From NCBI GenBank assembly GCA_031315865.1, contig JALDRJ010000002.1:1338001-1402000 (forward strand): DNA of 64,000 nt, read 5' to 3'. The DNA is from Nitrospirales bacterium. GTDB lineage: Bacteria; Nitrospirota; Nitrospiria; Nitrospirales; UBA8639. Below the pieces are notes generated by a model. That model was not told the DNA's origin. It searched no databases and was given only the letters and a program-made list of their open reading frames with translations. The position numbers and the translations under genes were made by a program. Shown here one piece after another: positions 1-64,000 of the stretch (positions are counted from its first letter, which is position 1; the number at the start of each line of letters is the position of its first letter).

Positions 1-101
1 CCCTTGATCTGAATATTCTGGCTCATAGATGGGGTAGTCAGTATAGCATAAAAGAGAACATTGGCCCGGGAGGCAGCCATTTGACAGGAGAATATCCTTC
101 A

Positions 102-130
102 TTGACCGAGCCTGGGGCGTTCGATACAAT
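102..130 (+). promoter_or_regulatory. Sigma-70-like promoter
   Basis: TTGACC at 102-107 and TACAAT at 125-130 are separated by exactly 17 bases. A start of transcription near 137 would give a leader of about 100 bases before the exported-protein gene at 236. Nothing else was recognised in the first 235 bases. Confidence 0.5.
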
Positions 131-235
131 CGTGACAGTTTGTTGAGTTCATCGCCCGAATACGGGGCGTCCCCGCGTCACGATGTTTGAGGCTTCATTC
201 GCATATTCTTTTATCTATTTCTCCGGGAGTGACTC

Positions 236-787
236 ATGAATCATGGAATTTGCCGGTACGTCAGAATTACCCTGATCATTGCATTGGTCCTTCAGAGCTC
301 TCTGGCGGTTGCTGCGCGGTATGAGCTGACTCGCAATAGTATCCAAGACCCCAAAGTTCTCGATGCCGCTGATATTTCTCTCTACCAAGTGAAGTTGGGT
401 GACCCTGAAGCGAAAGCTGTCGAATTGCTCATCGAAGAGAAAATTGCGGGGATTCGCGCTGAGCAAGAAGGAACGTTCATCCTGCTTTGGGATAAAAGCA
501 AGCCCACGGGTGCGATGGCTGGTGTGCGCATTGTTGATGGGAAGGTTGACCTTATTTTTATGAATGACCGGTTCAGTCACAAAGTTCGCGGTATTTTCCG
601 AACCGTTCTCACGGCGAAAACCGCTAAAGAAATTCGTGACTTACTGGGGAACGAAGACTTTCAGAACGAAACCTTAATGGGGGCCAAGCTCTTGTATGAA
701 GAAAAAGGGTTTCTCGTCAACTTTCTCGATAGCAGCGTCAATGTGGAATTTTGTCTAGGCTGCTCTGATCTCTACAGTACATTCTGA
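236..787 (+). CDS. Exported protein of unknown function
   Basis: The 183-residue product starts with a basic stretch and a hydrophobic segment (about residues 9-26) ending in an Ala-rich cleavage-like site (VAAR), so export to the periplasm is likely. The mature part is mixed alpha/beta with no motif I recognise; two Cys lie close together near the C-terminus (FCLGC, about residues 173-176). The ATG follows a CGGGAG ribosome site, and a promoter-like sequence lies about 100 bases upstream. It stands alone, with a gap of about 150 bases before ruvB. The function is unknown; only the reading frame and signal peptide are supported. Confidence 0.7.
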   Translation: MNHGICRYVRITLIIALVLQSSLAVAARYELTRNSIQDPKVLDAADISLYQVKLGDPEAKAVELLIEEKIAGIRAEQEGTFILLWDKSKPTGAMAGVRIVDGKVDLIFMNDRFSHKVRGIFRTVLTAKTAKEIRDLLGNEDFQNETLMGAKLLYEEKGFLVNFLDSSVNVEFCLGCSDLYSTF

Positions 788-939
788 AAAACACGCCCAA
801 CGACTCCTATACGGAATTGGTCTGACGGCTCTTTGACTTAGCGGTGACGGGGAGTCGTCATCCTTTCTCTATGCCCTAGAGTTCTTCGCATGACCGGCTG
901 TAGGTACACAGATCGAGTGACCTTTCTCTAGAGCCAATC

Positions 940-1962
940 ATGAATGACCGGCTCCTCTCAAATCTAGAACATACAGAAGAACAAAGTCTCGAGGGGGCAT
1001 TGCGGCCGAAGCGCTTGGGCGAGTATATCGGCCAGCCACGCATGAAAGAGTCCCTGCGAATCTGTATCGAGGCGGCCACCCGGCGAGGAGAAGCCCTTGA
1101 TCACGCTATATTTTATGGCCCGCCAGGATTGGGAAAGACCACCATCGCCCATGTTATCGCCAATGAAATGGGAGGAAATATCCGTTCCACTTCTGGCCTG
1201 GTTCTGGCGCATGCGGGAGACTTGGCGGCTATCTTGGCTAATCTTCAGCCTAACGATGTTCTCTTTATCGACGAAATTCACCGTCTTCCTCCAGCCGTCG
1301 AAGAAGCTTTGTACCCTGCCATGGAAGATTTTCAGATGGACCTGGTGATCGGCCAAGGGCCATCGATCCGAACGATGAAACTGGACCTTCCCCCGTTCAC
1401 GCTCATCGGGGCGACGACCCGGGCTGGATCGCTGACTTCCCCTCTTCGTGACCGGTTTGGATTGGTGTACCGGCTTGACTTTTATTCGGCGGCGGAACTG
1501 CAACTCATCGTGACGCGAACAGCCGGGCTGCTTGACCTGGAGATTTATCCAGAAGCGGCGAATGAAGTGGCGCGGCGATCAAGGGGAACGCCTCGAATCG
1601 CGAATCGACTGATCAAACGGGCGCGGGATTTCGCCCAGGTGGAGGCGCAGGGAGTGCTTACTCGAGACGTTGCGGAAAAAGCCTTGGCTTGGCTCGGGGT
1701 TGATGCCGCAGGTTTCGATGATATGGACCGTCAAATTTTATTGACGATCATCGAAAAATTTAACGGAGGGCCTGTTGGAATCGACGCCCTTTCAGCTTCG
1801 GTTCAGGAAGAGAAGAGCACGATCGAGGATGTGTACGAACCATTCTTGATTCAATCCGGTTACCTTGCTCGAACCGCTCGGGGTCGGCAAGTCACAACAC
1901 TGGCGAGAGAACATTTTGGGCGGTCTGCCGGCCTGTTTTCATCATCTGACGGAAAAGCATAA
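940..1962 (+). CDS. ruvB: Holliday junction branch-migration helicase RuvB
   Basis: RuvB is the AAA+ motor of the RuvABC complex that moves Holliday junctions during recombinational repair. The 340-residue length is normal. Visible motifs are the Walker A loop (GPPGLGKT, residues 60-67), Walker B (LFIDEIH, 108-114), sensor 1 (TLIGATTR) and the C-terminal winged-helix part containing [11 protein letters not shown] and an RTARGR-like element near the end. ruvA and ruvC are not next to it. The gene converges with the minus-strand GlcG-like gene, the two stop codons lying only four bases apart, and no clear terminator separates them. Confidence 0.97.
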
Positions 1963-1966
1963 TGGG

Positions 1967-2503
1967 TTATTTATGTTTCGAGATATCCTTCATATCGTGT
2001 TGCAGGGCGGTGAGTCCGGCCTTGGCGCAATTCTCATCTAAGTCAGCCCCTGGAGCTCCACCGACGCCTATGCCGCCCACCACGGTTTCCCCCAATCGTA
2101 TCGGTAATCCACCGCCCAGGATCAGGATATTGTCGTTCATGTCACGGAGTGCTTGAAGTGACGGTATCTTCGTGATCAATGCTGCCAGTTCATTCGTGGA
2201 TCGTCCGATGCTTGCCGATGTGTACGCCTTTTTAAAACTGCTGTCTTGGGTGTGGGGGCCAGCACCATCGCCCCTGATCAGCACCTTCAAGTTCCCACCT
2301 TGATCCACCACGGCGACGCTGACTCTGTAGCCCTTTGCTTCACACTCGACCAGGGCTGCAGCGGCAGCCTTTTGAGAGAGCGATAAAGGCAACGGAACAT
2401 CAACGTGATCTTGGGGCCCTGCTATGAGCCAAGAGGGAGCCAGCAGGCTACCCACGAGCCAAGTCAACAAACCACAGATTGTGACCCTATTTTTGCCGTT
2501 CAT
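1967..2503 (-). CDS. Exported GlcG/HbpS-family protein
   Basis: This 178-residue protein belongs to the GlcG/HbpS (DUF336) family: it has the VAVVDQGG and GGGLPIR segments and a C-terminal GGIGVGGAPGADLDENCA-type signature. Members bind haem or small ligands, or have unknown roles beside glycolate and diol genes. The N-terminus has a signal peptide (hydrophobic residues about 8-28, ending LIAG), so it probably acts in the periplasm. A GAGGAGG ribosome site lies upstream of the ATG. The substrate cannot be told from sequence; an antiporter gene precedes it on the same strand with a 47-base gap. Confidence 0.8.
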   Translation of the reverse strand: MNGKNRVTICGLLTWLVGSLLAPSWLIAGPQDHVDVPLPLSLSQKAAAAALVECEAKGYRVSVAVVDQGGNLKVLIRGDGAGPHTQDSSFKKAYTSASIGRSTNELAALITKIPSLQALRDMNDNILILGGGLPIRLGETVVGGIGVGGAPGADLDENCAKAGLTALQHDMKDISKHK

Positions 2504-2550
2504 CGTTTTCCTCCTCGTGCTAGATGATTGTATGTGAAGAAGTGAGTAGG

Positions 2551-4551
2551 TTAAAGGGATTTTTTATCAGAAATCAGCGCAATGGCATGATGAATCTGAT
2601 CTCGAGAGCCGAGCAGGACCAGAATGTCACCAACTTCAAAGATTTCCTCACTCGATGGTTTGGAACGGGTGACTCCATCTCGGGTCAAGGCTACTACGAC
2701 GGCCCCGGTCTTGCGTTGTATTCCCACAGTTGCGAACGTTTGCTCAATGATGGGTGAATCACCGTCGATCCTCCATGTCTCAACCTCGACATCGGCAAAC
2801 ACCCCTTTGCGGAAACGATGGGCCAAGGCTGGCAGTTCTTCTCGGCGTAACAGCGCATAACCTTCACGTCGAATTTCCTCAGCTTTTTGAAAGATCACAG
2901 GCTTGGGAATATTGTAACACTGAAGCACCAGCGTGAATATTTCAATGGACGTTTCAAATTCTTCTGGGACGACTTCATTCGCGCCTAAATCATGGAGTTC
3001 CGGCAATTCTTTAATGTATCGCGTGCGCACGACAATATGAAGGTTTGGGTTGAGTTCACGTGAGAGCTGGACGATTCGTCGAACAGCGAACGGGTCCGAG
3101 ACCGCGATCACGATCGCTCGGGCATCTTCAATGCGCCCGTGTTTTAAGACTGTCGGATTGGTGGCATCCCCGTACTGAATGGGAATGCCTTTTTGGTTGG
3201 CTGTTTGAACGGTATCGGCGTCGATGTCCAGGACCAGGTACGGGATTTCTATATCGAGGAGTACGCGGGCAAGATTACGGCCATTGAGTCCATACCCGAC
3301 GATGATGACATGATCCCGGATTTTCAAATGCGGCATGTGAGAAGTTTCAGTCGATCCTCGGTACCCAAACCAATGATGAATCCGTTGGAGGGCCTCCGCA
3401 CGTTTGGCGAGTCTAGGGGCCCATTGAATGAGGAAGGGAGTAATGATCATGGACAGGACGCAGACCGAGAGAAAAATATTATAGGTTTGTGCTTCAAGAA
3501 GATGAGCCTGTTGTCCTTCTTGCGCAAGAATAAAGGCAAACTCTCCCACCTGCGCGAGCGCTACTCCCGTTAAAATCCCCGAGCGTAACGGGGCTCCTGC
3601 AGCAAGAGATGCTCCGGCCCCTGTCAAAAACTTTCCGATCAATACAAGCGTGATAAGAGTCAGGATGAGTGCAGGATGAGTCGCCAACACTCGTAGGTCG
3701 ATCAACATGCCGATCGAGACGAAAAATAAGCTGTTGAAACTGTCCCGAAACGGAAGGACTTCCGCTAAGGCCTGATGGCTGTATTTGGATTCGGAAATCA
3801 GCAAGCCCGCAAGAAACGCTCCTAAGGCTAAAGAAAGACCGGTGAGCGAGGTGAGCCACGCGGTTCCCAGGCCCAGGACGATAATCGTAAGGAGGAAGAG
3901 TTCCCGGTTCTTGGTCCGTACGATATGCTCTAATAATGGTGGAGTCAGCAGGCGAGCGGCCACCACGATCGCCATGACGACGGCCGCAGACTTGGCCAGA
4001 ATGAATCCGATAGAACCGATGTTCCCGCCCTCGACGTTTCCTAGCAGGGGAGTGATTAAAATCATGGGAACGACGGCAAGATCTTGAAACAGTAATACCC
4101 CGACCGTGGATCGACCATGGTGAGTGTCCATTTCTCCGCGCTCTCCCAGGGCTTTGAGGACAATGGCCGTACTGCTCAAGGAGAGGAGCATTCCCCAAAA
4201 CACCGTTTCACGAACGGAAAGACCGATAATCATGCCGCCTATGGCCACACAGACCACGACGCCAAGAATTTGAAGCGGTCCACTGATGAGCAATATACGA
4301 CGTGAGGCTTTGAGTTGAGCGAGTGAGAACTCAATGCCGATGGTAAAGAGGAGAAGGATGACTCCGATTTCTGCGAGAACTTCGATTTGCTCGTGGTCTG
4401 AGATTAAATTCAAGCCATATGGCCCCACGAGGGTTCCCGCGACCAAAAATCCGGCGATGGATGGCAGTCGGGCTTTTTGGAACAAAAACACGACACCAAC
4501 CGAGACGGAGAAAATGATCAGGACATCTTGAAGTATCGAATGGTCTGGCAT
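2551..4551 (-). CDS. CPA2-family cation:proton antiporter with RCK domains (KefB-like)
   Basis: The 666-residue inner-membrane protein has about 12-13 hydrophobic segments in its first ~380 residues, typical of the Na+/H+ exchanger fold of the CPA2 family. A TrkA-N/RCK Rossmann domain follows (HVIIVGYGLNGRNLA, GxGxxG type), then a C-terminal TrkA-C domain. Such proteins move K+ or Na+ against protons under nucleotide or redox control. The length fits KefB/KefC or Ybal-type proteins. I cannot tell which ion it carries, nor whether it needs a KefG-like partner; none is adjacent. The sequence AGGA lies very close to the ATG, so the exact start is not certain. Confidence 0.88.
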   Translation of the reverse strand: MPDHSILQDVLIIFSVSVGVVFLFQKARLPSIAGFLVAGTLVGPYGLNLISDHEQIEVLAEIGVILLLFTIGIEFSLAQLKASRRILLISGPLQILGVVVCVAIGGMIIGLSVRETVFWGMLLSLSSTAIVLKALGERGEMDTHHGRSTVGVLLFQDLAVVPMILITPLLGNVEGGNIGSIGFILAKSAAVVMAIVVAARLLTPPLLEHIVRTKNRELFLLTIIVLGLGTAWLTSLTGLSLALGAFLAGLLISESKYSHQALAEVLPFRDSFNSLFFVSIGMLIDLRVLATHPALILTLITLVLIGKFLTGAGASLAAGAPLRSGILTGVALAQVGEFAFILAQEGQQAHLLEAQTYNIFLSVCVLSMIITPFLIQWAPRLAKRAEALQRIHHWFGYRGSTETSHMPHLKIRDHVIIVGYGLNGRNLARVLLDIEIPYLVLDIDADTVQTANQKGIPIQYGDATNPTVLKHGRIEDARAIVIAVSDPFAVRRIVQLSRELNPNLHIVVRTRYIKELPELHDLGANEVVPEEFETSIEIFTLVLQCYNIPKPVIFQKAEEIRREGYALLRREELPALAHRFRKGVFADVEVETWRIDGDSPIIEQTFATVGIQRKTGAVVVALTRDGVTRSKPSSEEIFEVGDILVLLGSRDQIHHAIALISDKKSL

Positions 4552-4791
4552 GTCCTAGCCACATGTCGCTCGCGATTCATCCCTCATGGAGTGCGAAGAG
4601 CGTGTTAAGACGACGGGATGGTACGATCGATACTGCATAAATAAGGTGACAAGACCCAGTGGTCGCCCCGGATCAGCGTTTTTTTACATGTATCGAATTT
4701 GTATCAAAAGAAACGGCCTGAGGAAAGCGGCGCTGACACAAAAGTCAAAGCGTATTGTGTTCTGTTCTCAGGAAGGGAGGAATGCTGAGTG

Positions 4792-5412
4792 TCATGCCAA
4801 GTCCTGAAAGAGCCAAGGCGATTCTTTGAGGCGGCGCACTTCGTAGGCCTGGATGGCCTCTTCTTTTTGTAAGGTGAGTCCGATCGCATCAAGCCCTTGG
4901 ATGAGGCAATCTTTTCGAAAGGGGTCAATCGTGAATGAAAGGCGTTCGCCTTCAGGCAGGATGACGGCTTGTTGTTGAAGGTCAACGGTCAGCGAGTAGG
5001 GGCTATGCTCTTGTTCTCGTGTAAAGAGCATGTGAATTTCTTGGGGTTGTAAGACGACCGGCAAAATTCCGTTTTGAAAACAATTATTGTAAAAAATGTC
5101 CGCGAAACTGGGAGCGAGCAGACAGCGGAATCCGTAATCCAAGAGTGCCCATGGTGCATGTTCGCGTGAAGATCCGCATCCAAAGTTTTCGCCAGTTAAT
5201 AGAATCGTGGCACTTTGGTACATGGGTTGATTGCTGAAAAACTCAGGGTCCGGCGTTCCGTCCGGCGTTTCTCGCCAATCTGCGAAGAGCCCTTCTTTTA
5301 AGCCGGTTCGATGAATGGTTTTCAAATATTGTTTCGGGATGATTTGGTCCGTGTCGACATTCACTCGATTGAGTGGAGCCACGACGCCCGAATGAGTAGT
5401 AAAAGGTTGCAT
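4792..5412 (-). CDS. leuD: 3-isopropylmalate dehydratase small subunit LeuD
   Basis: LeuD forms the swivelling domain of isopropylmalate isomerase, which converts 2- to 3-isopropylmalate in leucine synthesis together with LeuC. The 206-residue length is typical for the bacterial type. Visible signatures are VNVDTDQIIPKQYLK near the N-terminus and GCGSSREHAPWAL in the middle. It lies 54 bases downstream of leuC on the same strand, so the two are probably co-transcribed. Nothing looks damaged. The 240 bases between leuD and the antiporter gene hold no gene that I can support. Confidence 0.96.
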   Translation of the reverse strand: MQPFTTHSGVVAPLNRVNVDTDQIIPKQYLKTIHRTGLKEGLFADWRETPDGTPDPEFFSNQPMYQSATILLTGENFGCGSSREHAPWALLDYGFRCLLAPSFADIFYNNCFQNGILPVVLQPQEIHMLFTREQEHSPYSLTVDLQQQAVILPEGERLSFTIDPFRKDCLIQGLDAIGLTLQKEEAIQAYEVRRLKESPWLFQDLA

Positions 5413-5466
5413 GGGAATGTCCAGGTTAGCGGGTGATAAGGTTTCTTACCATTGTGCGGGAAAGGG

Positions 5467-6870
5467 TCAACTCCACTGCCGAATATCCGTAAAATGTCCT
5501 TCTATTGCCGCCACGGCTGCCATGGCTGGTGAGACAAGATGCGTTCGGGATCCCTTTCCTTGTCGACCTTCGAAGTTTCGATTGCTTGTCGAGGCGCACC
5601 GTTCACCGGGCTTGAGAACATCGGCATTCATCGCAAGACACATACTGCAACCAGCTTCACGCCATTCTGCACCCGCTTCAAGGAATATTCGATCAAGGCC
5701 TTCTTCTTCCGCCTGTTGTTTGACCAACCCCGAGCCTGGAACAACCATGGCGTGCACACCCTTGGCCACTCGTTTTCCGTTGAAGTATTTCGCGGCAATT
5801 CGAAGATCCTCGATTCGTGAATTGGTGCATGAACCGATGAACACACGGTTGATCGAGATCTCCTGAATTGGGGTGCCGGGTTTAAGATCCATGTAGGCCA
5901 GGGCTTTTTCCGTCGCATGTCGAGACTTTTCATCGGGCTGGTTCTGAGGGTCGGGAACTGTTTCATCGATACCGGCAACCATACCAGGGTTGGTTCCCCA
6001 TGTGACTTGCGGCGCGATGCGTTCGCCTTCCATTTCGATAACCTGGTCATAGTGAGCTCCCGTATCAGTCGCCAGGGACTTCCAGTCTTCGATCGCCTGA
6101 TCGAGCAGTTTCCCGTGGGGCGCCAGGGGCCTTCCTTGAATGTAGGAAATCGTCTTATCGTCCGGAGCCACAAGCCCGGCTCGTGCCCCGCCTTCGATGG
6201 ACATATTGCACAGCGTCATGCGTCCTTCCATGGAGAATGACCGGATCACAGACCCTGTATATTCAATGACATGGCCAGTGCCGCCACCGATCCCAATCTT
6301 GCCAATGATGGCCAAGATCACGTCCTTGGGTGAACAGCAGTCTGCCAATGTTCCATTGACTCGAACTTCCATGGTCTTGGGTTTTTTTTGGACAAGGCAT
6401 TGAGTCGCCAACACATGTTCGACTTCAGACGTCCCGATGCCGAACGCTAAAGCGCCGAATGCGCCATGTGTTGAAGTATGGGAATCACCACAAACAATCG
6501 TCATTCCAGGCAGGGTCAATCCTTGCTCGGGGCCGATAACATGAACGATGCCTTGTCGAATATCATTCATGTCAAACAGGGTGATGCCAAATTCGTGACA
6601 ATTGTCCGTCAGGGTCTCAACTTGCCTGGCACTCATCGGGTCGACGATACCTAAGCGCCGGTCAGTGGTCGGAATATTATGATCCGGAACCGCTAGCGAG
6701 GCTGCGGGACGTCGAGGCTGACGGTTCGACATTCGTAGCCCTTCAAAGGCTTGAGGGGAAGTGACTTCATGGACGAGATGGCGATCAATATAGAGTAAGG
6801 TTGTTCCGTCGGCATCTTCATGAACTACATGCTGATCCCAAATTTTTTGAAATAGTGTTTTCGCAGGCAT
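5467..6870 (-). CDS. leuC: 3-isopropylmalate dehydratase large subunit LeuC
   Basis: This is the aconitase-family large subunit of isopropylmalate isomerase in the cytoplasm. The 467-residue length is standard. Three Cys that would hold the 4Fe-4S cluster are visible: C348 in GSCTNSR, and C408 and C411 in GCSMCLAMN. The substrate-site pattern [13 protein letters not shown] is at about 127-139. The ATG has an AGGAAA ribosome site. It is the first gene of leuCD; a 555-base gene-free stretch separates it from the divergent mreB operon and should hold its promoter, which I could not pinpoint. Confidence 0.97.
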
Positions 6871-7425
6871 GGTTATTTCCTATTGTGCAACAGATTGCCC
6901 TCCTATGTACCCCAAACTCCTTATTCCTGGCAAGTCGATCGCCTCTACTCTCATCTCTAGACCGCATTCATTGTCAACCCATCAAGAGGGACCATTCAGA
7001 AGATGTGACTGACGTGCTACCCGAATCCAAGCAGGCTAAAAAATCAATCTTTGTGCTAACTTAAGAGATTTGGTATAGTTAAATTTACGTTGTATCATGG
7101 ACGTGTAAGCGGAGGTTTCTCCTCAGCCTACAAACGAATGCCTTGAGTCCAATCCGTTTGTCAGCCACATCCATCCTAATGGTTTATCCACAGCCCCGAA
7201 TTTCATAAAGATTGATACTTCATCAATCCTTCAATCGCAACTGCGAGCATCCCTCTTGGCAAGTGGGGTGGAATGGATGAACTCTTGAGCTCAATCGGTT
7301 CACAGAATCAGAGATTGCCCCCATTCCTGAGAGCTATCTGGATGCTGGTGAATGGACTCATGCATGTGAATGACCGAATCATTTCATCTTGTATTCATGG
7401 GTTAGATTGTTAAGGGAACCTGAGC
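6871..7425. other. Divergent leader region between leuC and mreB
   Basis: This 555-base stretch has no convincing gene. It holds a plus-strand sigma-70-like promoter at 7051-7079 and a perfect 10-base palindrome TTGAGCTCAA at 7285-7294. The mreB transcript from that promoter would have a leader of about 340 bases; I see no known riboswitch or strong terminator in it. Confidence 0.5.
7051..7079 (+). promoter_or_regulatory. Sigma-70-like promoter of the mreB operon
   Basis: TTGTGC at 7051-7056 and TATAGT at 7074-7079 are separated by 17 bases, pointing towards mreB. The AT-rich surroundings fit a promoter. This is pattern recognition only. Confidence 0.45.
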
Positions 7426-8469
7426 ATGGGACTCTTCAGTAATTTTCTGAGTTTGTTGTCCAATGACATGGCCATCGACTTGGGCACAGCGTCGACGTTG
7501 GTGTACATGAAAAAAAAGGGGATTGTGCTGAATGAGCCTTCTGTCGTCACGGTCGAAACTTCCAGCAATCGGATTTTAGCGGTCGGGGAGGAAGCCAAAC
7601 GGATGATCGGTCGAACGCCGGGCAACATCAAAGCCGTTCGACCGATGCGCGAAGGCGTGATTGCCGACTTTGATATGACGGAAAGAATGCTTCGATATTT
7701 CATCCATAAAGTCCATACGCGTCATACCTTGGTCCGTCCACGAATCGTGATTGGTGTGCCGTCACGGATCACCCAAGTTGAGCAGCGGGCCGTCAAGGAG
7801 TCGGCTGAACTGGCCGGGGCTCGTGAAGTCTATTTGATCGAAGAGCCAGTGGCCGCGGCCATTGGCGCAGGACTGCCGATTACTGAACCTTCAGGAAACA
7901 TGGTTGTCGATATTGGCGGAGGTACGACGGACATTGCCGTTATCTCCTTGGGCGGGATCGTGTATAGCGAGTCGGTTCGCGTCGCGGGTGATCAGGTGGA
8001 TTCATCGATCATCAATTACCTCAAGAAAGAGTACAGTTTGTTGATCGGCGAACATATGGCGGAGCGTATAAAAATGGAGATCGGTTCTGCTCATCCATTT
8101 CCCGAAAAAAAACAAATGGCGGTCAAAGGAAGAGATTTGATTTCTGGAATACCCAGGACCATTCTCGTTAACGATTCCGAAATACGAGAAGCGTTGCAAG
8201 ATTTGATCGCGACGATCGTTGGGGCCATTCGTCTGGCATTGGAAAATACTCCTCCTGAACTCGCTGGAGATATCATTGATCGTGGCATTGTCCTGACGGG
8301 GGGAGGCTCCTTGTTGCAAGGGCTTGATGCGCGACTTCGTGAGGAAACTGCGCTTCCCATCGTGACGGTCGATGACCCACTCACCTCGGTCGTGTTGGGT
8401 GTCGGAAAAATTTTGGAGGAGCTTGCTCTGTTGAGGAACGTCGCGTCGATGTCGTCTGTTCAGCGGTAG
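7426..8469 (+). CDS. mreB: Rod-shape actin homologue MreB
   Basis: MreB polymerises beneath the inner membrane and guides the elongasome that inserts new peptidoglycan. The 347 residues match the family length. The actin-type nucleotide-binding pieces are visible: phosphate 1 ([12 protein letters not shown], about residues 17-28), phosphate 2 ([15 protein letters not shown], about 160-174) and the adenosine motif ([15 protein letters not shown], about 288-302). The short N-terminal [14 protein letters not shown] segment is amphipathic and fits membrane binding. It is the first gene of mreBCD-mrdA-rodA, followed by 220 bases without a gene. Confidence 0.97.
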
Positions 8470-8689
8470 AAGCCTCTGATGCCGTATCGTGAGATTTTTT
8501 CATGCGCGCGCGGTGGTGAACGGTCAATCGGGTGTACCGAACAACGTCACGACGCGAAGAGAAAGCAGATCGTGTGAGGAGCACGCATACGTTGGGTCGC
8601 AACCGTTCCATTTTCATCTTGCATTCTCGTGGCCTTTGATAAGCGAGGATACGGCTACTTGAAAAGCCTCAAGGGACTTGAGGAATGTC

Positions 8690-9574
8690 ATGGGTAAGCT
8701 TGGTCTTTCTGGCATGTTGGGCTCTGGGGTCAAGCGAGTCTTTGCGGTTGTCTTCGTCATCGCCCTGATCGCGATCCTCCTTTTGCCCCGTCAAACGCAA
8801 GGACTGCTCGAAGGCATTAGCCATCCGGTCGCTCAGTTTGTGGCGATTCCCATTCAGGGTTTCGCGTCATTAGACATGAGCATTCGTGAATCTTGGAATC
8901 ACTACATTGCCTTACAGGGCGTGTATGAGCAAAATCTTGAGCTTCAACAAGAGGTGGACAGATTGAATGCTCGCATCAGCCAATTGCACGAGCAAATCAT
9001 CGTGTCTGAGCAATTGGCGAGCTTGATGAATTTCCAGGAACAGGCTGGGATGAAAACCGTGGCGGCGCGAGTGATTGGTCGCAACGCGACCAATTGGTAT
9101 CAAGCGATTATCATTGATAAAGGGCTTGAAGATGGGATCAGGAATCAAATGGGAGTCGTGACGACGGCTGGAGTCGTCGGCAGGGTCGTGAATGTCAATC
9201 CTTCCACGGCGGTCGTCCTCTTGTTGACGGACCCCAATATTGCAGTGGCAGGCATGATTCAGCGGAGTCGTGACGAGGGTATTGCACAAGGCACGGCTCA
9301 AGGAGCGGTCAGGATGAAATACGTACCGCCCCTGTCAACGGTCGAGGTCGGTGATATGGTCGTGACATCAGGGCTAACGGGAGATTATCCGAGAGGTCTT
9401 CCGATCGGGCGTGTCGGTCGGTTAGAAAAAGGCGATGCCGATCTATTTCTGGCGGCAGAAATTCATCCCATGGTCGATTTCGCAAAACTTGAAGGGGTTT
9501 TGGTGGTGACGGAATCCGGACAGTCAGCAAATTTGACCGTTCTTCCAACGACTGTGACGGCGCAACAGCCCTGA
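8690..9574 (+). CDS. mreC: Rod-shape determining protein MreC
   Basis: MreC is a bitopic inner-membrane protein whose periplasmic part contacts PBP2 and activates the elongasome. A single transmembrane helix (about residues 12-33), a coiled coil (about 80-115) and the beta-rich C-terminal domain with GVVGRVVNVNPSTAVVLLLTDP are visible. An in-frame TTG lies at 8678, but the ATG at 8690 has a GAGGA ribosome site at a good distance, so I prefer it (294 residues). Its TGA overlaps the mreD start by one base (9574), which indicates translational coupling. Confidence 0.94.
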   Translation: MGKLGLSGMLGSGVKRVFAVVFVIALIAILLLPRQTQGLLEGISHPVAQFVAIPIQGFASLDMSIRESWNHYIALQGVYEQNLELQQEVDRLNARISQLHEQIIVSEQLASLMNFQEQAGMKTVAARVIGRNATNWYQAIIIDKGLEDGIRNQMGVVTTAGVVGRVVNVNPSTAVVLLLTDPNIAVAGMIQRSRDEGIAQGTAQGAVRMKYVPPLSTVEVGDMVVTSGLTGDYPRGLPIGRVGRLEKGDADLFLAAEIHPMVDFAKLEGVLVVTESGQSANLTVLPTTVTAQQP

Positions 9575-10083
9575 TGATGTACCTCATTTTTTATGTAAGT
9601 CTTCTCTTATTACTCGTGCCGATTCAAGTCACGCTTTTGGCTCATGTCGGTCCTTGGGGAATCAGGCCTGACTTATGTTTGGTCGCGACTTGTTTGATAG
9701 GATTTCTAGGTGGAAAGCAAAAAGGCTGCATATCGGGAATCGGTATCGGGTTTGTTCAAGATTTATTCTCTGGAGGAGCAGGGATCGTCAATCTCTTCAC
9801 GAAAGGCCTTGTTGGCTTTCTGTCTGGAGTCATTGCCAAAACATTATCCAATACGACGGCACAAGCTATTTTTCTCCCGACTTTTCTTTTTTCGTGTGCG
9901 AGCAGTCTCATCGCGCTCTTTTCGGCGAGACCTCAGACCGATTGGTTCTTAATGTTGCATGAAACTCGAACCATTCTTCTGCCGCAAGCCCTTTTCGATG
10001 CGTTGTTAGCATTTGGGGTTTATTGGGTTTTGAGTAAACTTGACCTTGTCGATCCCGGGGTAGAGCCGACGAGTCTTCGATAG
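9574..10083 (+). CDS. mreD: Rod-shape determining membrane protein MreD
   Basis: The 169-residue protein is strongly hydrophobic with five or six predicted membrane segments, the expected size and character of MreD. The family signature region is visible in RPDLCLVATCLIGFLGG and GFVQDLFSGG, where the (Q/L)D pair in a membrane helix is conserved. It starts on the last base of the mreC stop codon and is followed by mrdA after about 100 bases. MreD is required for rod shape but its biochemical action is less well defined than that of MreB or MreC. Confidence 0.93.
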   Translation: MMYLIFYVSLLLLLVPIQVTLLAHVGPWGIRPDLCLVATCLIGFLGGKQKGCISGIGIGFVQDLFSGGAGIVNLFTKGLVGFLSGVIAKTLSNTTAQAIFLPTFLFSCASSLIALFSARPQTDWFLMLHETRTILLPQALFDALLAFGVYWVLSKLDLVDPGVEPTSLR

Positions 10084-10180
10084 TCCGAAAGGATCAAGAT
10101 GTGACGGTCTTAACAATTGCTGTCGCTGTTCTCAAGCGTCTAGTCCCGAGCGTTGACGATGCCATGCCGCGGTTACACAC

Positions 10181-12091
10181 ATGGCCACGGTTACACACAG
10201 GTCTATCATGCTAGAAAGCGATCGTCAGGCCAATGAATTGGTGGATATTCAGGGGCGGTTGATCCTCATTAAGGTTGGGCTGCTCCTGCTGATTGCTTTA
10301 CTCGGGTTACGGTTGTGGCAATTACAGATCCGCGATGGCCATGAATACCAGAGAATGGCCAAAGATAATCGAACTCGAACGATCACGTTAGAACCAGCGA
10401 GAGGGTTATTGTATGATCGCCACGGAGAACTGCTCGCGAACAATGTCCCGAGTTTTAACCTGTACGTCAGTCTTGAGGATGTGAAAGATCCTGATGCGTT
10501 GATTCAGGAATTGACGAGGCTTTTGCCCTTCAAGCGAGAAGACTTACAGGACAAACTCGCTGGTAGACGACGGAATGCCAGGATTAAGGTAAAAGGCGGT
10601 CTCTCTTTACGCGAAGCTGCCATCGTCGAGTCGAATCGGTTAAGCCTTCCTGGAACCTTTATTCATCCAGAATATCAGAGAAATTATCTCTTGGGGCATT
10701 ATGCGTCACATGTCATTGGGTATGTGGGAGAAATATCAGAGGCGAAACTCAAGGAAGATGAATATCAAGGGCTACATCAAGGAAGTATCATTGGACAGTA
10801 TGGGGTTGAACGGACGTATGACCAGGAATTGCGAGGCGTGTCAGGCCAAGAGCTGCTTGAAGTCGATGCCCTGGGACACAAGAAACAGACGATTTCCGTT
10901 CGCAAGCCTGTTGCCGGAGATGATCTGTACCTGACCATCGATATCCGTCTCCAACGACTGGCGGAAGATTTGTTGGGGGACGAGGCTGGAGCGATTGTGG
11001 CGCTTGACCCACGAAATGGCGAGGTCTTGGTCTTGGCCAGTCGGCCAAGTTTTAATCCGACCGCGCTATCAGGTGGTTTGCCACTGGCCGAATGGAAGGC
11101 CCTTCTTAACGACGCCAGACACCCCCTCACGAATCGAGTGATTCAAGGACAATATCCTCCCGGGTCTACGTTTAAAATTGTCATGGCGGCGGCGGTCTTG
11201 GATTCCAATGCCGCTCAATCTTCGGACCATGTTTTTTGTTCTGGCGGATTTAAGTTTGGACGGCGAACCTATCGCGATTGGAAACGGGGCGGTCATGGAT
11301 CGGTTGAGCTGGTTGATGCTCTTGCCCAATCCTGTGATGTCTATTTTTATAAGTTAGGCAACCGCATGGGAATCGATACCATAGCCTCCTATTCAGAACA
11401 GTTTGGCCTCGGCCAGAAGACAGGCATTGACCTTCCTTCTGAACGATCAGGGCTTTTGCCGTCGGCTGAATGGAAACAGCGTGTGAAGGGAGAGCCTTGG
11501 TATCCGGGTGAGACCATCTCGGTTTCCATCGGACAGGGGTTTATGACCGTTACGCCGATGCAAATGGTTCAGGTGGTCGCGGCTACCGCGATGAACGGAC
11601 GTGTCACACAGCCACGGTTGGTTCATGCGATCAGAAAGCGAGGGACTGGATTGATGGAAGAAGTCGTGCCGGTTTCAACCAAGCAAATCCCCATCCCTCA
11701 AACGGTTTTTACAGACATTCAAAAAGGTCTGGAAGCTGTTGTCACGAAAGGCACGGCGAAGCAGTCACGGTCTTCTCTCGTGTCGATCGCAGGAAAAACC
11801 GGCACGGCTCAAGTTGTGGCCTTGCGTTCAGGACCCGAAAAAGATATTCCGAAAGAGTTCCGAGACCATGCGTGGTTCGTCGCCTATGCCCCTGTTGAAG
11901 AGCCCACGATTGTCGTGGTGGTGTTGGCCGAACATATGGGACATGGCGGGTCAGCGGCAGCTCCCTTGGCTAAACAGTTGATCGAGGCCTATGTGGGGAA
12001 TCAAATCGATGCCAAGGGCCAAGATGGAATCTCTGATGAAGATCTCGCCGATACTCCCCATGTCGCGCATGAAATCGCAGATCATGATTGA
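10181..12091 (+). CDS. mrdA: Penicillin-binding protein 2 (transpeptidase, MrdA)
   Basis: This class B penicillin-binding protein cross-links peptidoglycan during elongation, working with RodA. One membrane helix (about residues 27-46), the dimerisation domain, and then the transpeptidase with S329-x-x-K332 (GSTFK), S384-C-D386 and K539-T-G are all present; these spacings match the family. Length is 636 residues. The start is uncertain: neither ATG 10181 nor ATG 10208 has a good ribosome site, and a 12-base direct repeat spans 10170-10199. The gene overlaps rodA at its 3' end. Confidence 0.95.
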   Translation: MATVTHRSIMLESDRQANELVDIQGRLILIKVGLLLLIALLGLRLWQLQIRDGHEYQRMAKDNRTRTITLEPARGLLYDRHGELLANNVPSFNLYVSLEDVKDPDALIQELTRLLPFKREDLQDKLAGRRRNARIKVKGGLSLREAAIVESNRLSLPGTFIHPEYQRNYLLGHYASHVIGYVGEISEAKLKEDEYQGLHQGSIIGQYGVERTYDQELRGVSGQELLEVDALGHKKQTISVRKPVAGDDLYLTIDIRLQRLAEDLLGDEAGAIVALDPRNGEVLVLASRPSFNPTALSGGLPLAEWKALLNDARHPLTNRVIQGQYPPGSTFKIVMAAAVLDSNAAQSSDHVFCSGGFKFGRRTYRDWKRGGHGSVELVDALAQSCDVYFYKLGNRMGIDTIASYSEQFGLGQKTGIDLPSERSGLLPSAEWKQRVKGEPWYPGETISVSIGQGFMTVTPMQMVQVVAATAMNGRVTQPRLVHAIRKRGTGLMEEVVPVSTKQIPIPQTVFTDIQKGLEAVVTKGTAKQSRSSLVSIAGKTGTAQVVALRSGPEKDIPKEFRDHAWFVAYAPVEEPTIVVVVLAEHMGHGGSAAAPLAKQLIEAYVGNQIDAKGQDGISDEDLADTPHVAHEIADHD

Positions 12092-13202
12092 TCAAGCCAT
12101 GCTTCGCCGGAGTTTCGATGGGTTTGACTGGTGTTTTTTGGGGATTATCCTCGGAATTATCTCAATCGGCATGCTCTCCATTTATAGCGTGACCCCTGCC
12201 AATCCTGTCTCGGGTCTTCCCATCTATTTGAAGCAAAGTATGTGGCTATTGATCGGAGCGTTGGTGTTTATCGCCTCGGCTGGTATTGACTACCATAAAC
12301 TCTCACGATTCTCATATGTCTTTTATGGCATCGGACTCATTCTCCTGGTCATCGTATTAGTCGCGGGAAAGAGTAGTCGCGGGTCTCAGCGCTGGATTCC
12401 ACTCGGGCCGGTGGCGGTTCAGCCCTCGGAGCTGGTGAAAATCCCACTAATTATGGCTTTGGCGACGTATTATGGAGTAAAGCATCGTGTGGGCTGGTTG
12501 CAGCGGCTGGTTGTGCCTGGCCTGATCGTACTCCCCGGGTTTTTGTTAATTCTAAAACAACCTGATCTAGGGAGTAGTTTAAGTTTTCTCTCGATTTATA
12601 TCGTTCTGCTCTTATCCGTCGGTGTGAAATCTCGCGCGTTTGGTCTCGTGGTTTTGTCGGCTTTGTTACTCTTCCCTTTCGCGTGGGGAGGGGTATGGGG
12701 ATCGTTGCATGGGTACCAACAAGAGCGGATTCTCAGTTTTGTCGACCCGAATTATGACCCTGGTGGGAAAGGGTATCACGGGTTACAATCGAGGATTGCG
12801 ATTGGTTCTGGCCAGTTATTGGGAAAAGGACTGTACGGAGGAACCCAGACTCAGTTTAAGTTTTTGCCTGAAGGCCACACGGATTTTGTGTTTGCGGTCT
12901 TCGCCGAGGAATGGGGGTTTTTAGGAGTGGTTATTTTGTTGGTCATGTATGGCGGACTCTTTTTAATGGGATTAGAAATTGCCTCCAAGGCCAGAGATAC
13001 ACTCGGTGCGCTTATAGCCGTGGGAGTTGTCAGTATGATTGCCTTTGGTTTTCTGGTCAATCTTGCGATGACCATCGGCTTGGCCCCGATCGTGGGCATA
13101 CCACTGCCTTTGATGAGTTATGGCGGGAGTGCGACGATTATGACGATGGCGGCACTGGGATTGCTCTTTAACGTGAAACGCCACCGATTGACTCTCCTGT
13201 GA
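12084..13202 (+). CDS. rodA: Peptidoglycan glycosyltransferase RodA
   Basis: RodA is the SEDS-family glycan polymerase of the elongasome, paired with PBP2. The product has about 10 membrane segments and the C-terminal signature GIPLPLMSYGGSATIMTMAALGLL (positions about 341-364), with the extracellular-loop GSSRGSQRWIPLG and LGSSLSF segments. A longer frame exists upstream inside mrdA; I chose ATG 12084, overlapping the mrdA stop by eight bases, because it gives 372 residues, the usual RodA length, and the N-terminus starts just before the first helix. The next ATG is 12099. Confidence 0.93.
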   Translation: MIDQAMLRRSFDGFDWCFLGIILGIISIGMLSIYSVTPANPVSGLPIYLKQSMWLLIGALVFIASAGIDYHKLSRFSYVFYGIGLILLVIVLVAGKSSRGSQRWIPLGPVAVQPSELVKIPLIMALATYYGVKHRVGWLQRLVVPGLIVLPGFLLILKQPDLGSSLSFLSIYIVLLLSVGVKSRAFGLVVLSALLLFPFAWGGVWGSLHGYQQERILSFVDPNYDPGGKGYHGLQSRIAIGSGQLLGKGLYGGTQTQFKFLPEGHTDFVFAVFAEEWGFLGVVILLVMYGGLFLMGLEIASKARDTLGALIAVGVVSMIAFGFLVNLAMTIGLAPIVGIPLPLMSYGGSATIMTMAALGLLFNVKRHRLTLL

Positions 13203-13287
13203 AAAGCACAGGCAGAGCAGTGGTTGGCAAAATGTGTGAAAGCGGGTATTGTGGATCTATGAATGCGGAGAAAAGCTGGAAATAATA

Positions 13288-13313
13288 TCTCTCCCTTTGT
13301 TGGAGAGAGGAGG
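13288..13313 (+). promoter_or_regulatory. Hairpin abutting the rng ribosome-binding site
   Basis: TCTCTCC (13288-13294) can pair with GGAGAGA (13302-13308) around a seven-base loop. The last base of the 3' arm is the first base of the Shine-Dalgarno AGGAGG (13308-13313), six bases before the rng ATG. Pairing could reduce ribosome access. Confidence 0.45.
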
Positions 13314-13318
13314 TGTGG

Positions 13319-14884
13319 ATGGGTGTCGAGATAGCGATTAATGTGACCCGTGAAGAAACACGGGTAGCTGTTTTAGATAACAAAGTCGTCACGGAACTCT
13401 ACGTTGATCGTGTCAAAAAGAAGGACTTTGTCGGAGATATTTATGCGGGAAAAGTGGTGAAAGTATTGCCGGGCATGCAGGCTGCCTTCGTCGACATTGG
13501 GTTGGACCGGGCTGCGTTTATGCACGTGTCAGATCTCTCTGTTGGAACTGAGCCAGGTGATACGCTTGTCGATAGTGAAGAAGTAGAGGATGACAAGGGA
13601 CCTGATATGCCGAGACCCCGCCGGCAAACCGCTCGTCCGATTGAACAATTATTGGAAGAAGGGCAAGAGCTCTTGGTGCAGATTTCCAAAGGTCCGATCG
13701 GAACCAAGGGTCCCAGAGTCACAACCTATGTCTCATTACCCGGGCGATTTCTCGTTTTCATGCCAAATGTGGATCATATCGGCGTTTCTCGTCGGATTGC
13801 CGACGAAGAGGAGCGGGCGCGATTGAAGGAAATCATGAAACGAATTCGAACGCCGGATTATGGTTACATCGTTCGTACGGTGTGTGAGGGAGTTGCCGAA
13901 GAAGACCTTGTCTCCGACGTTAAATTTCTCAGCGCGTTATGGGAGGATGTGCTGAAAAAATATGAGCAAGAGGCCGCTCCGGCACTCCTGCATACTGATC
14001 TTACGCTCACCCTTCGAGTGGTTCGAGATCTTTTTACCAAAAAAGTCGATCGCTTGCTCATTGACTCCGAACCCGACTTTGAAGAAGTCAAAGACTTTGT
14101 CCGAAAATACCTTCCCGAACAAGCGTCGCGTGTGCATCATTATGAAAAGAAAGCCGAAGGTCTGTTTGATTATCTGGGAATCGAACTCGAAATTGCCCGA
14201 GCGCTGAGCCGAAAAGTATGGCTAAAGTCCGGTGGGCATATTGTCATCGATCATACGGAAGCGATGACGGTGGTTGACGTCAACACCGGACGGTTTGTCG
14301 GGAAGCGGGACCAAGAAGAAACAATCTTGAAAAACAATCTCGAAGCGGCACGGGAAATCGCCTATCAAATCAAGCTCCGTGGTATTGGGGGCATTATCAT
14401 CATTGATTTTATCGATATGGAACGTGAACGAAACCGGGACAAGGTGTATCAGGCATTCGTGGATGCGATGGCCTCAGATAAGGCGCAAACACGGATTTCT
14501 CGAATCTCAGATTTAGGTCTTATCGAAATTTCCAGGGAACGCGTTCGAGAAGATTTATTACGAACACTGTCCGAAGTCTGCAATGATTGTGAAGGGCGAG
14601 GGTATACCAAGTCGGCCATGACCGTGATCTACGATATTTTTCGGGATCTTCGCCGAGTGGGGAGTGCGAAAGGCCAACAGCGTATCATCGTCGGAGCCAA
14701 TCCACGGGTCGTGGAATTACTCTTCGATGCTGAACATGTCGGGATTGAACAGCTGGAGAAGCATTGCAATTGTCAAATACTCGTCAAGGCAGATCCCCTG
14801 CTGAATCTCGAGCAGTACGACGTGATTGTCGTGGGCGGGAGTCTTGATCGTGTTGATGCAAAGATGGCGAGTCGATCGGCGTGA
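13319..14884 (+). CDS. rng: Ribonuclease G/E
   Basis: This endoribonuclease of the RNase E/G family processes rRNA and turns over mRNA. The 521-residue product has an N-terminal S1 domain with an acidic insertion (about residues 76-100), the RNase H-like part and the DNase I-like catalytic part with D320 (VVDVNTG) and D363 (IIIDFIDME), and the zinc-link Cys pair C421/C424 (CNDCEGRG). It lacks the long C-terminal scaffold of RNase E, so RNase G is the better name. An in-frame GTG lies at 13313 inside the ribosome site AGGAGG; the ATG at 13319 is the better start. Confidence 0.93.
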   Translation: MGVEIAINVTREETRVAVLDNKVVTELYVDRVKKKDFVGDIYAGKVVKVLPGMQAAFVDIGLDRAAFMHVSDLSVGTEPGDTLVDSEEVEDDKGPDMPRPRRQTARPIEQLLEEGQELLVQISKGPIGTKGPRVTTYVSLPGRFLVFMPNVDHIGVSRRIADEEERARLKEIMKRIRTPDYGYIVRTVCEGVAEEDLVSDVKFLSALWEDVLKKYEQEAAPALLHTDLTLTLRVVRDLFTKKVDRLLIDSEPDFEEVKDFVRKYLPEQASRVHHYEKKAEGLFDYLGIELEIARALSRKVWLKSGGHIVIDHTEAMTVVDVNTGRFVGKRDQEETILKNNLEAAREIAYQIKLRGIGGIIIIDFIDMERERNRDKVYQAFVDAMASDKAQTRISRISDLGLIEISRERVREDLLRTLSEVCNDCEGRGYTKSAMTVIYDIFRDLRRVGSAKGQQRIIVGANPRVVELLFDAEHVGIEQLEKHCNCQILVKADPLLNLEQYDVIVVGGSLDRVDAKMASRSA

Positions 14885-14890
14885 ACGGTC

Positions 14891-16027
14891 ATGAACGAGG
14901 ACCTGTCGTCATGGCTCGAACTACGATCGGTCAAAGGAGTGGGCCCATCAACACTTTCTCGATTAGTGCTGGAATTTGGATCTCCTCGAGCGGTTCAAGC
15001 GGCGACGGCAACAGCATTGGTCGAACAAGGTGGAGTGAGTCTGGCCGTTGCAGAACGAATTCATCAACGACCAGACCCCCAGACGAGATTAGCAATAGAC
15101 CAAGAGCTACAGGCATTAGAAAATCACAAAGCTATTTCGATCTGTACGATTCTTGATGCTGACTATCCGTCTCGGTTAAGGACTATTCCCGATCCTCCGC
15201 CCCTTCTCTACGTGACCGGACAACTTGAAAAAGTTGATGATCACGCGATTGCGGTCGTGGGTTCACGAAATGCGACTCCAGGTGGGCAAGTCTTCACGCG
15301 AGCACTCAGCCGAGAATTAGCCTCGGCCGGGTTCACGGTTGTGAGTGGACTTGCCAGAGGCGTGGATCAAGCCGCTCATCGTGGAGCGCTCGACTCTTCG
15401 TCTGGAAGGACTCTGGCCGTGTTGGGATGTGGCATTGATCGAACGTATCCGATGGAGCATAAAGCTTTGCGTGAGCATATCGAATGCCGAGGCGCTATCA
15501 TTTCAGAATTGTCTCTGGGGGCTGAACCGCATGGCTACCATTTTCCTCAGCGAAATCGGATCATCAGTGGATTAAGCCTTGGCGTCGTCGTGACGGAAGC
15601 GACTGAAAACAGCGGGTCGTTGATCACGACGCGTTTTGCGCTTGAATACAATCGTGAAGTGTTTGCCGTTCCAGGGGCTGTGACGAACAAAATGGCTCGA
15701 GGCGCTCATCAACTCATTAAACAGGGAGCGAAGTTGGTCGAAAGCATTGATGATATTCTTGTCGAAATACTGCCCCTGCTTGAAAAGCCGTTCGTTGAGG
15801 GGGTGACGACCCGTCGGCTGACCGAAGAGCAACCAACCTGTGCTCTCAGTGAGCAAGAGCAGGCTGTCTACACACAGATATCACTAGAGCCAATTACCCT
15901 GGAAGATCTGCTCTCTCAAGATTGTGGTCTCACGTCAGAGGTGATGGGGGTCCTGCTGTCATTAGAAATGAAAGGTCTGATTCAGCGCATAGCCGGGGCG
16001 CAATATATTCGTTCTTCCGTGCAATAA
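14891..16027 (+). CDS. dprA: DNA-processing protein DprA
   Basis: DprA loads RecA on incoming single-stranded DNA during natural transformation, and is widespread also in bacteria not known to be competent. The 378-residue product has an N-terminal helix-hairpin-helix/SAM-like part (SVKGVGPSTLSRLV), the Rossmann-like core with AVVGSRNATPGG, SGLARGVDQAAH, FPQRNRIISGLS and ATENSGSLITTRFALE, and a C-terminal winged-helix (about residues 310-375). It begins six bases after the rng stop and precedes topA by 36 bases, a common dprA-topA pairing, so co-transcription is likely. Confidence 0.96.
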   Translation: MNEDLSSWLELRSVKGVGPSTLSRLVLEFGSPRAVQAATATALVEQGGVSLAVAERIHQRPDPQTRLAIDQELQALENHKAISICTILDADYPSRLRTIPDPPPLLYVTGQLEKVDDHAIAVVGSRNATPGGQVFTRALSRELASAGFTVVSGLARGVDQAAHRGALDSSSGRTLAVLGCGIDRTYPMEHKALREHIECRGAIISELSLGAEPHGYHFPQRNRIISGLSLGVVVTEATENSGSLITTRFALEYNREVFAVPGAVTNKMARGAHQLIKQGAKLVESIDDILVEILPLLEKPFVEGVTTRRLTEEQPTCALSEQEQAVYTQISLEPITLEDLLSQDCGLTSEVMGVLLSLEMKGLIQRIAGAQYIRSSVQ

Positions 16028-16063
16028 GGTCGTGAAGTACTCTAGGGATAGGAGAAAGTTTCA

Positions 16064-18409
16064 GTGGCGAAAACAGCCGTAAAAAAGCCTTCAACGAAAA
16101 AACCGCAAGCAAAACCGTCTCAGAAGAAGTCTTTGGTGATCGTGGAATCTCCAACAAAGGCAAAGACTTTGACGAAATACCTGGGACGAAGCTATCAAGT
16201 CGTGGCTTCAGTCGGACATATCAAGGATTTGCCAAAGAGCAAACTCGGGATCGACCTCGATCATAATTTTGAGCCGCAGTATGTGGTCATTCGAGGCAAG
16301 AGCAAGGTTTTGACCGAGATTAAATCTCTCGCGAAAAACGCCAAAAATATTTACCTCGCCCCGGATCCGGATCGAGAAGGCGAAGCTATTGCCTGGCACA
16401 TCGCGGAAGAGCTCACCGCCAAGGGACATCAGGTCTACCGTGTGTTGTTTAACGAGATTACGGAGTCGGCGGTCAAGCGAGCTCTGGAGTCTCCTGGCGC
16501 GATTGATATGAAGAAGGTGAATGCCCAACAGGCTCGACGGGTGCTCGACCGGATCGTGGGGTACATGCTCAGTCCCTTGCTCTGGAAAAAAATCCGTCGA
16601 GGGTTAAGTGCCGGTCGAGTGCAATCGGTGGCCGTGCGTGTCATCTGTGAACGGGAGGCTGAGCGGGAGGCCTTTCAACCCGAGGAATATTGGACTGTGA
16701 CGGCTACGTTACAAGGAGAGCAGCCGCCTCCGTTTGTCGCGAGATTGCAAGAATATCGTGGAGAAAAGATTGAAGTCAGAACGGCTGAAGAGGCCCATAC
16801 CATCACTCGAGCACTGGAGTCAGCCACCTTTCGAGTGGCGAAGATTGAGCAGAAGGATCGTCGTCGGAATCCTTCGGCCCCCTTTATCACCAGTCGTCTT
16901 CAACAAGAAGCGGCCAGAAAGCTCAGGTTTTCGGCGAAAAAGACCATGATGCTCGCGCAAAAACTGTATGAAGGTCTTGAGGTAGGCGAGGAAGGCCAAG
17001 TCGGGTTGATCACCTACATGCGAACGGATTCGACAAGAATTGCTCCTGAAGCGCAAGCTGAATTGAGGGAGTATATTCAGGGAACGTATGGGGATCGCTA
17101 TCTTCCCGAAAAGCCTCATGTCTATAAAACGCAAAAAGCGGCGCAAGAAGCGCACGAAGCCATACGTCCAACGGCCGTCAGGCGTGACCCTGAAAGTCTT
17201 CGCGCGTTCCTTGAACCTGATTTATACAAGCTGTATCGGTTGATTTGGAATCGATTCGTCGCTTCGCAAATGACTCAAGGATTGGATGTTGTGACGAAAG
17301 TGGATATCCAAGCCAATGACTATGTCTTTCGGGCGACGGGCACGGTCGAAAAGTTTGATGGGTTTCGCCGTGTCTATATAGAGGGTGTCGACCAGGTGTC
17401 ATCTTCAACATCCAAGGATACCGAAGTCGTGAGTGACGAGGAGATTCGATTGCCGGACCTGTCGCAAGACGAAGCACTTACCTTGGTGCAAGGTGATGAC
17501 CAAGGCCTTCAATCCAAACAACATTTCACTCAACCCGCCCCGCGTTACAATGAAGCCCTGTTAATCCGGGAACTGGAGGAGAAGGGAATTGGACGGCCGT
17601 CGACCTACGCGACGATCATCTCAACGATTCAAGATCGACAATATGTTGAAAAAGAAGACGCGCGATTTAAACCTACTGAATTGGGCCGAATCGTCAATGA
17701 TCGGTTAGTCGGTCACTTCCCCGATGTGTTTGACGTCAAGTTTACGGCCAAGATGGAGAACGAACTTGATGAAATCGAGGAAGGCGGCAAGGATTGGGTG
17801 TCCACGGTCAAGGAGTTTTATTCTCCATTTTCTAAAAATTTGGGCGTCGCCGAAGACAAGATGGAGGGACTGAAGGGGAAAGAAGAACCCACGGACATTA
17901 TTTGCGAAAAATGCGGAAAAAATATGGTGATTAAATGGGGACGGCGTGGCTATTTTCTGGCCTGTCCCGGCTACCCCGAGTGTAAGTCAACCAAGCAATT
18001 TACGAAAGACGAACAGGGAGTCATACAAATCGTCGAGGAAGTCGCAGAAGTCACGGATGAAGTCTGCGATAAATGTCAAAGCCCCATGGTGGTCAAACGC
18101 GGTCGTTTCGGGGTGTTCCTGGCTTGTTCCCGGTACCCGGAATGCAAGAGTACGAAACCGATGAAACTCGGCGTCAAATGTCCCGTCGAGGAATGCCAAG
18201 GGGATCTCGTGCAGAAGCGAACGAAAAAAGGGCGAACCTTCTACTCATGCAGTCGATATCCAAACTGTAATTACGCGTTATGGGACAAACCTGTAAAACG
18301 CGAGTGCCCGAAGTGTCGAGCCCCGTTCCTGGTCGAAAAAATCAGCAAGCAAGCTGGAAGTCGAATCTACTGTCAGAATGAAGGGTGCGGGTATGAAGAA
18401 ACAGGGTAG
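16064..18409 (+). CDS. topA: DNA topoisomerase I
   Basis: Type IA topoisomerase that relaxes negative supercoils. The 781-residue product starts with GTG behind a GGAG ribosome site. A Lys-rich N-terminal tail (residues 1-22) precedes the TOPRIM domain (SLVIVESPTKAKT, 23-35; DPDREGEAIAWH, 101-112). The catalytic tyrosine is Y318 in LITYMRTDSTR. The C-terminus has four Cys4 zinc modules from about residue 611 on (starting CEKCGK, CDKCQS, CPVEEC and CPKCRA). The extra zinc modules are usual for this family. It closes the long plus-strand block; no clear terminator was found after it. Confidence 0.97.
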   Translation: MAKTAVKKPSTKKPQAKPSQKKSLVIVESPTKAKTLTKYLGRSYQVVASVGHIKDLPKSKLGIDLDHNFEPQYVVIRGKSKVLTEIKSLAKNAKNIYLAPDPDREGEAIAWHIAEELTAKGHQVYRVLFNEITESAVKRALESPGAIDMKKVNAQQARRVLDRIVGYMLSPLLWKKIRRGLSAGRVQSVAVRVICEREAEREAFQPEEYWTVTATLQGEQPPPFVARLQEYRGEKIEVRTAEEAHTITRALESATFRVAKIEQKDRRRNPSAPFITSRLQQEAARKLRFSAKKTMMLAQKLYEGLEVGEEGQVGLITYMRTDSTRIAPEAQAELREYIQGTYGDRYLPEKPHVYKTQKAAQEAHEAIRPTAVRRDPESLRAFLEPDLYKLYRLIWNRFVASQMTQGLDVVTKVDIQANDYVFRATGTVEKFDGFRRVYIEGVDQVSSSTSKDTEVVSDEEIRLPDLSQDEALTLVQGDDQGLQSKQHFTQPAPRYNEALLIRELEEKGIGRPSTYATIISTIQDRQYVEKEDARFKPTELGRIVNDRLVGHFPDVFDVKFTAKMENELDEIEEGGKDWVSTVKEFYSPFSKNLGVAEDKMEGLKGKEEPTDIICEKCGKNMVIKWGRRGYFLACPGYPECKSTKQFTKDEQGVIQIVEEVAEVTDEVCDKCQSPMVVKRGRFGVFLACSRYPECKSTKPMKLGVKCPVEECQGDLVQKRTKKGRTFYSCSRYPNCNYALWDKPVKRECPKCRAPFLVEKISKQAGSRIYCQNEGCGYEETG

Positions 18410-18481
18410 TGCGTATCACAATCCCACGTTTATCTCTTTGTCAGAAATCCTGCCGTCGATCATACGTACAAAATCCTGCCG

Positions 18482-18568
18482 AAATTACAAAACAAATTAC
18501 AAAACGAAAAGCAATGTAGATCAACAGTCATGATCATGTGTCCCTGCGTCATGTTCACATGTGTACAC
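18482..18568. repeat. Cluster of short repeats and palindromes upstream of the PEP-CTERM gene
   Basis: Two exact tandem copies of AAATTACAAAAC lie at 18482-18493 and 18494-18505. The perfect palindrome CATGATCATG is at 18529-18538, and overlapping palindromes CACATGTG (18556-18563) and GTGTACAC (18561-18568) follow. They lie 250-340 bases upstream of the sigma-54 promoter, a distance at which activator sites for such promoters are found. Otherwise the 500-base gap 18410-18909 holds no gene. Confidence 0.45.
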
Positions 18569-18821
18569 CTGTCGGAAGTTTTGTCTTCTTCGGTAAAGAT
18601 ACGAACATGAACAAATGAGGCGTAACACACATCAATAGCTTCAGAGTTTTCAAAACCTCGAGTAAGCAGCCGGATTTCTTGAGAGCAGCGGCCATAATTT
18701 CATGACACAATTGGCGTTCTGTCGCTGTCATTCCCCCCTCGCAACAGCTTGATCAAGCCTCCTTGTATCGTTCGAAGTAAAACGCATCTGGGTTTTCAAT
18801 GACTTCGACGTCATCAGGTGT

Positions 18822-18838
18822 TTGGCATTTGCTTTGCT
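18822..18838 (+). promoter_or_regulatory. Sigma-54 (-24/-12) promoter
   Basis: TTGGCA at 18822-18827 and TTGCT at 18834-18838 place the invariant GG and GC with the strict 10-base gap between them, as the sigma-54 consensus (YTGGCAC-N5-TTGCW) requires. The predicted transcript start near 18849 is about 60 bases before the PEP-CTERM ATG. Sigma-54 control of PEP-CTERM genes through PrsR-type regulators is known in other bacteria. Confidence 0.7.
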
Positions 18839-18909
18839 AGTCAGCCTGCACAAGAAGAATTATTCCAGAAATTTTCCTAGGTTCTCCTAGGTCTAATAAG
18901 GAGGTTGTT

Positions 18910-19626
18910 ATGGGTACCTGTATGAATCCAGTTCGTGTTACAAGAGGGCTGACGGCTATGTTGGCTGCATTGGCGTTCTGCGGTGGGGTAGGTTCCACGG
19001 CGTCTGCCGGTTCTATAATCTTTGAAGACAACTTTGATCGCGGCCATTATGGCTCTAGCGCCACCGTGGGTAATGGATGGGGTGAAATCCAACGCGATTA
19101 CAATGATGTGGCTATTGATCATTCCCATCTTCTATTACGGGATACTCGTCCTGGAGGAGGCGTTGATGCGGGAGCCACTCACGAAATCGACACGACCGGT
19201 TATCAGAATGTGTATGTAATGTATGATTTTAAACCACTTAAGGATTCCGACCCTAATGACTATCTCTATGTAGATTTCCGTACGCTTGGAAGCCAGACCT
19301 GGACGACTCTTGCCAGTCATTCGTTAGGAGGGAACCAATGGGCATGGAACACGGCATATTTTGGATCGTCAGGAGACAACACACTTCTGCAATTACGATT
19401 CTGGACTGATGTGACTGAAGATTCTTGGTTTTATGGAAGTTACCGAGCAGGTGAGAAAGAAGGGGCGTATATTGATGCCCTGAAAGTCTGGGGTGATCCA
19501 AAGCCCATGGCTGCCACTCCCGAGCCCAGCACCATGGCCTTATTCGCGACGGGCATGGTGGGCATGGGCCTGTGGCGTATGCGAAAAAACAAAGCGGACG
19601 GGAAGTCTGCGCCGTGTTCTGACTGA
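18910..19626 (+). CDS. PEP-CTERM sorting-domain protein
   Basis: The 238-residue exported protein has a signal peptide (hydrophobic about residues 13-33, ending TASA), a beta-rich body of aromatic and Gly/Asp-rich segments like a jelly-roll or LamG-type fold, and a typical PEP-CTERM tail: TPEPSTMALF, a hydrophobic helix, then basic RMRKNK. Such tails are recognised by exosortase, normally in exopolysaccharide-producing Gram-negatives, but no exosortase gene is in this window. The ATG follows AGGAGG. Two CCTAGG copies (18876-18881, 18886-18891) in the leader could pair just before the ribosome site. A sigma-54 promoter precedes it and a terminator follows. Confidence 0.9.
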   Translation: MGTCMNPVRVTRGLTAMLAALAFCGGVGSTASAGSIIFEDNFDRGHYGSSATVGNGWGEIQRDYNDVAIDHSHLLLRDTRPGGGVDAGATHEIDTTGYQNVYVMYDFKPLKDSDPNDYLYVDFRTLGSQTWTTLASHSLGGNQWAWNTAYFGSSGDNTLLQLRFWTDVTEDSWFYGSYRAGEKEGAYIDALKVWGDPKPMAATPEPSTMALFATGMVGMGLWRMRKNKADGKSAPCSD

Positions 19627-19664
19627 TAAATTCTTATCGCTTCAATGCGGTGAGATTATAAGTG

Positions 19665-19702
19665 AATGCCGGAAGAGCGTATGTTCTTCCGGCATTTTTT
19701 TT
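19665..19702 (+). terminator. Intrinsic terminator after the PEP-CTERM gene
   Basis: An 11-base-pair perfect stem (ATGCCGGAAGA at 19666-19676 with TCTTCCGGCAT at 19685-19695) around an eight-base loop is followed by a run of eight T. It works in the plus direction only; the minus-strand reading of the stem is not followed by a T run. Confidence 0.9.
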
Positions 19703-19760
19703 GAATCAGCTTAGAGTGGGGGGGAAATCTCTCAGAGAGATGACGTAGACAAACGATGAG

Positions 19761-21023
19761 TTACGATCCGACGGCCGACTTGACCCCCTTGGGGCGTTGC
19801 AAGACTTTCATCGGCTCTCCCGTCCCTCGAATCACTTCTTCCGTGATGAGGACTTCTTCGATTTCCGGATGAGAAGGGATGTCATACATCACCTCGAGCA
19901 TTTTGGATTCAAGAACCGCGCGAAGACCGCGAGCCCCCGTTTTTTGCGCAAGGGCTTTTTTCGCGATCGCATCCAAGGCTCCATCTGAGAACTTCAATTT
20001 GACTTTATCGAGCGACAACAATTTTTGATATTGTTTGACCAATGCATTTTTCGGCTCAGTAAGGATTCGGACGAGCGCTTGTTCATCCAGGTCGTCCAGA
20101 GTGGAAATCACCGGCAGACGCCCGATGAATTCGGGAATGAGCCCATATTGAAGGAGATCCTCTGGCTCAATGTAGGGCAAGAGCGATGTTGAGGCTTTTG
20201 GCGCCTCAGGCTCATTGACTTTGGTTCGAAACCCCATTCGTTTTTGATTGAGTCGTTGTTCAATAATCGCTTCGAGTCCAACGAACGCCCCACCACAGAT
20301 AAAGAGGATGTTGCTGGTGTTGACCTGGATAAATTCCTGATGAGGATGCTTCCGTCCTCCTTGAGGCGGGACATTCGCGACCGTGCCTTCGATTAATTTT
20401 AGGAGGGCTTGTTGGACGCCTTCTCCCGACACGTCGCGGGTAATCGAGGGGCTATCGGATTTTCGGGTGATCTTGTCGATTTCGTCGATGTAGACGATGC
20501 CGTGCTCGGCCCGGTCGACTTCATAGTCAGCGGCCTGGAGGAGTTTTAAGATGATATTTTCAACGTCTTCTCCGACATAGCCGGCTTCGGTGAGCGTCGT
20601 GGCGTCAGCGATCGTAAACGGTACGTCCAGGTATTGTGCCAGGGTTTGCGCAAAGAGAGTTTTCCCAGTCCCTGTTGGGCCGATGATGAGAATATTCCCT
20701 TTCTGCAATTCGATATCATCGAATTCATTGGCCGCGATACGTTTGTAGTGGTTATAGACTGCGACGGAAAGGATTTTTTTTGCGCGTTCCTGACCGATGA
20801 GGTATTGTCCCAGGTATTCCTTAATTTCTACCGGCTTGCGAAGTTTGGATGAAATCTCTTCTTTGGCCTCTTGCCAATCTTCCGAAATGATGTCGTTGCA
20901 GAGTCCGACACACTCATCGCAGATATAGACTGTTGGTCCGGCGATGAGCTTCCGGACCTGGTCCCGGCTCTTCCCGCAGAACGAACAGCGAAGATTGGCG
21001 TCAGATTTCGATTGTTTGGCCAT
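19761..21023 (-). CDS. clpX: ATP-dependent Clp protease ATPase subunit ClpX
   Basis: ClpX unfolds tagged substrates and feeds them to ClpP. The 420 residues include the N-terminal zinc-binding domain (C13, C16, C35, C38), the Walker A motif GPTGTGKT (115-122), Walker B (VYIDEIDKI), and the pore-loop and C-terminal AAA+ subdomain. A GAGGA ribosome site lies six bases before the ATG. It follows clpP with a 29-base gap, so tig-clpP-clpX form the usual minus-strand protein quality-control group. All motifs look intact. Confidence 0.97.
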
Positions 21024-21052
21024 GGCCGATCCTCATGAAAGAAAAAAGACGA

Positions 21053-21679
21053 TTATGCTGGCGCTCCATTGGCGGCGTCCTGGTCTGACTTACCTTGCTC
21101 GGGACTGCGTATGATCACTTCGTCGATCAGGCCGTAGACCTTGGTTTCTTCTGCCGACATGAAATAGTCGCGTTCGGTATCGCGTTCGATTTTTTCTAAC
21201 GCCTGTCCGGTATGCTTGACAAGGATATCGTTTAACCGTTCTCGAATTTTGAGGATTTCTCGTGCGTGAATGTCTATTTCCGTGGCTTGCCCTTGAAAGC
21301 CGCCCATGGGTTGGTGAATCATGACCCGGGCATTTGGCAGCGCGTAACGTTTGCCTTTGCTGCCCGCACACAAGAGGAGAGCTCCCATGCTGGCAGCCTG
21401 CCCCAAACAAATTGTCGTGATCGGGGATCGGACGTATTGCATGGTGTCATAGATACCTAACCCGGCCGTCACGCTTCCTCCCGGAGAGTTAATGTAGAGA
21501 TTGATATCCTTTTCAGGGTCTTCAGCCTCCAGGAATAAGAGCTGGGCAATGACGACGTTGGCAAACACATCATCGATGGGAGCTCCTAAAAAAATGATAC
21601 GGTCTTTCAAAAGGCGCGAATAGATATCGTAGGATCGTTCCCCACGAGTCGTTTGTTCGATTACCATTGGGATAAGCAT
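21053..21679 (-). CDS. clpP: ATP-dependent Clp protease proteolytic subunit ClpP
   Basis: ClpP is the tetradecameric serine protease of ClpXP and ClpAP. The 208-residue sequence shows the catalytic triad at S97 (GQAASMG), H122 (MIHQP) and D171 (ERDYF), which is the exact family spacing. A GAGGAGG ribosome site lies upstream of the ATG. About 215 bases separate it from tig upstream; that gap holds no gene. Confidence 0.98.
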
Positions 21680-21895
21680 ACGGTCGATTCCTCCTCAGAG
21701 TTCTTATCGGTTTTCACATAAGTGTTTCTTAACGATCCGTGGAATTGGCCCATGCGACTCATTAATGAGCAATAGTGCTGGCTTGCCTAGCACTGTTTTT
21801 GCTGACCGACATCGTTGACAGCCTTGTTTTTCTAATGTGCCGAACGACAGTTGGCCAAATTCGTCATTCAAGGTTACGTGGTTCGAGTCTTTTCG

Positions 21896-23215
21896 TTACC
21901 CTTGGACGACAGAAAATTCATAGACCAATTGCAGGGCTTTTTCCGCGAGAAGGCGTTCACGAAATTCTTCTCGAGATTGTTGCCCTCCAGCCTCGACCAT
22001 CTTTCGTACTTCCTCCAGGGGAAGCTTGACCTGTTGCGCCAGTCGAGCCATTTCCGCCTCGATATCATCATCTTCAACCGTGAGTCCCTCCTTCTCGGAA
22101 ATGCTTTCCAGGATGAGACCGAGCTTGACGCGCTTCTTGGCCTCTGGCTGAAGTTCTTGTTGAAGACGCTTGACTTCTTCTTGAAGTTTCAAGGGGTCGT
22201 CGATGCTCCCCTTACTTTTTTGCTGTTCCCGAAGCATTTTTTGGCGAACCATGGTTTGAAGTTCGCGGTCAATGAGGGGTTCAGGGATGTCGAAATGGTG
22301 CATCTGAACGAGCCGGTCGATAACCTGTTCTTTATACCCGTCTTCGATGTCGCGTTTGAGCAGGGTCTCGAATTGTTCTCTGATCGAATTGCGTAATTGC
22401 TCAAGAGTTTCATACTCTCCGCAATCTTTGGCAAACTCATCATCGAGCTCAGGCAACGTTTCCTGTTTGATGGCATCAATCGTGAAGGAAAACGTAACGG
22501 TTTTGCCCGCTAACCGTTCGTCGGGATGATTGGCCGGGTATTCTTGTTTGATATCGACTCGCGAACCGGCAGTTTGTCCGATCAAGTGCTCTTCGGCTTC
22601 GACGCCAAGGATTGGAGTTTTTGAGCCAATCTTGTGGGAATATCCGGTTTTTTTGGTGCCTTCAACCGGCTGACCATCGAGTAACCCCTCTAGCGTCATG
22701 ATCGCGTGCATTCCTTCTTCCAGTTTGGCGCCTTCTGGTGCGGCGTCAAGCTGAGCATGTTGCTCCCGTAGATTCGCTAAGGCCTGGTCGACTTGTTCGT
22801 CGGTTACGGTTCGTGTATCGGGTTTGAGCGATATCGGATTTGGTGGCCGGTAATCACCGAGGGTGATCGTCGGCTTAATTTCGACGGTGGCGGTAAATGT
22901 GAAAGGGGAATTTCGTTGTATTTTCAGACGTTCAAACGGCGGAATTTCGACGACAACGGGTACCACTCCGGCTTCTTTGACCGCTCGTTGATAATAATCC
23001 GGGACGATCCGTTGTACGACATCTTGAGCAACCATCTTGGAGTAGCGTTTTTCTAAGATAGCCACTGGGGCTTTGCCAGGCCGAAATCCTGGGACTCGGA
23101 CCTGCCGTTTCAGTTCCCCATACACCTTTTGGAATTCGTTATTGACGGCATCTTCCGGGACTTCAATCTTTAATGCTCGTTTGACTGGTCCTAATTCGGT
23201 CATTTCCATTTTCAT
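21896..23215 (-). CDS. tig: Trigger factor
   Basis: Trigger factor is the ribosome-bound chaperone that receives nascent chains at the exit tunnel. The 439-residue product shows the N-terminal ribosome-binding signature (VRVPGFRPGKAP, about residues 38-49), the FKBP-type peptidyl-prolyl isomerase domain (about 150-240), and the long helical C-terminal domain (about 260-439) rich in Glu, Gln and Lys. A GAGGAG ribosome site lies ten bases before the ATG. It heads the tig-clpP-clpX group, a very common order. Confidence 0.95.
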   Translation of the reverse strand: MKMEMTELGPVKRALKIEVPEDAVNNEFQKVYGELKRQVRVPGFRPGKAPVAILEKRYSKMVAQDVVQRIVPDYYQRAVKEAGVVPVVVEIPPFERLKIQRNSPFTFTATVEIKPTITLGDYRPPNPISLKPDTRTVTDEQVDQALANLREQHAQLDAAPEGAKLEEGMHAIMTLEGLLDGQPVEGTKKTGYSHKIGSKTPILGVEAEEHLIGQTAGSRVDIKQEYPANHPDERLAGKTVTFSFTIDAIKQETLPELDDEFAKDCGEYETLEQLRNSIREQFETLLKRDIEDGYKEQVIDRLVQMHHFDIPEPLIDRELQTMVRQKMLREQQKSKGSIDDPLKLQEEVKRLQQELQPEAKKRVKLGLILESISEKEGLTVEDDDIEAEMARLAQQVKLPLEEVRKMVEAGGQQSREEFRERLLAEKALQLVYEFSVVQG

Positions 23216-23441
23216 GGAACGGTTACTCCTCTACAGCTAACGTGACCCCGTGGTAAATAATGAGTGTATAGTAAAAAAAAGCTTATGGCTAAGCCTCGAT
23301 AAATTTCATGGATATTCCGATGCCCACATTGACGACTGGAGCAGAGGGCTCGTAAAAATGTGGATAAAAGCCGTTGAACATTCTGAAACATCCTGAAAGG
23401 TTTCCACTCCGTTCTCTAGATGAGATCATCAACGAGTCTGG

Positions 23442-23524
23442 TGGTGCGAGAGGGGGGACTTGAACCCCCACGGTTGCCCACAAGATCCTAAGTCTTGCGC
23501 GTCTGCCAGTTCCGCCACTCTCGC
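23442..23524 (-). tRNA. tRNA-Leu (anticodon UAG)
   Basis: The minus strand folds into a cloverleaf with acceptor arms GCGAGAG/CTCTCGC, anticodon stem CAAGA/TCTTG around the loop CTTAGGA (anticodon TAG), a long variable arm as expected for Leu, the T loop TTCAAGT, and an encoded CCA (23442-23444). Length is 83 bases with CCA. Confidence 0.95.
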
Positions 23525-23706
23525 ATACCGTCCGTTGTCCGCTTATTCTCAAAAGCGCAAGTGCGTATTCTAAAGGAAAATGAGAGGTAGAGGAAAGCCG
23601 GAAAACGACGAGTTTGCAGGCTTCTCGAATGTGGAGAATAGCAGAGTTGAATGAGTTTAGACGAGTCTGGTGTTCTTCTTCTTGCCAGAAATCGCCGAGT
23701 TAGAGT

Positions 23707-23967
23707 ATGGTAGCATCTCATATGGCACTGAAACGTCTCTACCAAGATATTTATCGCTCGTTTCGGGAATCCCGGAAAAATTATAAGGGATACGACTTTC
23801 ACCAATCCCCGAATGAAAGCGTTCCCCCACATCAAGTGACATTCAAGGAAAAACTTAAATGGTGGACGATCAACCGTCCCAGCCGGCTCAAATCGATTGA
23901 ACAAGAACGCGACCGGCTTCAGCAAGAAATCGTCGGGCTGAAGCACCCTTCCCAAACTTCTCAGTAG
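23707..23967 (+). CDS. Small protein of unknown function with C-terminal coiled coil
   Basis: An 86-residue, basic, soluble protein. The last third (RLKSIEQERDRLQQEIVGL) looks like a short coiled coil; the front part is rich in Lys, Arg and aromatic residues. No known family is recognised. It ends 17 bases before the next plus-strand gene, which hints at co-transcription. There is no strong ribosome site before ATG 23707 or before the in-frame ATG 23722 (MALKRLY), so the start is uncertain. An overlapping antisense frame is not credible because it runs into the tRNA-Leu gene. Confidence 0.5.
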   Translation: MVASHMALKRLYQDIYRSFRESRKNYKGYDFHQSPNESVPPHQVTFKEKLKWWTINRPSRLKSIEQERDRLQQEIVGLKHPSQTSQ

Positions 23968-23984
23968 ATTGCAGCGTCTGTTTC

Positions 23985-24797
23985 GTGTCAGAGTTCATTC
24001 ACGCGACGATCCAACTCTATACACAAGCCTTTGCCGCCACGATCCAATCGTTTCGCCGGGGTTGGATGTTAGTCGTCGTGGTCCTGGGGTGTGCCCTGTT
24101 GATGTTCATGGCCACTCTCATGGTTTCCTCACTCGGCATGATAGGAGGATTGATCCTTGGCGCTGCGAATGCCTTTCTGATTGGCGTGATATTGCAGTTA
24201 CTCGAACTTGTCGTGTTGGGTGCCCGGAAGATTAAATGGAACGATGTTCCACAGAGCGCAGGCCAGTATTTCTGGGATGTGATTTCTGTCGGCTTTCTCG
24301 TGTGGTTTCCGCTCATGTTTCTCCAAATGGCCTTGCAGGCCAATCCTTACCGTGCGGTCTTGACGACGGCTGTCTTTTTTCTGGTGTTCGTGATTTTGAA
24401 TCCCGTGCCTGAAATCATCTATCAACGCCGGCAGGGATCGGCTCTTGAAGTGGTTCGAGAGAGTTACGAATTTGTGCTCGAAAACTGGATCGAGTGGTTT
24501 TTGCCGGTGGCGGTACTGTTGGCCCCGTTCGGCCTGACGTTTTTTTTCGAGTTTTCCAGCCAGGCAGGGATGAGAGGGGGACTTGATTTCTTTAACATTT
24601 TATCCGTGCCTTTTCAGTTGTTATCAGGTTGGTTACAGTATTTTGGCGTTTCGGATACCGTCAGTTTCGTCCTGACTCTCCTCTGTACGCCCTTACTGGG
24701 AGTGCTGATACTGATTTTTCGCGGCCATTTGTTCAAAGCCCTGCATGGGTCGACCCGTCGTCAACGACGTTTTCAAGCACGAATGCAATCAAAGTGA
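23985..24797 (+). CDS. Multi-pass membrane protein of unknown function
   Basis: The 270-residue protein has about six hydrophobic segments (around residues 27-50, 54-78, 98-118, 122-142, 168-190 and 218-245) and a basic C-terminal tail (STRRQRRFQARMQSK). No catalytic motif is visible, and no family is recognised with confidence; it resembles the uncharacterised inner-membrane proteins often found beside core operons. A GTG start 17 bases after the preceding small gene is proposed, without a strong ribosome site. It is followed by tRNA-Ser after 154 bases. Confidence 0.7.
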   Translation: MSEFIHATIQLYTQAFAATIQSFRRGWMLVVVVLGCALLMFMATLMVSSLGMIGGLILGAANAFLIGVILQLLELVVLGARKIKWNDVPQSAGQYFWDVISVGFLVWFPLMFLQMALQANPYRAVLTTAVFFLVFVILNPVPEIIYQRRQGSALEVVRESYEFVLENWIEWFLPVAVLLAPFGLTFFFEFSSQAGMRGGLDFFNILSVPFQLLSGWLQYFGVSDTVSFVLTLLCTPLLGVLILIFRGHLFKALHGSTRRQRRFQARMQSK

Positions 24798-24951
24798 GGC
24801 ACTTGGCCATATCGGTTAGGCTTCCGTCAGGTTTTGTCTGATTGCCGGCTATGTGGGAGATATTCCGGAGATATCACTTGGTGTCTCGCTTGTCGCCCCG
24901 TTGACCCCATGGTAAGATCGCTCGTTTTTGTCGCTCAATATGTTATATCAC

Positions 24952-25042
<91 letters not shown>

Positions 25043-25095
25043 GTAGTTTGTTAAGAATAGACTTACAGTAACAACTTGATGTGTTCTTAGAGAAA

Positions 25096-25197
25096 GGGGC
25101 TGGGCCCTGTGCAACAGAATCCTGTGAACCCCGCCAGGTCCGGAAGGAAGCAACGGTAAGCAGGCTAGTCTGGGTGCCGCAGGATCACCTGGCCCCG
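25096..25197 (+). ncRNA. ffs: Signal recognition particle RNA (4.5S)
   Basis: The conserved apical hairpin is plain: GTCCGGAAGGAAGCAAC (the GGAA tetraloop and asymmetric loop bound by Ffh) preceded by GAACCCCGCCAG. The ends GGGGC and GGCCCC pair to form the base of the long hairpin, and a T run (25199-25205) follows. It is the short bacterial form of about 102 bases, lying between tRNA-Ser and dnaX, a common order. Confidence 0.95.
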
Positions 25198-25230
25198 GTT
25201 TTTTTAGGGAACGTTTCACGTTGATTTGAG

Positions 25231-27066
25231 ATGTCTACGGAATATCAAGTTTCAGCGAGAAAGTACCGTCCCGGGAGCTTTGCCCAGGTTGTGGGGCAAC
25301 CTCACGTGGTCCAAACCATCAAGAACGCGATTGGTCGTGACCGTATCGCTCATGCCTACGTATTTTCTGGAATGCGGGGAGTTGGGAAAACGACGGTCGC
25401 GCGTATTGTCGCCAAAGCCCTGAACTGTGAAAAAGGGCCCACGAGCGAACCCTGCGAGAGCTGTGATAGTTGCGATGAGATCACGCGAGGGCAATCAGTC
25501 GATGTGATTGAAATCGATGGGGCATCGAACACAGGGGTGGATGATGTTCGTGAATTACGCGAGAACGTCAAGTTTTCGCCTTTCCGCGGGAAATACCGGG
25601 TGTACATCATCGATGAAGTGCACATGCTCTCAAACTCCGCCTTCAATGCGCTGCTGAAAACCCTGGAAGAACCGCCGAATCATGCCGTGTTTATCTTTGC
25701 CACCACCGAAGTCCACAAGATTCCGGCGACCATCTTGTCCCGTTGCCAGCATTTCACGTTTCGCCGGATTTCACGGTTAGAGATTATTCGTCAATTACAG
25801 CATGTGGCCTCCCAAACCGGAACGGCCATCGAAGAGAAAAGCCTTGCTGTAATTGCCCGGGCAAGCGATGGAAGTATGCGAGATGCTCTGAGTTTATTGG
25901 ATCAAGCGATCGCGTTTGGAGGCGAGCAGGTCAGACATGAAGATCTTGAGGCCTTGTTGGGGTCCGTCCCTGATGAGTTGGTGCGGAGTCTCGTGCAGGC
26001 CGTGATTTCCCAGGATGCGGCGGCTGGTATCGACAGTGTGGGGCAGGCCTTCGCTCAGGGCTATGATCTTCGCCTCTATTGCCGGGAAGTCGTTGAACGG
26101 CTTCGTAACGTGTTGGTCGCCGCGGTGGTCTCGTCACCAGAACAGGTCCAAAGCTTGATCGAGCTGCCGGCCGAAGAGGTCGAAACCACGATAGCTCAAG
26201 CCCGGGAGGTTAGCGAAGCTTTTCTGCAAGGCGCATTCGACGTGTTTACCAAAGCTGAAGATCGCATGCGAATGAGCGCCCATCCACGCTTTTTGTTAGA
26301 AGCCGCTGTGGTGCAGGCTACGCTTTTCGATCAAGGCGCACAACGTGTAGAACCACAGTCCCAGCCAGCTGGGACCGGGGAGGCCGCGGGAATCTCAAAA
26401 TTTCAGCAGACGCCTTCAACCATTTCAGACAAACCCAAAGCCATATCCAGCCAGAAACCTGAACGCACTCAGCCCGTTCGCCAACACATTCAGACCTCGC
26501 CGAATTCTCCTGCTCGTGACAGTCTTCAGGTGGACCGTAAGATGGCAGCGCGGCCGATGGAACAGCGTAAGCAAGAACCTCAAAAACCTCCGTCGCAAAT
26601 CCCGAGACAAGAAGTGTCCAGCCTGGCCGCCTCACCGACTTCAGAAAAATCATCGGTTGATTGGGGCAAGGTCATGGATCGATTAATGGAAGATCACCCC
26701 AATATCGGGACATTCGTCGAAATGGGGACATTGGTTCAAGTCGATCCAGAGCAGGTCGTCATCGGCTACCCCAAGCATGCGTCGGTGGCACGATGGCGTA
26801 CGGATAAACCGGAGAATCGAGCGTTGGTGGCCAAGGTCTGCCAACAGGTCGCGGGGCACGCGATAAACGTCCGTGTGGTTGAACTCGAAAGCTCACAAGC
26901 CACAGCCATGACGATCGGGCAAACGCGGGCGCAAGAACAAAATAAGGAAGATCAAAGTCTGATTGACGAAGCGCGTACGAATCCCATCGTGAAACAAACC
27001 CTTGAGATGTTTGGCGGAGAAGTGGTGTCTGCCCGCCGTCTTTCGCCAAAAGAGGAGAATGTGTAA
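25231..27066 (+). CDS. dnaX: DNA polymerase III subunit tau/gamma
   Basis: DnaX is the clamp-loader ATPase of the replicase. The 611-residue product starts with the family-typical YQVSARKYRPGSF, then Walker A (GMRGVGKTT), the zinc module (CEKGPTSEPCESCDSC), the DEAD-like Walker B (IIDEVHMLS), and sensor SRCQHFTFRR. After the AAA+ and collar domains, a Pro/Gln-rich linker (about residues 375-470) leads to a C-terminal tau-like domain (about 475-590). I saw no obvious slippery A run for a gamma frameshift. The TAA overlaps the ybaB start by one base. Confidence 0.96.
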   Translation: MSTEYQVSARKYRPGSFAQVVGQPHVVQTIKNAIGRDRIAHAYVFSGMRGVGKTTVARIVAKALNCEKGPTSEPCESCDSCDEITRGQSVDVIEIDGASNTGVDDVRELRENVKFSPFRGKYRVYIIDEVHMLSNSAFNALLKTLEEPPNHAVFIFATTEVHKIPATILSRCQHFTFRRISRLEIIRQLQHVASQTGTAIEEKSLAVIARASDGSMRDALSLLDQAIAFGGEQVRHEDLEALLGSVPDELVRSLVQAVISQDAAAGIDSVGQAFAQGYDLRLYCREVVERLRNVLVAAVVSSPEQVQSLIELPAEEVETTIAQAREVSEAFLQGAFDVFTKAEDRMRMSAHPRFLLEAAVVQATLFDQGAQRVEPQSQPAGTGEAAGISKFQQTPSTISDKPKAISSQKPERTQPVRQHIQTSPNSPARDSLQVDRKMAARPMEQRKQEPQKPPSQIPRQEVSSLAASPTSEKSSVDWGKVMDRLMEDHPNIGTFVEMGTLVQVDPEQVVIGYPKHASVARWRTDKPENRALVAKVCQQVAGHAINVRVVELESSQATAMTIGQTRAQEQNKEDQSLIDEARTNPIVKQTLEMFGGEVVSARRLSPKEENV

Positions 27067-27395
27067 TGTCCAAAAACCCATTCGGCAATATGAGCAATCT
27101 GTTGAAACAAGCCCAGGCGATGCAAGAGCAAATGGGGAAAATTCAGGCTGAAGCGGCCACGAAAGAAGTTGAAGCCTCCGCCGGCGGCGGTATGGTCACC
27201 GTCCGGGTGACCGGAGCCATGCAGGTTGCCAAGGTGATGATTGATCCGGAGGTGATGAAGTCGGAAGATCGGGATATGCTGCAAGACTTGCTGGTGGCGG
27301 CGACGAATGAAGCATTGCGAAAAGCCAAGGATATGATGGCGGAAGAGATGAAGTCCTTGACCGGCGGTATTGGGATCCCGGGGCTCTCATTATAA
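27066..27395 (+). CDS. ybaB: Nucleoid-associated protein YbaB/EbfC
   Basis: A 109-residue member of the YbaB/EbfC family of small DNA-binding proteins that form dimers with a 'tweezer' shape. The N-terminal NLLKQAQAMQEQMGKIQ and the central VEASAGGGMVTVRVTG segments are diagnostic. It overlaps the dnaX stop by one base and lies 11 bases before recR, the common dnaX-ybaB-recR operon. This fits a role around replication and repair. Confidence 0.95.
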   Translation: MSKNPFGNMSNLLKQAQAMQEQMGKIQAEAATKEVEASAGGGMVTVRVTGAMQVAKVMIDPEVMKSEDRDMLQDLLVAATNEALRKAKDMMAEEMKSLTGGIGIPGLSL

Positions 27396-27406
27396 AGAAA
27401 GGGATT

Positions 27407-28045
27407 ATGGCCACCCATCTTGCAGAAAAAGGTCCTGGGACAAGCGGACAGCGGAGTGGATTTCTTGCACGCTTAGCCAAAGAATTTGTGCGGCTTCCTG
27501 GCATCGGTCAAAAGACGGCCCAACGCTTAGCCTTTCACATCATGAAAGCTGAAAAGAACGAGGCACTTCGCCTCGCCGATGCGATTCGTGATGTCAAAGA
27601 ACGCGTGACGTTTTGCACGCAATGCCGGAACATTGCGGAAGATGCACTCTGTGAAATTTGTCTCAACCCCAAGAGAGACCGGACCAAAATTCTCGTAGTC
27701 GAGGAGCCGAGCACTCTTCACGCCATTGAACACAGCAAGGCCTTTCACGGTCTGTACCATGTGCTGTTTGGGTCGCTGTCTCCGTTAGATGGAGTGGGCC
27801 CTGCAGACATTCGGGCGCATGAATTAGAGGAACGCGTTAAATCGGGCGAGATCCAAGAGGTCGTCATTGCTACGAACCCGACGATAGAAGGGGAAGCCAC
27901 TGCGATTTATCTCACCAAGCTGTTAAGACCGCATGGCGTCCGCGTGTCGCGGATTGCCTATGGCATTCCCGTGGGTATGGACATCGAATATGCAGACGAA
28001 GTGACATTGCTCAAATCCATTGAAGGCCGACGCGAGCTCACGTAG
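27407..28045 (+). CDS. recR: Recombination protein RecR
   Basis: RecR helps RecFO load RecA at gaps. The 212-residue protein has the N-terminal helix-hairpin-helix (LPGIGQKTAQRLAFH, about residues 29-43), a Cys4 zinc finger (CTQCRNIAEDALCEIC, about 70-85) and the TOPRIM domain with VVEEPSTLHAIE and ATNPTIEGEATA. A walker-like C-terminal element (ARGIP-type, here AYGIPVGMDIEYAD) is present. A short N-terminal extension (about 12 residues) precedes the usual start. It is the last gene of dnaX-ybaB-recR. Confidence 0.96.
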   Translation: MATHLAEKGPGTSGQRSGFLARLAKEFVRLPGIGQKTAQRLAFHIMKAEKNEALRLADAIRDVKERVTFCTQCRNIAEDALCEICLNPKRDRTKILVVEEPSTLHAIEHSKAFHGLYHVLFGSLSPLDGVGPADIRAHELEERVKSGEIQEVVIATNPTIEGEATAIYLTKLLRPHGVRVSRIAYGIPVGMDIEYADEVTLLKSIEGRRELT

Positions 28046-28130
28046 TCGCCTTTGTCGGTAGGGAATGGGCTTTCGTGTCGATCGTATATGACGAGCCCCT
28101 TGAAGCGACTCACTTGAAGTTAGGGCTGGG

Positions 28131-28859
28131 CTACATTTCTACTCCTAGTAAAGATGCGAATTGGGTAAGGTCGGCTTTCCAATCTCGCTCAAAATTCCCT
28201 TCGGCTTTCGCGAACACAACCAATTCTTTTACCGCCAGTTTACGAGTTGTCTCGTTCTTGATCTCGTCTGCAAAAAGTTTGGGGAACATAAATCCCTGAG
28301 TGATGCGAACGAGGTTTTCCTGCTCTGTCGCAGAAAGCCCGAGATGCTTCAAGGCCTTGGTGAATCTTTTCAACCCGGGGTCTCTTGTTTGATCGATGGC
28401 ACAGGCCAACAGTCCTCCTATATTGTATCGATCGAAATCGGAGAATTCCTCACGTTTTGTGGCCTTCGGCTGAGGAGAAGCTTTGGGCGTTGATGCACGG
28501 TCTTGGGAAGATGTTCGCCGAGCCGGCGCTGGGGCTTTGGGGGATTTTTTAAGAGATTTCTTGGCAGAAGCCGTTGGCTGTGCTTGAGCGGCGGTTTTCT
28601 TCGGTTTCGCGGCTTTGCTTGGCTGAGTTGCGGACGTTTTCTTCTCTGAAGATGCGCTCGACTTCTTGGCGGGTTTTTTCGCGGGTGAAGGTCTCTTCGG
28701 GGATTTAGAGGGCTTTGGCTTTGCCGTTGCGACCGTTTTCTTTTTTACTGTCGAGACGGCTGACTTTTTAGGGCCGGCAGCCTTTGTCTTGGCCTTTGCC
28801 TTGCTTGTTGTTGCAGCTATCTTCTTGCTCGACGCGCCGGCGACTTTCTTCTTTGCCAT
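28131..28859 (-). CDS. Lys/Ala/Pro-rich (histone H1-like) tail protein with helical C-terminal domain
   Basis: The 242-residue product has a low-complexity N-terminal part (about residues 1-135) of repeating KKA, AKK, SKK, KPK and SPK words, very basic and disordered like eukaryotic histone H1 and the bacterial H1-like proteins. A compact, mostly helical domain follows (about 140-242), with acidic and hydrophobic positions (DFDRYNIGGLLACAIDQTRDPG and on). It loosely recalls TerB-like domains, but that is inference. A nucleoid-binding role is plausible for the tail. The frame continues upstream of the chosen ATG, which has AAAGGAG at the right distance. Confidence 0.75.
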   Translation of the reverse strand: MAKKKVAGASSKKIAATTSKAKAKTKAAGPKKSAVSTVKKKTVATAKPKPSKSPKRPSPAKKPAKKSSASSEKKTSATQPSKAAKPKKTAAQAQPTASAKKSLKKSPKAPAPARRTSSQDRASTPKASPQPKATKREEFSDFDRYNIGGLLACAIDQTRDPGLKRFTKALKHLGLSATEQENLVRITQGFMFPKLFADEIKNETTRKLAVKELVVFAKAEGNFERDWKADLTQFASLLGVEM

Positions 28860-29013
28860 GAACACTCCTTTCCGTGGAGACAGGTTGCTATTGAAGGACC
28901 ATGCACTCGCATACATACCCCAGCACGCTCGGAACTATAACGGGACATCCTTTATCGAGCAAGTGGTCTATCATGCTTGATAAGAAAAACGAGACCAATG
29001 CCTCATCGCCTCA

Positions 29014-29610
29014 TCAGGGTGATACGCCGCTGCGGAGTACGATCTCGCAGATATGATCCAAACGTTCGATGTGTTCATACGCGGACCAAGGATCTTGGGC
29101 CATAGAACACACGCCGTGGTTAGCCTGTCCGACGATATCGTATTTGCCGGCTGGATCATCTTGGCTTACCCCTAGCGCCTGGGCCGTAGCTTCTCCTAAT
29201 TCTGCGCTGATGGCCGGCAATGCGGGGACGGTAGGACCGATCCGCGTATAACGGTAGATTTCCGGAAAGTCCTGACAGATTTTCTGGAGATCGAACCCGC
29301 GATACATGGCCGCGACTACGTGGGTAGGATGGACATGGACAACCGCACGCGTTCGCGTCATTCCCCTCAGCAGCAGATAGTGCATATGGAGTTCACCCGA
29401 AGGGCTCGTGCCTTTGGGGATCTGCATATGGCCGTCAGCGAGTTTAATTTTGATCATGTGTTCCGGGTGCACAATGGTTTTTCGCCATCCAGACGGGGTG
29501 ATGTAAATATAGATGCTTTTTGCGCGGCGCAGGCTGCAGTTGCCGTCTCGCGAGGTAATCCATCCTCGTTCATAACATCGCCGTAGTACATCGCCTATTG
29601 CCGTGATCAT
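29014..29610 (-). CDS. Class II aldolase/adducin-family protein
   Basis: Zinc-dependent class II aldolase or dehydratase fold, 198 residues. The metal site of L-fuculose-1-phosphate aldolase is visible at matching positions: E73 (SGELHMH), H92 and H94 (VVHVHPTH) and H165 (QANHGV). Substrates in the family include fuculose-1-P, ribulose-5-P and methylthioribulose-1-P, so the exact reaction cannot be called. AAGGAG lies upstream of the ATG. No pathway partner is adjacent; a short repeat element lies 148 bases upstream. Confidence 0.85.
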   Translation of the reverse strand: MITAIGDVLRRCYERGWITSRDGNCSLRRAKSIYIYITPSGWRKTIVHPEHMIKIKLADGHMQIPKGTSPSGELHMHYLLLRGMTRTRAVVHVHPTHVVAAMYRGFDLQKICQDFPEIYRYTRIGPTVPALPAISAELGEATAQALGVSQDDPAGKYDIVGQANHGVCSMAQDPWSAYEHIERLDHICEIVLRSGVSP

Positions 29611-29757
29611 AAGGGAAGTCTCCTTTTAGGTAATGAGGGCAAGTCTTTTGTTGTTGCATTCTTGATCGATCGTTTCAAGGCATTGTCCTCCTCAGGCTTG
29701 AACGAGGGCACCGTTCCGAGAATAAGCACATCTTCACCTTGGAGCCACATTAACTTG

Positions 29758-29852
29758 TTATAGCGAATCCAAATACGTGCCAATCGATACAAACAACACA
29801 CCCCGCGAGGTACGACGTTGAACCATCCAGTAATTATTGGAAACGGCTATAA
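29758..29852 (+). repeat. 95-bp inverted-end repeat, copy 1 (MITE-like)
   Basis: The element begins TTATAGC and ends GCTATAA, with imperfect terminal inverted repeats of about 17 bases (TTATAGC-N3/4-TCCAA). It matches 35144-35238 read on the other strand at 82 of 95 positions, the ends being best kept. Read on the minus strand it holds a 22-codon ORF ending at the terminal TAA. The rest of the 374-base gap 29611-29984 holds no gene that I can support. Confidence 0.75.
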
Positions 29853-29984
29853 CTTATCAGTGTCTCTCATTCCATCAAAGGGGCCGAGCTTCAACTGTCA
29901 AGGAAGAATACAGCAACAAAAGACTTGATCTATGCTTGTGTGTGGAGCCGTCAAAGCATATCCCTTTTTTCTTAATGAGCAATC

Positions 29985-30377
29985 TCAAAGGACTGCACGA
30001 AGTCCTAAGTAGCGAACCATTGGGTCGAAATCTCGATCGGAGTAGAGAAGAGGGAGATCTTGAGCAATACAAAAGGTCCCAATCATGACATCGATAGTTT
30101 TGCGGACCGTGACGCCACGTTTGCGGAGGGTTCGGTAGTGTTGTGCGCTCTGAAGGGCAAGAGATGGGCCCACCATTGGCACGACGGGAAATACACGGAG
30201 AAGTTTTCGCGCAGTATCGAAATGAGAATCTTGCTGAAACCCTTGTAAAACTTCAGTCAGAATAAGGTCTCCTAGCAAGATCTCTTGACTACCCAACAGG
30301 TCATCAAAGGCTTCGGTTTCTTGCGTGGAGATGTCGTTGAAGTAATCAATCCACACGGAGGTATCCACAACGGTCAT
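29985..30377 (-). CDS. vapC: VapC-family PIN-domain toxin
   Basis: PIN-domain ribonuclease, the toxin of a type II toxin-antitoxin pair that cuts tRNA or rRNA. The 130-residue product has the acidic metal site: D5 (VVDTSVWI), E42 (LTEVLQG), D96 (TIDVMIG) and D114/D116 (SDRDFD). Its start overlaps the vapB stop by four bases (ATGA), so the two are translationally coupled. It closely resembles PIN proteins of the VapC type common in Proteobacteria, Nitrospirota and Cyanobacteria. The catalytic residues look intact, so the toxin is probably active. Confidence 0.9.
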   Translation of the reverse strand: MTVVDTSVWIDYFNDISTQETEAFDDLLGSQEILLGDLILTEVLQGFQQDSHFDTARKLLRVFPVVPMVGPSLALQSAQHYRTLRKRGVTVRKTIDVMIGTFCIAQDLPLLYSDRDFDPMVRYLGLRAVL

Positions 30378-30574
30378 AATTTAGTATCACGTCTCATAGC
30401 TTCAAGGTTTCCGGTCCACCTAAGCTTGCCGCGATACTTCCTGACCATCTGTTGCCGTTGAAGGCGAAGCAAGACCTTGAGCCCTTCTTCCACAACCCCC
30501 TTCTTGGTCTTAATGCCCGTGATGCGTTGTGCCTCTGAGAGCAATTGGTCGTCTATAACGATATTGGTACGCAT
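30374..30574 (-). CDS. vapB: VapB-family antitoxin
   Basis: A 66-residue antitoxin of the VapB (DUF2191) type: RTNIVIDDQLLSEAQRITG is the ribbon-helix-helix DNA-binding part and the C-terminal tail (QQMVRKYRGKLRWTGNLEAMR) matches the toxin-binding element of this group (KYRGK-W-G-LE-MR). It precedes vapC with a four-base overlap and would repress its own promoter. Confidence 0.92.
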   Translation of the reverse strand: MRTNIVIDDQLLSEAQRITGIKTKKGVVEEGLKVLLRLQRQQMVRKYRGKLRWTGNLEAMRRDTKL

Positions 30575-30590
30575 GGTAAACCCCTGAAAT

Positions 30591-30616
30591 GTGTATGTTT
30601 ATATGCTATTATACAC
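30591..30616 (-). promoter_or_regulatory. vapBC promoter and operator
   Basis: A perfect minus-strand -10 box TATAAT (complement of 30608-30613) lies 35 bases before vapB. It is overlapped by a dyad with arms GTGTAT (30591-30596) and ATACAC (30611-30616), a fitting operator for autoregulation by VapBC. No good -35 box is seen. Confidence 0.5.
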
Positions 30617-30751
30617 ATTGTGGTTTTGCAAGGCATGTGGTTACCTTGAATTCAACTTGATTCCGCGCTGACCACGTTGTTAGCCGGGCCTGTTGAATAT
30701 TGAAGTTCCCAACGGCCATTTGCCAGAAAAACGTTGTCCGCTCCGATTATT

Positions 30752-31642
30752 TTACAGTTGTTGTATCGCGTACCCTTTTTCCTTCAGTATCGCCAGCAAG
30801 CCTTCGTTTCCCAATAGATGCAAGGTTCCCACCACGATCATGTAGGGTTCGTCGTGCTGTAGGTACGTTTCAATGCGTGGGAGCCAGTTTTGGTTTCGTC
30901 GGGTAATTAACGCTTCATAGACTTCAGGAAATGCTTGCATGCCCGTGAGCAAGACTTCCAAACCCTGAATTTTTCCATGTGTCCAGGAGTCGACGAGTTG
31001 CTGTGTCTGTTGTTCCAGGAGTGTGATTTCTTCTAATGTCTGGAGGAGAAATGATTCCTGAGTCGTGTCCGATAACTGATCGAATAAATCGAGTTGATAT
31101 TCGACTGTTTCCAATCCTTCTGTCGTCTTCCCCTCTCTCTTGGCCTTTTGAAAAAAGTGCTGATCGACGCCGAATTCTGTCCCAAATCCCAATTTCTGCA
31201 ACTCTAGGATGGTGATCGTGCTCGCCAGCATCCAGGGCTTCATGAGATTGAACATGGTCATCGAGTACCCACGTCGCTCGAGTTGTGTTTTGGCTACGGC
31301 ATAGTTCCCGGGCGATAGTGTTTTTTGAAGCGTTCGTCCATCCGTATACAGGCCTTTCGACAACGCGTTGGCTTGAGTGGCGGGAGAGGACATGTCGTCA
31401 AGATTCGCTTCAAACACTAGGTGAGCGACAGAGTCATACGCAGCGTAGATCGTATCGTTCAAAGGATAGTTTTCTTGTTTTAAAACATGCACGGAGCCAA
31501 GGAGATAGACGGTATTGGATGGTGAGGAGACTTTCCAGAGGCAGCTTGTCGCGGTTGCATGAGCGTTGTCAGGTAGCAGAAGATATATCAGGATAAGGAA
31601 AAGGAGGCTCTTTGTTTTTGGAGTATTGGGTCGTTGTGACAT
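30752..31642 (-). CDS. TraB/GumN-family exported protein
   Basis: The 296-residue product has a signal peptide (hydrophobic about residues 12-24, then DNAHA) and the hallmarks of the TraB/GumN family: an N-terminal GSVHVL motif (about residues 49-54), EAN, GVDQHF, GLET, and a C-terminal VGTLHLLGNEG motif. The two GxxH motifs carry His residues that in related Tiki proteins make a metalloprotease site. Substrates in bacteria are not well defined. The protein is probably periplasmic. It stands alone with no clear operon partner. Confidence 0.87.
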   Translation of the reverse strand: MSQRPNTPKTKSLLFLILIYLLLPDNAHATATSCLWKVSSPSNTVYLLGSVHVLKQENYPLNDTIYAAYDSVAHLVFEANLDDMSSPATQANALSKGLYTDGRTLQKTLSPGNYAVAKTQLERRGYSMTMFNLMKPWMLASTITILELQKLGFGTEFGVDQHFFQKAKREGKTTEGLETVEYQLDLFDQLSDTTQESFLLQTLEEITLLEQQTQQLVDSWTHGKIQGLEVLLTGMQAFPEVYEALITRRNQNWLPRIETYLQHDEPYMIVVGTLHLLGNEGLLAILKEKGYAIQQL

Positions 31643-31842
31643 GTGAAATTCCTTGTGAGGTCGTTGGGTTAGAGGCTGATACGAGTTCCCGATAGAGCGT
31701 CAGGCGGCACGTCTAGCTATATGGTACTCGACCTAACGATTAAGACAAATGGCTAAGAGGAAAGATCTGATCAGGAAAAATGTCGAAGGAAATGACGGGA
31801 GGACTGTTGATTGAATTATTTAAAGAAGCCCAAAAACCGCGG

Positions 31843-32445
31843 TTACGGTTCCCAGTGGATCGATTGTCCCCATGAGCCTTGAAAAGCGAATGTGGATACC
31901 GGATTCCGCGTTCTTTCTGCCAATTCTCGCTCACGGAGTGCGTCAGGTAAGCTGTGGGGATCACCGATGTAGCCGATGGCTACTCCAGTGACTGCTTCAT
32001 AATGTTCAGGGATACCGTAAGTTGATCTGGCCTTATCTGGAAAAATCCCTGCCATTTGATGAACGGCAAGTCCAAGGGCTGTAGCTTGAACCACCAGATT
32101 TCCTACTGCCAGCCCAATATCATGATACGCATGCGGATTGGGTTTTCCATTGTGTGCAAACCTGAGTTTCGCCACCGTGAGCATGAGAACAGGGGCCTGT
32201 TTTGCCCAGATTTGATTGGCTTCAGCCAGGCATGACAGCATTCTGTCATATTCGGCTTGTTGTCGCTTTGTGGCGATAAGAAAATTCCAGGGTTGTTCAT
32301 TGAAGCATGACGCGGCCCATCGGGCGGCCTCCAGAAGGCTCTGCAGTTTCGTCTCTTCAACCAGAGCCTCTGAGAATGCTCGAGGGCTCCAGCGTTCTTG
32401 TAACAGGGGATGGATGGGAAATTGCGTTTTGGCGGTTTTTGACAT
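31843..32445 (-). CDS. Nitroreductase-family oxidoreductase
   Basis: Flavin (FMN) dependent nitroreductase fold, 200 residues. The N-terminal FMN-phosphate motif is RWSPRAFSE (about residues 17-25), followed by ARWAASCFNEQPW and the C-terminal IGYIGDP segment. It would reduce nitro groups, quinones or similar electron acceptors using NAD(P)H. The substrate cannot be predicted. The gene is alone on the minus strand; its ribosome site is weak. Confidence 0.88.
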   Translation of the reverse strand: MSKTAKTQFPIHPLLQERWSPRAFSEALVEETKLQSLLEAARWAASCFNEQPWNFLIATKRQQAEYDRMLSCLAEANQIWAKQAPVLMLTVAKLRFAHNGKPNPHAYHDIGLAVGNLVVQATALGLAVHQMAGIFPDKARSTYGIPEHYEAVTGVAIGYIGDPHSLPDALRERELAERTRNPVSTFAFQGSWGQSIHWEP

Positions 32446-32548
32446 CCGTCTTCTCTAGGCGAACCGGTCAGGAGTCGATGACAGCCTCCGAACGGCTCAT
32501 CTTAATATACCCGTCACGGATGAACAAGTCAGCGGGGTACCGGAAGCG

Positions 32549-32926
32549 TCAGGTTGAGGGCTCAGCGAGTAATGACTTGGCGAGATCGACGACTTCTTGC
32601 ATTTTGAAGGGTTTTTTGACGGTATGATGCGCGCCAAGGCGATGCGCAAGATCCAGCAGATTCACGTGCGCGCGCTCACTCCCTCCCGATATGGCGATGA
32701 TTTTAATAGTGGGAAATTCACGACGTAATTCAAGAATGGTTTCCAACCCCTCTTTTTCCGGCATGAGAATATCCAGGATCACGACGTCGGTTGGTGAGGA
32801 CGTATAGTAGCTCGTGCCTTCTTCGCCATTATGGGCAACTCGGGCGTCAAAGCCAGCCACTTCGAAGGCTTCACGGAGAACCCCGCAGACCTGTTCATCG
32901 TCGTCAATGATTAAGACAGATGGCAT
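32549..32926 (-). CDS. Single-domain response regulator
   Basis: A CheY-like receiver of 125 residues with no output domain. The acidic pocket (DDD at 8-10), the phosphoacceptor D52 (VVILDILMP), the Ser of AISGG and the Lys of VKKPF are present, so phosphorylation should work. A GTG three codons upstream (32935) also opens the frame; the ATG places the first strand as in most family members. It follows the hybrid kinase on the same strand after about 150 bases and may receive phosphate from it. Confidence 0.9.
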   Translation of the reverse strand: MPSVLIIDDDEQVCGVLREAFEVAGFDARVAHNGEEGTSYYTSSPTDVVILDILMPEKEGLETILELRREFPTIKIIAISGGSERAHVNLLDLAHRLGAHHTVKKPFKMQEVVDLAKSLLAEPST

Positions 32927-33076
32927 AATCTTCACAAAGGGCGTTCCGGCCTTGCCCGACCCTGAATATCTGATGAAATTGTAACGTGTTCCGGGTTAAA
33001 TAGAAACTGTTTCTGCTTATTTAATGGAACAATTTATAACCTCGAACGAAGACCATGGATCGGCCTGCCAACCTGT

Positions 33077-35080
33077 TTAGACGGTTGGGACCTTCTCCGC
33101 CTGTTGAGTATAGAACGGTTGTTCATCGAGAACATGACGAACGATAGGGGCCAAGTCCCTGATGGCCAACGGTTTCATCAAATAGCCACGAATGCCAATG
33201 GCTTTGGCCTTTTCAGCAGAGACAATGTGGCTAAAGCCGGTGCACAAGATAATCGGGAGTTCTGGACGAATCCGCAACAATTCACGGGCGAGGGCATCTC
33301 CAGGCATGGTGGGCATTGTTTGGTCTGTAATGACCAAATCAAACTGCTGCGGATCGCTTCGAAATAAATCTAACGCGTCAACGCTATTCGTTCGAACGGT
33401 CACGGTATATCCCAGGTGCGTGAGAAGCTCTTGCCCTAGGCGAACGATGGTTTCTTCATCGTCAACGAAGAGGATGCTCTCCTTGCCATTTGGGATAGAC
33501 GCTTTCGTTGAGAACACATCCCAGATGGCGGTGTGAATGGTCGGAAGATAAATGTCGATTTTGGTACCGATCCCCGGAGCGCTTTCCACCTGAATCGTGC
33601 CACCATGTGTCGTGACTATACCATGCACGACAGCTAGCCCCATTCCGGATCCTTCTCCTGTGGGCTTGGTCGTGAAGAATGGATCAAACATCCGTTCCAC
33701 GACATCCGGAGGCATACCGGGCCCGCTGTCTTTTACCGTGAGCCGTACGTAAGGACCAGGCTTGATATCAAACCGTTCAGCCATTGGCTCTTTCACTTCC
33801 ATATCTTCTAGCGTCAGGTCTAAAAGCCCACCGGATTCCCGCATTGCATACTCAGCGTTCGTGCAGAGATTGACGATCACTTGGTGAATTTGGGTGGAGT
33901 CGGCCATAATTGTGGCTTGTGAGAAGATGTTCTGACGAATCTCAATGGTAGAAGGAATGGTGGCTCGAAGCAGTTTGAGGGCTTCGAGAGCGACCAGGTG
34001 AATGTCGATGGATTTTTGTTCCTGGCCGGATTGTCGACTGAACGTTAAAATTTGTTGCACAAGATGCTTGGCACGATGTCCTGCCGTCAGGACTTCCTGA
34101 AGATTGCGATTGGTCCGACTTTCTTTCGGGACCGTGGCTAATGCTAATTCGGTGTACCCAAGGATGGCCGTCAAAATATTATTGAAGTCATGGGCAATTC
34201 CTCCGGCCAGGGTCCCAATGGCTTCCATTTTACTGGACTGGCGAAATGTTGGCTCTGTCTTTTGCAGGGCTTCTTCGGCTCGTTTCCGGTTTGTGATGTC
34301 TTCTTCGATGCCCGCGATACGATAGACTTCTCCCTTTTCATTCTTGATAGGAAATGCCCGAGATTCGATCCATCGTACTGAGCCGTCTGGCCGAATAATC
34401 CGGTAGGTTTCGTGGTACGATCCCTCGATTTGCTTGGGGATGGCCAATTGGAGACATTCTTGATCATCTGGGTGAACGGCCTGGAGGAAACTTGCAGGGT
34501 CTTCGCAAAGACTGGCGCAGCTTCTTCCCCATATGGATTCATAGGCAGGACTCACATAATACATTTGAGTCTTGTCAGCGGAAGATAGCCAGAACACCTC
34601 ATGAATATGCTCGGCTAACTGCCGGAATCGCTCTTCCCGTTCTTGAAGTATGGCTGTGCGTTCGGCTACCGCTTCTTCGAGCTCGCGGGCGTATTGGCTT
34701 AACTGGCTTCGCATCGCACGGTCAACTTGACGAACAAGTTCTCCCTGGCGTTGCTCTTTCTCAATGTAGGCAAAGGCCCCGAGATTGACTGCATCCTTGG
34801 CTGAATCCAAGGAGCTGTAGGCGGTATGGATAATGACTCGAATGTCTCTTGTCGCGTTCTGTAAATCTTCCAAAAGTTGGATGCCGTTCATGTCTGGAAG
34901 CCGTAACTCAATGATGGCAAGTCCAAAGCTTTCGCGTTTTACGTAATCTAACGCTTCCCGTGCAGTTCCCACACCCATCACTTCATACCCCTCATTCCTC
35001 AATTCGTTCATGAGTTTATCCTGTTGTCCGAAATCTGGCTCGACGATAAGGATACGAGACAATCGTGTGGGTTTCGTCAT
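33077..35080 (-). CDS. Hybrid histidine kinase: REC-PAS-HisKA-HATPase-REC
   Basis: A soluble 667-residue sensor kinase without membrane segments. Order: N-terminal receiver (about 8-125), a coiled coil, a PAS/PAC domain (about 145-270), HisKA with GGIAHDFNN (about 295), HATPase_c with DSGPGMPPDV and GEGSGMGLAVVHG, and a C-terminal receiver with FDLVITDQTMP. In the N-terminal receiver the phosphoacceptor Asp is replaced by Glu (E58 in IIELRLPD), so it may be a fixed or unphosphorylated module. I chose ATG 35080 because AAAGGA lies eight bases upstream; the ATG nine bases earlier overlaps that site. Confidence 0.93.
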   Translation of the reverse strand: MTKPTRLSRILIVEPDFGQQDKLMNELRNEGYEVMGVGTAREALDYVKRESFGLAIIELRLPDMNGIQLLEDLQNATRDIRVIIHTAYSSLDSAKDAVNLGAFAYIEKEQRQGELVRQVDRAMRSQLSQYARELEEAVAERTAILQEREERFRQLAEHIHEVFWLSSADKTQMYYVSPAYESIWGRSCASLCEDPASFLQAVHPDDQECLQLAIPKQIEGSYHETYRIIRPDGSVRWIESRAFPIKNEKGEVYRIAGIEEDITNRKRAEEALQKTEPTFRQSSKMEAIGTLAGGIAHDFNNILTAILGYTELALATVPKESRTNRNLQEVLTAGHRAKHLVQQILTFSRQSGQEQKSIDIHLVALEALKLLRATIPSTIEIRQNIFSQATIMADSTQIHQVIVNLCTNAEYAMRESGGLLDLTLEDMEVKEPMAERFDIKPGPYVRLTVKDSGPGMPPDVVERMFDPFFTTKPTGEGSGMGLAVVHGIVTTHGGTIQVESAPGIGTKIDIYLPTIHTAIWDVFSTKASIPNGKESILFVDDEETIVRLGQELLTHLGYTVTVRTNSVDALDLFRSDPQQFDLVITDQTMPTMPGDALARELLRIRPELPIILCTGFSHIVSAEKAKAIGIRGYLMKPLAIRDLAPIVRHVLDEQPFYTQQAEKVPTV

Positions 35081-35143
35081 AGAGTTCATCCTTTCCTAGG
35101 TTTCTAGGACTGGCGTACAATGCAATCGAAAAACCATAGCAGC

Positions 35144-35238
35144 TTATAGCCGTTTCCAATAACTTCCGCATGGCTCAACGTCGTACCGTGCGGAGTTGGT
35201 CGTCTGTATCGATTGGAACGTATTTGGATTCGCTATAA
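35144..35238 (-). repeat. 95-bp inverted-end repeat, copy 2 (MITE-like)
   Basis: Same length and 86% identical to copy 1 (29758-29852) but inverted. Read on the plus strand it holds a 22-codon ORF (ATG 35170 to TAA 35236-35238). An 8-base direct repeat CATAGCAG lies on both sides (35135-35142 and 35248-35255), possibly a target duplication. The rest of the 331-base gap 35090-35420 holds nothing recognised. Confidence 0.75.
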
Positions 35239-35420
35239 TCTGAGAATCATAGCAGTCTTGCCATATTGAGTCACCAATTTTCTCTGGCGAGTGCGAATTC
35301 CAACACGCTCCAGTAGGCGCAAATCAACGAACTCTATAGGATCACACATTTCAAACGTGCAGAAGGTACTGAAACGGCACTAGAAAAATTGAATGTTTAC
35401 TGATGTTTATGAGGCAGAGC

Positions 35421-36623
35421 CTATTGGGTATGAAGAGCGATAACTGGATCAATCGAGGCCGCATATCGGGCGGGAATGAAGCCAGAGCATATTCCGGCCA
35501 AGCTACTCACGGTGAGTGCCGCCACAATATAGGTTGGATGAGGATGAACTGGGAGTTGGGGGATCCAAATCGTGAGGATCTGCACGATGCCTAGTCCGCA
35601 TACTAATCCACTCGCACCCCCGATCATCGCGAGCACGACAGATTCGCAGAGAAAAAGCTGGTAAATCTGCGTGGAGGTGGCCCCTGTAGCTTTCAAAAGC
35701 CCTATTTCACCGGTTCGTTCGCGTACGACCATCCACATGACGGTCATGATTCCGATGGCCCCAACGACCAGGGAAATTCCCCCGATGATAGCTACCGCCA
35801 CCGTAATCACCTTCATGATGCCATCCATGGTATCGAGCATCGCCGCCTGTGTGACAATCGTGAAATCTTCTTCCCCACGATGACGTTCGACTAACAAGTC
35901 TCGGATCTGGCGCAGGATGGTTTCGAGCCGACTTCCAAACCCAAACGCGACTTGAATTTCATTGAGTTCATCCATGTTGAAGAGAGACATGGCTGAAGCC
36001 ACGGGCACATAGACGGCATCGTCGATGTTGAAGCCCAGCAGGGTCCCTTTGCGTGCCATGACGCCGATGACTCGAAACCGATGGCCAGCGATCCGCACAA
36101 ACGATCCCAGGGGTGAGGCGTCCCCAAATAACTCGGTCTTCAGCTTTGGGCCTAAGACGGCTATGGGTTGTCGGCGAAAGGGATCCCCTGATGGCAGGAA
36201 ACTGCCGGATCGTACATTGAATTTCCAATGTTCCGGCATCTCCGCTGTGACGCCAAACACTGAGACGCTCCGTCCTCGTCCTTCTGACTCGACTCTGGCG
36301 TTGCCGACGGACACAGGAACGACCCGAATGACGCCATCAAGTTGTCGAATGGCTTCGGCGTCTTCTAGCGTGAGCGGGTGAGTGGTCCCGCCCAAGACGC
36401 CTGGAATTCCGATGGTTTTGGTTTTCCCTCGTGTGATCGTGAGGAGATTGGTGCCGAATTGAGTAAATTGAGAAAGCACATACCGGCGGGTTCCTTCGCC
36501 GACGGAGGTCAGCAATATGACGGACAGCACTCCGATTGCAATGCCCAGCAGGGATAAGCCGGCTCGCGCCGGCCGCGCCGTGATAGCTCCCCAGGAAAGA
36601 GCCAAGACGTCCATCGATCTCAT
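35421..36623 (-). CDS. MacB-type ABC transporter permease (second)
   Basis: A 400-residue inner-membrane protein of the MacB/FtsX (MacB_PCD + FtsX) type: one N-terminal helix (about residues 12-35), a large periplasmic core (about 40-270) and three C-terminal helices (about 280-395) with the conserved RTGEIGLLKATGA loop. I chose ATG 36623 because it overlaps the preceding permease stop by four bases and gives the normal N-terminus; the longer upstream frame lies inside the neighbour. Together with the MFP, ATPase and first permease, it suggests a heterodimeric MacB-like mechanotransmission exporter of peptides, drugs or lipoproteins. Confidence 0.9.
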   Translation of the reverse strand: MRSMDVLALSWGAITARPARAGLSLLGIAIGVLSVILLTSVGEGTRRYVLSQFTQFGTNLLTITRGKTKTIGIPGVLGGTTHPLTLEDAEAIRQLDGVIRVVPVSVGNARVESEGRGRSVSVFGVTAEMPEHWKFNVRSGSFLPSGDPFRRQPIAVLGPKLKTELFGDASPLGSFVRIAGHRFRVIGVMARKGTLLGFNIDDAVYVPVASAMSLFNMDELNEIQVAFGFGSRLETILRQIRDLLVERHRGEEDFTIVTQAAMLDTMDGIMKVITVAVAIIGGISLVVGAIGIMTVMWMVVRERTGEIGLLKATGATSTQIYQLFLCESVVLAMIGGASGLVCGLGIVQILTIWIPQLPVHPHPTYIVAALTVSSLAGICSGFIPARYAASIDPVIALHTQ

Positions 36624-37828
36624 GTGACGCGATGCTCCAATGCTTGAATGGGATCGAGCTGTCCCGCACGACGCGCGGGAATCAGTCCAAAGACGATCCC
36701 TACGAAGATGGACATCGCCACGGCCGAGATGGAGGCCCAGGCGGGAGTCGAAGCCGGAATCGCAGGGTATAGCGTGACCAGTCCTTGTACGAGGCTCCAA
36801 CCGACAGCGAGCCCGATTATGCCTCCTGCCAATGACAAGACTACGGCTTCTGTCAGGAAAACCAGTAGGATCTGACCGTTTCTGGCGCCCAGAGCCTTCA
36901 GGAGACCGATCTCTTCCGTTCGGTCCGACACGGCGACCAGCATGACATTCATGACGCCAATCCCCGCCACAGTTAAGGAAATGATGCCGATCGCCGCTAA
37001 GGCAAGAGTCAAGGCATTCAAAATAGAAGAAAAGGTGCTGACGACGGCATCTTGCGTGATGCAGGTGATGTCGTCTTCGCCATGCCGTTGAGTCATGAGC
37101 GTGCGGATGCGATCGCAGGTGGTTTTCATGTCGGATAGCGAACGGACTCGAAGCAGAATGCGAAATAAGGAATGACGGTTCAGAAGCTGCATGCCTGTCG
37201 CTACCGGGACGATGACGAGATCGTCCATGTCCATGCCCAGTTGAGTGCCGCGTGGCGCCAGTACCCCGATGACTCGCATGCGCCAGTCGGCGACACGGAT
37301 TAATTGTCCTAAGGGGGAAACGCTGGGAAACAGTTCCTGCGCTACACGATGGCCTAACACGACGACCGGAGATCCTCGTTGAGGATCTCCGGCTGGAAGA
37401 AAGTGTCCAAGGGCGATTTCAAGGTTGCGAACATCGAGAAAATCTGACGTCGTCCCAACGATGGGAACTTGTCGCCGTCTTTCACCATAATGAACCGTTT
37501 CCGTTCCCATTGAAATGGGTGCGAGGTATTGAATGGCGCGAACGTTTCGACGAATGATCTGACTATCGGCGATCGTTAAGTCATGGGGAGCCCCGACGAA
37601 CCCCGGAAACGCGCCAGTCGTCTCCGTTTTGCCAGGGATAATAATGAGTAAATTGTTACCGATCGACATGAATTGATTGACGACATATCGTCTGGCGCCT
37701 TCTCCTAGCGCAGTTAAAACGACGATGGCCATGATTCCTATGCCGATGCCCGTTACACACAAACCGACTCGAATGGGATGACCTTTGAGCGCAGCACAGG
37801 CGAAGCTGAATAAGTCTTTAGAAGACAT
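36620..37828 (-). CDS. MacB-type ABC transporter permease (first)
   Basis: The 402-residue paralogue of the next gene. It has the same layout: N-terminal helix (about residues 20-42), periplasmic core (about 45-275), and three C-terminal helices with RTEEIGLLKALGARNGQ and a GLIPARRAGQLDPIQAL tail. It starts 21 bases after the ATPase gene and overlaps the second permease by four bases, so the four genes are one operon. The sequence does not reveal the substrate. Confidence 0.9.
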   Translation of the reverse strand: MSSKDLFSFACAALKGHPIRVGLCVTGIGIGIMAIVVLTALGEGARRYVVNQFMSIGNNLLIIIPGKTETTGAFPGFVGAPHDLTIADSQIIRRNVRAIQYLAPISMGTETVHYGERRRQVPIVGTTSDFLDVRNLEIALGHFLPAGDPQRGSPVVVLGHRVAQELFPSVSPLGQLIRVADWRMRVIGVLAPRGTQLGMDMDDLVIVPVATGMQLLNRHSLFRILLRVRSLSDMKTTCDRIRTLMTQRHGEDDITCITQDAVVSTFSSILNALTLALAAIGIISLTVAGIGVMNVMLVAVSDRTEEIGLLKALGARNGQILLVFLTEAVVLSLAGGIIGLAVGWSLVQGLVTLYPAIPASTPAWASISAVAMSIFVGIVFGLIPARRAGQLDPIQALEHRVT

Positions 37829-37849
37829 GGCTCTTCGGGCAGCACAAAT

Positions 37850-38569
37850 TTAGTAAAAAGATGGGGGCACGACGGATGCAGATCTCTTTAGATCGTCGTC
37901 GGCTGTTCGCTGGACGATACGTCCATCGCTGATCACCAACACACGTTCAGCTCGCTGAGCGACGTGGATGTCGTGAGTGACCACGATGAGTGTCTGTCCT
38001 TGCTCATGGAGATGGTCGAGAAGACCAAGAATCTGTTTCCCCGATTCACTGTCCAGGTTTCCGGTCGGCTCGTCGGCCAGGATGAGTCGGGGGTTCATGA
38101 TCGTCGCTCTAGCGATGACGACCCGTTGACGTTGACCGACGGATAGTTGATCCGGTCGATGATGCGCGCGAGATGACAGTCCGACGGCATTGAGAGCGGT
38201 CGTGACACGTTGCTGCCGCTCCCGTGGGGCGATGCCGGCGAAGATCATCGGCAGCTCAACATTTCCAGCAGCGGTCAGGCGCGAGATCAGATGGAACGAT
38301 TGGAAAATAAAGCCAATAACCGATTGACGCAGATGTGATAATTCCGTGTCGCTCAACTGATTGATCTCTTGCCCGTCGAGTTGGTACCTCCCCTCACTTG
38401 GCCGAAGAAGACAGCCCAGCAGATTGAGCAATGTTGACTTACCCGACCCGGAAGCTCCCATGATAGCGACGTATTCACCGGCCCTGACCTGCTCTGTGAC
38501 GTCTGCTAGTGCATAAACCGGTTGATCACCGACTTGGTAAGTCTTGGAGACATTGTCGAGCCGGATCAT
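37850..38569 (-). CDS. MacB/LolD-type ABC transporter ATPase
   Basis: A 239-residue ATPase with Walker A GASGSGKST (38-46), the Q-loop (FQSFHL), and Walker B/D-loop ILADEPTGNLDSESG. The signature motif is LSVGQ (142-146), where LSGGQ is usual; the second Gly is Val, a change that could lower ATP-driven closure. It overlaps the fusion-protein stop by four bases and lies 21 bases before the first permease. It should energise the two adjacent permeases. Confidence 0.93.
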   Translation of the reverse strand: MIRLDNVSKTYQVGDQPVYALADVTEQVRAGEYVAIMGASGSGKSTLLNLLGCLLRPSEGRYQLDGQEINQLSDTELSHLRQSVIGFIFQSFHLISRLTAAGNVELPMIFAGIAPRERQQRVTTALNAVGLSSRAHHRPDQLSVGQRQRVVIARATIMNPRLILADEPTGNLDSESGKQILGLLDHLHEQGQTLIVVTHDIHVAQRAERVLVISDGRIVQRTADDDLKRSASVVPPSFY

Positions 38570-39717
38570 TGGGCTATTTCATCGGCTATCCGTACGGGAT
38601 GTCCGGGTTGAAGGTCAGCTTGATCCAAAGAGGTGACAACGACTTCTCCCTCTGCAAGCCCATTCAGGACTTCAACGTAATCCCAGTTTTTGAGCCCAGT
38701 CTGGATGGAACGTTCTTCGATATGGCCTTGATCGACGAGCCAAACCTTGTCGCCTTCGAGCAACGACGTCCTGGGAATTCTCAAGACATGCTCGTGTTGT
38801 GAAAGAATGATTTCGACATCCGCCGAGGTCCCCGGTAAAAGAGTGGTGGCCAGATCCTGATCCGTAAGTTCTACTTCAATCTCAACCGTCCGGTTTTGTT
38901 CTTCAATATCTTCCACGTAAGGCGAGACCTTCACGACGCGGCCAGCGAAGGAACGCTTGGGGTACGGATCCATGGTGACTCGCGCGGTTTGGTCTGTGTG
39001 AACCCTGGCCGAATCGACTTCATCCATCGGGGCGCTGATAAAAATGGAGGTTGGATCGAGGAGGTCCAGCACGGCAGGAATCGGGACGCCGGGAGGAGCC
39101 GGGGTGGTCCACTCGCCAAGCTCGACTTTCACGTCGGCGAGAATCCCATCGAACGGTGCACGCAACGTCATTTTTTCCAACTGCGCCCGAGCTTCCTTGA
39201 TGCGAGTTTTGGCGCGTTCAACACTGGCGTACCCTGCTTGACAGGCCGCGGCGCTGGTTTGCGCCGTGCTGTGCACCTTGTCGAGTTCATCCGTCGAAAC
39301 GAGTTCTTTACGTGAGAGATCCTGAAACCGTGCATACTCTCGATTCGCGCGGCTGGCCTCTAAGCATGATCGCTTACGATTGGCTTTGCTGACGACCAAT
39401 TCCCGTTGAGCCATCTCGAGGTTGGAGACTTCGGCGGCGTCATTGAGTCGTAAGAGCAGATCGCCTTTCCTCACGAAATCGCCCTTCTCAAATGGCACAG
39501 AAATCACCCGTCCGCCGACCTCTGAGGACAGATGAGCCCGTCGTCTTGCCTTGACCGTCCCGGCGCGTGAATTGGTGATTGTTTCTTCCACGAGTCCCTT
39601 TTGTACTCGCGCGACCTTCACCGTGACGGGTTCAGGCACCCATACCCACGTCTTAAGGACTACGATGACGATAAGGGTGCCGGTCAGCGTCATGGCGAAG
39701 GAAAGCCATGGTTTCAT
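38566..39717 (-). CDS. MacA-like periplasmic membrane-fusion protein
   Basis: First gene of the efflux operon. The 383-residue product has an N-terminal anchor (residues about 5-24), a biotinyl-lipoyl half-motif (HLSSEVGGRVISVPFEKGDFVRKGDLLLRLND, about residues 63-94), a long coiled coil (about 98-175), the second lipoyl half (LRAPFDGILADVKVELGEW) and beta-barrel domains. It would link the MacB-type complex to an outer-membrane channel; no TolC gene is in the window. The stop overlaps the ATPase start by four bases. Confidence 0.92.
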   Translation of the reverse strand: MKPWLSFAMTLTGTLIVIVVLKTWVWVPEPVTVKVARVQKGLVEETITNSRAGTVKARRRAHLSSEVGGRVISVPFEKGDFVRKGDLLLRLNDAAEVSNLEMAQRELVVSKANRKRSCLEASRANREYARFQDLSRKELVSTDELDKVHSTAQTSAAACQAGYASVERAKTRIKEARAQLEKMTLRAPFDGILADVKVELGEWTTPAPPGVPIPAVLDLLDPTSIFISAPMDEVDSARVHTDQTARVTMDPYPKRSFAGRVVKVSPYVEDIEEQNRTVEIEVELTDQDLATTLLPGTSADVEIILSQHEHVLRIPRTSLLEGDKVWLVDQGHIEERSIQTGLKNWDYVEVLNGLAEGEVVVTSLDQADLQPGHPVRIADEIAQ

Positions 39718-39868
39718 ACACAGAAATATATCATATCGTCATCAGGCTTCTTGGCCCCAACGTTTTTCTGACGAAGTGTGACCTTTGACAACTTCTTTGT
39801 TCAACACTTCCTATTGAATGGATCGGGTATAGGAATGGTCGCGATTGAGGCAAAGAGGGCGGAGCAGC

Positions 39869-40597
39869 TTAAATAGCGGAGTCTATTTCTTCGATAATTC
39901 GCTGGGCCATCGCTTTCCTGTCCATGGCGTCGCGGATGGGGCGACCCACCACGATGTAATCGGCTCCGTCCTGAATGGCTTTCCGGGGTGTGAGGGAACG
40001 TTTATGTTCATCGGTTGACAAGCCAGAAGGACGGATGCCAGGGGAAACGAGCAGCACGTTCTTCCCGAAGCGTTCTCGAAGCCTTCCGACGTAGGCTCCG
40101 GAGGCGATCAATCCGTCACAGCCTTGAGCGATGGCCTGATCGGCTCGCCAGAAGACATACTCGTCAAGCGTGTCAAATCTTGGGATGAATCCCTCGGCCG
40201 GCCCAACCAGGAATAATTCTTGTAAATCTTTTTCATTCCAGCTTGATAAAAGCGGGACGGCCAAGAGTCGTAATCGGTGATTTGTTTTTCCAGAGCAAGC
40301 GGCTTGGAGGGTGGCGCTGTTTCCGTGAATAGTCAAAAAATCGACCTCCAAAGACGCCACGTTGGCCACGGCTCGACGAATGGTTTCGTCGACATCATGC
40401 ATTTTGAGATCGAGGAAAATCCGGCATTGTCGTTCACGCAACTCGTTCAGAAAGTCGCGTGACGGTGCCGTGAATAATTCAAGCCCGATTTTGTAAAAAT
40501 TGACGATTCCATCGAGCTCGTCGACGCACTTCCTGGCCTCATCAACATCGGAAAAATCCAGAGCGACGATCAACCGTTCAGATGGAGAGTGATTCAT
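39869..40597 (-). CDS. pyrF: Orotidine 5'-phosphate decarboxylase
   Basis: PyrF makes UMP from OMP in the last step of pyrimidine synthesis. The 242-residue product has the N-terminal LIVALDFSD, the catalytic set D63-K65-D68 in FLDLKMHDVDET, and the phosphate-site VSPGIRPSG and VVGRPI segments near the C-terminus. The frame continues 51 codons upstream, but that stretch lacks homology; I chose ATG 40597 from the family N-terminus. It is a single gene, divergent from the TonB-receptor gene. Confidence 0.95.
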   Translation of the reverse strand: MNHSPSERLIVALDFSDVDEARKCVDELDGIVNFYKIGLELFTAPSRDFLNELRERQCRIFLDLKMHDVDETIRRAVANVASLEVDFLTIHGNSATLQAACSGKTNHRLRLLAVPLLSSWNEKDLQELFLVGPAEGFIPRFDTLDEYVFWRADQAIAQGCDGLIASGAYVGRLRERFGKNVLLVSPGIRPSGLSTDEHKRSLTPRKAIQDGADYIVVGRPIRDAMDRKAMAQRIIEEIDSAI

Positions 40598-40948
40598 TGT
40601 ATGCGGTCGTTGAAATCGAGCAATCGTTCGAACAAAAGTGATCTTCAAGAGGTCTGAGGTCGAAATTGTAAAAGGTTCTGGCCGGAAATGCCAGAGTCCG
40701 GTCTTCCCGCCTCCATGCAGGCACTCGACCTGCGTAGTCTGATTTCTCAACCGCTGTCAGTTCCAGGGCTATGGATAGCAGATGGCTCCTCTCGTCAAAG
40801 GTTCCCATTTTCTGCGGGTCACGTACTTAAGGGAAACTTTCAAGAATCCGAAACATTCTAATGAGAACCGCTCAAAAGACGTACCTGTGCCTTTCAAGCC
40901 CGACTCCGAGCTGTATTGGGAAAAAGAACGTTTGATCAAGGTAGGACT
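40598..40948. other. Gene-free divergent interval before the TonB receptor
   Basis: About 350 bases between pyrF and the start of the receptor reading frame. It includes an in-frame upstream extension of pyrF without homology. No convincing promoter, terminator or RNA was seen. Confidence 0.4.
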
Positions 40949-42997
40949 GTGAATCGATCTTTTGTTGTGACTCAAGGCGTTCTTCTGCTTTGCTGTATCG
41001 TCTTCGCTGCCGTATTTCCTTATCATGGGACTGTCGCTGCTGAGACGAATATGAACGAAGCGGCACAAGATAGCATGCCTTCTGATGATCTTACGTAACT
41101 CTCACTTGAAGAGCTCATGAATGTAGAAGTCACGACGGTATCCAAGAAACCTCAACAGCTTTCACAAGCACAAGCCGCGATTTATGTATTATCGGGCGAA
41201 GAGCTTCGTCGTATGGGAATCACGAACATTCCAGATGCTCTTCGTTTGGTTCCCGGGATTCAAGTGGCAAGCATCGATTCTAATAAATGGGCGGTAACCG
41301 TCAGGGGATTTAATGATCGTTTTGCGAATAAATTATTGGTGCTGATCGATGGACGGAGCGTGTATACACCCTTGTTTGCCGGGGTCTATTGGGAGGCGCA
41401 AATGGTTCCGTTGGCGGATATCGATCGCATTGAGATCATTCGAGGTCCTGGAGGGACGCTCTGGGGAGCTAATGCTGTGAATGGTGTCATAAATATCATG
41501 ACGAAGCGTTCAGATGAGACGCAAGGAGCGCTGGCCTCCGTCGTGATCGGTAATGAGGAGCGAGGCTTTGGAACGCTTCGTTACGGTGGGAAAATCGGAG
41601 ATGATTTCTCATACCGGGTGTACGGGCAATTTCGGAGTCGTGACACCGGGTTTCAGCAGATGGGGGCACATGATGATTGGCAATTAGGCCAAGGTGGAAT
41701 CCGAACAGATTGGGACCTCAATTCCAAGGACTCCCTGACCATACAAGGGGATTATTACCGAGGAGATGCTGGCCAGCAGATCACGACTCCTGTGTCGCCC
41801 GATGCCGGACCCATGGCTCCAGCGGCGGTGACGACATTCGATGAAGACGTGAAGCTTCGAGGTGGTAATGCTCTTGTACGCTGGCGACGAACGATTTCGA
41901 ATAATGAAGTGTTCATGGTTCAATCCTACTACGACCATGTGTTTCGCGAAGAGGCCTCACTGTATGAAGACCGCCACATCGTCGATCTGGAAGTGCAGCA
42001 TCAATTTCCGTTGTTGGCCCACCATGATACCGTGTGGGGGTTGGGTTATCGGTTAACCTATGACAATACTCGCTCCAATGAACTGTTTCGGCTTTCGCCG
42101 TCGAACCGTACGGTCAACCTGTTTAGTGGATTTCTTCAAGACGAGATGAAATTTTTCGATGACGCGCTGACAGTGACTGTCGGTTCGAAATTTGAACATA
42201 ACGCGTTTTCAGGGTTTGAATACCAGCCAAATATCCGGATTTCTTGGATGCCCGAACCGAACCATACCTTGTGGGCGGCGGTCTCGCGGGCTGTCCGGAC
42301 ACCGGCGCGCGGAGAACATGATGTCCGGCTGCGGGTTGTGCCCACGCCAGCCACGGCTCCCGTGACTGTGGCGATTTCCGGCAATGACCAGATGCAAGCC
42401 GAAAATCTCCTCGCCTTTGAACTCGGCTATCGTACCCATCCCCATTCGACATTGAACGTGGATATCGCAGGATTTGTGAATCACTACGACGATCTTCGGA
42501 CGTTTGACGCCATTTCTCCTCCGCCAACCATCACCATTCCGTTTTCCAATAGAATGCATGGAAATACCTATGGGGTCGAGGTTCTGGCGCAATGGCAGGC
42601 GCTTGATGCCTGGCGACTGCAAGCGACCTATACGTTCCTCGCGATGGACTTGGAATTGGAACATGGAAGTGTCAGTAGTGAAAAGTTACGTGAAGATGCC
42701 AGCCCTCATCATCAAGCGACCCTGTGGTCTCGCATGAACTTGCCTTGGAATTTAGAGTTGGATGGGGATATTCGATATGTCGGAGATATCAGTGTGACAG
42801 GCGCTCCCGTCAGTCATTATTTTTCTGCGGATGTCCGGTTGGGATGGCGCCCGACGCCAGATTGGGAGTTTTCAATCGTGGGACGGGACTTGCTGGATAA
42901 TCGTCATGCTGAATTTTTGCCGACGTTTTTGGCCACCCAAGCCACCGAAGTGCAACGGAGTGTTTTCTTCAGAGCCACCTGGCGGTTGAATCTCTAG
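40949..42997 (+). pseudogene. TonB-dependent receptor interrupted by one in-frame TAA
   Basis: The first part (GTG 40949, AAGG site upstream) encodes a signal peptide and runs to a TAA at 41096-41098. The same frame then continues directly with LSLEELMNVEVTTVSKKPQ, the usual beginning of a receptor plug, to TAA 42995-42997. The plug (about 120 residues, with AIYVLSGEEL, VPGIQVASIDSN, RGFNDRFANKLLVLIDGRSVYTP, RGPGGTLWGANAVNGVINI) and the 22-strand barrel look intact. Downstream translation from ATG 41117 would lack the signal peptide. Either a recent nonsense mutation or a base-call error removed the function; readthrough is possible. The ligand is unknown. Confidence 0.85.
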
Positions 42998-43205
42998 CAC
43001 GTCCTTCCTGGAAACGATCAACATCTCCAACTCTGATATTCCGTTGGCCTAGTGGCGCTCCATTGCCTTTCACGGCTTCTCGCGTTGTTTGTCTTCCCTC
43101 CGTATTGTGCAAAGTTGACCAGCTCGTGTCTCATTTGAGACATTGTAGCCCTGAGTCTGCCGAGACTGATTTATATCCAGAACGGGGAAAATGGAGGGTC
43201 TACAT

Positions 43206-43799
43206 ATGAGGTATCACGCGTTACTGTGGGGAATAATCCTGACCGTGTTGGCGGGTGGAAGTTCGACAGGGTATTCGGAGAATCCATCTCACTCACTCGC
43301 AAAAGACGTCGTGGCAGCCGAACAGGTTGCAGAATTTATCCACGCCATTCTTGATGCAGATCGGACGCTTTACACGACTCATGTAGTACAACGGATGCAG
43401 GAAAACAATGTGGTCAAGGCAGAAGAATCATGGAAGAAAGAGACTGCGCTTCCGTTACCAGCACAGATGTTGACCCTTTCTGGATTGCACGTAAAGGGTA
43501 AGGGAATGGGATTGGAGTATCGGCTGATTAGTCTTTGGCCAATTTATGAAAAAAACCGGCCAGCTACCTGGTTTGAACGAACGGGACTGGAGGCGATTGA
43601 AGGAGATCCGAGCAAGCCATTTACGGGTGTCATAAAAAAAGACGGACGTCGTTACTTTACCGCGATCTATGCCGATACGGCTATTTCGTCCTCATGCGTG
43701 AATTGTCACAACGCTCATCCTCTGAGCCCAAAGAAAAATTATAAGCTCAACGATGTGATGGGTGGGATGGCCATTTCTTTTCCTTTGTCAGGTTTTTAG
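43206..43799 (+). CDS. Exported DUF3365 (Tll0287-like) c-type haem protein
   Basis: A 197-residue exported protein: signal peptide (about residues 1-22), then a helical/PAS-like DUF3365 body, and a single haem-binding CVNCH motif near the C-terminus (SSCVNCHNAHP). Members are periplasmic haem sensors or redox proteins, often fused to kinases. I chose ATG 43206 because GGAGGG lies six bases before it; an earlier in-frame ATG at 43191 has a poorer site. It lies 208 bases after the broken receptor and converges with the Sel1 gene. Lack of a fused kinase leaves its partner unknown. Confidence 0.85.
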   Translation: MRYHALLWGIILTVLAGGSSTGYSENPSHSLAKDVVAAEQVAEFIHAILDADRTLYTTHVVQRMQENNVVKAEESWKKETALPLPAQMLTLSGLHVKGKGMGLEYRLISLWPIYEKNRPATWFERTGLEAIEGDPSKPFTGVIKKDGRRYFTAIYADTAISSSCVNCHNAHPLSPKKNYKLNDVMGGMAISFPLSGF

Positions 43800-43812
43800 C
43801 GATGCGTGCTCT

Positions 43813-45222
43813 CTAAGTAGCCGGCTTCTGACCATTGGGTCCGAGCGCACCGTTCTTTTTGGTCATCCACTCGCGCGCTAATTCTTGAGCTTTCTCGATC
43901 TCTTCATAGCTCATGTCCGATGCGACTCTATACAGTTTGATTTTTCCCTCTTTATGTCCACTGGCTGCGCAAAGATTGAGCCACATGTGGGCATCCACGT
44001 AATCTTTTTGTAATGCGTACAGATTTCCAAGCTTGAATTGGGCCTCCGCATGTCCTTGATTCGCTGAACGGGTATACCAATCCATCGCCTTTCGATAGTC
44101 CTGGGGAACACCTCGACCCGTCTCGTACATTTCCCCCATGCGTCGTTGCGCGATAGGATGATTCTGCTCAGCTGCACGGCTATACCACCGACTGGATTCA
44201 GTCAGGTCAACACCCACGATCCTTCCGGTCATGTATATGTCGCCAAGTTGTAGTTGGGCTATCACATGGCCTTGTTCAGCGGCCAGGCGGTACCAGCGAA
44301 TGGCCTCGGCCTGGTTTTGGGGGACACCCCGGCCTTTGAGGCATAGCGAAGCCATCCGCAGTTGAGCGACAGCATGACCTTGCTCGGCTGCCATTCGATA
44401 CCAACGGCTGGCTTCAGTTAAGTCTTGGTCGACACCATGTCCTTGTTCGTACATCTCACCAAGGTGGAGTTGGGCTTCCGCCTCGCGTCGGCTGGCGGCC
44501 ATTTGATACCAGCGGCTGGCTTCTTGATAGTCTTGAGTGACTCCCAGGCCTTCAGCGAACAATTCTCCGAGGCGCAGCTGGGCTTGGGAATCTCCTTGAT
44601 TTGCGGCCATTCGGTACCAAAGGCTGGCTTCCTGATAATCCTGTGGCACGCCTTGCCCCTGTTCAAACATTTGGCCAAGGCGAAATTGAGCTTGGACATC
44701 TCCCTGATTGGCCGCCATATGATACCAGTGACTGGCTTCCTGAAAATTTGCTGGACTCCCGTTACTTTGTTCATACATCCGTCCAAGCCGGAGTTGAGCC
44801 AGCACATCTCCTTGACTCGCGGCGAGCCGGTACCAACGGCCGGCCTCGGCATGGTCTTGAGAAACACCGTGCCCCATCATGTACAACTCCGCCAAACGTA
44901 ACTGTGCGGTGCTATTGCCTTGATCGGCCGCACGTCGATACCAATGGCTTGCACGTTCATAGTCTTGTGAAACTTCGTGGCCAACAGCATACATCTCTCC
45001 TAACTGCACTTGGGCCTCAATATCCTTCAACTCCGTCGCACGCTTGTACAATTGTTGCTCTTGTACAGAAGAAAACGTCGGCTCTTTCCGGCCGATGTTG
45101 AGGATGTCGAGGGTTGAACATGCATGAAGGGAAAGAATAGCGGTGGGAAGCCATAATAAGGCATGGAAGAAAGAACGCAAACGTGAAAATCTGCCAAGGG
45201 AAATCGTGGATGTATGATACAT
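43813..45222 (-). CDS. Sel1-repeat (SLR) lipoprotein
   Basis: A 469-residue protein with a lipoprotein-type signal (LSLHAC lipobox, Cys at about residue 35) and about ten Sel1-like repeats of 36 residues, with the typical core (A-QLRLGEMY--G-GV-QDY-EAS-WYR-AA-QG). SLR solenoids mediate protein-protein contacts, e.g. in envelope stress and secretion. I chose ATG 45222, with AAGGAG upstream; the longer frame upstream lacks a signal. The gene converges with the haem protein after 13 bases. Confidence 0.9.
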   Translation of the reverse strand: MYHTSTISLGRFSRLRSFFHALLWLPTAILSLHACSTLDILNIGRKEPTFSSVQEQQLYKRATELKDIEAQVQLGEMYAVGHEVSQDYERASHWYRRAADQGNSTAQLRLAELYMMGHGVSQDHAEAGRWYRLAASQGDVLAQLRLGRMYEQSNGSPANFQEASHWYHMAANQGDVQAQFRLGQMFEQGQGVPQDYQEASLWYRMAANQGDSQAQLRLGELFAEGLGVTQDYQEASRWYQMAASRREAEAQLHLGEMYEQGHGVDQDLTEASRWYRMAAEQGHAVAQLRMASLCLKGRGVPQNQAEAIRWYRLAAEQGHVIAQLQLGDIYMTGRIVGVDLTESSRWYSRAAEQNHPIAQRRMGEMYETGRGVPQDYRKAMDWYTRSANQGHAEAQFKLGNLYALQKDYVDAHMWLNLCAASGHKEGKIKLYRVASDMSYEEIEKAQELAREWMTKKNGALGPNGQKPAT

Positions 45223-45450
45223 ATGAGAACTCCTTGTGATACAAACCAGGCAGGACTCCTTAGTTCGATCGAAGCCGTATTCAGGTATCACAATTTTCCT
45301 CATCCGATACGAACGAGGAAAAAACTCGCAACCGCGGTAGAGGCTGAGGGGGGTGAGCCCTCCGTGGCAAGTTGCACGCTCTTTTCTCAATCGTCAATGT
45401 AGAAAGGAACGATTGCGCAGGCGGTAAGAGAGCGTAATGAGTCTATACAC

Positions 45451-45485
45451 CCCATTCATCCAGACATAAAATCTGGATGCATGGG
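45451..45485. repeat. Near-perfect 35-bp inverted repeat
   Basis: CCCAT-T-CATCCAGA and TCTGGATG-C-ATGGG pair over 13 bases with one mismatch around a seven-base loop (CATAAAA). An A-rich run follows on the plus strand. It is not an intrinsic terminator in either direction, since the expected T run is absent downstream. Confidence 0.6.
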
Positions 45486-45714
45486 ATCATAAAAAAGCAA
45501 AAACTATTATATTCAGATGGTAAAGTCAATTAGGGGTTATAACTTTGGTCATGCGAGGAAGGCTGTGAGTAAAGGCCGGATTTAGAACTGTTGTTCAGTT
45601 GGATTTTTTACATTCAGCATACGTGAAAGAGCGTTCGGATCTTCCATGACAGCTTTGCATGGAACGGCTATCGGTCATAGGGTGTGGTTATCACTATCCA
45701 TAGGCGAGAAATTT

Positions 45715-45723
45715 TGGTATAAG
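45715..45723 (+). promoter_or_regulatory. Extended -10 promoter of the Rieske gene
   Basis: TGG directly before TATAAG (TGn-TATAAT type) about 75 bases before the ATG; the -35 region (TATCCA at 45695-45700, 17-base gap) is poor. Only a moderate match. Confidence 0.35.
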
Positions 45724-45796
45724 AACATACCCCTCTTTTTTGTAGCGTTTCTACTCCCCTCTGTAATCAACAACTGTTCATTCCCCAAACTTCTTC

Positions 45797-46966
45797 ATGA
45801 CGAAACCACTTCCTGTGCATGCCGAAGTTGCACTTAAGGTCGTTGAGGCTTGTGCGCATCAACCTCCCGCAGTGCATCCGCTTCCGGTCTCTCTTGTCCC
45901 CGATTTGCGAAAAGTCGGGAGTCATCCGGATAATTGGTATCCGCTCGCACGTTCAAAGGATCTCAAAAAAGGTCAAACATTAGGACGTTCTTTCGCCGGC
46001 GATCCTATCGTATTGGTCAGGACCGAAAGCGATCAGGTGTATGCTCTTGAAGATCGATGCGCACACCGGCAAGTTCCCCTCCATCACGGTGTTGTTCATG
46101 GTGAACATTTACAATGTGGATATCATTGTTGGACGTTCGACCGAACAGGGAGTTGTGTCGGAGTTCCATATTTATCGAAGGGCCAGGCGCGTCCCAAAGG
46201 CGTAAGGAGCTATCCTTGCCGCGAAGCGTATGGATTGATCTTTGTCTTTCCCGGAAATATCGAAAAACTAACGGACACGGTCTTTCCCGAAGTTTCGTTG
46301 GCAGATGACCAGAAATACAAGACACGGTTCCTTAACCGTCGAGTCAACTGTCATTACTCGTTCATGCATGAAAATCTCATGGACATGAACCACCAGTTTT
46401 TGCATCGTCGGCTGATGGGTGGCATTAGGACGACGTGCCTAGAACTCCGAGAGCGGGATCATGTCGTTGAGGTCGATTACACGTTCTCCAGGGTCAAGGG
46501 CTCACAACCGCTTGGGGAAAAACTGATCTTAGGGAACCCGCAACATGTTCAGGCAGGACCCGAACATGATCTGATGACCATCTGCACCGACTATCCTTAT
46601 CAAACCCTGAAGTTTTGGACGGCCGGGAGTACTGAACCTGCGTTAAATCTTTGGAACGTGTATGTTCCGATCGATCGTGAACAATGCCAGAATCATACTT
46701 TCGGGCTGATGATGATCCGAAAGCCCTCGTTCCCCGGTTTAATCCACCTGCTATGGCCATGTATCGTGTGGTTTACCGAGAGGATCTTTGCCGAGGATCG
46801 TTGGATCGTCGAGGAAGAACAAAAGGCTTTCAATCGGCAAGGAGCAGATTGGAATCAAGAAGTCTTTCCCGTCATTGAACGATTGCGGGCGTTACTCAGA
46901 CGAGAGGGTGTGGTCTTACAGGGGTGTGCGTCTGATACGGAACGCTTCAGGACTTCGTCCTATTGA
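45797..46966 (+). CDS. Rieske [2Fe-2S] non-haem iron oxygenase
   Basis: The 389-residue protein has the Rieske cluster ligands C88/H90 (RCAHR) and C107/H110 (CGYHCW), and downstream the mononuclear iron site with H199 and H203 (DMNHQFLH). Such alpha-type subunits, e.g. phenylpropionate dioxygenase-like, hydroxylate aromatic, sterol or lipid substrates with NADH via a reductase. No reductase or ferredoxin gene is nearby, so it is an orphan. Downstream a hydrophobic segment (FPGLIHLLWPCIVWF, about residues 313-327) hints at membrane contact. Its TGA overlaps the convergent response-regulator gene by seven bases. Confidence 0.9.
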   Translation: MTKPLPVHAEVALKVVEACAHQPPAVHPLPVSLVPDLRKVGSHPDNWYPLARSKDLKKGQTLGRSFAGDPIVLVRTESDQVYALEDRCAHRQVPLHHGVVHGEHLQCGYHCWTFDRTGSCVGVPYLSKGQARPKGVRSYPCREAYGLIFVFPGNIEKLTDTVFPEVSLADDQKYKTRFLNRRVNCHYSFMHENLMDMNHQFLHRRLMGGIRTTCLELRERDHVVEVDYTFSRVKGSQPLGEKLILGNPQHVQAGPEHDLMTICTDYPYQTLKFWTAGSTEPALNLWNVYVPIDREQCQNHTFGLMMIRKPSFPGLIHLLWPCIVWFTERIFAEDRWIVEEEQKAFNRQGADWNQEVFPVIERLRALLRREGVVLQGCASDTERFRTSSY

Positions 46967-47373
46967 CAGGTGTTTTTCGTCCTAGCCAATGGAATATCGG
47001 TCTGTTCCTGGGGGTCTATGACTTGGCGGACGACTGAAAGAAGTTCCGTGTGTGTGAAAGGTTTGGTCAAAAACGCATCGACTCCAGCCCGTTGAGCAGA
47101 GCTTCGTAAAGAATCGGGGAGATACCCCGTCACCAAAATGACAGGAGGTATTTTGTCCTTGGGCCTGGAAGACAATTGCTGTAATAATTGCAAGCCTGTC
47201 ATGCCTGGCATGTTCTGGTCAGAAATCATCAGGTCGAAATGCTCAGTGTCTATGGCATGAAGAGCCTTTTCTCCATCTTCAACGTCTCGGCACACATATC
47301 CATGGATTTCCAGAATCTGTTGGAGCATCCAACGAAATGCCCTGTCATCATCGATGATGAGAATATGTTCCAC
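46960..47373 (-). CDS. Single-domain response regulator
   Basis: CheY-like receiver, about 137 residues from the GTG at 47373 (GAGGA eight bases before). The acidic pair (IIDDDR), the phosphoacceptor Asp (LMISDQNMPG), Thr of LVTGY and Lys of TKPF are visible. The upstream ATG 47403 would overlap the previous gene by 19 bases and lacks a site, so the GTG is preferred. A second single-domain receiver lies directly upstream. Confidence 0.88.
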   Translation of the reverse strand: MEHILIIDDDRAFRWMLQQILEIHGYVCRDVEDGEKALHAIDTEHFDLMISDQNMPGMTGLQLLQQLSSRPKDKIPPVILVTGYLPDSLRSSAQRAGVDAFLTKPFTHTELLSVVRQVIDPQEQTDIPLARTKNTCQ

Positions 47374-47384
47374 CCGCTCTGTCC

Positions 47385-47768
47385 TCAGAAGATGTCGCAG
47401 CACTTCTTGGAAAGCACTTCAAGATCGATGGGTTTCACGAGGTAGTCACGAGCACCCCATTTCTTCGCTTCATTCATGAGTTCCATGTTTGAGGTTGCGC
47501 TCATGACGAGGACCGGTAGACGTGGATAGAGGAGGTGGATGTGGGTAAGCATCGTGATTCCATCCATGACCGGCATTTGGATATCAAGAAGAATTCCGTC
47601 AAAAACCATCCTTGCGAGTTTCTCCAACCCCTCGGCGCCATTAGGTGCGACCGACACGGCAAACCCGAATGACTTCAGTCGATCTTGAAGCATCAGACAA
47701 ATATCGGGGTCGTCATCGACGACTAAGATGTGTCGAGTGGATTCTGGATGGCGATTGGACAAAGACAC
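47385..47768 (-). CDS. Single-domain response regulator
   Basis: CheY-like receiver of 127 residues with VDDDPD, the phosphoacceptor in ILLDIQMPVMDG, the Ser of VMSATSN and Lys of VKPID. It lies 11 bases before the next receiver gene, so the two are probably co-transcribed. No output domain is present; such pairs often act in phosphorelays with the nearby hybrid kinase. Confidence 0.9.
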   Translation of the reverse strand: MSLSNRHPESTRHILVVDDDPDICLMLQDRLKSFGFAVSVAPNGAEGLEKLARMVFDGILLDIQMPVMDGITMLTHIHLLYPRLPVLVMSATSNMELMNEAKKWGARDYLVKPIDLEVLSKKCCDIF

Positions 47769-48005
47769 GTATCTTACCTTCCCGCTAAAAGGGTAGAAGG
47801 TTCGGGATAAAGATGCTATTCGTGATTGCTTCGAATGTTATAAAGAATGTGCAAGTGATGGAGCAGCAGGGATATCAGGATGCTTCGGGAGGCCCGATGG
47901 CAACGGTCTGGTTGTTAGAATCATGAACCGATTCATGGGGCTGGAGGGAGAAAGATTGCCGGTTTGTCAGGATGAGGCGAGATAGGGGAGGTGTTGAGGG
48001 TTCAT

Positions 48006-48713
48006 CTACGGTTGATCTTCTTGAAGATCATGCGTGAATCGATATCCGACCCCTGGGTCCGTCAGGATGTACCGCGGTCGTGCTGTATCGCGCTCGAGTT
48101 TTTTCCTCAGCTGCCCGATGAACACTCTGAGGTATTGCCCCTGGTCGATCTGCGATTCTCCCCAAATGGCCTTCAGGAGAGTTCGGTGGGTAAGAACCTT
48201 CCCTCTGTACTGAATCATGTATTTTAAGAGGTCATATTCAGTGGGGGTCAGCTTAATGAGTGAATGGTTCAGTCGAACCTCCCGTCGCTCAAAGTTCACC
48301 GAGAGATCTCCGCATCTGAACACGGGTTCGGCTCCCGAAACCATCGCAGTTCGGCGCAACGCAGACTTCACGCGTGCCGATAATTCATCCATGCCGAAAG
48401 GTTTCGTGACGTAATCATCAGCTCCGCTTTCGAGAGCTTCCACCTTTTTGCGTTCGTCGCCAATCGCTGAGAGTACGATGATCGGAACAGGAGATTCCGT
48501 GCGAATCCGACGCGTCAGTTCGACTCCATCAATCCCGGGAAGCACCAGGTCAACGATGATGACGTCCGGCTTCCGTCGTTCGATTGATTCGAGCGCATCT
48601 TCTCCCGAGGCGGCCGTGGTGACGACATAGTGTTTATCCTCAAGATTAACTTGTAATGACCGCCGGATTTGTGGTTCGTCATCAATGACGAGTATGTAGG
48701 CGCCTGACGTCAT
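48006..48713 (-). CDS. OmpR/KdpE-family response regulator
   Basis: A 235-residue receiver plus winged-helix regulator: VIDDEPQI, phosphoacceptor IIVDLVLPGIDG, LSAIGDERKKVEALESGADDYVTKPF, and the C-terminal trans_reg_c domain (LTPTEYDLLKYMIQYRGKVLTHRTLLKAIWG, with VGYRF). The layout is very like KdpE. ATG 48713 overlaps the kinase stop by four bases (ATGA), so the kinase upstream is its partner. A longer upstream frame overlaps the kinase gene and was discarded. Confidence 0.93.
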   Translation of the reverse strand: MTSGAYILVIDDEPQIRRSLQVNLEDKHYVVTTAASGEDALESIERRKPDVIIVDLVLPGIDGVELTRRIRTESPVPIIVLSAIGDERKKVEALESGADDYVTKPFGMDELSARVKSALRRTAMVSGAEPVFRCGDLSVNFERREVRLNHSLIKLTPTEYDLLKYMIQYRGKVLTHRTLLKAIWGESQIDQGQYLRVFIGQLRKKLERDTARPRYILTDPGVGYRFTHDLQEDQP

Positions 48714-51700
48714 GATTCCGATGATCGGTGAAGACCGTCCAGGGAAAAATTCCCCATCGACTGTGTCATGGGTAGTGTGAACGTGATGAAGACCTGGTAG
48801 CTGTTCGACTCTGCCCAAATGCGTCCACCATGAGCTTCGATGATCCCTTTACAGATGGCTAAGCCTAAACCCGTACCACGGATCGGTTGCTTCCGGGAGA
48901 CTGGACGACGATAAAAGCGATCAAAGATGCGAGACAGATCTTGTTGGTCAAGGGGTTCCGCAGGATTGGTAATCTTGACCGTTATTTCCCGATTCTCGAC
49001 AGCCACCATCAGATGAATGGGTGAGCCGTTCAACGAATACTTCATCGCATTGTCCAGTAAATTAATGAAGACTTGCTGGATTTCTACCGCGTCGACAAAG
49101 ACTGGAGGAAGGTCTTCGGGAATTTGGACATTGATTTGCTGTGAAGCTGTGCTCACTTCGGTACGGCGAAGTGCACCCTCGACCAGATCTTCTAAGGGAT
49201 GCCATTCTTGGCGCGGAGTGAGCGTCCCTGCCTCAATTTGCGACATATCCAATAGATTATCAACCAAGTGGCTCATGTAGTTAATTTCTAAGTCGACTTC
49301 TTTCAGGAATTCTTGTTGAAGTCCTTCCCTGTTCGATGACCGATTGGTGAGCAGGTTCGAGACCGAGGCTTTCATGGCTGTTAGGGGCGTGCGGAGTTCG
49401 TGAGACACCGACGACAGCAAGGCAGATTTTAGGGCATCACTTTGCTTAAGCGCCTCAAGCCGCTTTTCTTCGCTCTCGCGCAAACGTTCTTCAGCCAGTT
49501 TTCTTTCCGTAATGTCTTCAGAGATTCCGATGACCTTGATGATCCGGCCTTCACCGTCACGGAGCGGGATAAAACTTTTCGAGAAACATTTCATGTGACC
49601 ATGCGATGTCGTGTGACATTCAAAATCTACGGGTTGCCCCTGGGCGGCTTGTGCAAAGTACTCCCGCATTCGTTGGTGGTCACGCTCTTCTGCGAGCGTC
49701 AGGTACGAGCGACCGGTGATCACAGAGCCATCGGCAGGATTCATCATCTGGTTGCCAGCCTGATTTATCGAACTAATCATTCCATTTAGCTCGATTTCAT
49801 GAATACAGAATGGAACATGCTCGATCAGGGAACGAAAACGGGCTTCACTCGCTCGTAGTTGATTCTCGATCTGTTTACGCTCGGTAATGTCAACATTCAG
49901 GCCGTCGAGATAGAGCAGCTCACCCGACTCATCGAATATAAAGCGTCCACGCGCGAGAATCCACTTTGTTTTCCCGTCGCGTGTCACGATTTGATGCTCA
50001 TTCTCGTAAGGCAGGCGTTTGGCCAGGGCTTCTTGTATAATAGGCCAGACACGCTCATTTTCTCCAGGAGCCATGAGGGTGTCATATGTTGTTGTTCCCG
50101 CAAGCAGGGCGGAGGCCGACACTCCGGTGATGTCTTCGATCCCATCACTCACGTAGATGACGGTCCAGCGCTTGTCATTCAGGCAACGATAGGCAAAGCC
50201 TTTTGGCAGTTGCTCGAGAACGCTTTGCGTGAGCGCTTTCCACTCCTGGAGTGCTCCTTCGGTTTTCTTTCTCTCGGAAATGTCCTCGCAGACGATGAGA
50301 ACGACCAAATCGCCTTCCTGATCGTACACGGCCCGCGCCACTTCCTTCACCCAAATCACATCGCCATGTTTTCGTATTTTTCGAAATTCCCAAGTAAATA
50401 CTGTTAAAGGGTTCTGGATGCATGCCTGAAAGTGTTCCTGAACGTGAACCTGATCTTTCTCAAAAAACAGGTTCAGGACGGACTGGCCCACTAATTCGGA
50501 GGCCGAGTACTCAAGCTGTTGAGCACCAAATTTATTGACAGAAAGAATGATGCCCTTCTGGCTTACCGTGAAATACATCGAGGGGTTATCTTCATACAGC
50601 GCGCGATAGCGTTCTTCACTTTCTCGTAAGGCAATCTCGGCCTGTAACCGGTCCGTGATGTCCTCGGAAATGCCTAGCACGTATTGTGGGGCACCGTCTT
50701 GGTCAAGAAGAGGTATTTTCTTGGTAGACACATGTCGTTTCCCTAGGCTTTTGGTAGGAAGAATTTCATCTGAAATATCGACACGTTCGCAGGTCTCCAG
50801 GACTTCTCGATCCTGCTGGACAAAAAGGTTCGCGATGGCTTCAGGGTGTATTTCAAAGTCATCTTTTCCGAGAATTTCTTCTCGTGCATATCCTGTCAGC
50901 AGCTCGCTTGCTCGGTTACAACGGACATACTGAAGAGTATCCGCACGTTTGACGAACACGACATTCGGGATATTTTCAATGATAGAGTTTAAAAATAGTT
51001 CACTCTGACGCACTTCTGTCTCCGCACGTTCTCTTTCGACGATTTCTTCTTCCAATCGTCTGCCGTCTCTGACGCCTTGGACCGTAACCAACGCTCCCAA
51101 TAATCCGACAAACATGGCGATGACCGATTCCCATTTCACCATCGACGAGATATTCTGTTCGGAATAGCGATCAATTTGCTTGACCGCCTGGTCCGCGATT
51201 TTGACCAACTCAGTGTTCTGATCCCGAAGGTCTTCCAGTGCCGGCCCGTAATCCGGGTGCGTCGGTTTGAGAGCGATAAAGTCTTCTGTTTTATCAATGA
51301 ACGCCTGAAAAGCGGTTTGTTGCTCACGAAGCGTGTTCGCGATTGTATTCGTTGGAACCTCTGGAATGTGCTGATTTCGTCCTCCATCGAAAGGAGGGGT
51401 AAGGCGTTCCCCTTCGATGAGTGCGGTCAGCGTTGAGCGAATCAGTTGCCTTGTGGCGGTATAGTCTGCGGATACCCCTTGTGTCGTTAACATGACTTCA
51501 TTGAAATGTCGTTGTAGCAACATGCGTTGACGGCCTGCCAAGTCAATCAGTACCGCATTGGATTCTTCATTCTTGATGATCGCGGTCGTATAGAACAGCA
51601 TTCCGAGGAGGACCGTGAGAAACATGACGGTGACGATCGCGAAACGTCGACCTAAAGTCTTTGTTTCAGCCGGATGTTGAGTTGATGGTGTTGGCATGGT

Positions 51701-51796
51701 CGTCTCTGTAACGAGATTCATCTTCATCATAATACCGGGGGATGGGGGGACTGCAAGCCTACGCAGGGATGCGACAGACCATGTGAAGTCTTTCAT
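48710..51796 (-). CDS. Multi-PAS histidine kinase with PilJ-type sensor
   Basis: Large 1028-residue inner-membrane sensor kinase. TM1 at about residues 50-70, then a periplasmic PilJ/type IV pilus-like sensor (about 75-215, with the GRQRMLLQRH motif of that family), TM2 (about 225-245), four PAS/PAC domains (about 265-735), HisKA with H799 (SSVSHELRTP) and HATPase_c with NLLDNAMKYS and GTGLGLAICKG. GRQRML-type sensors occur in nitrate-responsive proteins (NIT domain relatives), so nitrate/nitrite sensing is a possible but unproven role. It is coupled to the KdpE-like regulator. A weak AGGA precedes the ATG. Confidence 0.92.
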   Translation of the reverse strand: MKDFTWSVASLRRLAVPPSPGIMMKMNLVTETTMPTPSTQHPAETKTLGRRFAIVTVMFLTVLLGMLFYTTAIIKNEESNAVLIDLAGRQRMLLQRHFNEVMLTTQGVSADYTATRQLIRSTLTALIEGERLTPPFDGGRNQHIPEVPTNTIANTLREQQTAFQAFIDKTEDFIALKPTHPDYGPALEDLRDQNTELVKIADQAVKQIDRYSEQNISSMVKWESVIAMFVGLLGALVTVQGVRDGRRLEEEIVERERAETEVRQSELFLNSIIENIPNVVFVKRADTLQYVRCNRASELLTGYAREEILGKDDFEIHPEAIANLFVQQDREVLETCERVDISDEILPTKSLGKRHVSTKKIPLLDQDGAPQYVLGISEDITDRLQAEIALRESEERYRALYEDNPSMYFTVSQKGIILSVNKFGAQQLEYSASELVGQSVLNLFFEKDQVHVQEHFQACIQNPLTVFTWEFRKIRKHGDVIWVKEVARAVYDQEGDLVVLIVCEDISERKKTEGALQEWKALTQSVLEQLPKGFAYRCLNDKRWTVIYVSDGIEDITGVSASALLAGTTTYDTLMAPGENERVWPIIQEALAKRLPYENEHQIVTRDGKTKWILARGRFIFDESGELLYLDGLNVDITERKQIENQLRASEARFRSLIEHVPFCIHEIELNGMISSINQAGNQMMNPADGSVITGRSYLTLAEERDHQRMREYFAQAAQGQPVDFECHTTSHGHMKCFSKSFIPLRDGEGRIIKVIGISEDITERKLAEERLRESEEKRLEALKQSDALKSALLSSVSHELRTPLTAMKASVSNLLTNRSSNREGLQQEFLKEVDLEINYMSHLVDNLLDMSQIEAGTLTPRQEWHPLEDLVEGALRRTEVSTASQQINVQIPEDLPPVFVDAVEIQQVFINLLDNAMKYSLNGSPIHLMVAVENREITVKITNPAEPLDQQDLSRIFDRFYRRPVSRKQPIRGTGLGLAICKGIIEAHGGRIWAESNSYQVFITFTLPMTQSMGNFSLDGLHRSSES

Positions 51797-52032
51797 GAAT
51801 CCTGGAATATATAGCAGGTTTAAGTCTCTAAGTGTTACATAGTGATACTTCCTTGATAGGCGGTTTCCTTCGTGACTCTCTCTTACTCAGCAAAATTGAA
51901 CAATGAGCAGTCTGTCTCTGAACCTAAACAGAAATTTGTGAAACGAATGCAGTATACTCATTCATTTACCTATCGCGACTGACGGGCTATTGAGAGTCTC
52001 TTTTTCAACCTATTCATAAAGGACCGGCATAC

Positions 52033-52716
52033 ATGAAGACTATGGTCGCTAGCGTCAGTCTTTTGGGCGTGAGCGCGTTAGTCGCCGTCTTGAGTTTCGC
52101 GAAACCGGGCATGTTTTTGAGTGACGAAGAGCTACGCCTTATGGAGGCCGTCGCCCAGAATGACCTGACTACTGTGCGCGAAGTGATAGAGACAGGAGTC
52201 GATATCAATGCCCAAGATGCGCGAGGGCGTACGGCCTTACTCATGGCTGTTGAAGGGCACAGTCTGGAAATAGCCAAGACGTTATTGGAGGCCGGCGCAG
52301 ATGTAAACCTACAGGATGACAAATTGGATAACCCGTTCTTGTTGGCGGGAGCCGAAGGCACGGTCGACATCATGAAACTCATCTTGCAAGCTACTCCAAA
52401 TTTTACCCTCTACAATCGCTTTGGGGGGACACCGCTCATTCCCGCCGCGGAACGGGGCCATGTAGAGATGGTTACACTGTTACTGAGTACGAAAGTTGAT
52501 GTCAATCATGTGAATCATCTTGGATGGACGGCCTTGTTGGAAGCCATTGTTTTAAGTGATGGGGGGCCGCGTCATCAACAGATTGTCGCGCTGCTCGTGG
52601 ATGCCGGAGCGGATGTTCATATTGCCGATAAGGAGGGTGTGACACCGCTACAGCATGCTCGTCAAAAAGGGTTTTACGAAATTGCAAAGATTTTGGAATC
52701 TGTTCTGGGCAAATAA
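52033..52716 (+). CDS. Exported ankyrin-repeat protein
   Basis: A 227-residue protein with a short signal peptide (hydrophobic about residues 5-23) and about five ankyrin repeats of 33 residues (e.g. DARGRTALLMAVEGHSLEIAKTLLEAGADVN), each with the G-TPL-AA pattern. It probably binds a partner protein in the periplasm or outside the cell. AAGGA lies ten bases before the ATG. It stands alone, divergent from the large kinase, with no partner gene next to it. Confidence 0.88.
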   Translation: MKTMVASVSLLGVSALVAVLSFAKPGMFLSDEELRLMEAVAQNDLTTVREVIETGVDINAQDARGRTALLMAVEGHSLEIAKTLLEAGADVNLQDDKLDNPFLLAGAEGTVDIMKLILQATPNFTLYNRFGGTPLIPAAERGHVEMVTLLLSTKVDVNHVNHLGWTALLEAIVLSDGGPRHQQIVALLVDAGADVHIADKEGVTPLQHARQKGFYEIAKILESVLGK

Positions 52717-53107
52717 ATTCAATCGTCAAGACAAGAGAGTCTGATTTGTCATGTATCACCAAATACGATTGCGATCGACTGGTAGTAGGGATGGTAACGA
52801 AGAGCAAACTGGGTGCGAAGATTTTTCAATGGTTGCATTTCTCTATTGAGAAATTTTGAGGTATCAATGAGGTCTTTTTCAAGGCTTCACTAAAACTTTA
52901 GAATCCTGTAAGAATTGTTGATAAAGCCTGCCTAAGCGAAAATCTCTTCGCGTAAAATTGCCCGGCTCAACAAGGGCAGTCCTCAGGTCCCTATTGCAGG
53001 ATGAATTGACTTGATGAAAAATCTCCTTTCTCCTTTATACGCGAATCTTGCTTTATAAACATAAGCCCACACAATTGTGAACGGTGCAAACCAGAAGCGA
53101 AGGTGTT
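52717..53107. other. Gene-free interval between the ankyrin gene and HigA
   Basis: About 390 bases with no gene. A weak hairpin ATTTCTC-TATT-GAGAAAT followed by three T (52837-52857) could end the ankyrin transcript, but it is AT-rich and short. Nothing else was recognised. Confidence 0.35.
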
Positions 53108-53416
53108 TCAGGTTAGCTGTAGGGCTCGTTTGATCGGTTTTACGGTAATCTTTTTCGCTAGGCCTTCGACTTGGGCAGCATCGTACTGAAACTGAACACG
53201 CATCCATCCTTCAGGTGTGCTGCCGAATGCTTTGGAGAGGCGGATGGCCATATCCCAAGATAATGATGCATGTTCATTCACTAAATTGTTGAGTGCGGAC
53301 CGAGACACTCCAAGCAGTTTTGCCCCCTCGGTCACTGTTAAGTCAAAGGGTTCTAGGCAATCAATACGTACAAGTTTGCCTGGATGGGCAGGGTTTTTCA
53401 TCTTTAATCCCTTCAT
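53108..53416 (-). CDS. higA: HigA-family antitoxin
   Basis: A 102-residue XRE-type helix-turn-helix protein of the HigA/VapI family: HPGKLVRIDCLEP, TEGAKLLGVSRSALNNLVNEHASLSWDMAIRLSKAFGS, with STPEGWMRVQFQYD at the end. I chose ATG 53416 behind AAAGGA (seven-base gap); the frame opens earlier but without homology. It follows higB by about 110 bases, longer than usual, yet in the normal toxin-first order. It would repress the higBA promoter and neutralise HigB. Confidence 0.88.
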   Translation of the reverse strand: MKGLKMKNPAHPGKLVRIDCLEPFDLTVTEGAKLLGVSRSALNNLVNEHASLSWDMAIRLSKAFGSTPEGWMRVQFQYDAAQVEGLAKKITVKPIKRALQLT

Positions 53417-53524
53417 CTCTACATCCTTTCCTAGAACACGATAGTTCCTTTGTTGTAATTCGTTTTCACTATTTTTTCCGATTTTGGTCAACACGACACG
53501 ATTGACTATCCCATCATATGTGTT

Positions 53525-53803
53525 CTAGTGGTAATCTTCAAAATCCATATCTCGTGCATAACCATCTTGAAAACGGAACGTAATCCGCCAGTTGGCACGA
53601 ACCGTCACGCTCCACGTGCCCTTTCGATTTCCTTTTAATTCATGCAAGTGATAGGAATACATATCCATTTCTTGAATTGTTTCCGATGCCGATAGTCTTG
53701 TCAAAATCGCCTCAATCCGATCGATCATGTCACTGGGCAGTCGGCCAGCATCCCCATCTGAGAAAAATCTCTTTAACCCCCGATGCTTAAAATTATGAGT
53801 CAC
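53525..53803 (-). CDS. higB: HigB-family toxin
   Basis: A 92-residue RelE/HigB-type ribosome-dependent mRNA endonuclease: FKHRGLKRFFSDGD at the N-terminus, DMYSYHLHELKGNRKGTWSVTVRANWRITFRFQDG in the middle and DFEDYH at the end, all typical. The start is GTG at 53803. It lies directly next to the start of an integrase remnant, head to head, with only seven bases between the two frames. Confidence 0.9.
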   Translation of the reverse strand: MTHNFKHRGLKRFFSDGDAGRLPSDMIDRIEAILTRLSASETIQEMDMYSYHLHELKGNRKGTWSVTVRANWRITFRFQDGYARDMDFEDYH

Positions 53804-53810
53804 ACTCTTA

Positions 53811-54155
53811 GTGCATTGTGATGAGCGTCACGAGTCAAATTATCAAGCCACACTAGCTTTCAAGCGAGAACAGGCTGGTGTGGACCTCTACGCTGTCAAA
53901 GAAATTCTCGGGCACCGAGAAATTCAGACGACCATGCGTTACGCGCATCTTTCACCTGGCTACCTTCAAGATGCTGTGAACCGAGGAAGTTTATCTGGAA
54001 TCGGGAGTAAAACCGGGAGTAAGCTGAGTCAGGAAGAAAAGACTAAGAGTGATGAAACTGCAGAAGTGCCTGAATCTAGAAGGGAAAAAGAATGGCTGGG
54101 GGACCAGGAATCGAACCTGGGTTCTCAGAACCAAAATCTGATGTCTTGCCCCTAG
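53811..54155 (+). pseudogene. Tyrosine recombinase (integrase) C-terminal remnant
   Basis: Only the last catalytic part remains: QAGVDLYAVKEILGHREIQTTMRYAHLSP, with the LGH box and the catalytic Tyr in MRYAHL. The N-terminal arm-binding and core domains and the R-box are missing; the stretch before residue 18 shows no family match, so the gene is truncated near 53811-53860. The frame runs on through a Lys/Glu-rich tail into the 3' half of tRNA-Gln (stop at 54155), as integrases next to their tRNA target site often do. It is probably a scar of a lost element, now joined to higBA. Confidence 0.8.
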
Positions 54156-54166
54156 ACGATCCCCCA
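54093..54166 (-). tRNA. tRNA-Gln (anticodon UUG)
   Basis: Minus-strand cloverleaf with acceptor arms TGGGGGA/TCCCCCA, anticodon stem TCAGA/TCTGA with loop TTTTGGT (anticodon TTG), T loop TTCGATT and an encoded CCA (54093-54095). The integrase remnant ends inside it from the 3' side, which marks this tRNA as an attachment site. Confidence 0.95.
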
Positions 54167-54235
54167 ACCAAAGGGCAGCTCCTACATTAAGGCTTGCAAG
54201 GGCTCGAGTCAAGATGTAAAAACGTTACGATGTCA

Positions 54236-54898
54236 TCAGAAAACACGGCCTTCGACGATCCAATGTCGATCATCCGGTACGTCGATGAGAAGTCGGCTGA
54301 GATTGAGTTCGGCGAGGTGAGCCGCCACCTCGTCTTCGGTAAAAGCGGCCAGGAGAGAATTGTAAAAGTCTTGACGCAATTGCTCTGGCTCATCGGAGGC
54401 GTATTGATCGACGATCGCGTGTGCTTCTTCTGAGGATTCAGGTCGTATGAGATCCATGACGAGTACCGGCGCGCCTGACTTGGCGAGGGTCTTGATGGCG
54501 TACCAGAATTGAAGGGGGTTGGGGACATGGTGGGCGAGGCTGTTGGAAATCACGGCATCGGCAGGAGGGGATAGGGTGATGTCTTGAAAACGTTGGCAGT
54601 GGAGTTCGATCCGCTCGTTCAACGTGGCCGCGTTAACGGCTTGTCGCGCAATGTCGATCATAGGCTGGGAAGCATCAACTCCGGTGACTCGCAAGGTCGG
54701 GTGGGCCCTTACGAGCCGGATGAGGATGTCGCCAGGCCCGCACCCCAGGTCCAGGACATGCGCGTGGTCAAGTTCACGGCCATGGTTTTCTAGAAAACGA
54801 TCGACGAATGTTTGATTTTCCTCAGCAAAATCGGCTGACGCATAGATTTGCGCCTGCTCTAAGTCATCCATTAACTCTGGCTCAAGAACGCGTTTCAT
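54236..54898 (-). CDS. SAM-dependent class I methyltransferase
   Basis: A 220-residue methyltransferase with motif I VLDLGCGPGD (about residues 42-51), the acidic adenosine loop VTGVDAS, and motif IV-like DAVISNSLAHH. Substrate unknown. GGGAG lies just before the ATG. It precedes no obvious partner on the same strand; the MOSC gene lies immediately upstream (11 bases) and may be co-transcribed. Confidence 0.87.
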   Translation of the reverse strand: MKRVLEPELMDDLEQAQIYASADFAEENQTFVDRFLENHGRELDHAHVLDLGCGPGDILIRLVRAHPTLRVTGVDASQPMIDIARQAVNAATLNERIELHCQRFQDITLSPPADAVISNSLAHHVPNPLQFWYAIKTLAKSGAPVLVMDLIRPESSEEAHAIVDQYASDEPEQLRQDFYNSLLAAFTEDEVAAHLAELNLSRLLIDVPDDRHWIVEGRVF

Positions 54899-54908
54899 GC
54901 CTGCTCCC

Positions 54909-55394
54909 TTATTGATTCCTGGTGTTCACACATACTGAATCGCCGTGATGGACTGTTCCTTCAGTCAGCACCTGGGCGTAGAGCCGGCTCCAGCCAGGGT
55001 GCATTTTCTGGGAAATCCGTTTGTAATTGTTGTCCCTGAACCAGCGGGCGTTATGGCGACAGGGTTCGGCATAGCCGGTAATGGCAATCTGAAGGCATGG
55101 CCCGATGCGCATGTGGTCTCCGGGCCGGAGTACTGACCAATCAAGACCGGCAATCGTCAGATTCTCCCCGGATGACCCGGGTTGAATGTCGTGACCTTCC
55201 GCACGAAGGTCGTCAAGCCTTTCGAGGGAGTACAGGCAAAGCGCGCGATCGGTTCCTCCGTGGATCTTTCGATTCTTTTGCCGGTCCCCCTCCAGGCCAT
55301 TGATGGAAACGTAGGCCTTTTCCACCGCACACTTCGGTACCCCTCCATTCGAGATATTAATTTGATAGACATAGGTTCCGTCGTGATTGGTCAT
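54909..55394 (-). CDS. MOSC-domain protein
   Basis: A 161-residue MOSC-type protein, related to molybdenum-cofactor sulfurase C-terminal domains and the YiiM family. The conserved Cys sits in EPCRHN, and GLEGDRQKNRKIHGGTDRALCLYS and SGENLTIAGLDW are diagnostic. YiiM-like proteins reduce N-hydroxylated bases with the molybdenum cofactor. I chose ATG 55394; the longer frame begins with TTG. It lies 11 bases upstream of the methyltransferase gene. Confidence 0.87.
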   Translation of the reverse strand: MTNHDGTYVYQINISNGGVPKCAVEKAYVSINGLEGDRQKNRKIHGGTDRALCLYSLERLDDLRAEGHDIQPGSSGENLTIAGLDWSVLRPGDHMRIGPCLQIAITGYAEPCRHNARWFRDNNYKRISQKMHPGWSRLYAQVLTEGTVHHGDSVCVNTRNQ

Positions 55395-55494
55395 GATGTC
55401 ACAGGCCGTGTTCGTAGGATGGTAATGGGCTTTCTTGAGGAGGGTCAAGCGTACGGTGAGTCGATATGGTGATAGATTCGTGACGGCAAAGGGC

Positions 55495-56247
55495 TTAGGG
55501 TACGACTTTCTGAATAAAGCTCAGCAGTCGTGCATAGTAGGCTTGTCCGCCTACCGATGGAACATCGTTATGTCCCGCCCCCTTTACGGGATACCAGATC
55601 TTTGGCCCTCGAGCGGTTTGGAACACTTGTTCTCCAAATTTTAAAGGAACAATGGTGTCGTGTTCTCCATGAATGACCAAGACCGGCAGGGAAATGTGGG
55701 AAAGCTTTTCCTCGAGGTTGAACGTCGAATCAACGAACCAACTTGCCGGTAAGCCCAAATAATGGTGGTCTGCCATCGATTGAATGGAGGGAAAAGCCCC
55801 TTCTAAAATGAGTCCCGCCGCTGAACGCTGGCGTGTCACTTCCGCAGCGATGGAGGTGCCGAGCGAACGTCCGAAGACGATGAGTCGTTCGGGAGCGATT
55901 GCCCTCTGGTTGATCAAAAAGTCATAGGCGGCCAAGGCATCCTGATAGAGTCCATTTTCCGATGGCGTGCCTGAACTTTTGCCGTACCCCCGGTAATCAA
56001 AAATCATGACCGAGACGCCGCGTCGATAAAACTCGGCGATGTTCATCAGACGATGACTGATATTCCCGGCATTGCCATGACACCAGAGAATCACTGGTCG
56101 CCCAGGCCCGGCATTCACGAACCACCCGAAGACACGTGTCTCTGAGCTCACTGACAGCCAGATGTCTTCAAGAGGCAGTCCGCTTAATTGCCTCCAGCTC
56201 CGTTCCGTCCATTCGGACGGTTGAAACACGAAAAAATTATCCAGCAT
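55495..56247 (-). CDS. Alpha/beta hydrolase (BEM46/ABHD13-like)
   Basis: A 250-residue alpha/beta hydrolase with oxyanion segment WCHGNAGN, DYRGYGKS, the nucleophile elbow GRSLG (about residues 128-132), an Asp in EHDTIVP and the catalytic His in GAGHND. The N-terminus is hydrophobic, with MLDNFFVFQPS, like the membrane-anchored BEM46/YfhR group. The substrate is unknown. A stand-alone minus-strand gene, divergent from apaH. Confidence 0.85.
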   Translation of the reverse strand: MLDNFFVFQPSEWTERSWRQLSGLPLEDIWLSVSSETRVFGWFVNAGPGRPVILWCHGNAGNISHRLMNIAEFYRRGVSVMIFDYRGYGKSSGTPSENGLYQDALAAYDFLINQRAIAPERLIVFGRSLGTSIAAEVTRQRSAAGLILEGAFPSIQSMADHHYLGLPASWFVDSTFNLEEKLSHISLPVLVIHGEHDTIVPLKFGEQVFQTARGPKIWYPVKGAGHNDVPSVGGQAYYARLLSFIQKVVP

Positions 56248-56353
56248 GAAGAAGCGTCAGCCCCCAATCTTCTTCCAAAGACTTGTTTCCGGCTCGATAT
56301 CTCGTTACCGTGTTCCCAAGTGTCCAATCATAAACCTTAATGTATGAGATGCG

Positions 56354-57160
56354 ATGGCAATCTACGCAATCGGCGATGTCCAAGGCTGTTTTCGGGCGTT
56401 ACGCAAATTAGTTAAACGCATAAAATTTGATCCTACCACTGATCGGCTCTGGTTTGTCGGAGATTTGGTCAATCGTGGACCGGATTCTCTGGAAGTTCTG
56501 CGATACATTAAAGATCTCGGGTCGGCCGCCGTCACCGTGCTTGGAAATCATGATATCCACCTCCTTGCGGTTTGGGCTGGGGTGGCCCGATTGCATCGCA
56601 AGGATACTGTAGGCCCGGTATTGTCCGCTCCAGACTGCGATGAATTGCTGACATGGTTGCGCCATCGTCCGTTGGTATACCGTGAGCATGACTATGTGAT
56701 GTTGCATGCTGGATTGCTCCCCCAATGGACGATCGCGCAGGCAGAAAAGCTGGCACGAGAAGTCGAAGAAGCATTGCGGGGCGAAGCATTCGTGGACATG
56801 CTGCCCTTCATTTATTTTCGGGGTTCGCAGGCGTCATGGTCAACAGACTTGGGGCATCAGGATCGACTCAGTTTAGCCACGAATGTCATGACCCGGATTC
56901 GAGTCTGCACTCCGGAAGGAGAGCCGGACTTTTCTTTTAAAGGCCGTCCGAACGATGCCCCTCAAGGGTTAGTCCCATGGTTTGCTGTGCCTGGCCGAGC
57001 GACGGCTCGGGACACGATTATTTTTGGACATTGGTCGGCTCTAGGGCTGTTCGTGAAAAAAACGCTCATCGGGCTGGATGCCGGCTGCGTATGGGGCCAA
57101 GAGCTGATAGCTCTTCGGCTTGACGATCGAAAAGTTTTCCGCGCCTCTTGTTCCGGGTAG
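56354..57160 (+). CDS. apaH: Symmetrical bis(5'-nucleosyl)-tetraphosphatase ApaH
   Basis: ApaH hydrolyses diadenosine tetraphosphate to two ADP and can remove NpnN caps from RNA. The 268-residue metallophosphoesterase shows GDVQG (about residues 7-11), GDLVNRGPDSL (about 36-46) and GNHDIHLLA, all metal ligands present. Length is typical. It is divergent from the hydrolase gene after about 106 bases. Confidence 0.96.
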   Translation: MAIYAIGDVQGCFRALRKLVKRIKFDPTTDRLWFVGDLVNRGPDSLEVLRYIKDLGSAAVTVLGNHDIHLLAVWAGVARLHRKDTVGPVLSAPDCDELLTWLRHRPLVYREHDYVMLHAGLLPQWTIAQAEKLAREVEEALRGEAFVDMLPFIYFRGSQASWSTDLGHQDRLSLATNVMTRIRVCTPEGEPDFSFKGRPNDAPQGLVPWFAVPGRATARDTIIFGHWSALGLFVKKTLIGLDAGCVWGQELIALRLDDRKVFRASCSG

Positions 57161-57204
57161 GTCGGTCGGGTCTTCTGGGAAGGGGGATTCCGCTTATTGC
57201 GCGG

Positions 57205-57289
57205 CCCGTCTTCTATCCCGTCTTTTATGTCTCCAGTTATGTCTGCAGTGTATCTGTTTCGATAACAAGTGTATCCATTTCGATTACAT
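57205..57289. repeat. Chain of degenerate short tandem duplications
   Basis: Three neighbouring pairs lie in series: CCCGTCTTYTAT (57205-57216 and 57217-57228, 11/12), GTCTSCAG (57229-57236 and 57241-57248, 7/8) and a 21-base unit at 57248-57268 and 57269-57289 (17/21). They fill part of the 317-base gap before the zinc-finger gene. Such repeats could be operators or a slipped-strand scar. Confidence 0.45.
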
Positions 57290-57331
57290 TTTCAGGAATG
57301 CTGAACGGAACTATCGTTCCTGTCCTGAAAA
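57289..57331. other. Nested hairpin
   Basis: TTTTCAGGA (57289-57297) pairs perfectly with TCCTGAAAA (57323-57331), enclosing GGAAC (57307-57311) and GTTCC (57316-57320). The structure could be an mRNA leader element or weak terminator for apaH, but no T run follows directly. Confidence 0.45.
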
Positions 57332-57477
57332 TCACCTTTTCAGAGCCTTCTCTTTCGTGACCTCCCGTTCCGGGATTTCCGGCATCAGCTTTGCTTTACG
57401 TCCTTCTACAGCCATTTTGGCTCATTCATAAAACACTTTCATAAAAAGTCAGTTAGTCTCGAGAAAGGAGAGAATTG

Positions 57478-57807
57478 ATGAAGCGAAAAGTTTCCAAAGC
57501 CCAACCTGCCCGCAAGCAGCGTCGAACCCGCTCGACTCCAGGCTCTTTGCCCGTGACGGAGTCTCAAACTTCATGGTCGGAAAATGTCAAGTTACACGGT
57601 ATTCATTCCTCTGTCGCCAGGCGATGTCCAAAATGTACCGGACTCTTAATGGCGCAAGTCATTGATCTGACGACCGAAAACGACATACGATGCATTAATT
57701 GTGGATGGCAGCCGCAGTGGGGGACGCGAGTGGTGTCTGAAAGTGATGAGGTTCGATCCATTCGACGACTGACAGCAGAATTTTGTACATCCGGGATAGC
57801 CCCATGA
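57478..57807 (+). CDS. Small zinc-ribbon protein of unknown function
   Basis: About 109 residues: a basic, disordered N-terminus (MKRKVSKAQPARKQRRTRS) and a zinc ribbon of the form RCPKCTG-x-RCINCGW (two CxxC pairs about 19 residues apart). It may bind nucleic acid or protein, but no family is recognised. AAGGAG lies eight bases before ATG 57478; a TTG three bases earlier is also in frame. Confidence 0.7.
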   Translation: MKRKVSKAQPARKQRRTRSTPGSLPVTESQTSWSENVKLHGIHSSVARRCPKCTGLLMAQVIDLTTENDIRCINCGWQPQWGTRVVSESDEVRSIRRLTAEFCTSGIAP

Positions 57808-58036
57808 ATGGAAATTCCGTGTCTGTCTTCAGCATGGAGTGAGGCAAGTAATGAGCTTAGAGATCTGAGCCATCTCATGGTCTGGGAGTAGGATGTTCTG
57901 ACGATACGTCATTCTCTTCGAGTTGACGCAAGGATGAGTCACTCCATGACGGATTCGAATCGGTGCTGGTGCTCATTTGTCCCGAATAGGGGGAAGAGTC
58001 CGGAGTTAAGCCGTTTGGGGTTGGACAATCCTGTGT

Positions 58037-59113
58037 ATGAAACTAGGAGAGTCACGAGTGAATATCTCGCGTTGTGTCGAAGAAATACGATCCCGACGGT
58101 TATTTGAAAAACAGCTTAGCTTGTTCCTTATCAACCCTGACATTCGTCCCAGAAAAGGGGAGGTGATATCTCCTGCGCGCATTCGACATGCCCGGGCCTC
58201 TGTCGTGTCATGCGTCCTGGTATTCGTCGCATGTGTGGTCAGTCCGTCCCATGATTTGGCTTTTGCCAAAACCGTGGTCGTTCTACAGTCCTCAAACATT
58301 ACTTCCTACAATCGAGCTGTCAAAGCTTTTCAAGAAAGCCTCCCGTCCTCACAACATGTTCACCAATTTTCTCTCGCCGGTGATTTCAAGAACAGCAACT
58401 CCGTGATTTCAAAAATTCGAGGGCTTGCCCCGGACGTCGTGGTTGCCGTGGGTTTGAAGGCGGTCCTGGTCCTGAACCAAGGGCTCCCTTCTGTTCCCAG
58501 TATATTTTGTATGGTCTTAGATCCCGGTAAATATCATCTGCCAAGATCGGACATGATTGGTATTTCCCTCGAGATTCCGTTCAAGGATCAAATGCAGTCG
58601 CTTCAAGAAGTCCTGCCGACTGTGAAGCGTGTGGGAGTGCTTTATAATCCCGAGAAAACAGGACGAATCGTCCGCGCGGCTTTACCTCAAGCTGAAGCTC
58701 TTGGAGTCGAACTCGTTTCACGAGAGGTTTCATCAGAAAAAGATGTTCCCAACTCACTGCGGGCGATCGTTCAGCACATCGATGCCTTGTGGCTCGTTCC
58801 TGACAGTACGGTACTGACTGCAGATTCATTCAATTTTCTACTAAAAACCACACTCGATGCCAACATTCCCGTCATGGGCTTTTCTCCGGATCTGGTGAGC
58901 AAGGGTGCTCTTCTCAGCACCCATTTCAGTTATGAAGATGTGGGGAAGCAGGCGGCTCAGCTTGCCATGAAAATCGCGCATGGGAGAAGGGTGAAAACGG
59001 GAATTCTCTACCCTCCGGAACCGTTACGCTTGGCGATCAATCTCAAAACAGCCCATTTTTTAAAAATCACCGTTCCTCCCAATGTCTTAATCAGGTTCCA
59101 TGAAATGTATTAA
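58037..59113 (+). CDS. Periplasmic ABC substrate-binding-like protein
   Basis: A 358-residue member of the ABC_sub_bind (PF04392, TrpX/BmpA-like) family: VVAVGLKAVLVLNQGLPSVPSIFCMV, GISLEIPFKDQMQSLQEVLPTVKRVGVLYNP and FSPDLVSKGALLSTHFSYEDVGKQAAQLA are typical. A hydrophobic segment at about residues 54-72 with a SHDLAFA end is the signal. Start uncertain: ATG 58037 makes a long N-terminal extension. No permease or ATPase follows; the next gene is a sensor kinase, 26 bases away, suggesting the binding protein serves signalling. Confidence 0.83.
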   Translation: MKLGESRVNISRCVEEIRSRRLFEKQLSLFLINPDIRPRKGEVISPARIRHARASVVSCVLVFVACVVSPSHDLAFAKTVVVLQSSNITSYNRAVKAFQESLPSSQHVHQFSLAGDFKNSNSVISKIRGLAPDVVVAVGLKAVLVLNQGLPSVPSIFCMVLDPGKYHLPRSDMIGISLEIPFKDQMQSLQEVLPTVKRVGVLYNPEKTGRIVRAALPQAEALGVELVSREVSSEKDVPNSLRAIVQHIDALWLVPDSTVLTADSFNFLLKTTLDANIPVMGFSPDLVSKGALLSTHFSYEDVGKQAAQLAMKIAHGRRVKTGILYPPEPLRLAINLKTAHFLKITVPPNVLIRFHEMY

Positions 59114-59139
59114 TTTCACCGAATTCAAGAATTCGAGAT

Positions 59140-61434
59140 ATGGATGTCTCAGCGCTACAAGGAAATCGTTTCTTGAGTCTTCGAACCAAACTCATCCTGT
59201 TTATCAGTTTAATCATTATCGGGGTGTGCACGGGATTGAGTTGGTATTTCGTCAATCAACAAACGCAATCGATGGAACAAGCATTAAGGAAAACCGGAAC
59301 CATCCTGGTCAACAGCCTTGCGCATAATGGTCGGTATGGGTTGATTACGCAGGATAAGGTGTCTTTGAGTCAAGTCGTGGCAGGTGCGCTATCGGTTCAG
59401 GATGTCGTGTATGTGGTGATTACGGGGCCCCAGGGCGAGTGGTTGATCGCCAAGAGTAAAGGGATGTTGAACGCAATCGACCGTTTCACGAGGTCTGCCG
59501 ATCATCCATTATACCCGAATCATGTGTTTGAAAACTCCGCTTTGACGAGTACTGGCGATCGTCCCATCATCACGATTTTTCGCGCACAAGATCAGCGGCT
59601 GCAGATGCCCGCAAACCGTGGCAAGGCTGGATCGATGCCAACAGAGGTGTTTGTTCCAGGGGAAACTCTGTATGACTTTGCGCTCCCTGTGAAACGGGAC
59701 GTCAATTCTTCTCCCCAATTTGATCCCTTAACATTGGAAGCTCAAGAATCCTCTCTTTCCGGCGAAAGCGTTGATCAGACCCCTGAAGTGTATGGTGTGA
59801 TACAGGTCGGCCTGACGAAATCGCACATGTTACAAACGGTCGATACGATGATTTGGAATGTTTCGGTCATGACGATCCTGATCATCATCGTCGGTATCGT
59901 GTTTACGATGATGTTAGCCAATCGGATCATTACCCCGATCCGGAAGTTGGCTAAAATGGCCAAGGAAATTGCCTCAGGGAATCTGCACACGTCCGTCATT
60001 CCACGATCTCGGGATGAAATCGGGCAATTGACCAAGAGCATCAATGATATGACCGTGTCGTTGAAGCAACGCGAACAGGCGATTTCCACCTATGTCGAGA
60101 CGATCACGAGGCAGGTTTCACAGCTCTCAACGATCAATCAAACGACAGCAGTCATTTCTTCGAATTTGGATGTTGATCGTCTGTGGACCACAGTCCTGAA
60201 TCTCTTGGTGGAAAACTTGAGCTATGCTCGAATGATTCTCGTCTACTATAAACCGGAGGAACAGGTGAGTGTCGTCTCCCAAATAACCGGTGTGTCAGAG
60301 CAGATGGAAGCGTTAGTGAAGAAGATTGAAATTCCAGTACACGACGATGGCGGGATTAGCAGTGATCTGTTGATCAAAGGAATTCCTGTATTGGTACAGG
60401 ATATCGAGACTGTGGCTGACCGGTTGTATCCTGCCGTCTTGAAAGTCTGCCGAGAAATTGGGGTCCAATCGTTCATGGCTGCCCCATTAAAAAGTCAGGA
60501 TCGTATCTTTGGATACCTTGGGACTGACTGTGGCGATAAGCCCTGCAAACAAGAAGATTTAGATGTTCTGATGACTATTGCCAACCATGTGGCCGTTGCC
60601 ATCGATAATGCCCGTGCTTACCAACATTTGGGCCAATTCAACCAGATGCTCGAAGAACGAGTCCAGGAAAGAACGGAAGCCTTGCAGCAGGCCAACGAAC
60701 GACTTCGGGAACATGACCGTTTGAAGTCGATGTTCGTATCCATTGCTTCCCATGAGCTTCGGACGCCGATGACATCGATGAAAGGGCTAGTCGACAATAT
60801 GTTGGATGGTCTCACCGGAACATTAACTGAACGGCAATCCTTTTATCTGTCCCGTGTGAAACGGAATCTCGAGCGATTAACGCGTATGAGTAATGATCTT
60901 CTCGATTTATCGAAGATTGACGCCGGAGTGATGCAACTCAGTTGCACATCGTTTTCTGTCGAAGAATTGGCGCAGGAAGTCGTCGAGGTCTTGCAACCGG
61001 TGGCAAAGCAAACTTCATTAAATCTGATTTTTGACCAGGAATCCCCCCTACCGAAGATCTTGGGGGATCGCGATAAACTCGATCAGGTCCTGACCAATCT
61101 CATCAATAACGCCATGAAGTTTTCTGATCCTGGCTCAAGGGTCGAAATTGGGGGCAGGTTTCGCAGTGATGAAATGGTGGAGTTCTGCGTCAGTGACTCC
61201 GGTTGCGGAATTCCCTTGGATGAAATTCCTCACATTTTTGAGCGATTCTACCGCGGGGAATCCGTGGCCGTCGAAGCCAGCGGGTCGGGGTTAGGCCTTG
61301 CGATTTCGAAAAGCCTGATCGAACTCCATGGAGGCAAGATCTGGGTGGAAAGTAAAGTCGGGGAGGGCAGCCGTTTCTTTTTTACGTTGCCCGTCGTTCC
61401 GACTGTTTCGATTGGCTGGTCGAAACGAGGCTAA
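59140..61434 (+). CDS. Sensor histidine kinase with HAMP and GAF domains
   Basis: Inner-membrane kinase of 764 residues: TM1 (about residues 15-36), a periplasmic sensor of about 200 residues, TM2 (about 246-268), HAMP (about 270-322), a GAF domain (about 340-490), a coiled coil, HisKA with H538 (IASHELRTP) and HATPase_c (NLINNAMKFSDPG, GSGLGLAISKSLIELHGG). No receiver is fused. It sits between a periplasmic binding-protein gene (26 bases upstream) and a convergent sigma-54 regulator whose stop codon overlaps its own by four bases, so all three may form one pathway. Confidence 0.95.
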   Translation: MDVSALQGNRFLSLRTKLILFISLIIIGVCTGLSWYFVNQQTQSMEQALRKTGTILVNSLAHNGRYGLITQDKVSLSQVVAGALSVQDVVYVVITGPQGEWLIAKSKGMLNAIDRFTRSADHPLYPNHVFENSALTSTGDRPIITIFRAQDQRLQMPANRGKAGSMPTEVFVPGETLYDFALPVKRDVNSSPQFDPLTLEAQESSLSGESVDQTPEVYGVIQVGLTKSHMLQTVDTMIWNVSVMTILIIIVGIVFTMMLANRIITPIRKLAKMAKEIASGNLHTSVIPRSRDEIGQLTKSINDMTVSLKQREQAISTYVETITRQVSQLSTINQTTAVISSNLDVDRLWTTVLNLLVENLSYARMILVYYKPEEQVSVVSQITGVSEQMEALVKKIEIPVHDDGGISSDLLIKGIPVLVQDIETVADRLYPAVLKVCREIGVQSFMAAPLKSQDRIFGYLGTDCGDKPCKQEDLDVLMTIANHVAVAIDNARAYQHLGQFNQMLEERVQERTEALQQANERLREHDRLKSMFVSIASHELRTPMTSMKGLVDNMLDGLTGTLTERQSFYLSRVKRNLERLTRMSNDLLDLSKIDAGVMQLSCTSFSVEELAQEVVEVLQPVAKQTSLNLIFDQESPLPKILGDRDKLDQVLTNLINNAMKFSDPGSRVEIGGRFRSDEMVEFCVSDSGCGIPLDEIPHIFERFYRGESVAVEASGSGLGLAISKSLIELHGGKIWVESKVGEGSRFFFTLPVVPTVSIGWSKRG

Positions 61435-62846
61435 AGGGACGGAGGCTCAACGGAGATTTCCTTTTGTTTGAGCAGTCGTGAAAGGTACGTGCGTTGAAGT
61501 TGCAATAGATCGGCGGCTTTTGTCTGACTCCAGTTGCTTCGTCGAAGCGCTTGCTCAAGAATATGACGACTGTACTGTTCAATCGCATCATGGTACGGAA
61601 GATTTTCACCTTCTTGGAATGGATCAACTCCCCAAGGCCCCAAGCCTAACTGTTCAGGCACGATTTTATCATCCGTGCCCAGGACGACGGCACGTGCGAT
61701 GGCGTTGCTTAGTTCTCTGATATTCCCCGGCCATCCATAACTTCGCATGGCACTGATGGTTTCCTTCGCGAATGTTCGTGGTGGCCGTTTCATTTCTCGG
61801 AGATGGAAGTCGAGGAAAAATTCAGCCAAGGGAACGATATCATCCGGTCGTTCCCGCAAGGGGGGTAAGGAAAGACTGACGACATTTAAACGAAAATACA
61901 AATCTTCCCGGAAACGCCCTTCTCTGACGGCTTGTTTGAGGTCTTTATTCGTTGCGGCCAGCACTCGAATATTCACTTTGACCAGACGATTCCCACCAAC
62001 CCGGTGAAATTCATGATCCTGGAGCAGGCGTAGCAGTTTCGCTTGTAGCGTCAGCGGCATGTCGCCGATTTCATCCAGGAACAGGGTCCCGCCATCGGCC
62101 TCTTCGATCCTGCCTTTTTGACGAGAATCCGCACCGGTAAATGCCCCTTTTTCATGGCCAAACAGCTCGTTCTCGAGGAGCGTCTCATTTAACGCCACGC
62201 AATTGATGATACTGAACGGCATGGTCCGGCGCCCGCTCCATTGGTGAATGGAACGGGAGAAGAGTTCTTTGCCGGTCCCACTTTCCCCCAACAGCAGGAC
62301 GGTTGCGTCAGAATTCGCGGCCCGTTGAGCGAGTTCGACGATGGACTGAATGCTCGCACTTTGACCGACGATCTGGTTATACCGGCTTTCCACTTCTGTT
62401 CGTAAGGATGTCACTTGTTGTTTCAATGCTTCTCGTTCGAGCGCTTTCTTGATGACGATCTCAAGGTGATCGAAGTCAATGGGTTTGGTCAAAAAGTCAT
62501 AGGCTCCTGTTTTCATGGCTTCTACGGCATTTTCGATCGTGGCGTTGGCCGTCATGACGATGATGGGAAGATCGAGGGACTCTTTGTTTGTGGAAGACGT
62601 TGAATATTCCTTGGTCGGGTTGGGCGAGTGTATTTGCGGGAAGAGATGATGGAGAACTTCAAGCCCGGACATTCGCGGAAGAGACAGATCCAGCAGGACA
62701 AGATGCGGAGTTTCGAGTTCGATGCTATCAATGGCCTGTTTTCCGTCGGTCGCGGAAACGGTCGAGTACCCCTGGCCTTCTAAGCGGTCCATCAGCATCA
62801 ATACGATATCCGGGTCATCATCTACGATCAGAATCTTCTTTTTCAT
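61431..62846 (-). CDS. NtrC-family sigma-54-dependent response regulator
   Basis: A 471-residue bacterial enhancer-binding protein: receiver (phosphoacceptor in LVLLDLSLP, Lys of TKPID), AAA+ domain with Walker A GESGTGKE, the sigma-54 contact loop GAFTGA, Walker B LFLDEIG, and a Fis-type helix-turn-helix at the C-terminus (ALRRSNWSQTKAADLLQLQRTYLSRLLKQ). The receiver has an unusual insertion of about 20 residues (PQIHSPNPTKEYSTSSTNKE) before the fourth strand (LPIIVMTA). GAGGAG lies six bases before the ATG. It is the only sigma-54 activator in the window and a candidate to work with the promoter at 18822. Confidence 0.95.
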   Translation of the reverse strand: MKKKILIVDDDPDIVLMLMDRLEGQGYSTVSATDGKQAIDSIELETPHLVLLDLSLPRMSGLEVLHHLFPQIHSPNPTKEYSTSSTNKESLDLPIIVMTANATIENAVEAMKTGAYDFLTKPIDFDHLEIVIKKALEREALKQQVTSLRTEVESRYNQIVGQSASIQSIVELAQRAANSDATVLLLGESGTGKELFSRSIHQWSGRRTMPFSIINCVALNETLLENELFGHEKGAFTGADSRQKGRIEEADGGTLFLDEIGDMPLTLQAKLLRLLQDHEFHRVGGNRLVKVNIRVLAATNKDLKQAVREGRFREDLYFRLNVVSLSLPPLRERPDDIVPLAEFFLDFHLREMKRPPRTFAKETISAMRSYGWPGNIRELSNAIARAVVLGTDDKIVPEQLGLGPWGVDPFQEGENLPYHDAIEQYSRHILEQALRRSNWSQTKAADLLQLQRTYLSRLLKQKEISVEPPSL

Positions 62847-63101
62847 GGCAGACTCCTCTTAATCAGTCATTAAGAGATTCTATAAGCAAGCGGCTAGCAA
62901 AGAAATACTGCAAAAAATAAGCCATTGGATTTTTATGGAACATTGAGTCGTTCGTTTTCGGTTCATTGACGATTCTCTGGGGCGATTCTCTGGACATGTT
63001 GGGAGGGGAAGGTCCGGAATAGAATTCTTGAATCCATTATCTCAAATCCCGGAATCCTGCCGCTCATGATCGTGGATGAGCATTGCGGGTTAGGAATCAC
63101 A

Positions 63102-64000
63102 TTAAGAGCCGATCTGCTCAATAATGGCTGCCGCTAATAAGGGCAACATGATTTCATGATGTCCGATGAGCGTATAGCCTCGTCCGCCTTTTTGAGTCGG
63201 ACGCTTCACGACATTGGTCGCCGGACGGTAATGGTGAAGAAAGTCCATGTTTACCGTCGTGATGTTTTTTAGCGCACGGCCCAGGTTACGGCTCAACGTG
63301 ACGGTTTTGAGAAAAACCTCCGGAAGCATCACCGCTGATCCAAGGTTGAGGTACACTCCGCCTTCCATGCGGGAGACCGTAGACGCGAGCAAGCGAAAGT
63401 CGATCAGCGAACTTCCTCCGATGGCAGCTCCATCCGCGGAAGGATGCATATGAATGATGTCCGCGCCCATCGCCACATGCACGGTGACCGGGATTCCGAC
63501 TTGCACGCCAGTGGCGAGGAGGCTCATTCGACGATGCGGAAAAAGTTTGGGATGTCTGGTGATATATCGTCCCACGCTTTCCCCGATACCCTGTTTGGCT
63601 TCCCAGCCTTCACAAATCGCTTTGTTGAGTATTTTCCCTGTTTCTTCTGCCATTCCAAACCGACCGGAGTCAATTTCGGTGTCGACTTCTTCCGACGTGT
63701 GTCCCAGGTAAGCCAGCTCGAAGTCATGGATGATCACGGCCCCGTTCACGGCGATGGCGGTGATGATCTGTCGTTGGATCAGGTCGATCAGGATCGGGTT
63801 CAGCCCCACTTTGGTGGGGTGCCCTCCCATTCCGAATATGACCGGTTTCCCGCGTTCGCGTGCCCGGATAATGGCGCGGACCACCGCACGTAGCGATTGA
63901 ACCGCTAAAAAATCCGGAAGAGAATCAAGAAAACTCCGGAAGTTCTTGCCTCGTTTCCACGATACCGCAAAATCTGAAATGTTGACCTTGCTGTGGCGCG
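63102..64000 (-). CDS. Conserved protein of unknown function, N-terminus beyond the window
   Basis: The frame stays open from the stop at 63102 to the window edge, so the gene is partial (about 298 residues seen) and the apparent GTG at 63884 need not be its start. Segments such as IFGMGGHPTKVGLNP, AVNGAVIIHDFELAYLG, GADIIHMHPSADGAAIGGSSLIDF and LNLGSAVMLPEVFLK are well-ordered and look conserved. The Rossmann-like strand pattern and ANGA-IIHD recall deoxyhypusine-synthase-like proteins, but this is weak. It is the only gene on the minus strand in the last kilobase. Confidence 0.75.
   Translation of the reverse strand, partial: RHSKVNISDFAVSWKRGKNFRSFLDSLPDFLAVQSLRAVVRAIIRARERGKPVIFGMGGHPTKVGLNPILIDLIQRQIITAIAVNGAVIIHDFELAYLGHTSEEVDTEIDSGRFGMAEETGKILNKAICEGWEAKQGIGESVGRYITRHPKLFPHRRMSLLATGVQVGIPVTVHVAMGADIIHMHPSADGAAIGGSSLIDFRLLASTVSRMEGGVYLNLGSAVMLPEVFLKTVTLSRNLGRALKNITTVNMDFLHHYRPATNVVKRPTQKGGRGYTLIGHHEIMLPLLAAAIIEQIGS

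Follow-up and report, generated by a model that had tools for sequence, protein, structure and literature searches.

A single in-frame TAA between the signal peptide and plug domain of a TOL_0244-family TonB-dependent receptor gene: probably a young nonsense allele, possibly a one-base assembly error

In a 64,000-nucleotide stretch of the genome of a Nitrospirales bacterium (hereafter, the window), the gene for a TonB-dependent outer-membrane receptor of the TOL_0244 family is interrupted at codon 50 by an in-frame TAA, which we regard as probably a very recent nonsense mutation that turned the gene into a young pseudogene. Alternatively, a single base may have been wrongly substituted in the assembly, in which case the gene itself is intact and encodes an ordinary receptor; we consider this possible, but clearly the less probable of the two. 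The most likely explanations are an inactivating mutation of the ordinary kind or one wrong base in the assembly, and we found no sign of special decoding at the TAA. The bacterium is assigned to UBA8639, the marine lineage IV family (PMC12342949).

The broken reading frame occupies positions 40949-42997 of the window on the forward strand. Its 5' part (40949-41095, 49 codons) starts at a GTG preceded by a Shine-Dalgarno-like AAGGTAGG, encodes a signal peptide and the beginning of the mature N-terminus, ends in ...PSDDLT, and is collinear with the N-termini of relatives. By eye, this segment resembles a signal peptide, with a basic start, a hydrophobic core, and a cleavage-like site (TVAA/ET). 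The ochre codon (TAA, 41096-41098) intervenes, such that signal peptide and plug do not lie in one continuous open frame, and the same frame then resumes with LSLEELMNVEVTTVSKKPQ... and runs through 632 open codons (41099-42994) encoding the TonB plug domain and a complete beta-barrel, up to the normal stop codon (42995-42997). Consistent with the initial annotation, which had described the GTG 40949 frame (...SDDLT), its TAA, and its same-frame continuation into the start of the plug, and had called everything downstream intact, plug and barrel are both complete and no second lesion was seen in the 632 codons after the TAA. Scans for promoters and terminators gave no matches above chance level.

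Both sides of the TAA belong to one family profile. More specifically, the part after the TAA scored 677.9 bits against NF053590 (TOL_0244 family), above the curated cut-off of 645, and contained PF07715 (TonB plug, 76.1 bits) followed by PF00593 (TonB-dependent beta-barrel, 111.3 bits). In the genome profile search, the NF053590 match crossed the TAA, reaching 681 bits; the match began at profile position 1 and included the TAA as one internal stop. As the residues flanking the TAA (DLT and LSLEELM) form the family's conserved junction, which is uninterrupted in relatives, the juxtaposition across the TAA is not a matter of chance. Judging from these matches, the gene is a member of the TOL_0244 family by descent that, as read, would fail as an expressed receptor. 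TOL_0244 itself, from Thalassolituus oleivorans, is upregulated sevenfold on the n-C28 alkane (PMC6304351). Downstream of the receptor gene lie genes for a Rieske/VanA_C oxygenase (45797-46966) and a Tll0287-like protein (43191-43799); in view of the link between TOL_0244 and alkanes, it is conceivable that the receptor and these downstream genes share a substrate.

Among the relatives examined, the stop is private to this gene copy. A sense codon occupies the equivalent position in all of them, namely ~40 same-phylum family members and 80 named loci spread over many phyla, none of which has a stop there; a premature stop lacking from functional relatives is what is expected of a nonsense pseudogene. 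Glu, Asp and Gln predominate at this position across relatives. Same-phylum members most often have Glu before LSLEELM; within the genus the residue is Gln or His, with Thr in one of the two paralogs of the same genome, and the 80 named loci carry Glu, Asp, Gln, Ala, Lys, Ser, Asn, Gly or Thr there. Because so many residues are tolerated at this site among relatives, no parent codon can be assigned with certainty. Several candidates are a single substitution away from TAA, and this proximity to codons that relatives use also speaks for a wrong base in the assembly. Close orthologs of the receptor, as would serve for dN/dS, were not found; the nearest sequences, from gammaproteobacterial metagenome-assembled genomes (MAGs), are 53-54% identical and form a fully supported clade with it, which suggests that the gene may have been acquired by horizontal transfer.

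To assess constraint, we made a leave-one-out comparison of 117 family members, counting for each protein its departures from positions that are near-invariant in the others. The window receptor deviates at 1 of 85 such positions (family median, 2). In contrast, the family copy of Nitrospira sp. UBA2083, which bears one TAG in mid-barrel (G357:C7:23500-27500), deviates at 12 of 87 conserved positions, by which measure it is clearly a decaying pseudogene. This difference indicates that constraint on the window gene would have lasted until very recently, or persists. Further lesions or relaxed constraint past the TAA, which are expected of old pseudogenes only, were not observed, and a single deviation among 85 positions is compatible only with a very young pseudogene or an artefact. 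Likewise, since ~3.8% of random substitutions in the receptor gene would create a stop (transitions weighted up), the lack of a second lesion sets a limit to how many substitutions can have followed the event. Of the options raised in the initial annotation, recent inactivation is therefore the best supported, given a well-conserved and intact body without a second lesion and relatives without a stop at the site. These observations serve the assembly-error explanation as well: one wrong base accounts equally well for the lack of a second lesion, and leaves a body as conserved as that of functional relatives. Mutation and assembly error both predict exactly the picture observed.

The initial annotation had also offered readthrough or recoding, whereby the TAA would be read through or otherwise recoded to yield full receptor at a low or regulated level. 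In keeping with this, both sides of the TAA are intact in frame, the signal peptide has a plausible start, and a C after TAA does not make for the strongest termination context. No relative, however, has a stop conserved at the same site, as would be found for programmed readthrough; conserved readthrough is thereby excluded, and a strain-specific form is without support. No suppressor tRNA, and no UUA, CUA or UCA anticodon, was present among the 45 tRNA genes that the Rfam tRNA model detected, all of which lie within stretches read with ARAGORN (contig C1, which opens with a long stretch of N, had no Rfam match). Moreover, TAA is a normal stop in this genome: in the 1.66 Mb sampled, it terminates 188 of 460 long frames, and in 35 of these the tetranucleotide is TAAC, as at the present site. 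Recoding is unlikely given the missing suppressor tRNA and the many other long frames that TAA ends. We found no paper on TonB-receptor nonsense codons with readthrough, and to our knowledge no regulatory TAA readthrough is known in bacteria. With a stop that is not conserved, no suppressor tRNA, and TAA as a normal stop, this part of the initial annotation is unsupported, and we judge readthrough or recoding very improbable. Least probable of all the readings we weighed is an ochre codon that is leaky in this lineage only and sits between signal peptide and plug, with regulatory readthrough holding a costly receptor at trace level.

Initiation downstream of the TAA fares no better. The first ATG (41117-41119) lies seven codons 3' of the TAA and could serve for reinitiation, in which case the 49-codon frame would be a separate leader peptide and the product a functional cytoplasmic or differently exported protein. 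Against this, the 49-codon frame shares the reading frame of the body and aligns collinearly with the N-termini of relatives, and the ribosome site of the ATG is weak at best (CTTGAAGAGCTC ATG). Lacking a signal peptide, the barrel of a TonB receptor cannot reach the outer membrane, and the earlier remark that a start at 41117 would yield a receptor without an export signal was right. We therefore rate a separate leader peptide as no more probable than readthrough.

Several features of the genome bear on the choice between mutation and assembly error. The assembly is good overall, as judged from its completeness (98.15%; 3.78 Mb in two contigs) and from the 3.77-Mb length of the contig that holds the window, which argues against an error, as do the neighbouring genes, which were intact where scanned. 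Should this be a long-read assembly, errors would moreover be mostly indels rather than substitutions. A hexamer scan for same-frame splits in a 1.66-Mb sample of the genome returned 56 candidates, nearly all of which resemble, by eye, adjacent genes that each have a start codon. They included one further clear split, a Mutator-family transposase gene (G000:C2:3285681; PF00872, 3285180-3286421, minus strand) divided by a single in-frame TGA, with profile positions 18-239 before the TGA and 245-351 after it; a second base error would account for this split just as well. The receptor family is also represented by a plug domain at G000:C2:1758073 (1450-1899 of the stretch G000:C2:1756573-1759971), with no recognisable barrel after it in any frame of the same strand; this may be either a decayed paralog or a plug-only protein. 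The decay of family copies elsewhere (this plug-only remnant and the UBA2083 copy), together with the split transposase, makes us lean towards mutation.

If the assembly is correct at this base, codon 50 would have become TAA very recently, and ribosomes would make a 49-residue signal-peptide fragment but presumably no exported receptor. Such a loss would probably be tolerated, as the genome retains two intact paralogs of the receptor family (G000:C2:769801 and 3546596; 45-47% identity) as well as other TonB receptors; more distant ones and proteins with a TonB C-terminal domain are present. This would be receptor turnover on a small scale, the strain having just lost one TonB receptor among several. 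For annotation, caution is warranted, because the output of gene callers here will be a receptor of 626 residues that lacks a signal peptide.

Taken as a whole, the case is an ordinary one: a well-preserved receptor gene with either a young nonsense mutation or a single-base error. It resembles TOL_0244-family receptors (NF053590) in its full-length match over the cut-off, its complete plug and barrel, and its DLT-LSLEELM junction, and differs from them in the in-frame TAA that separates signal peptide from plug. The UBA2083 copy likewise has one internal stop, but that copy is decaying, with its many conserved-site deviations, whereas the window copy is not. There is also a close likeness to TonB-dependent receptor genes that have recently become nonsense pseudogenes in genomes with multiple receptors; with these the window gene shares a single stop, an intact remainder, and the presence of paralogs.
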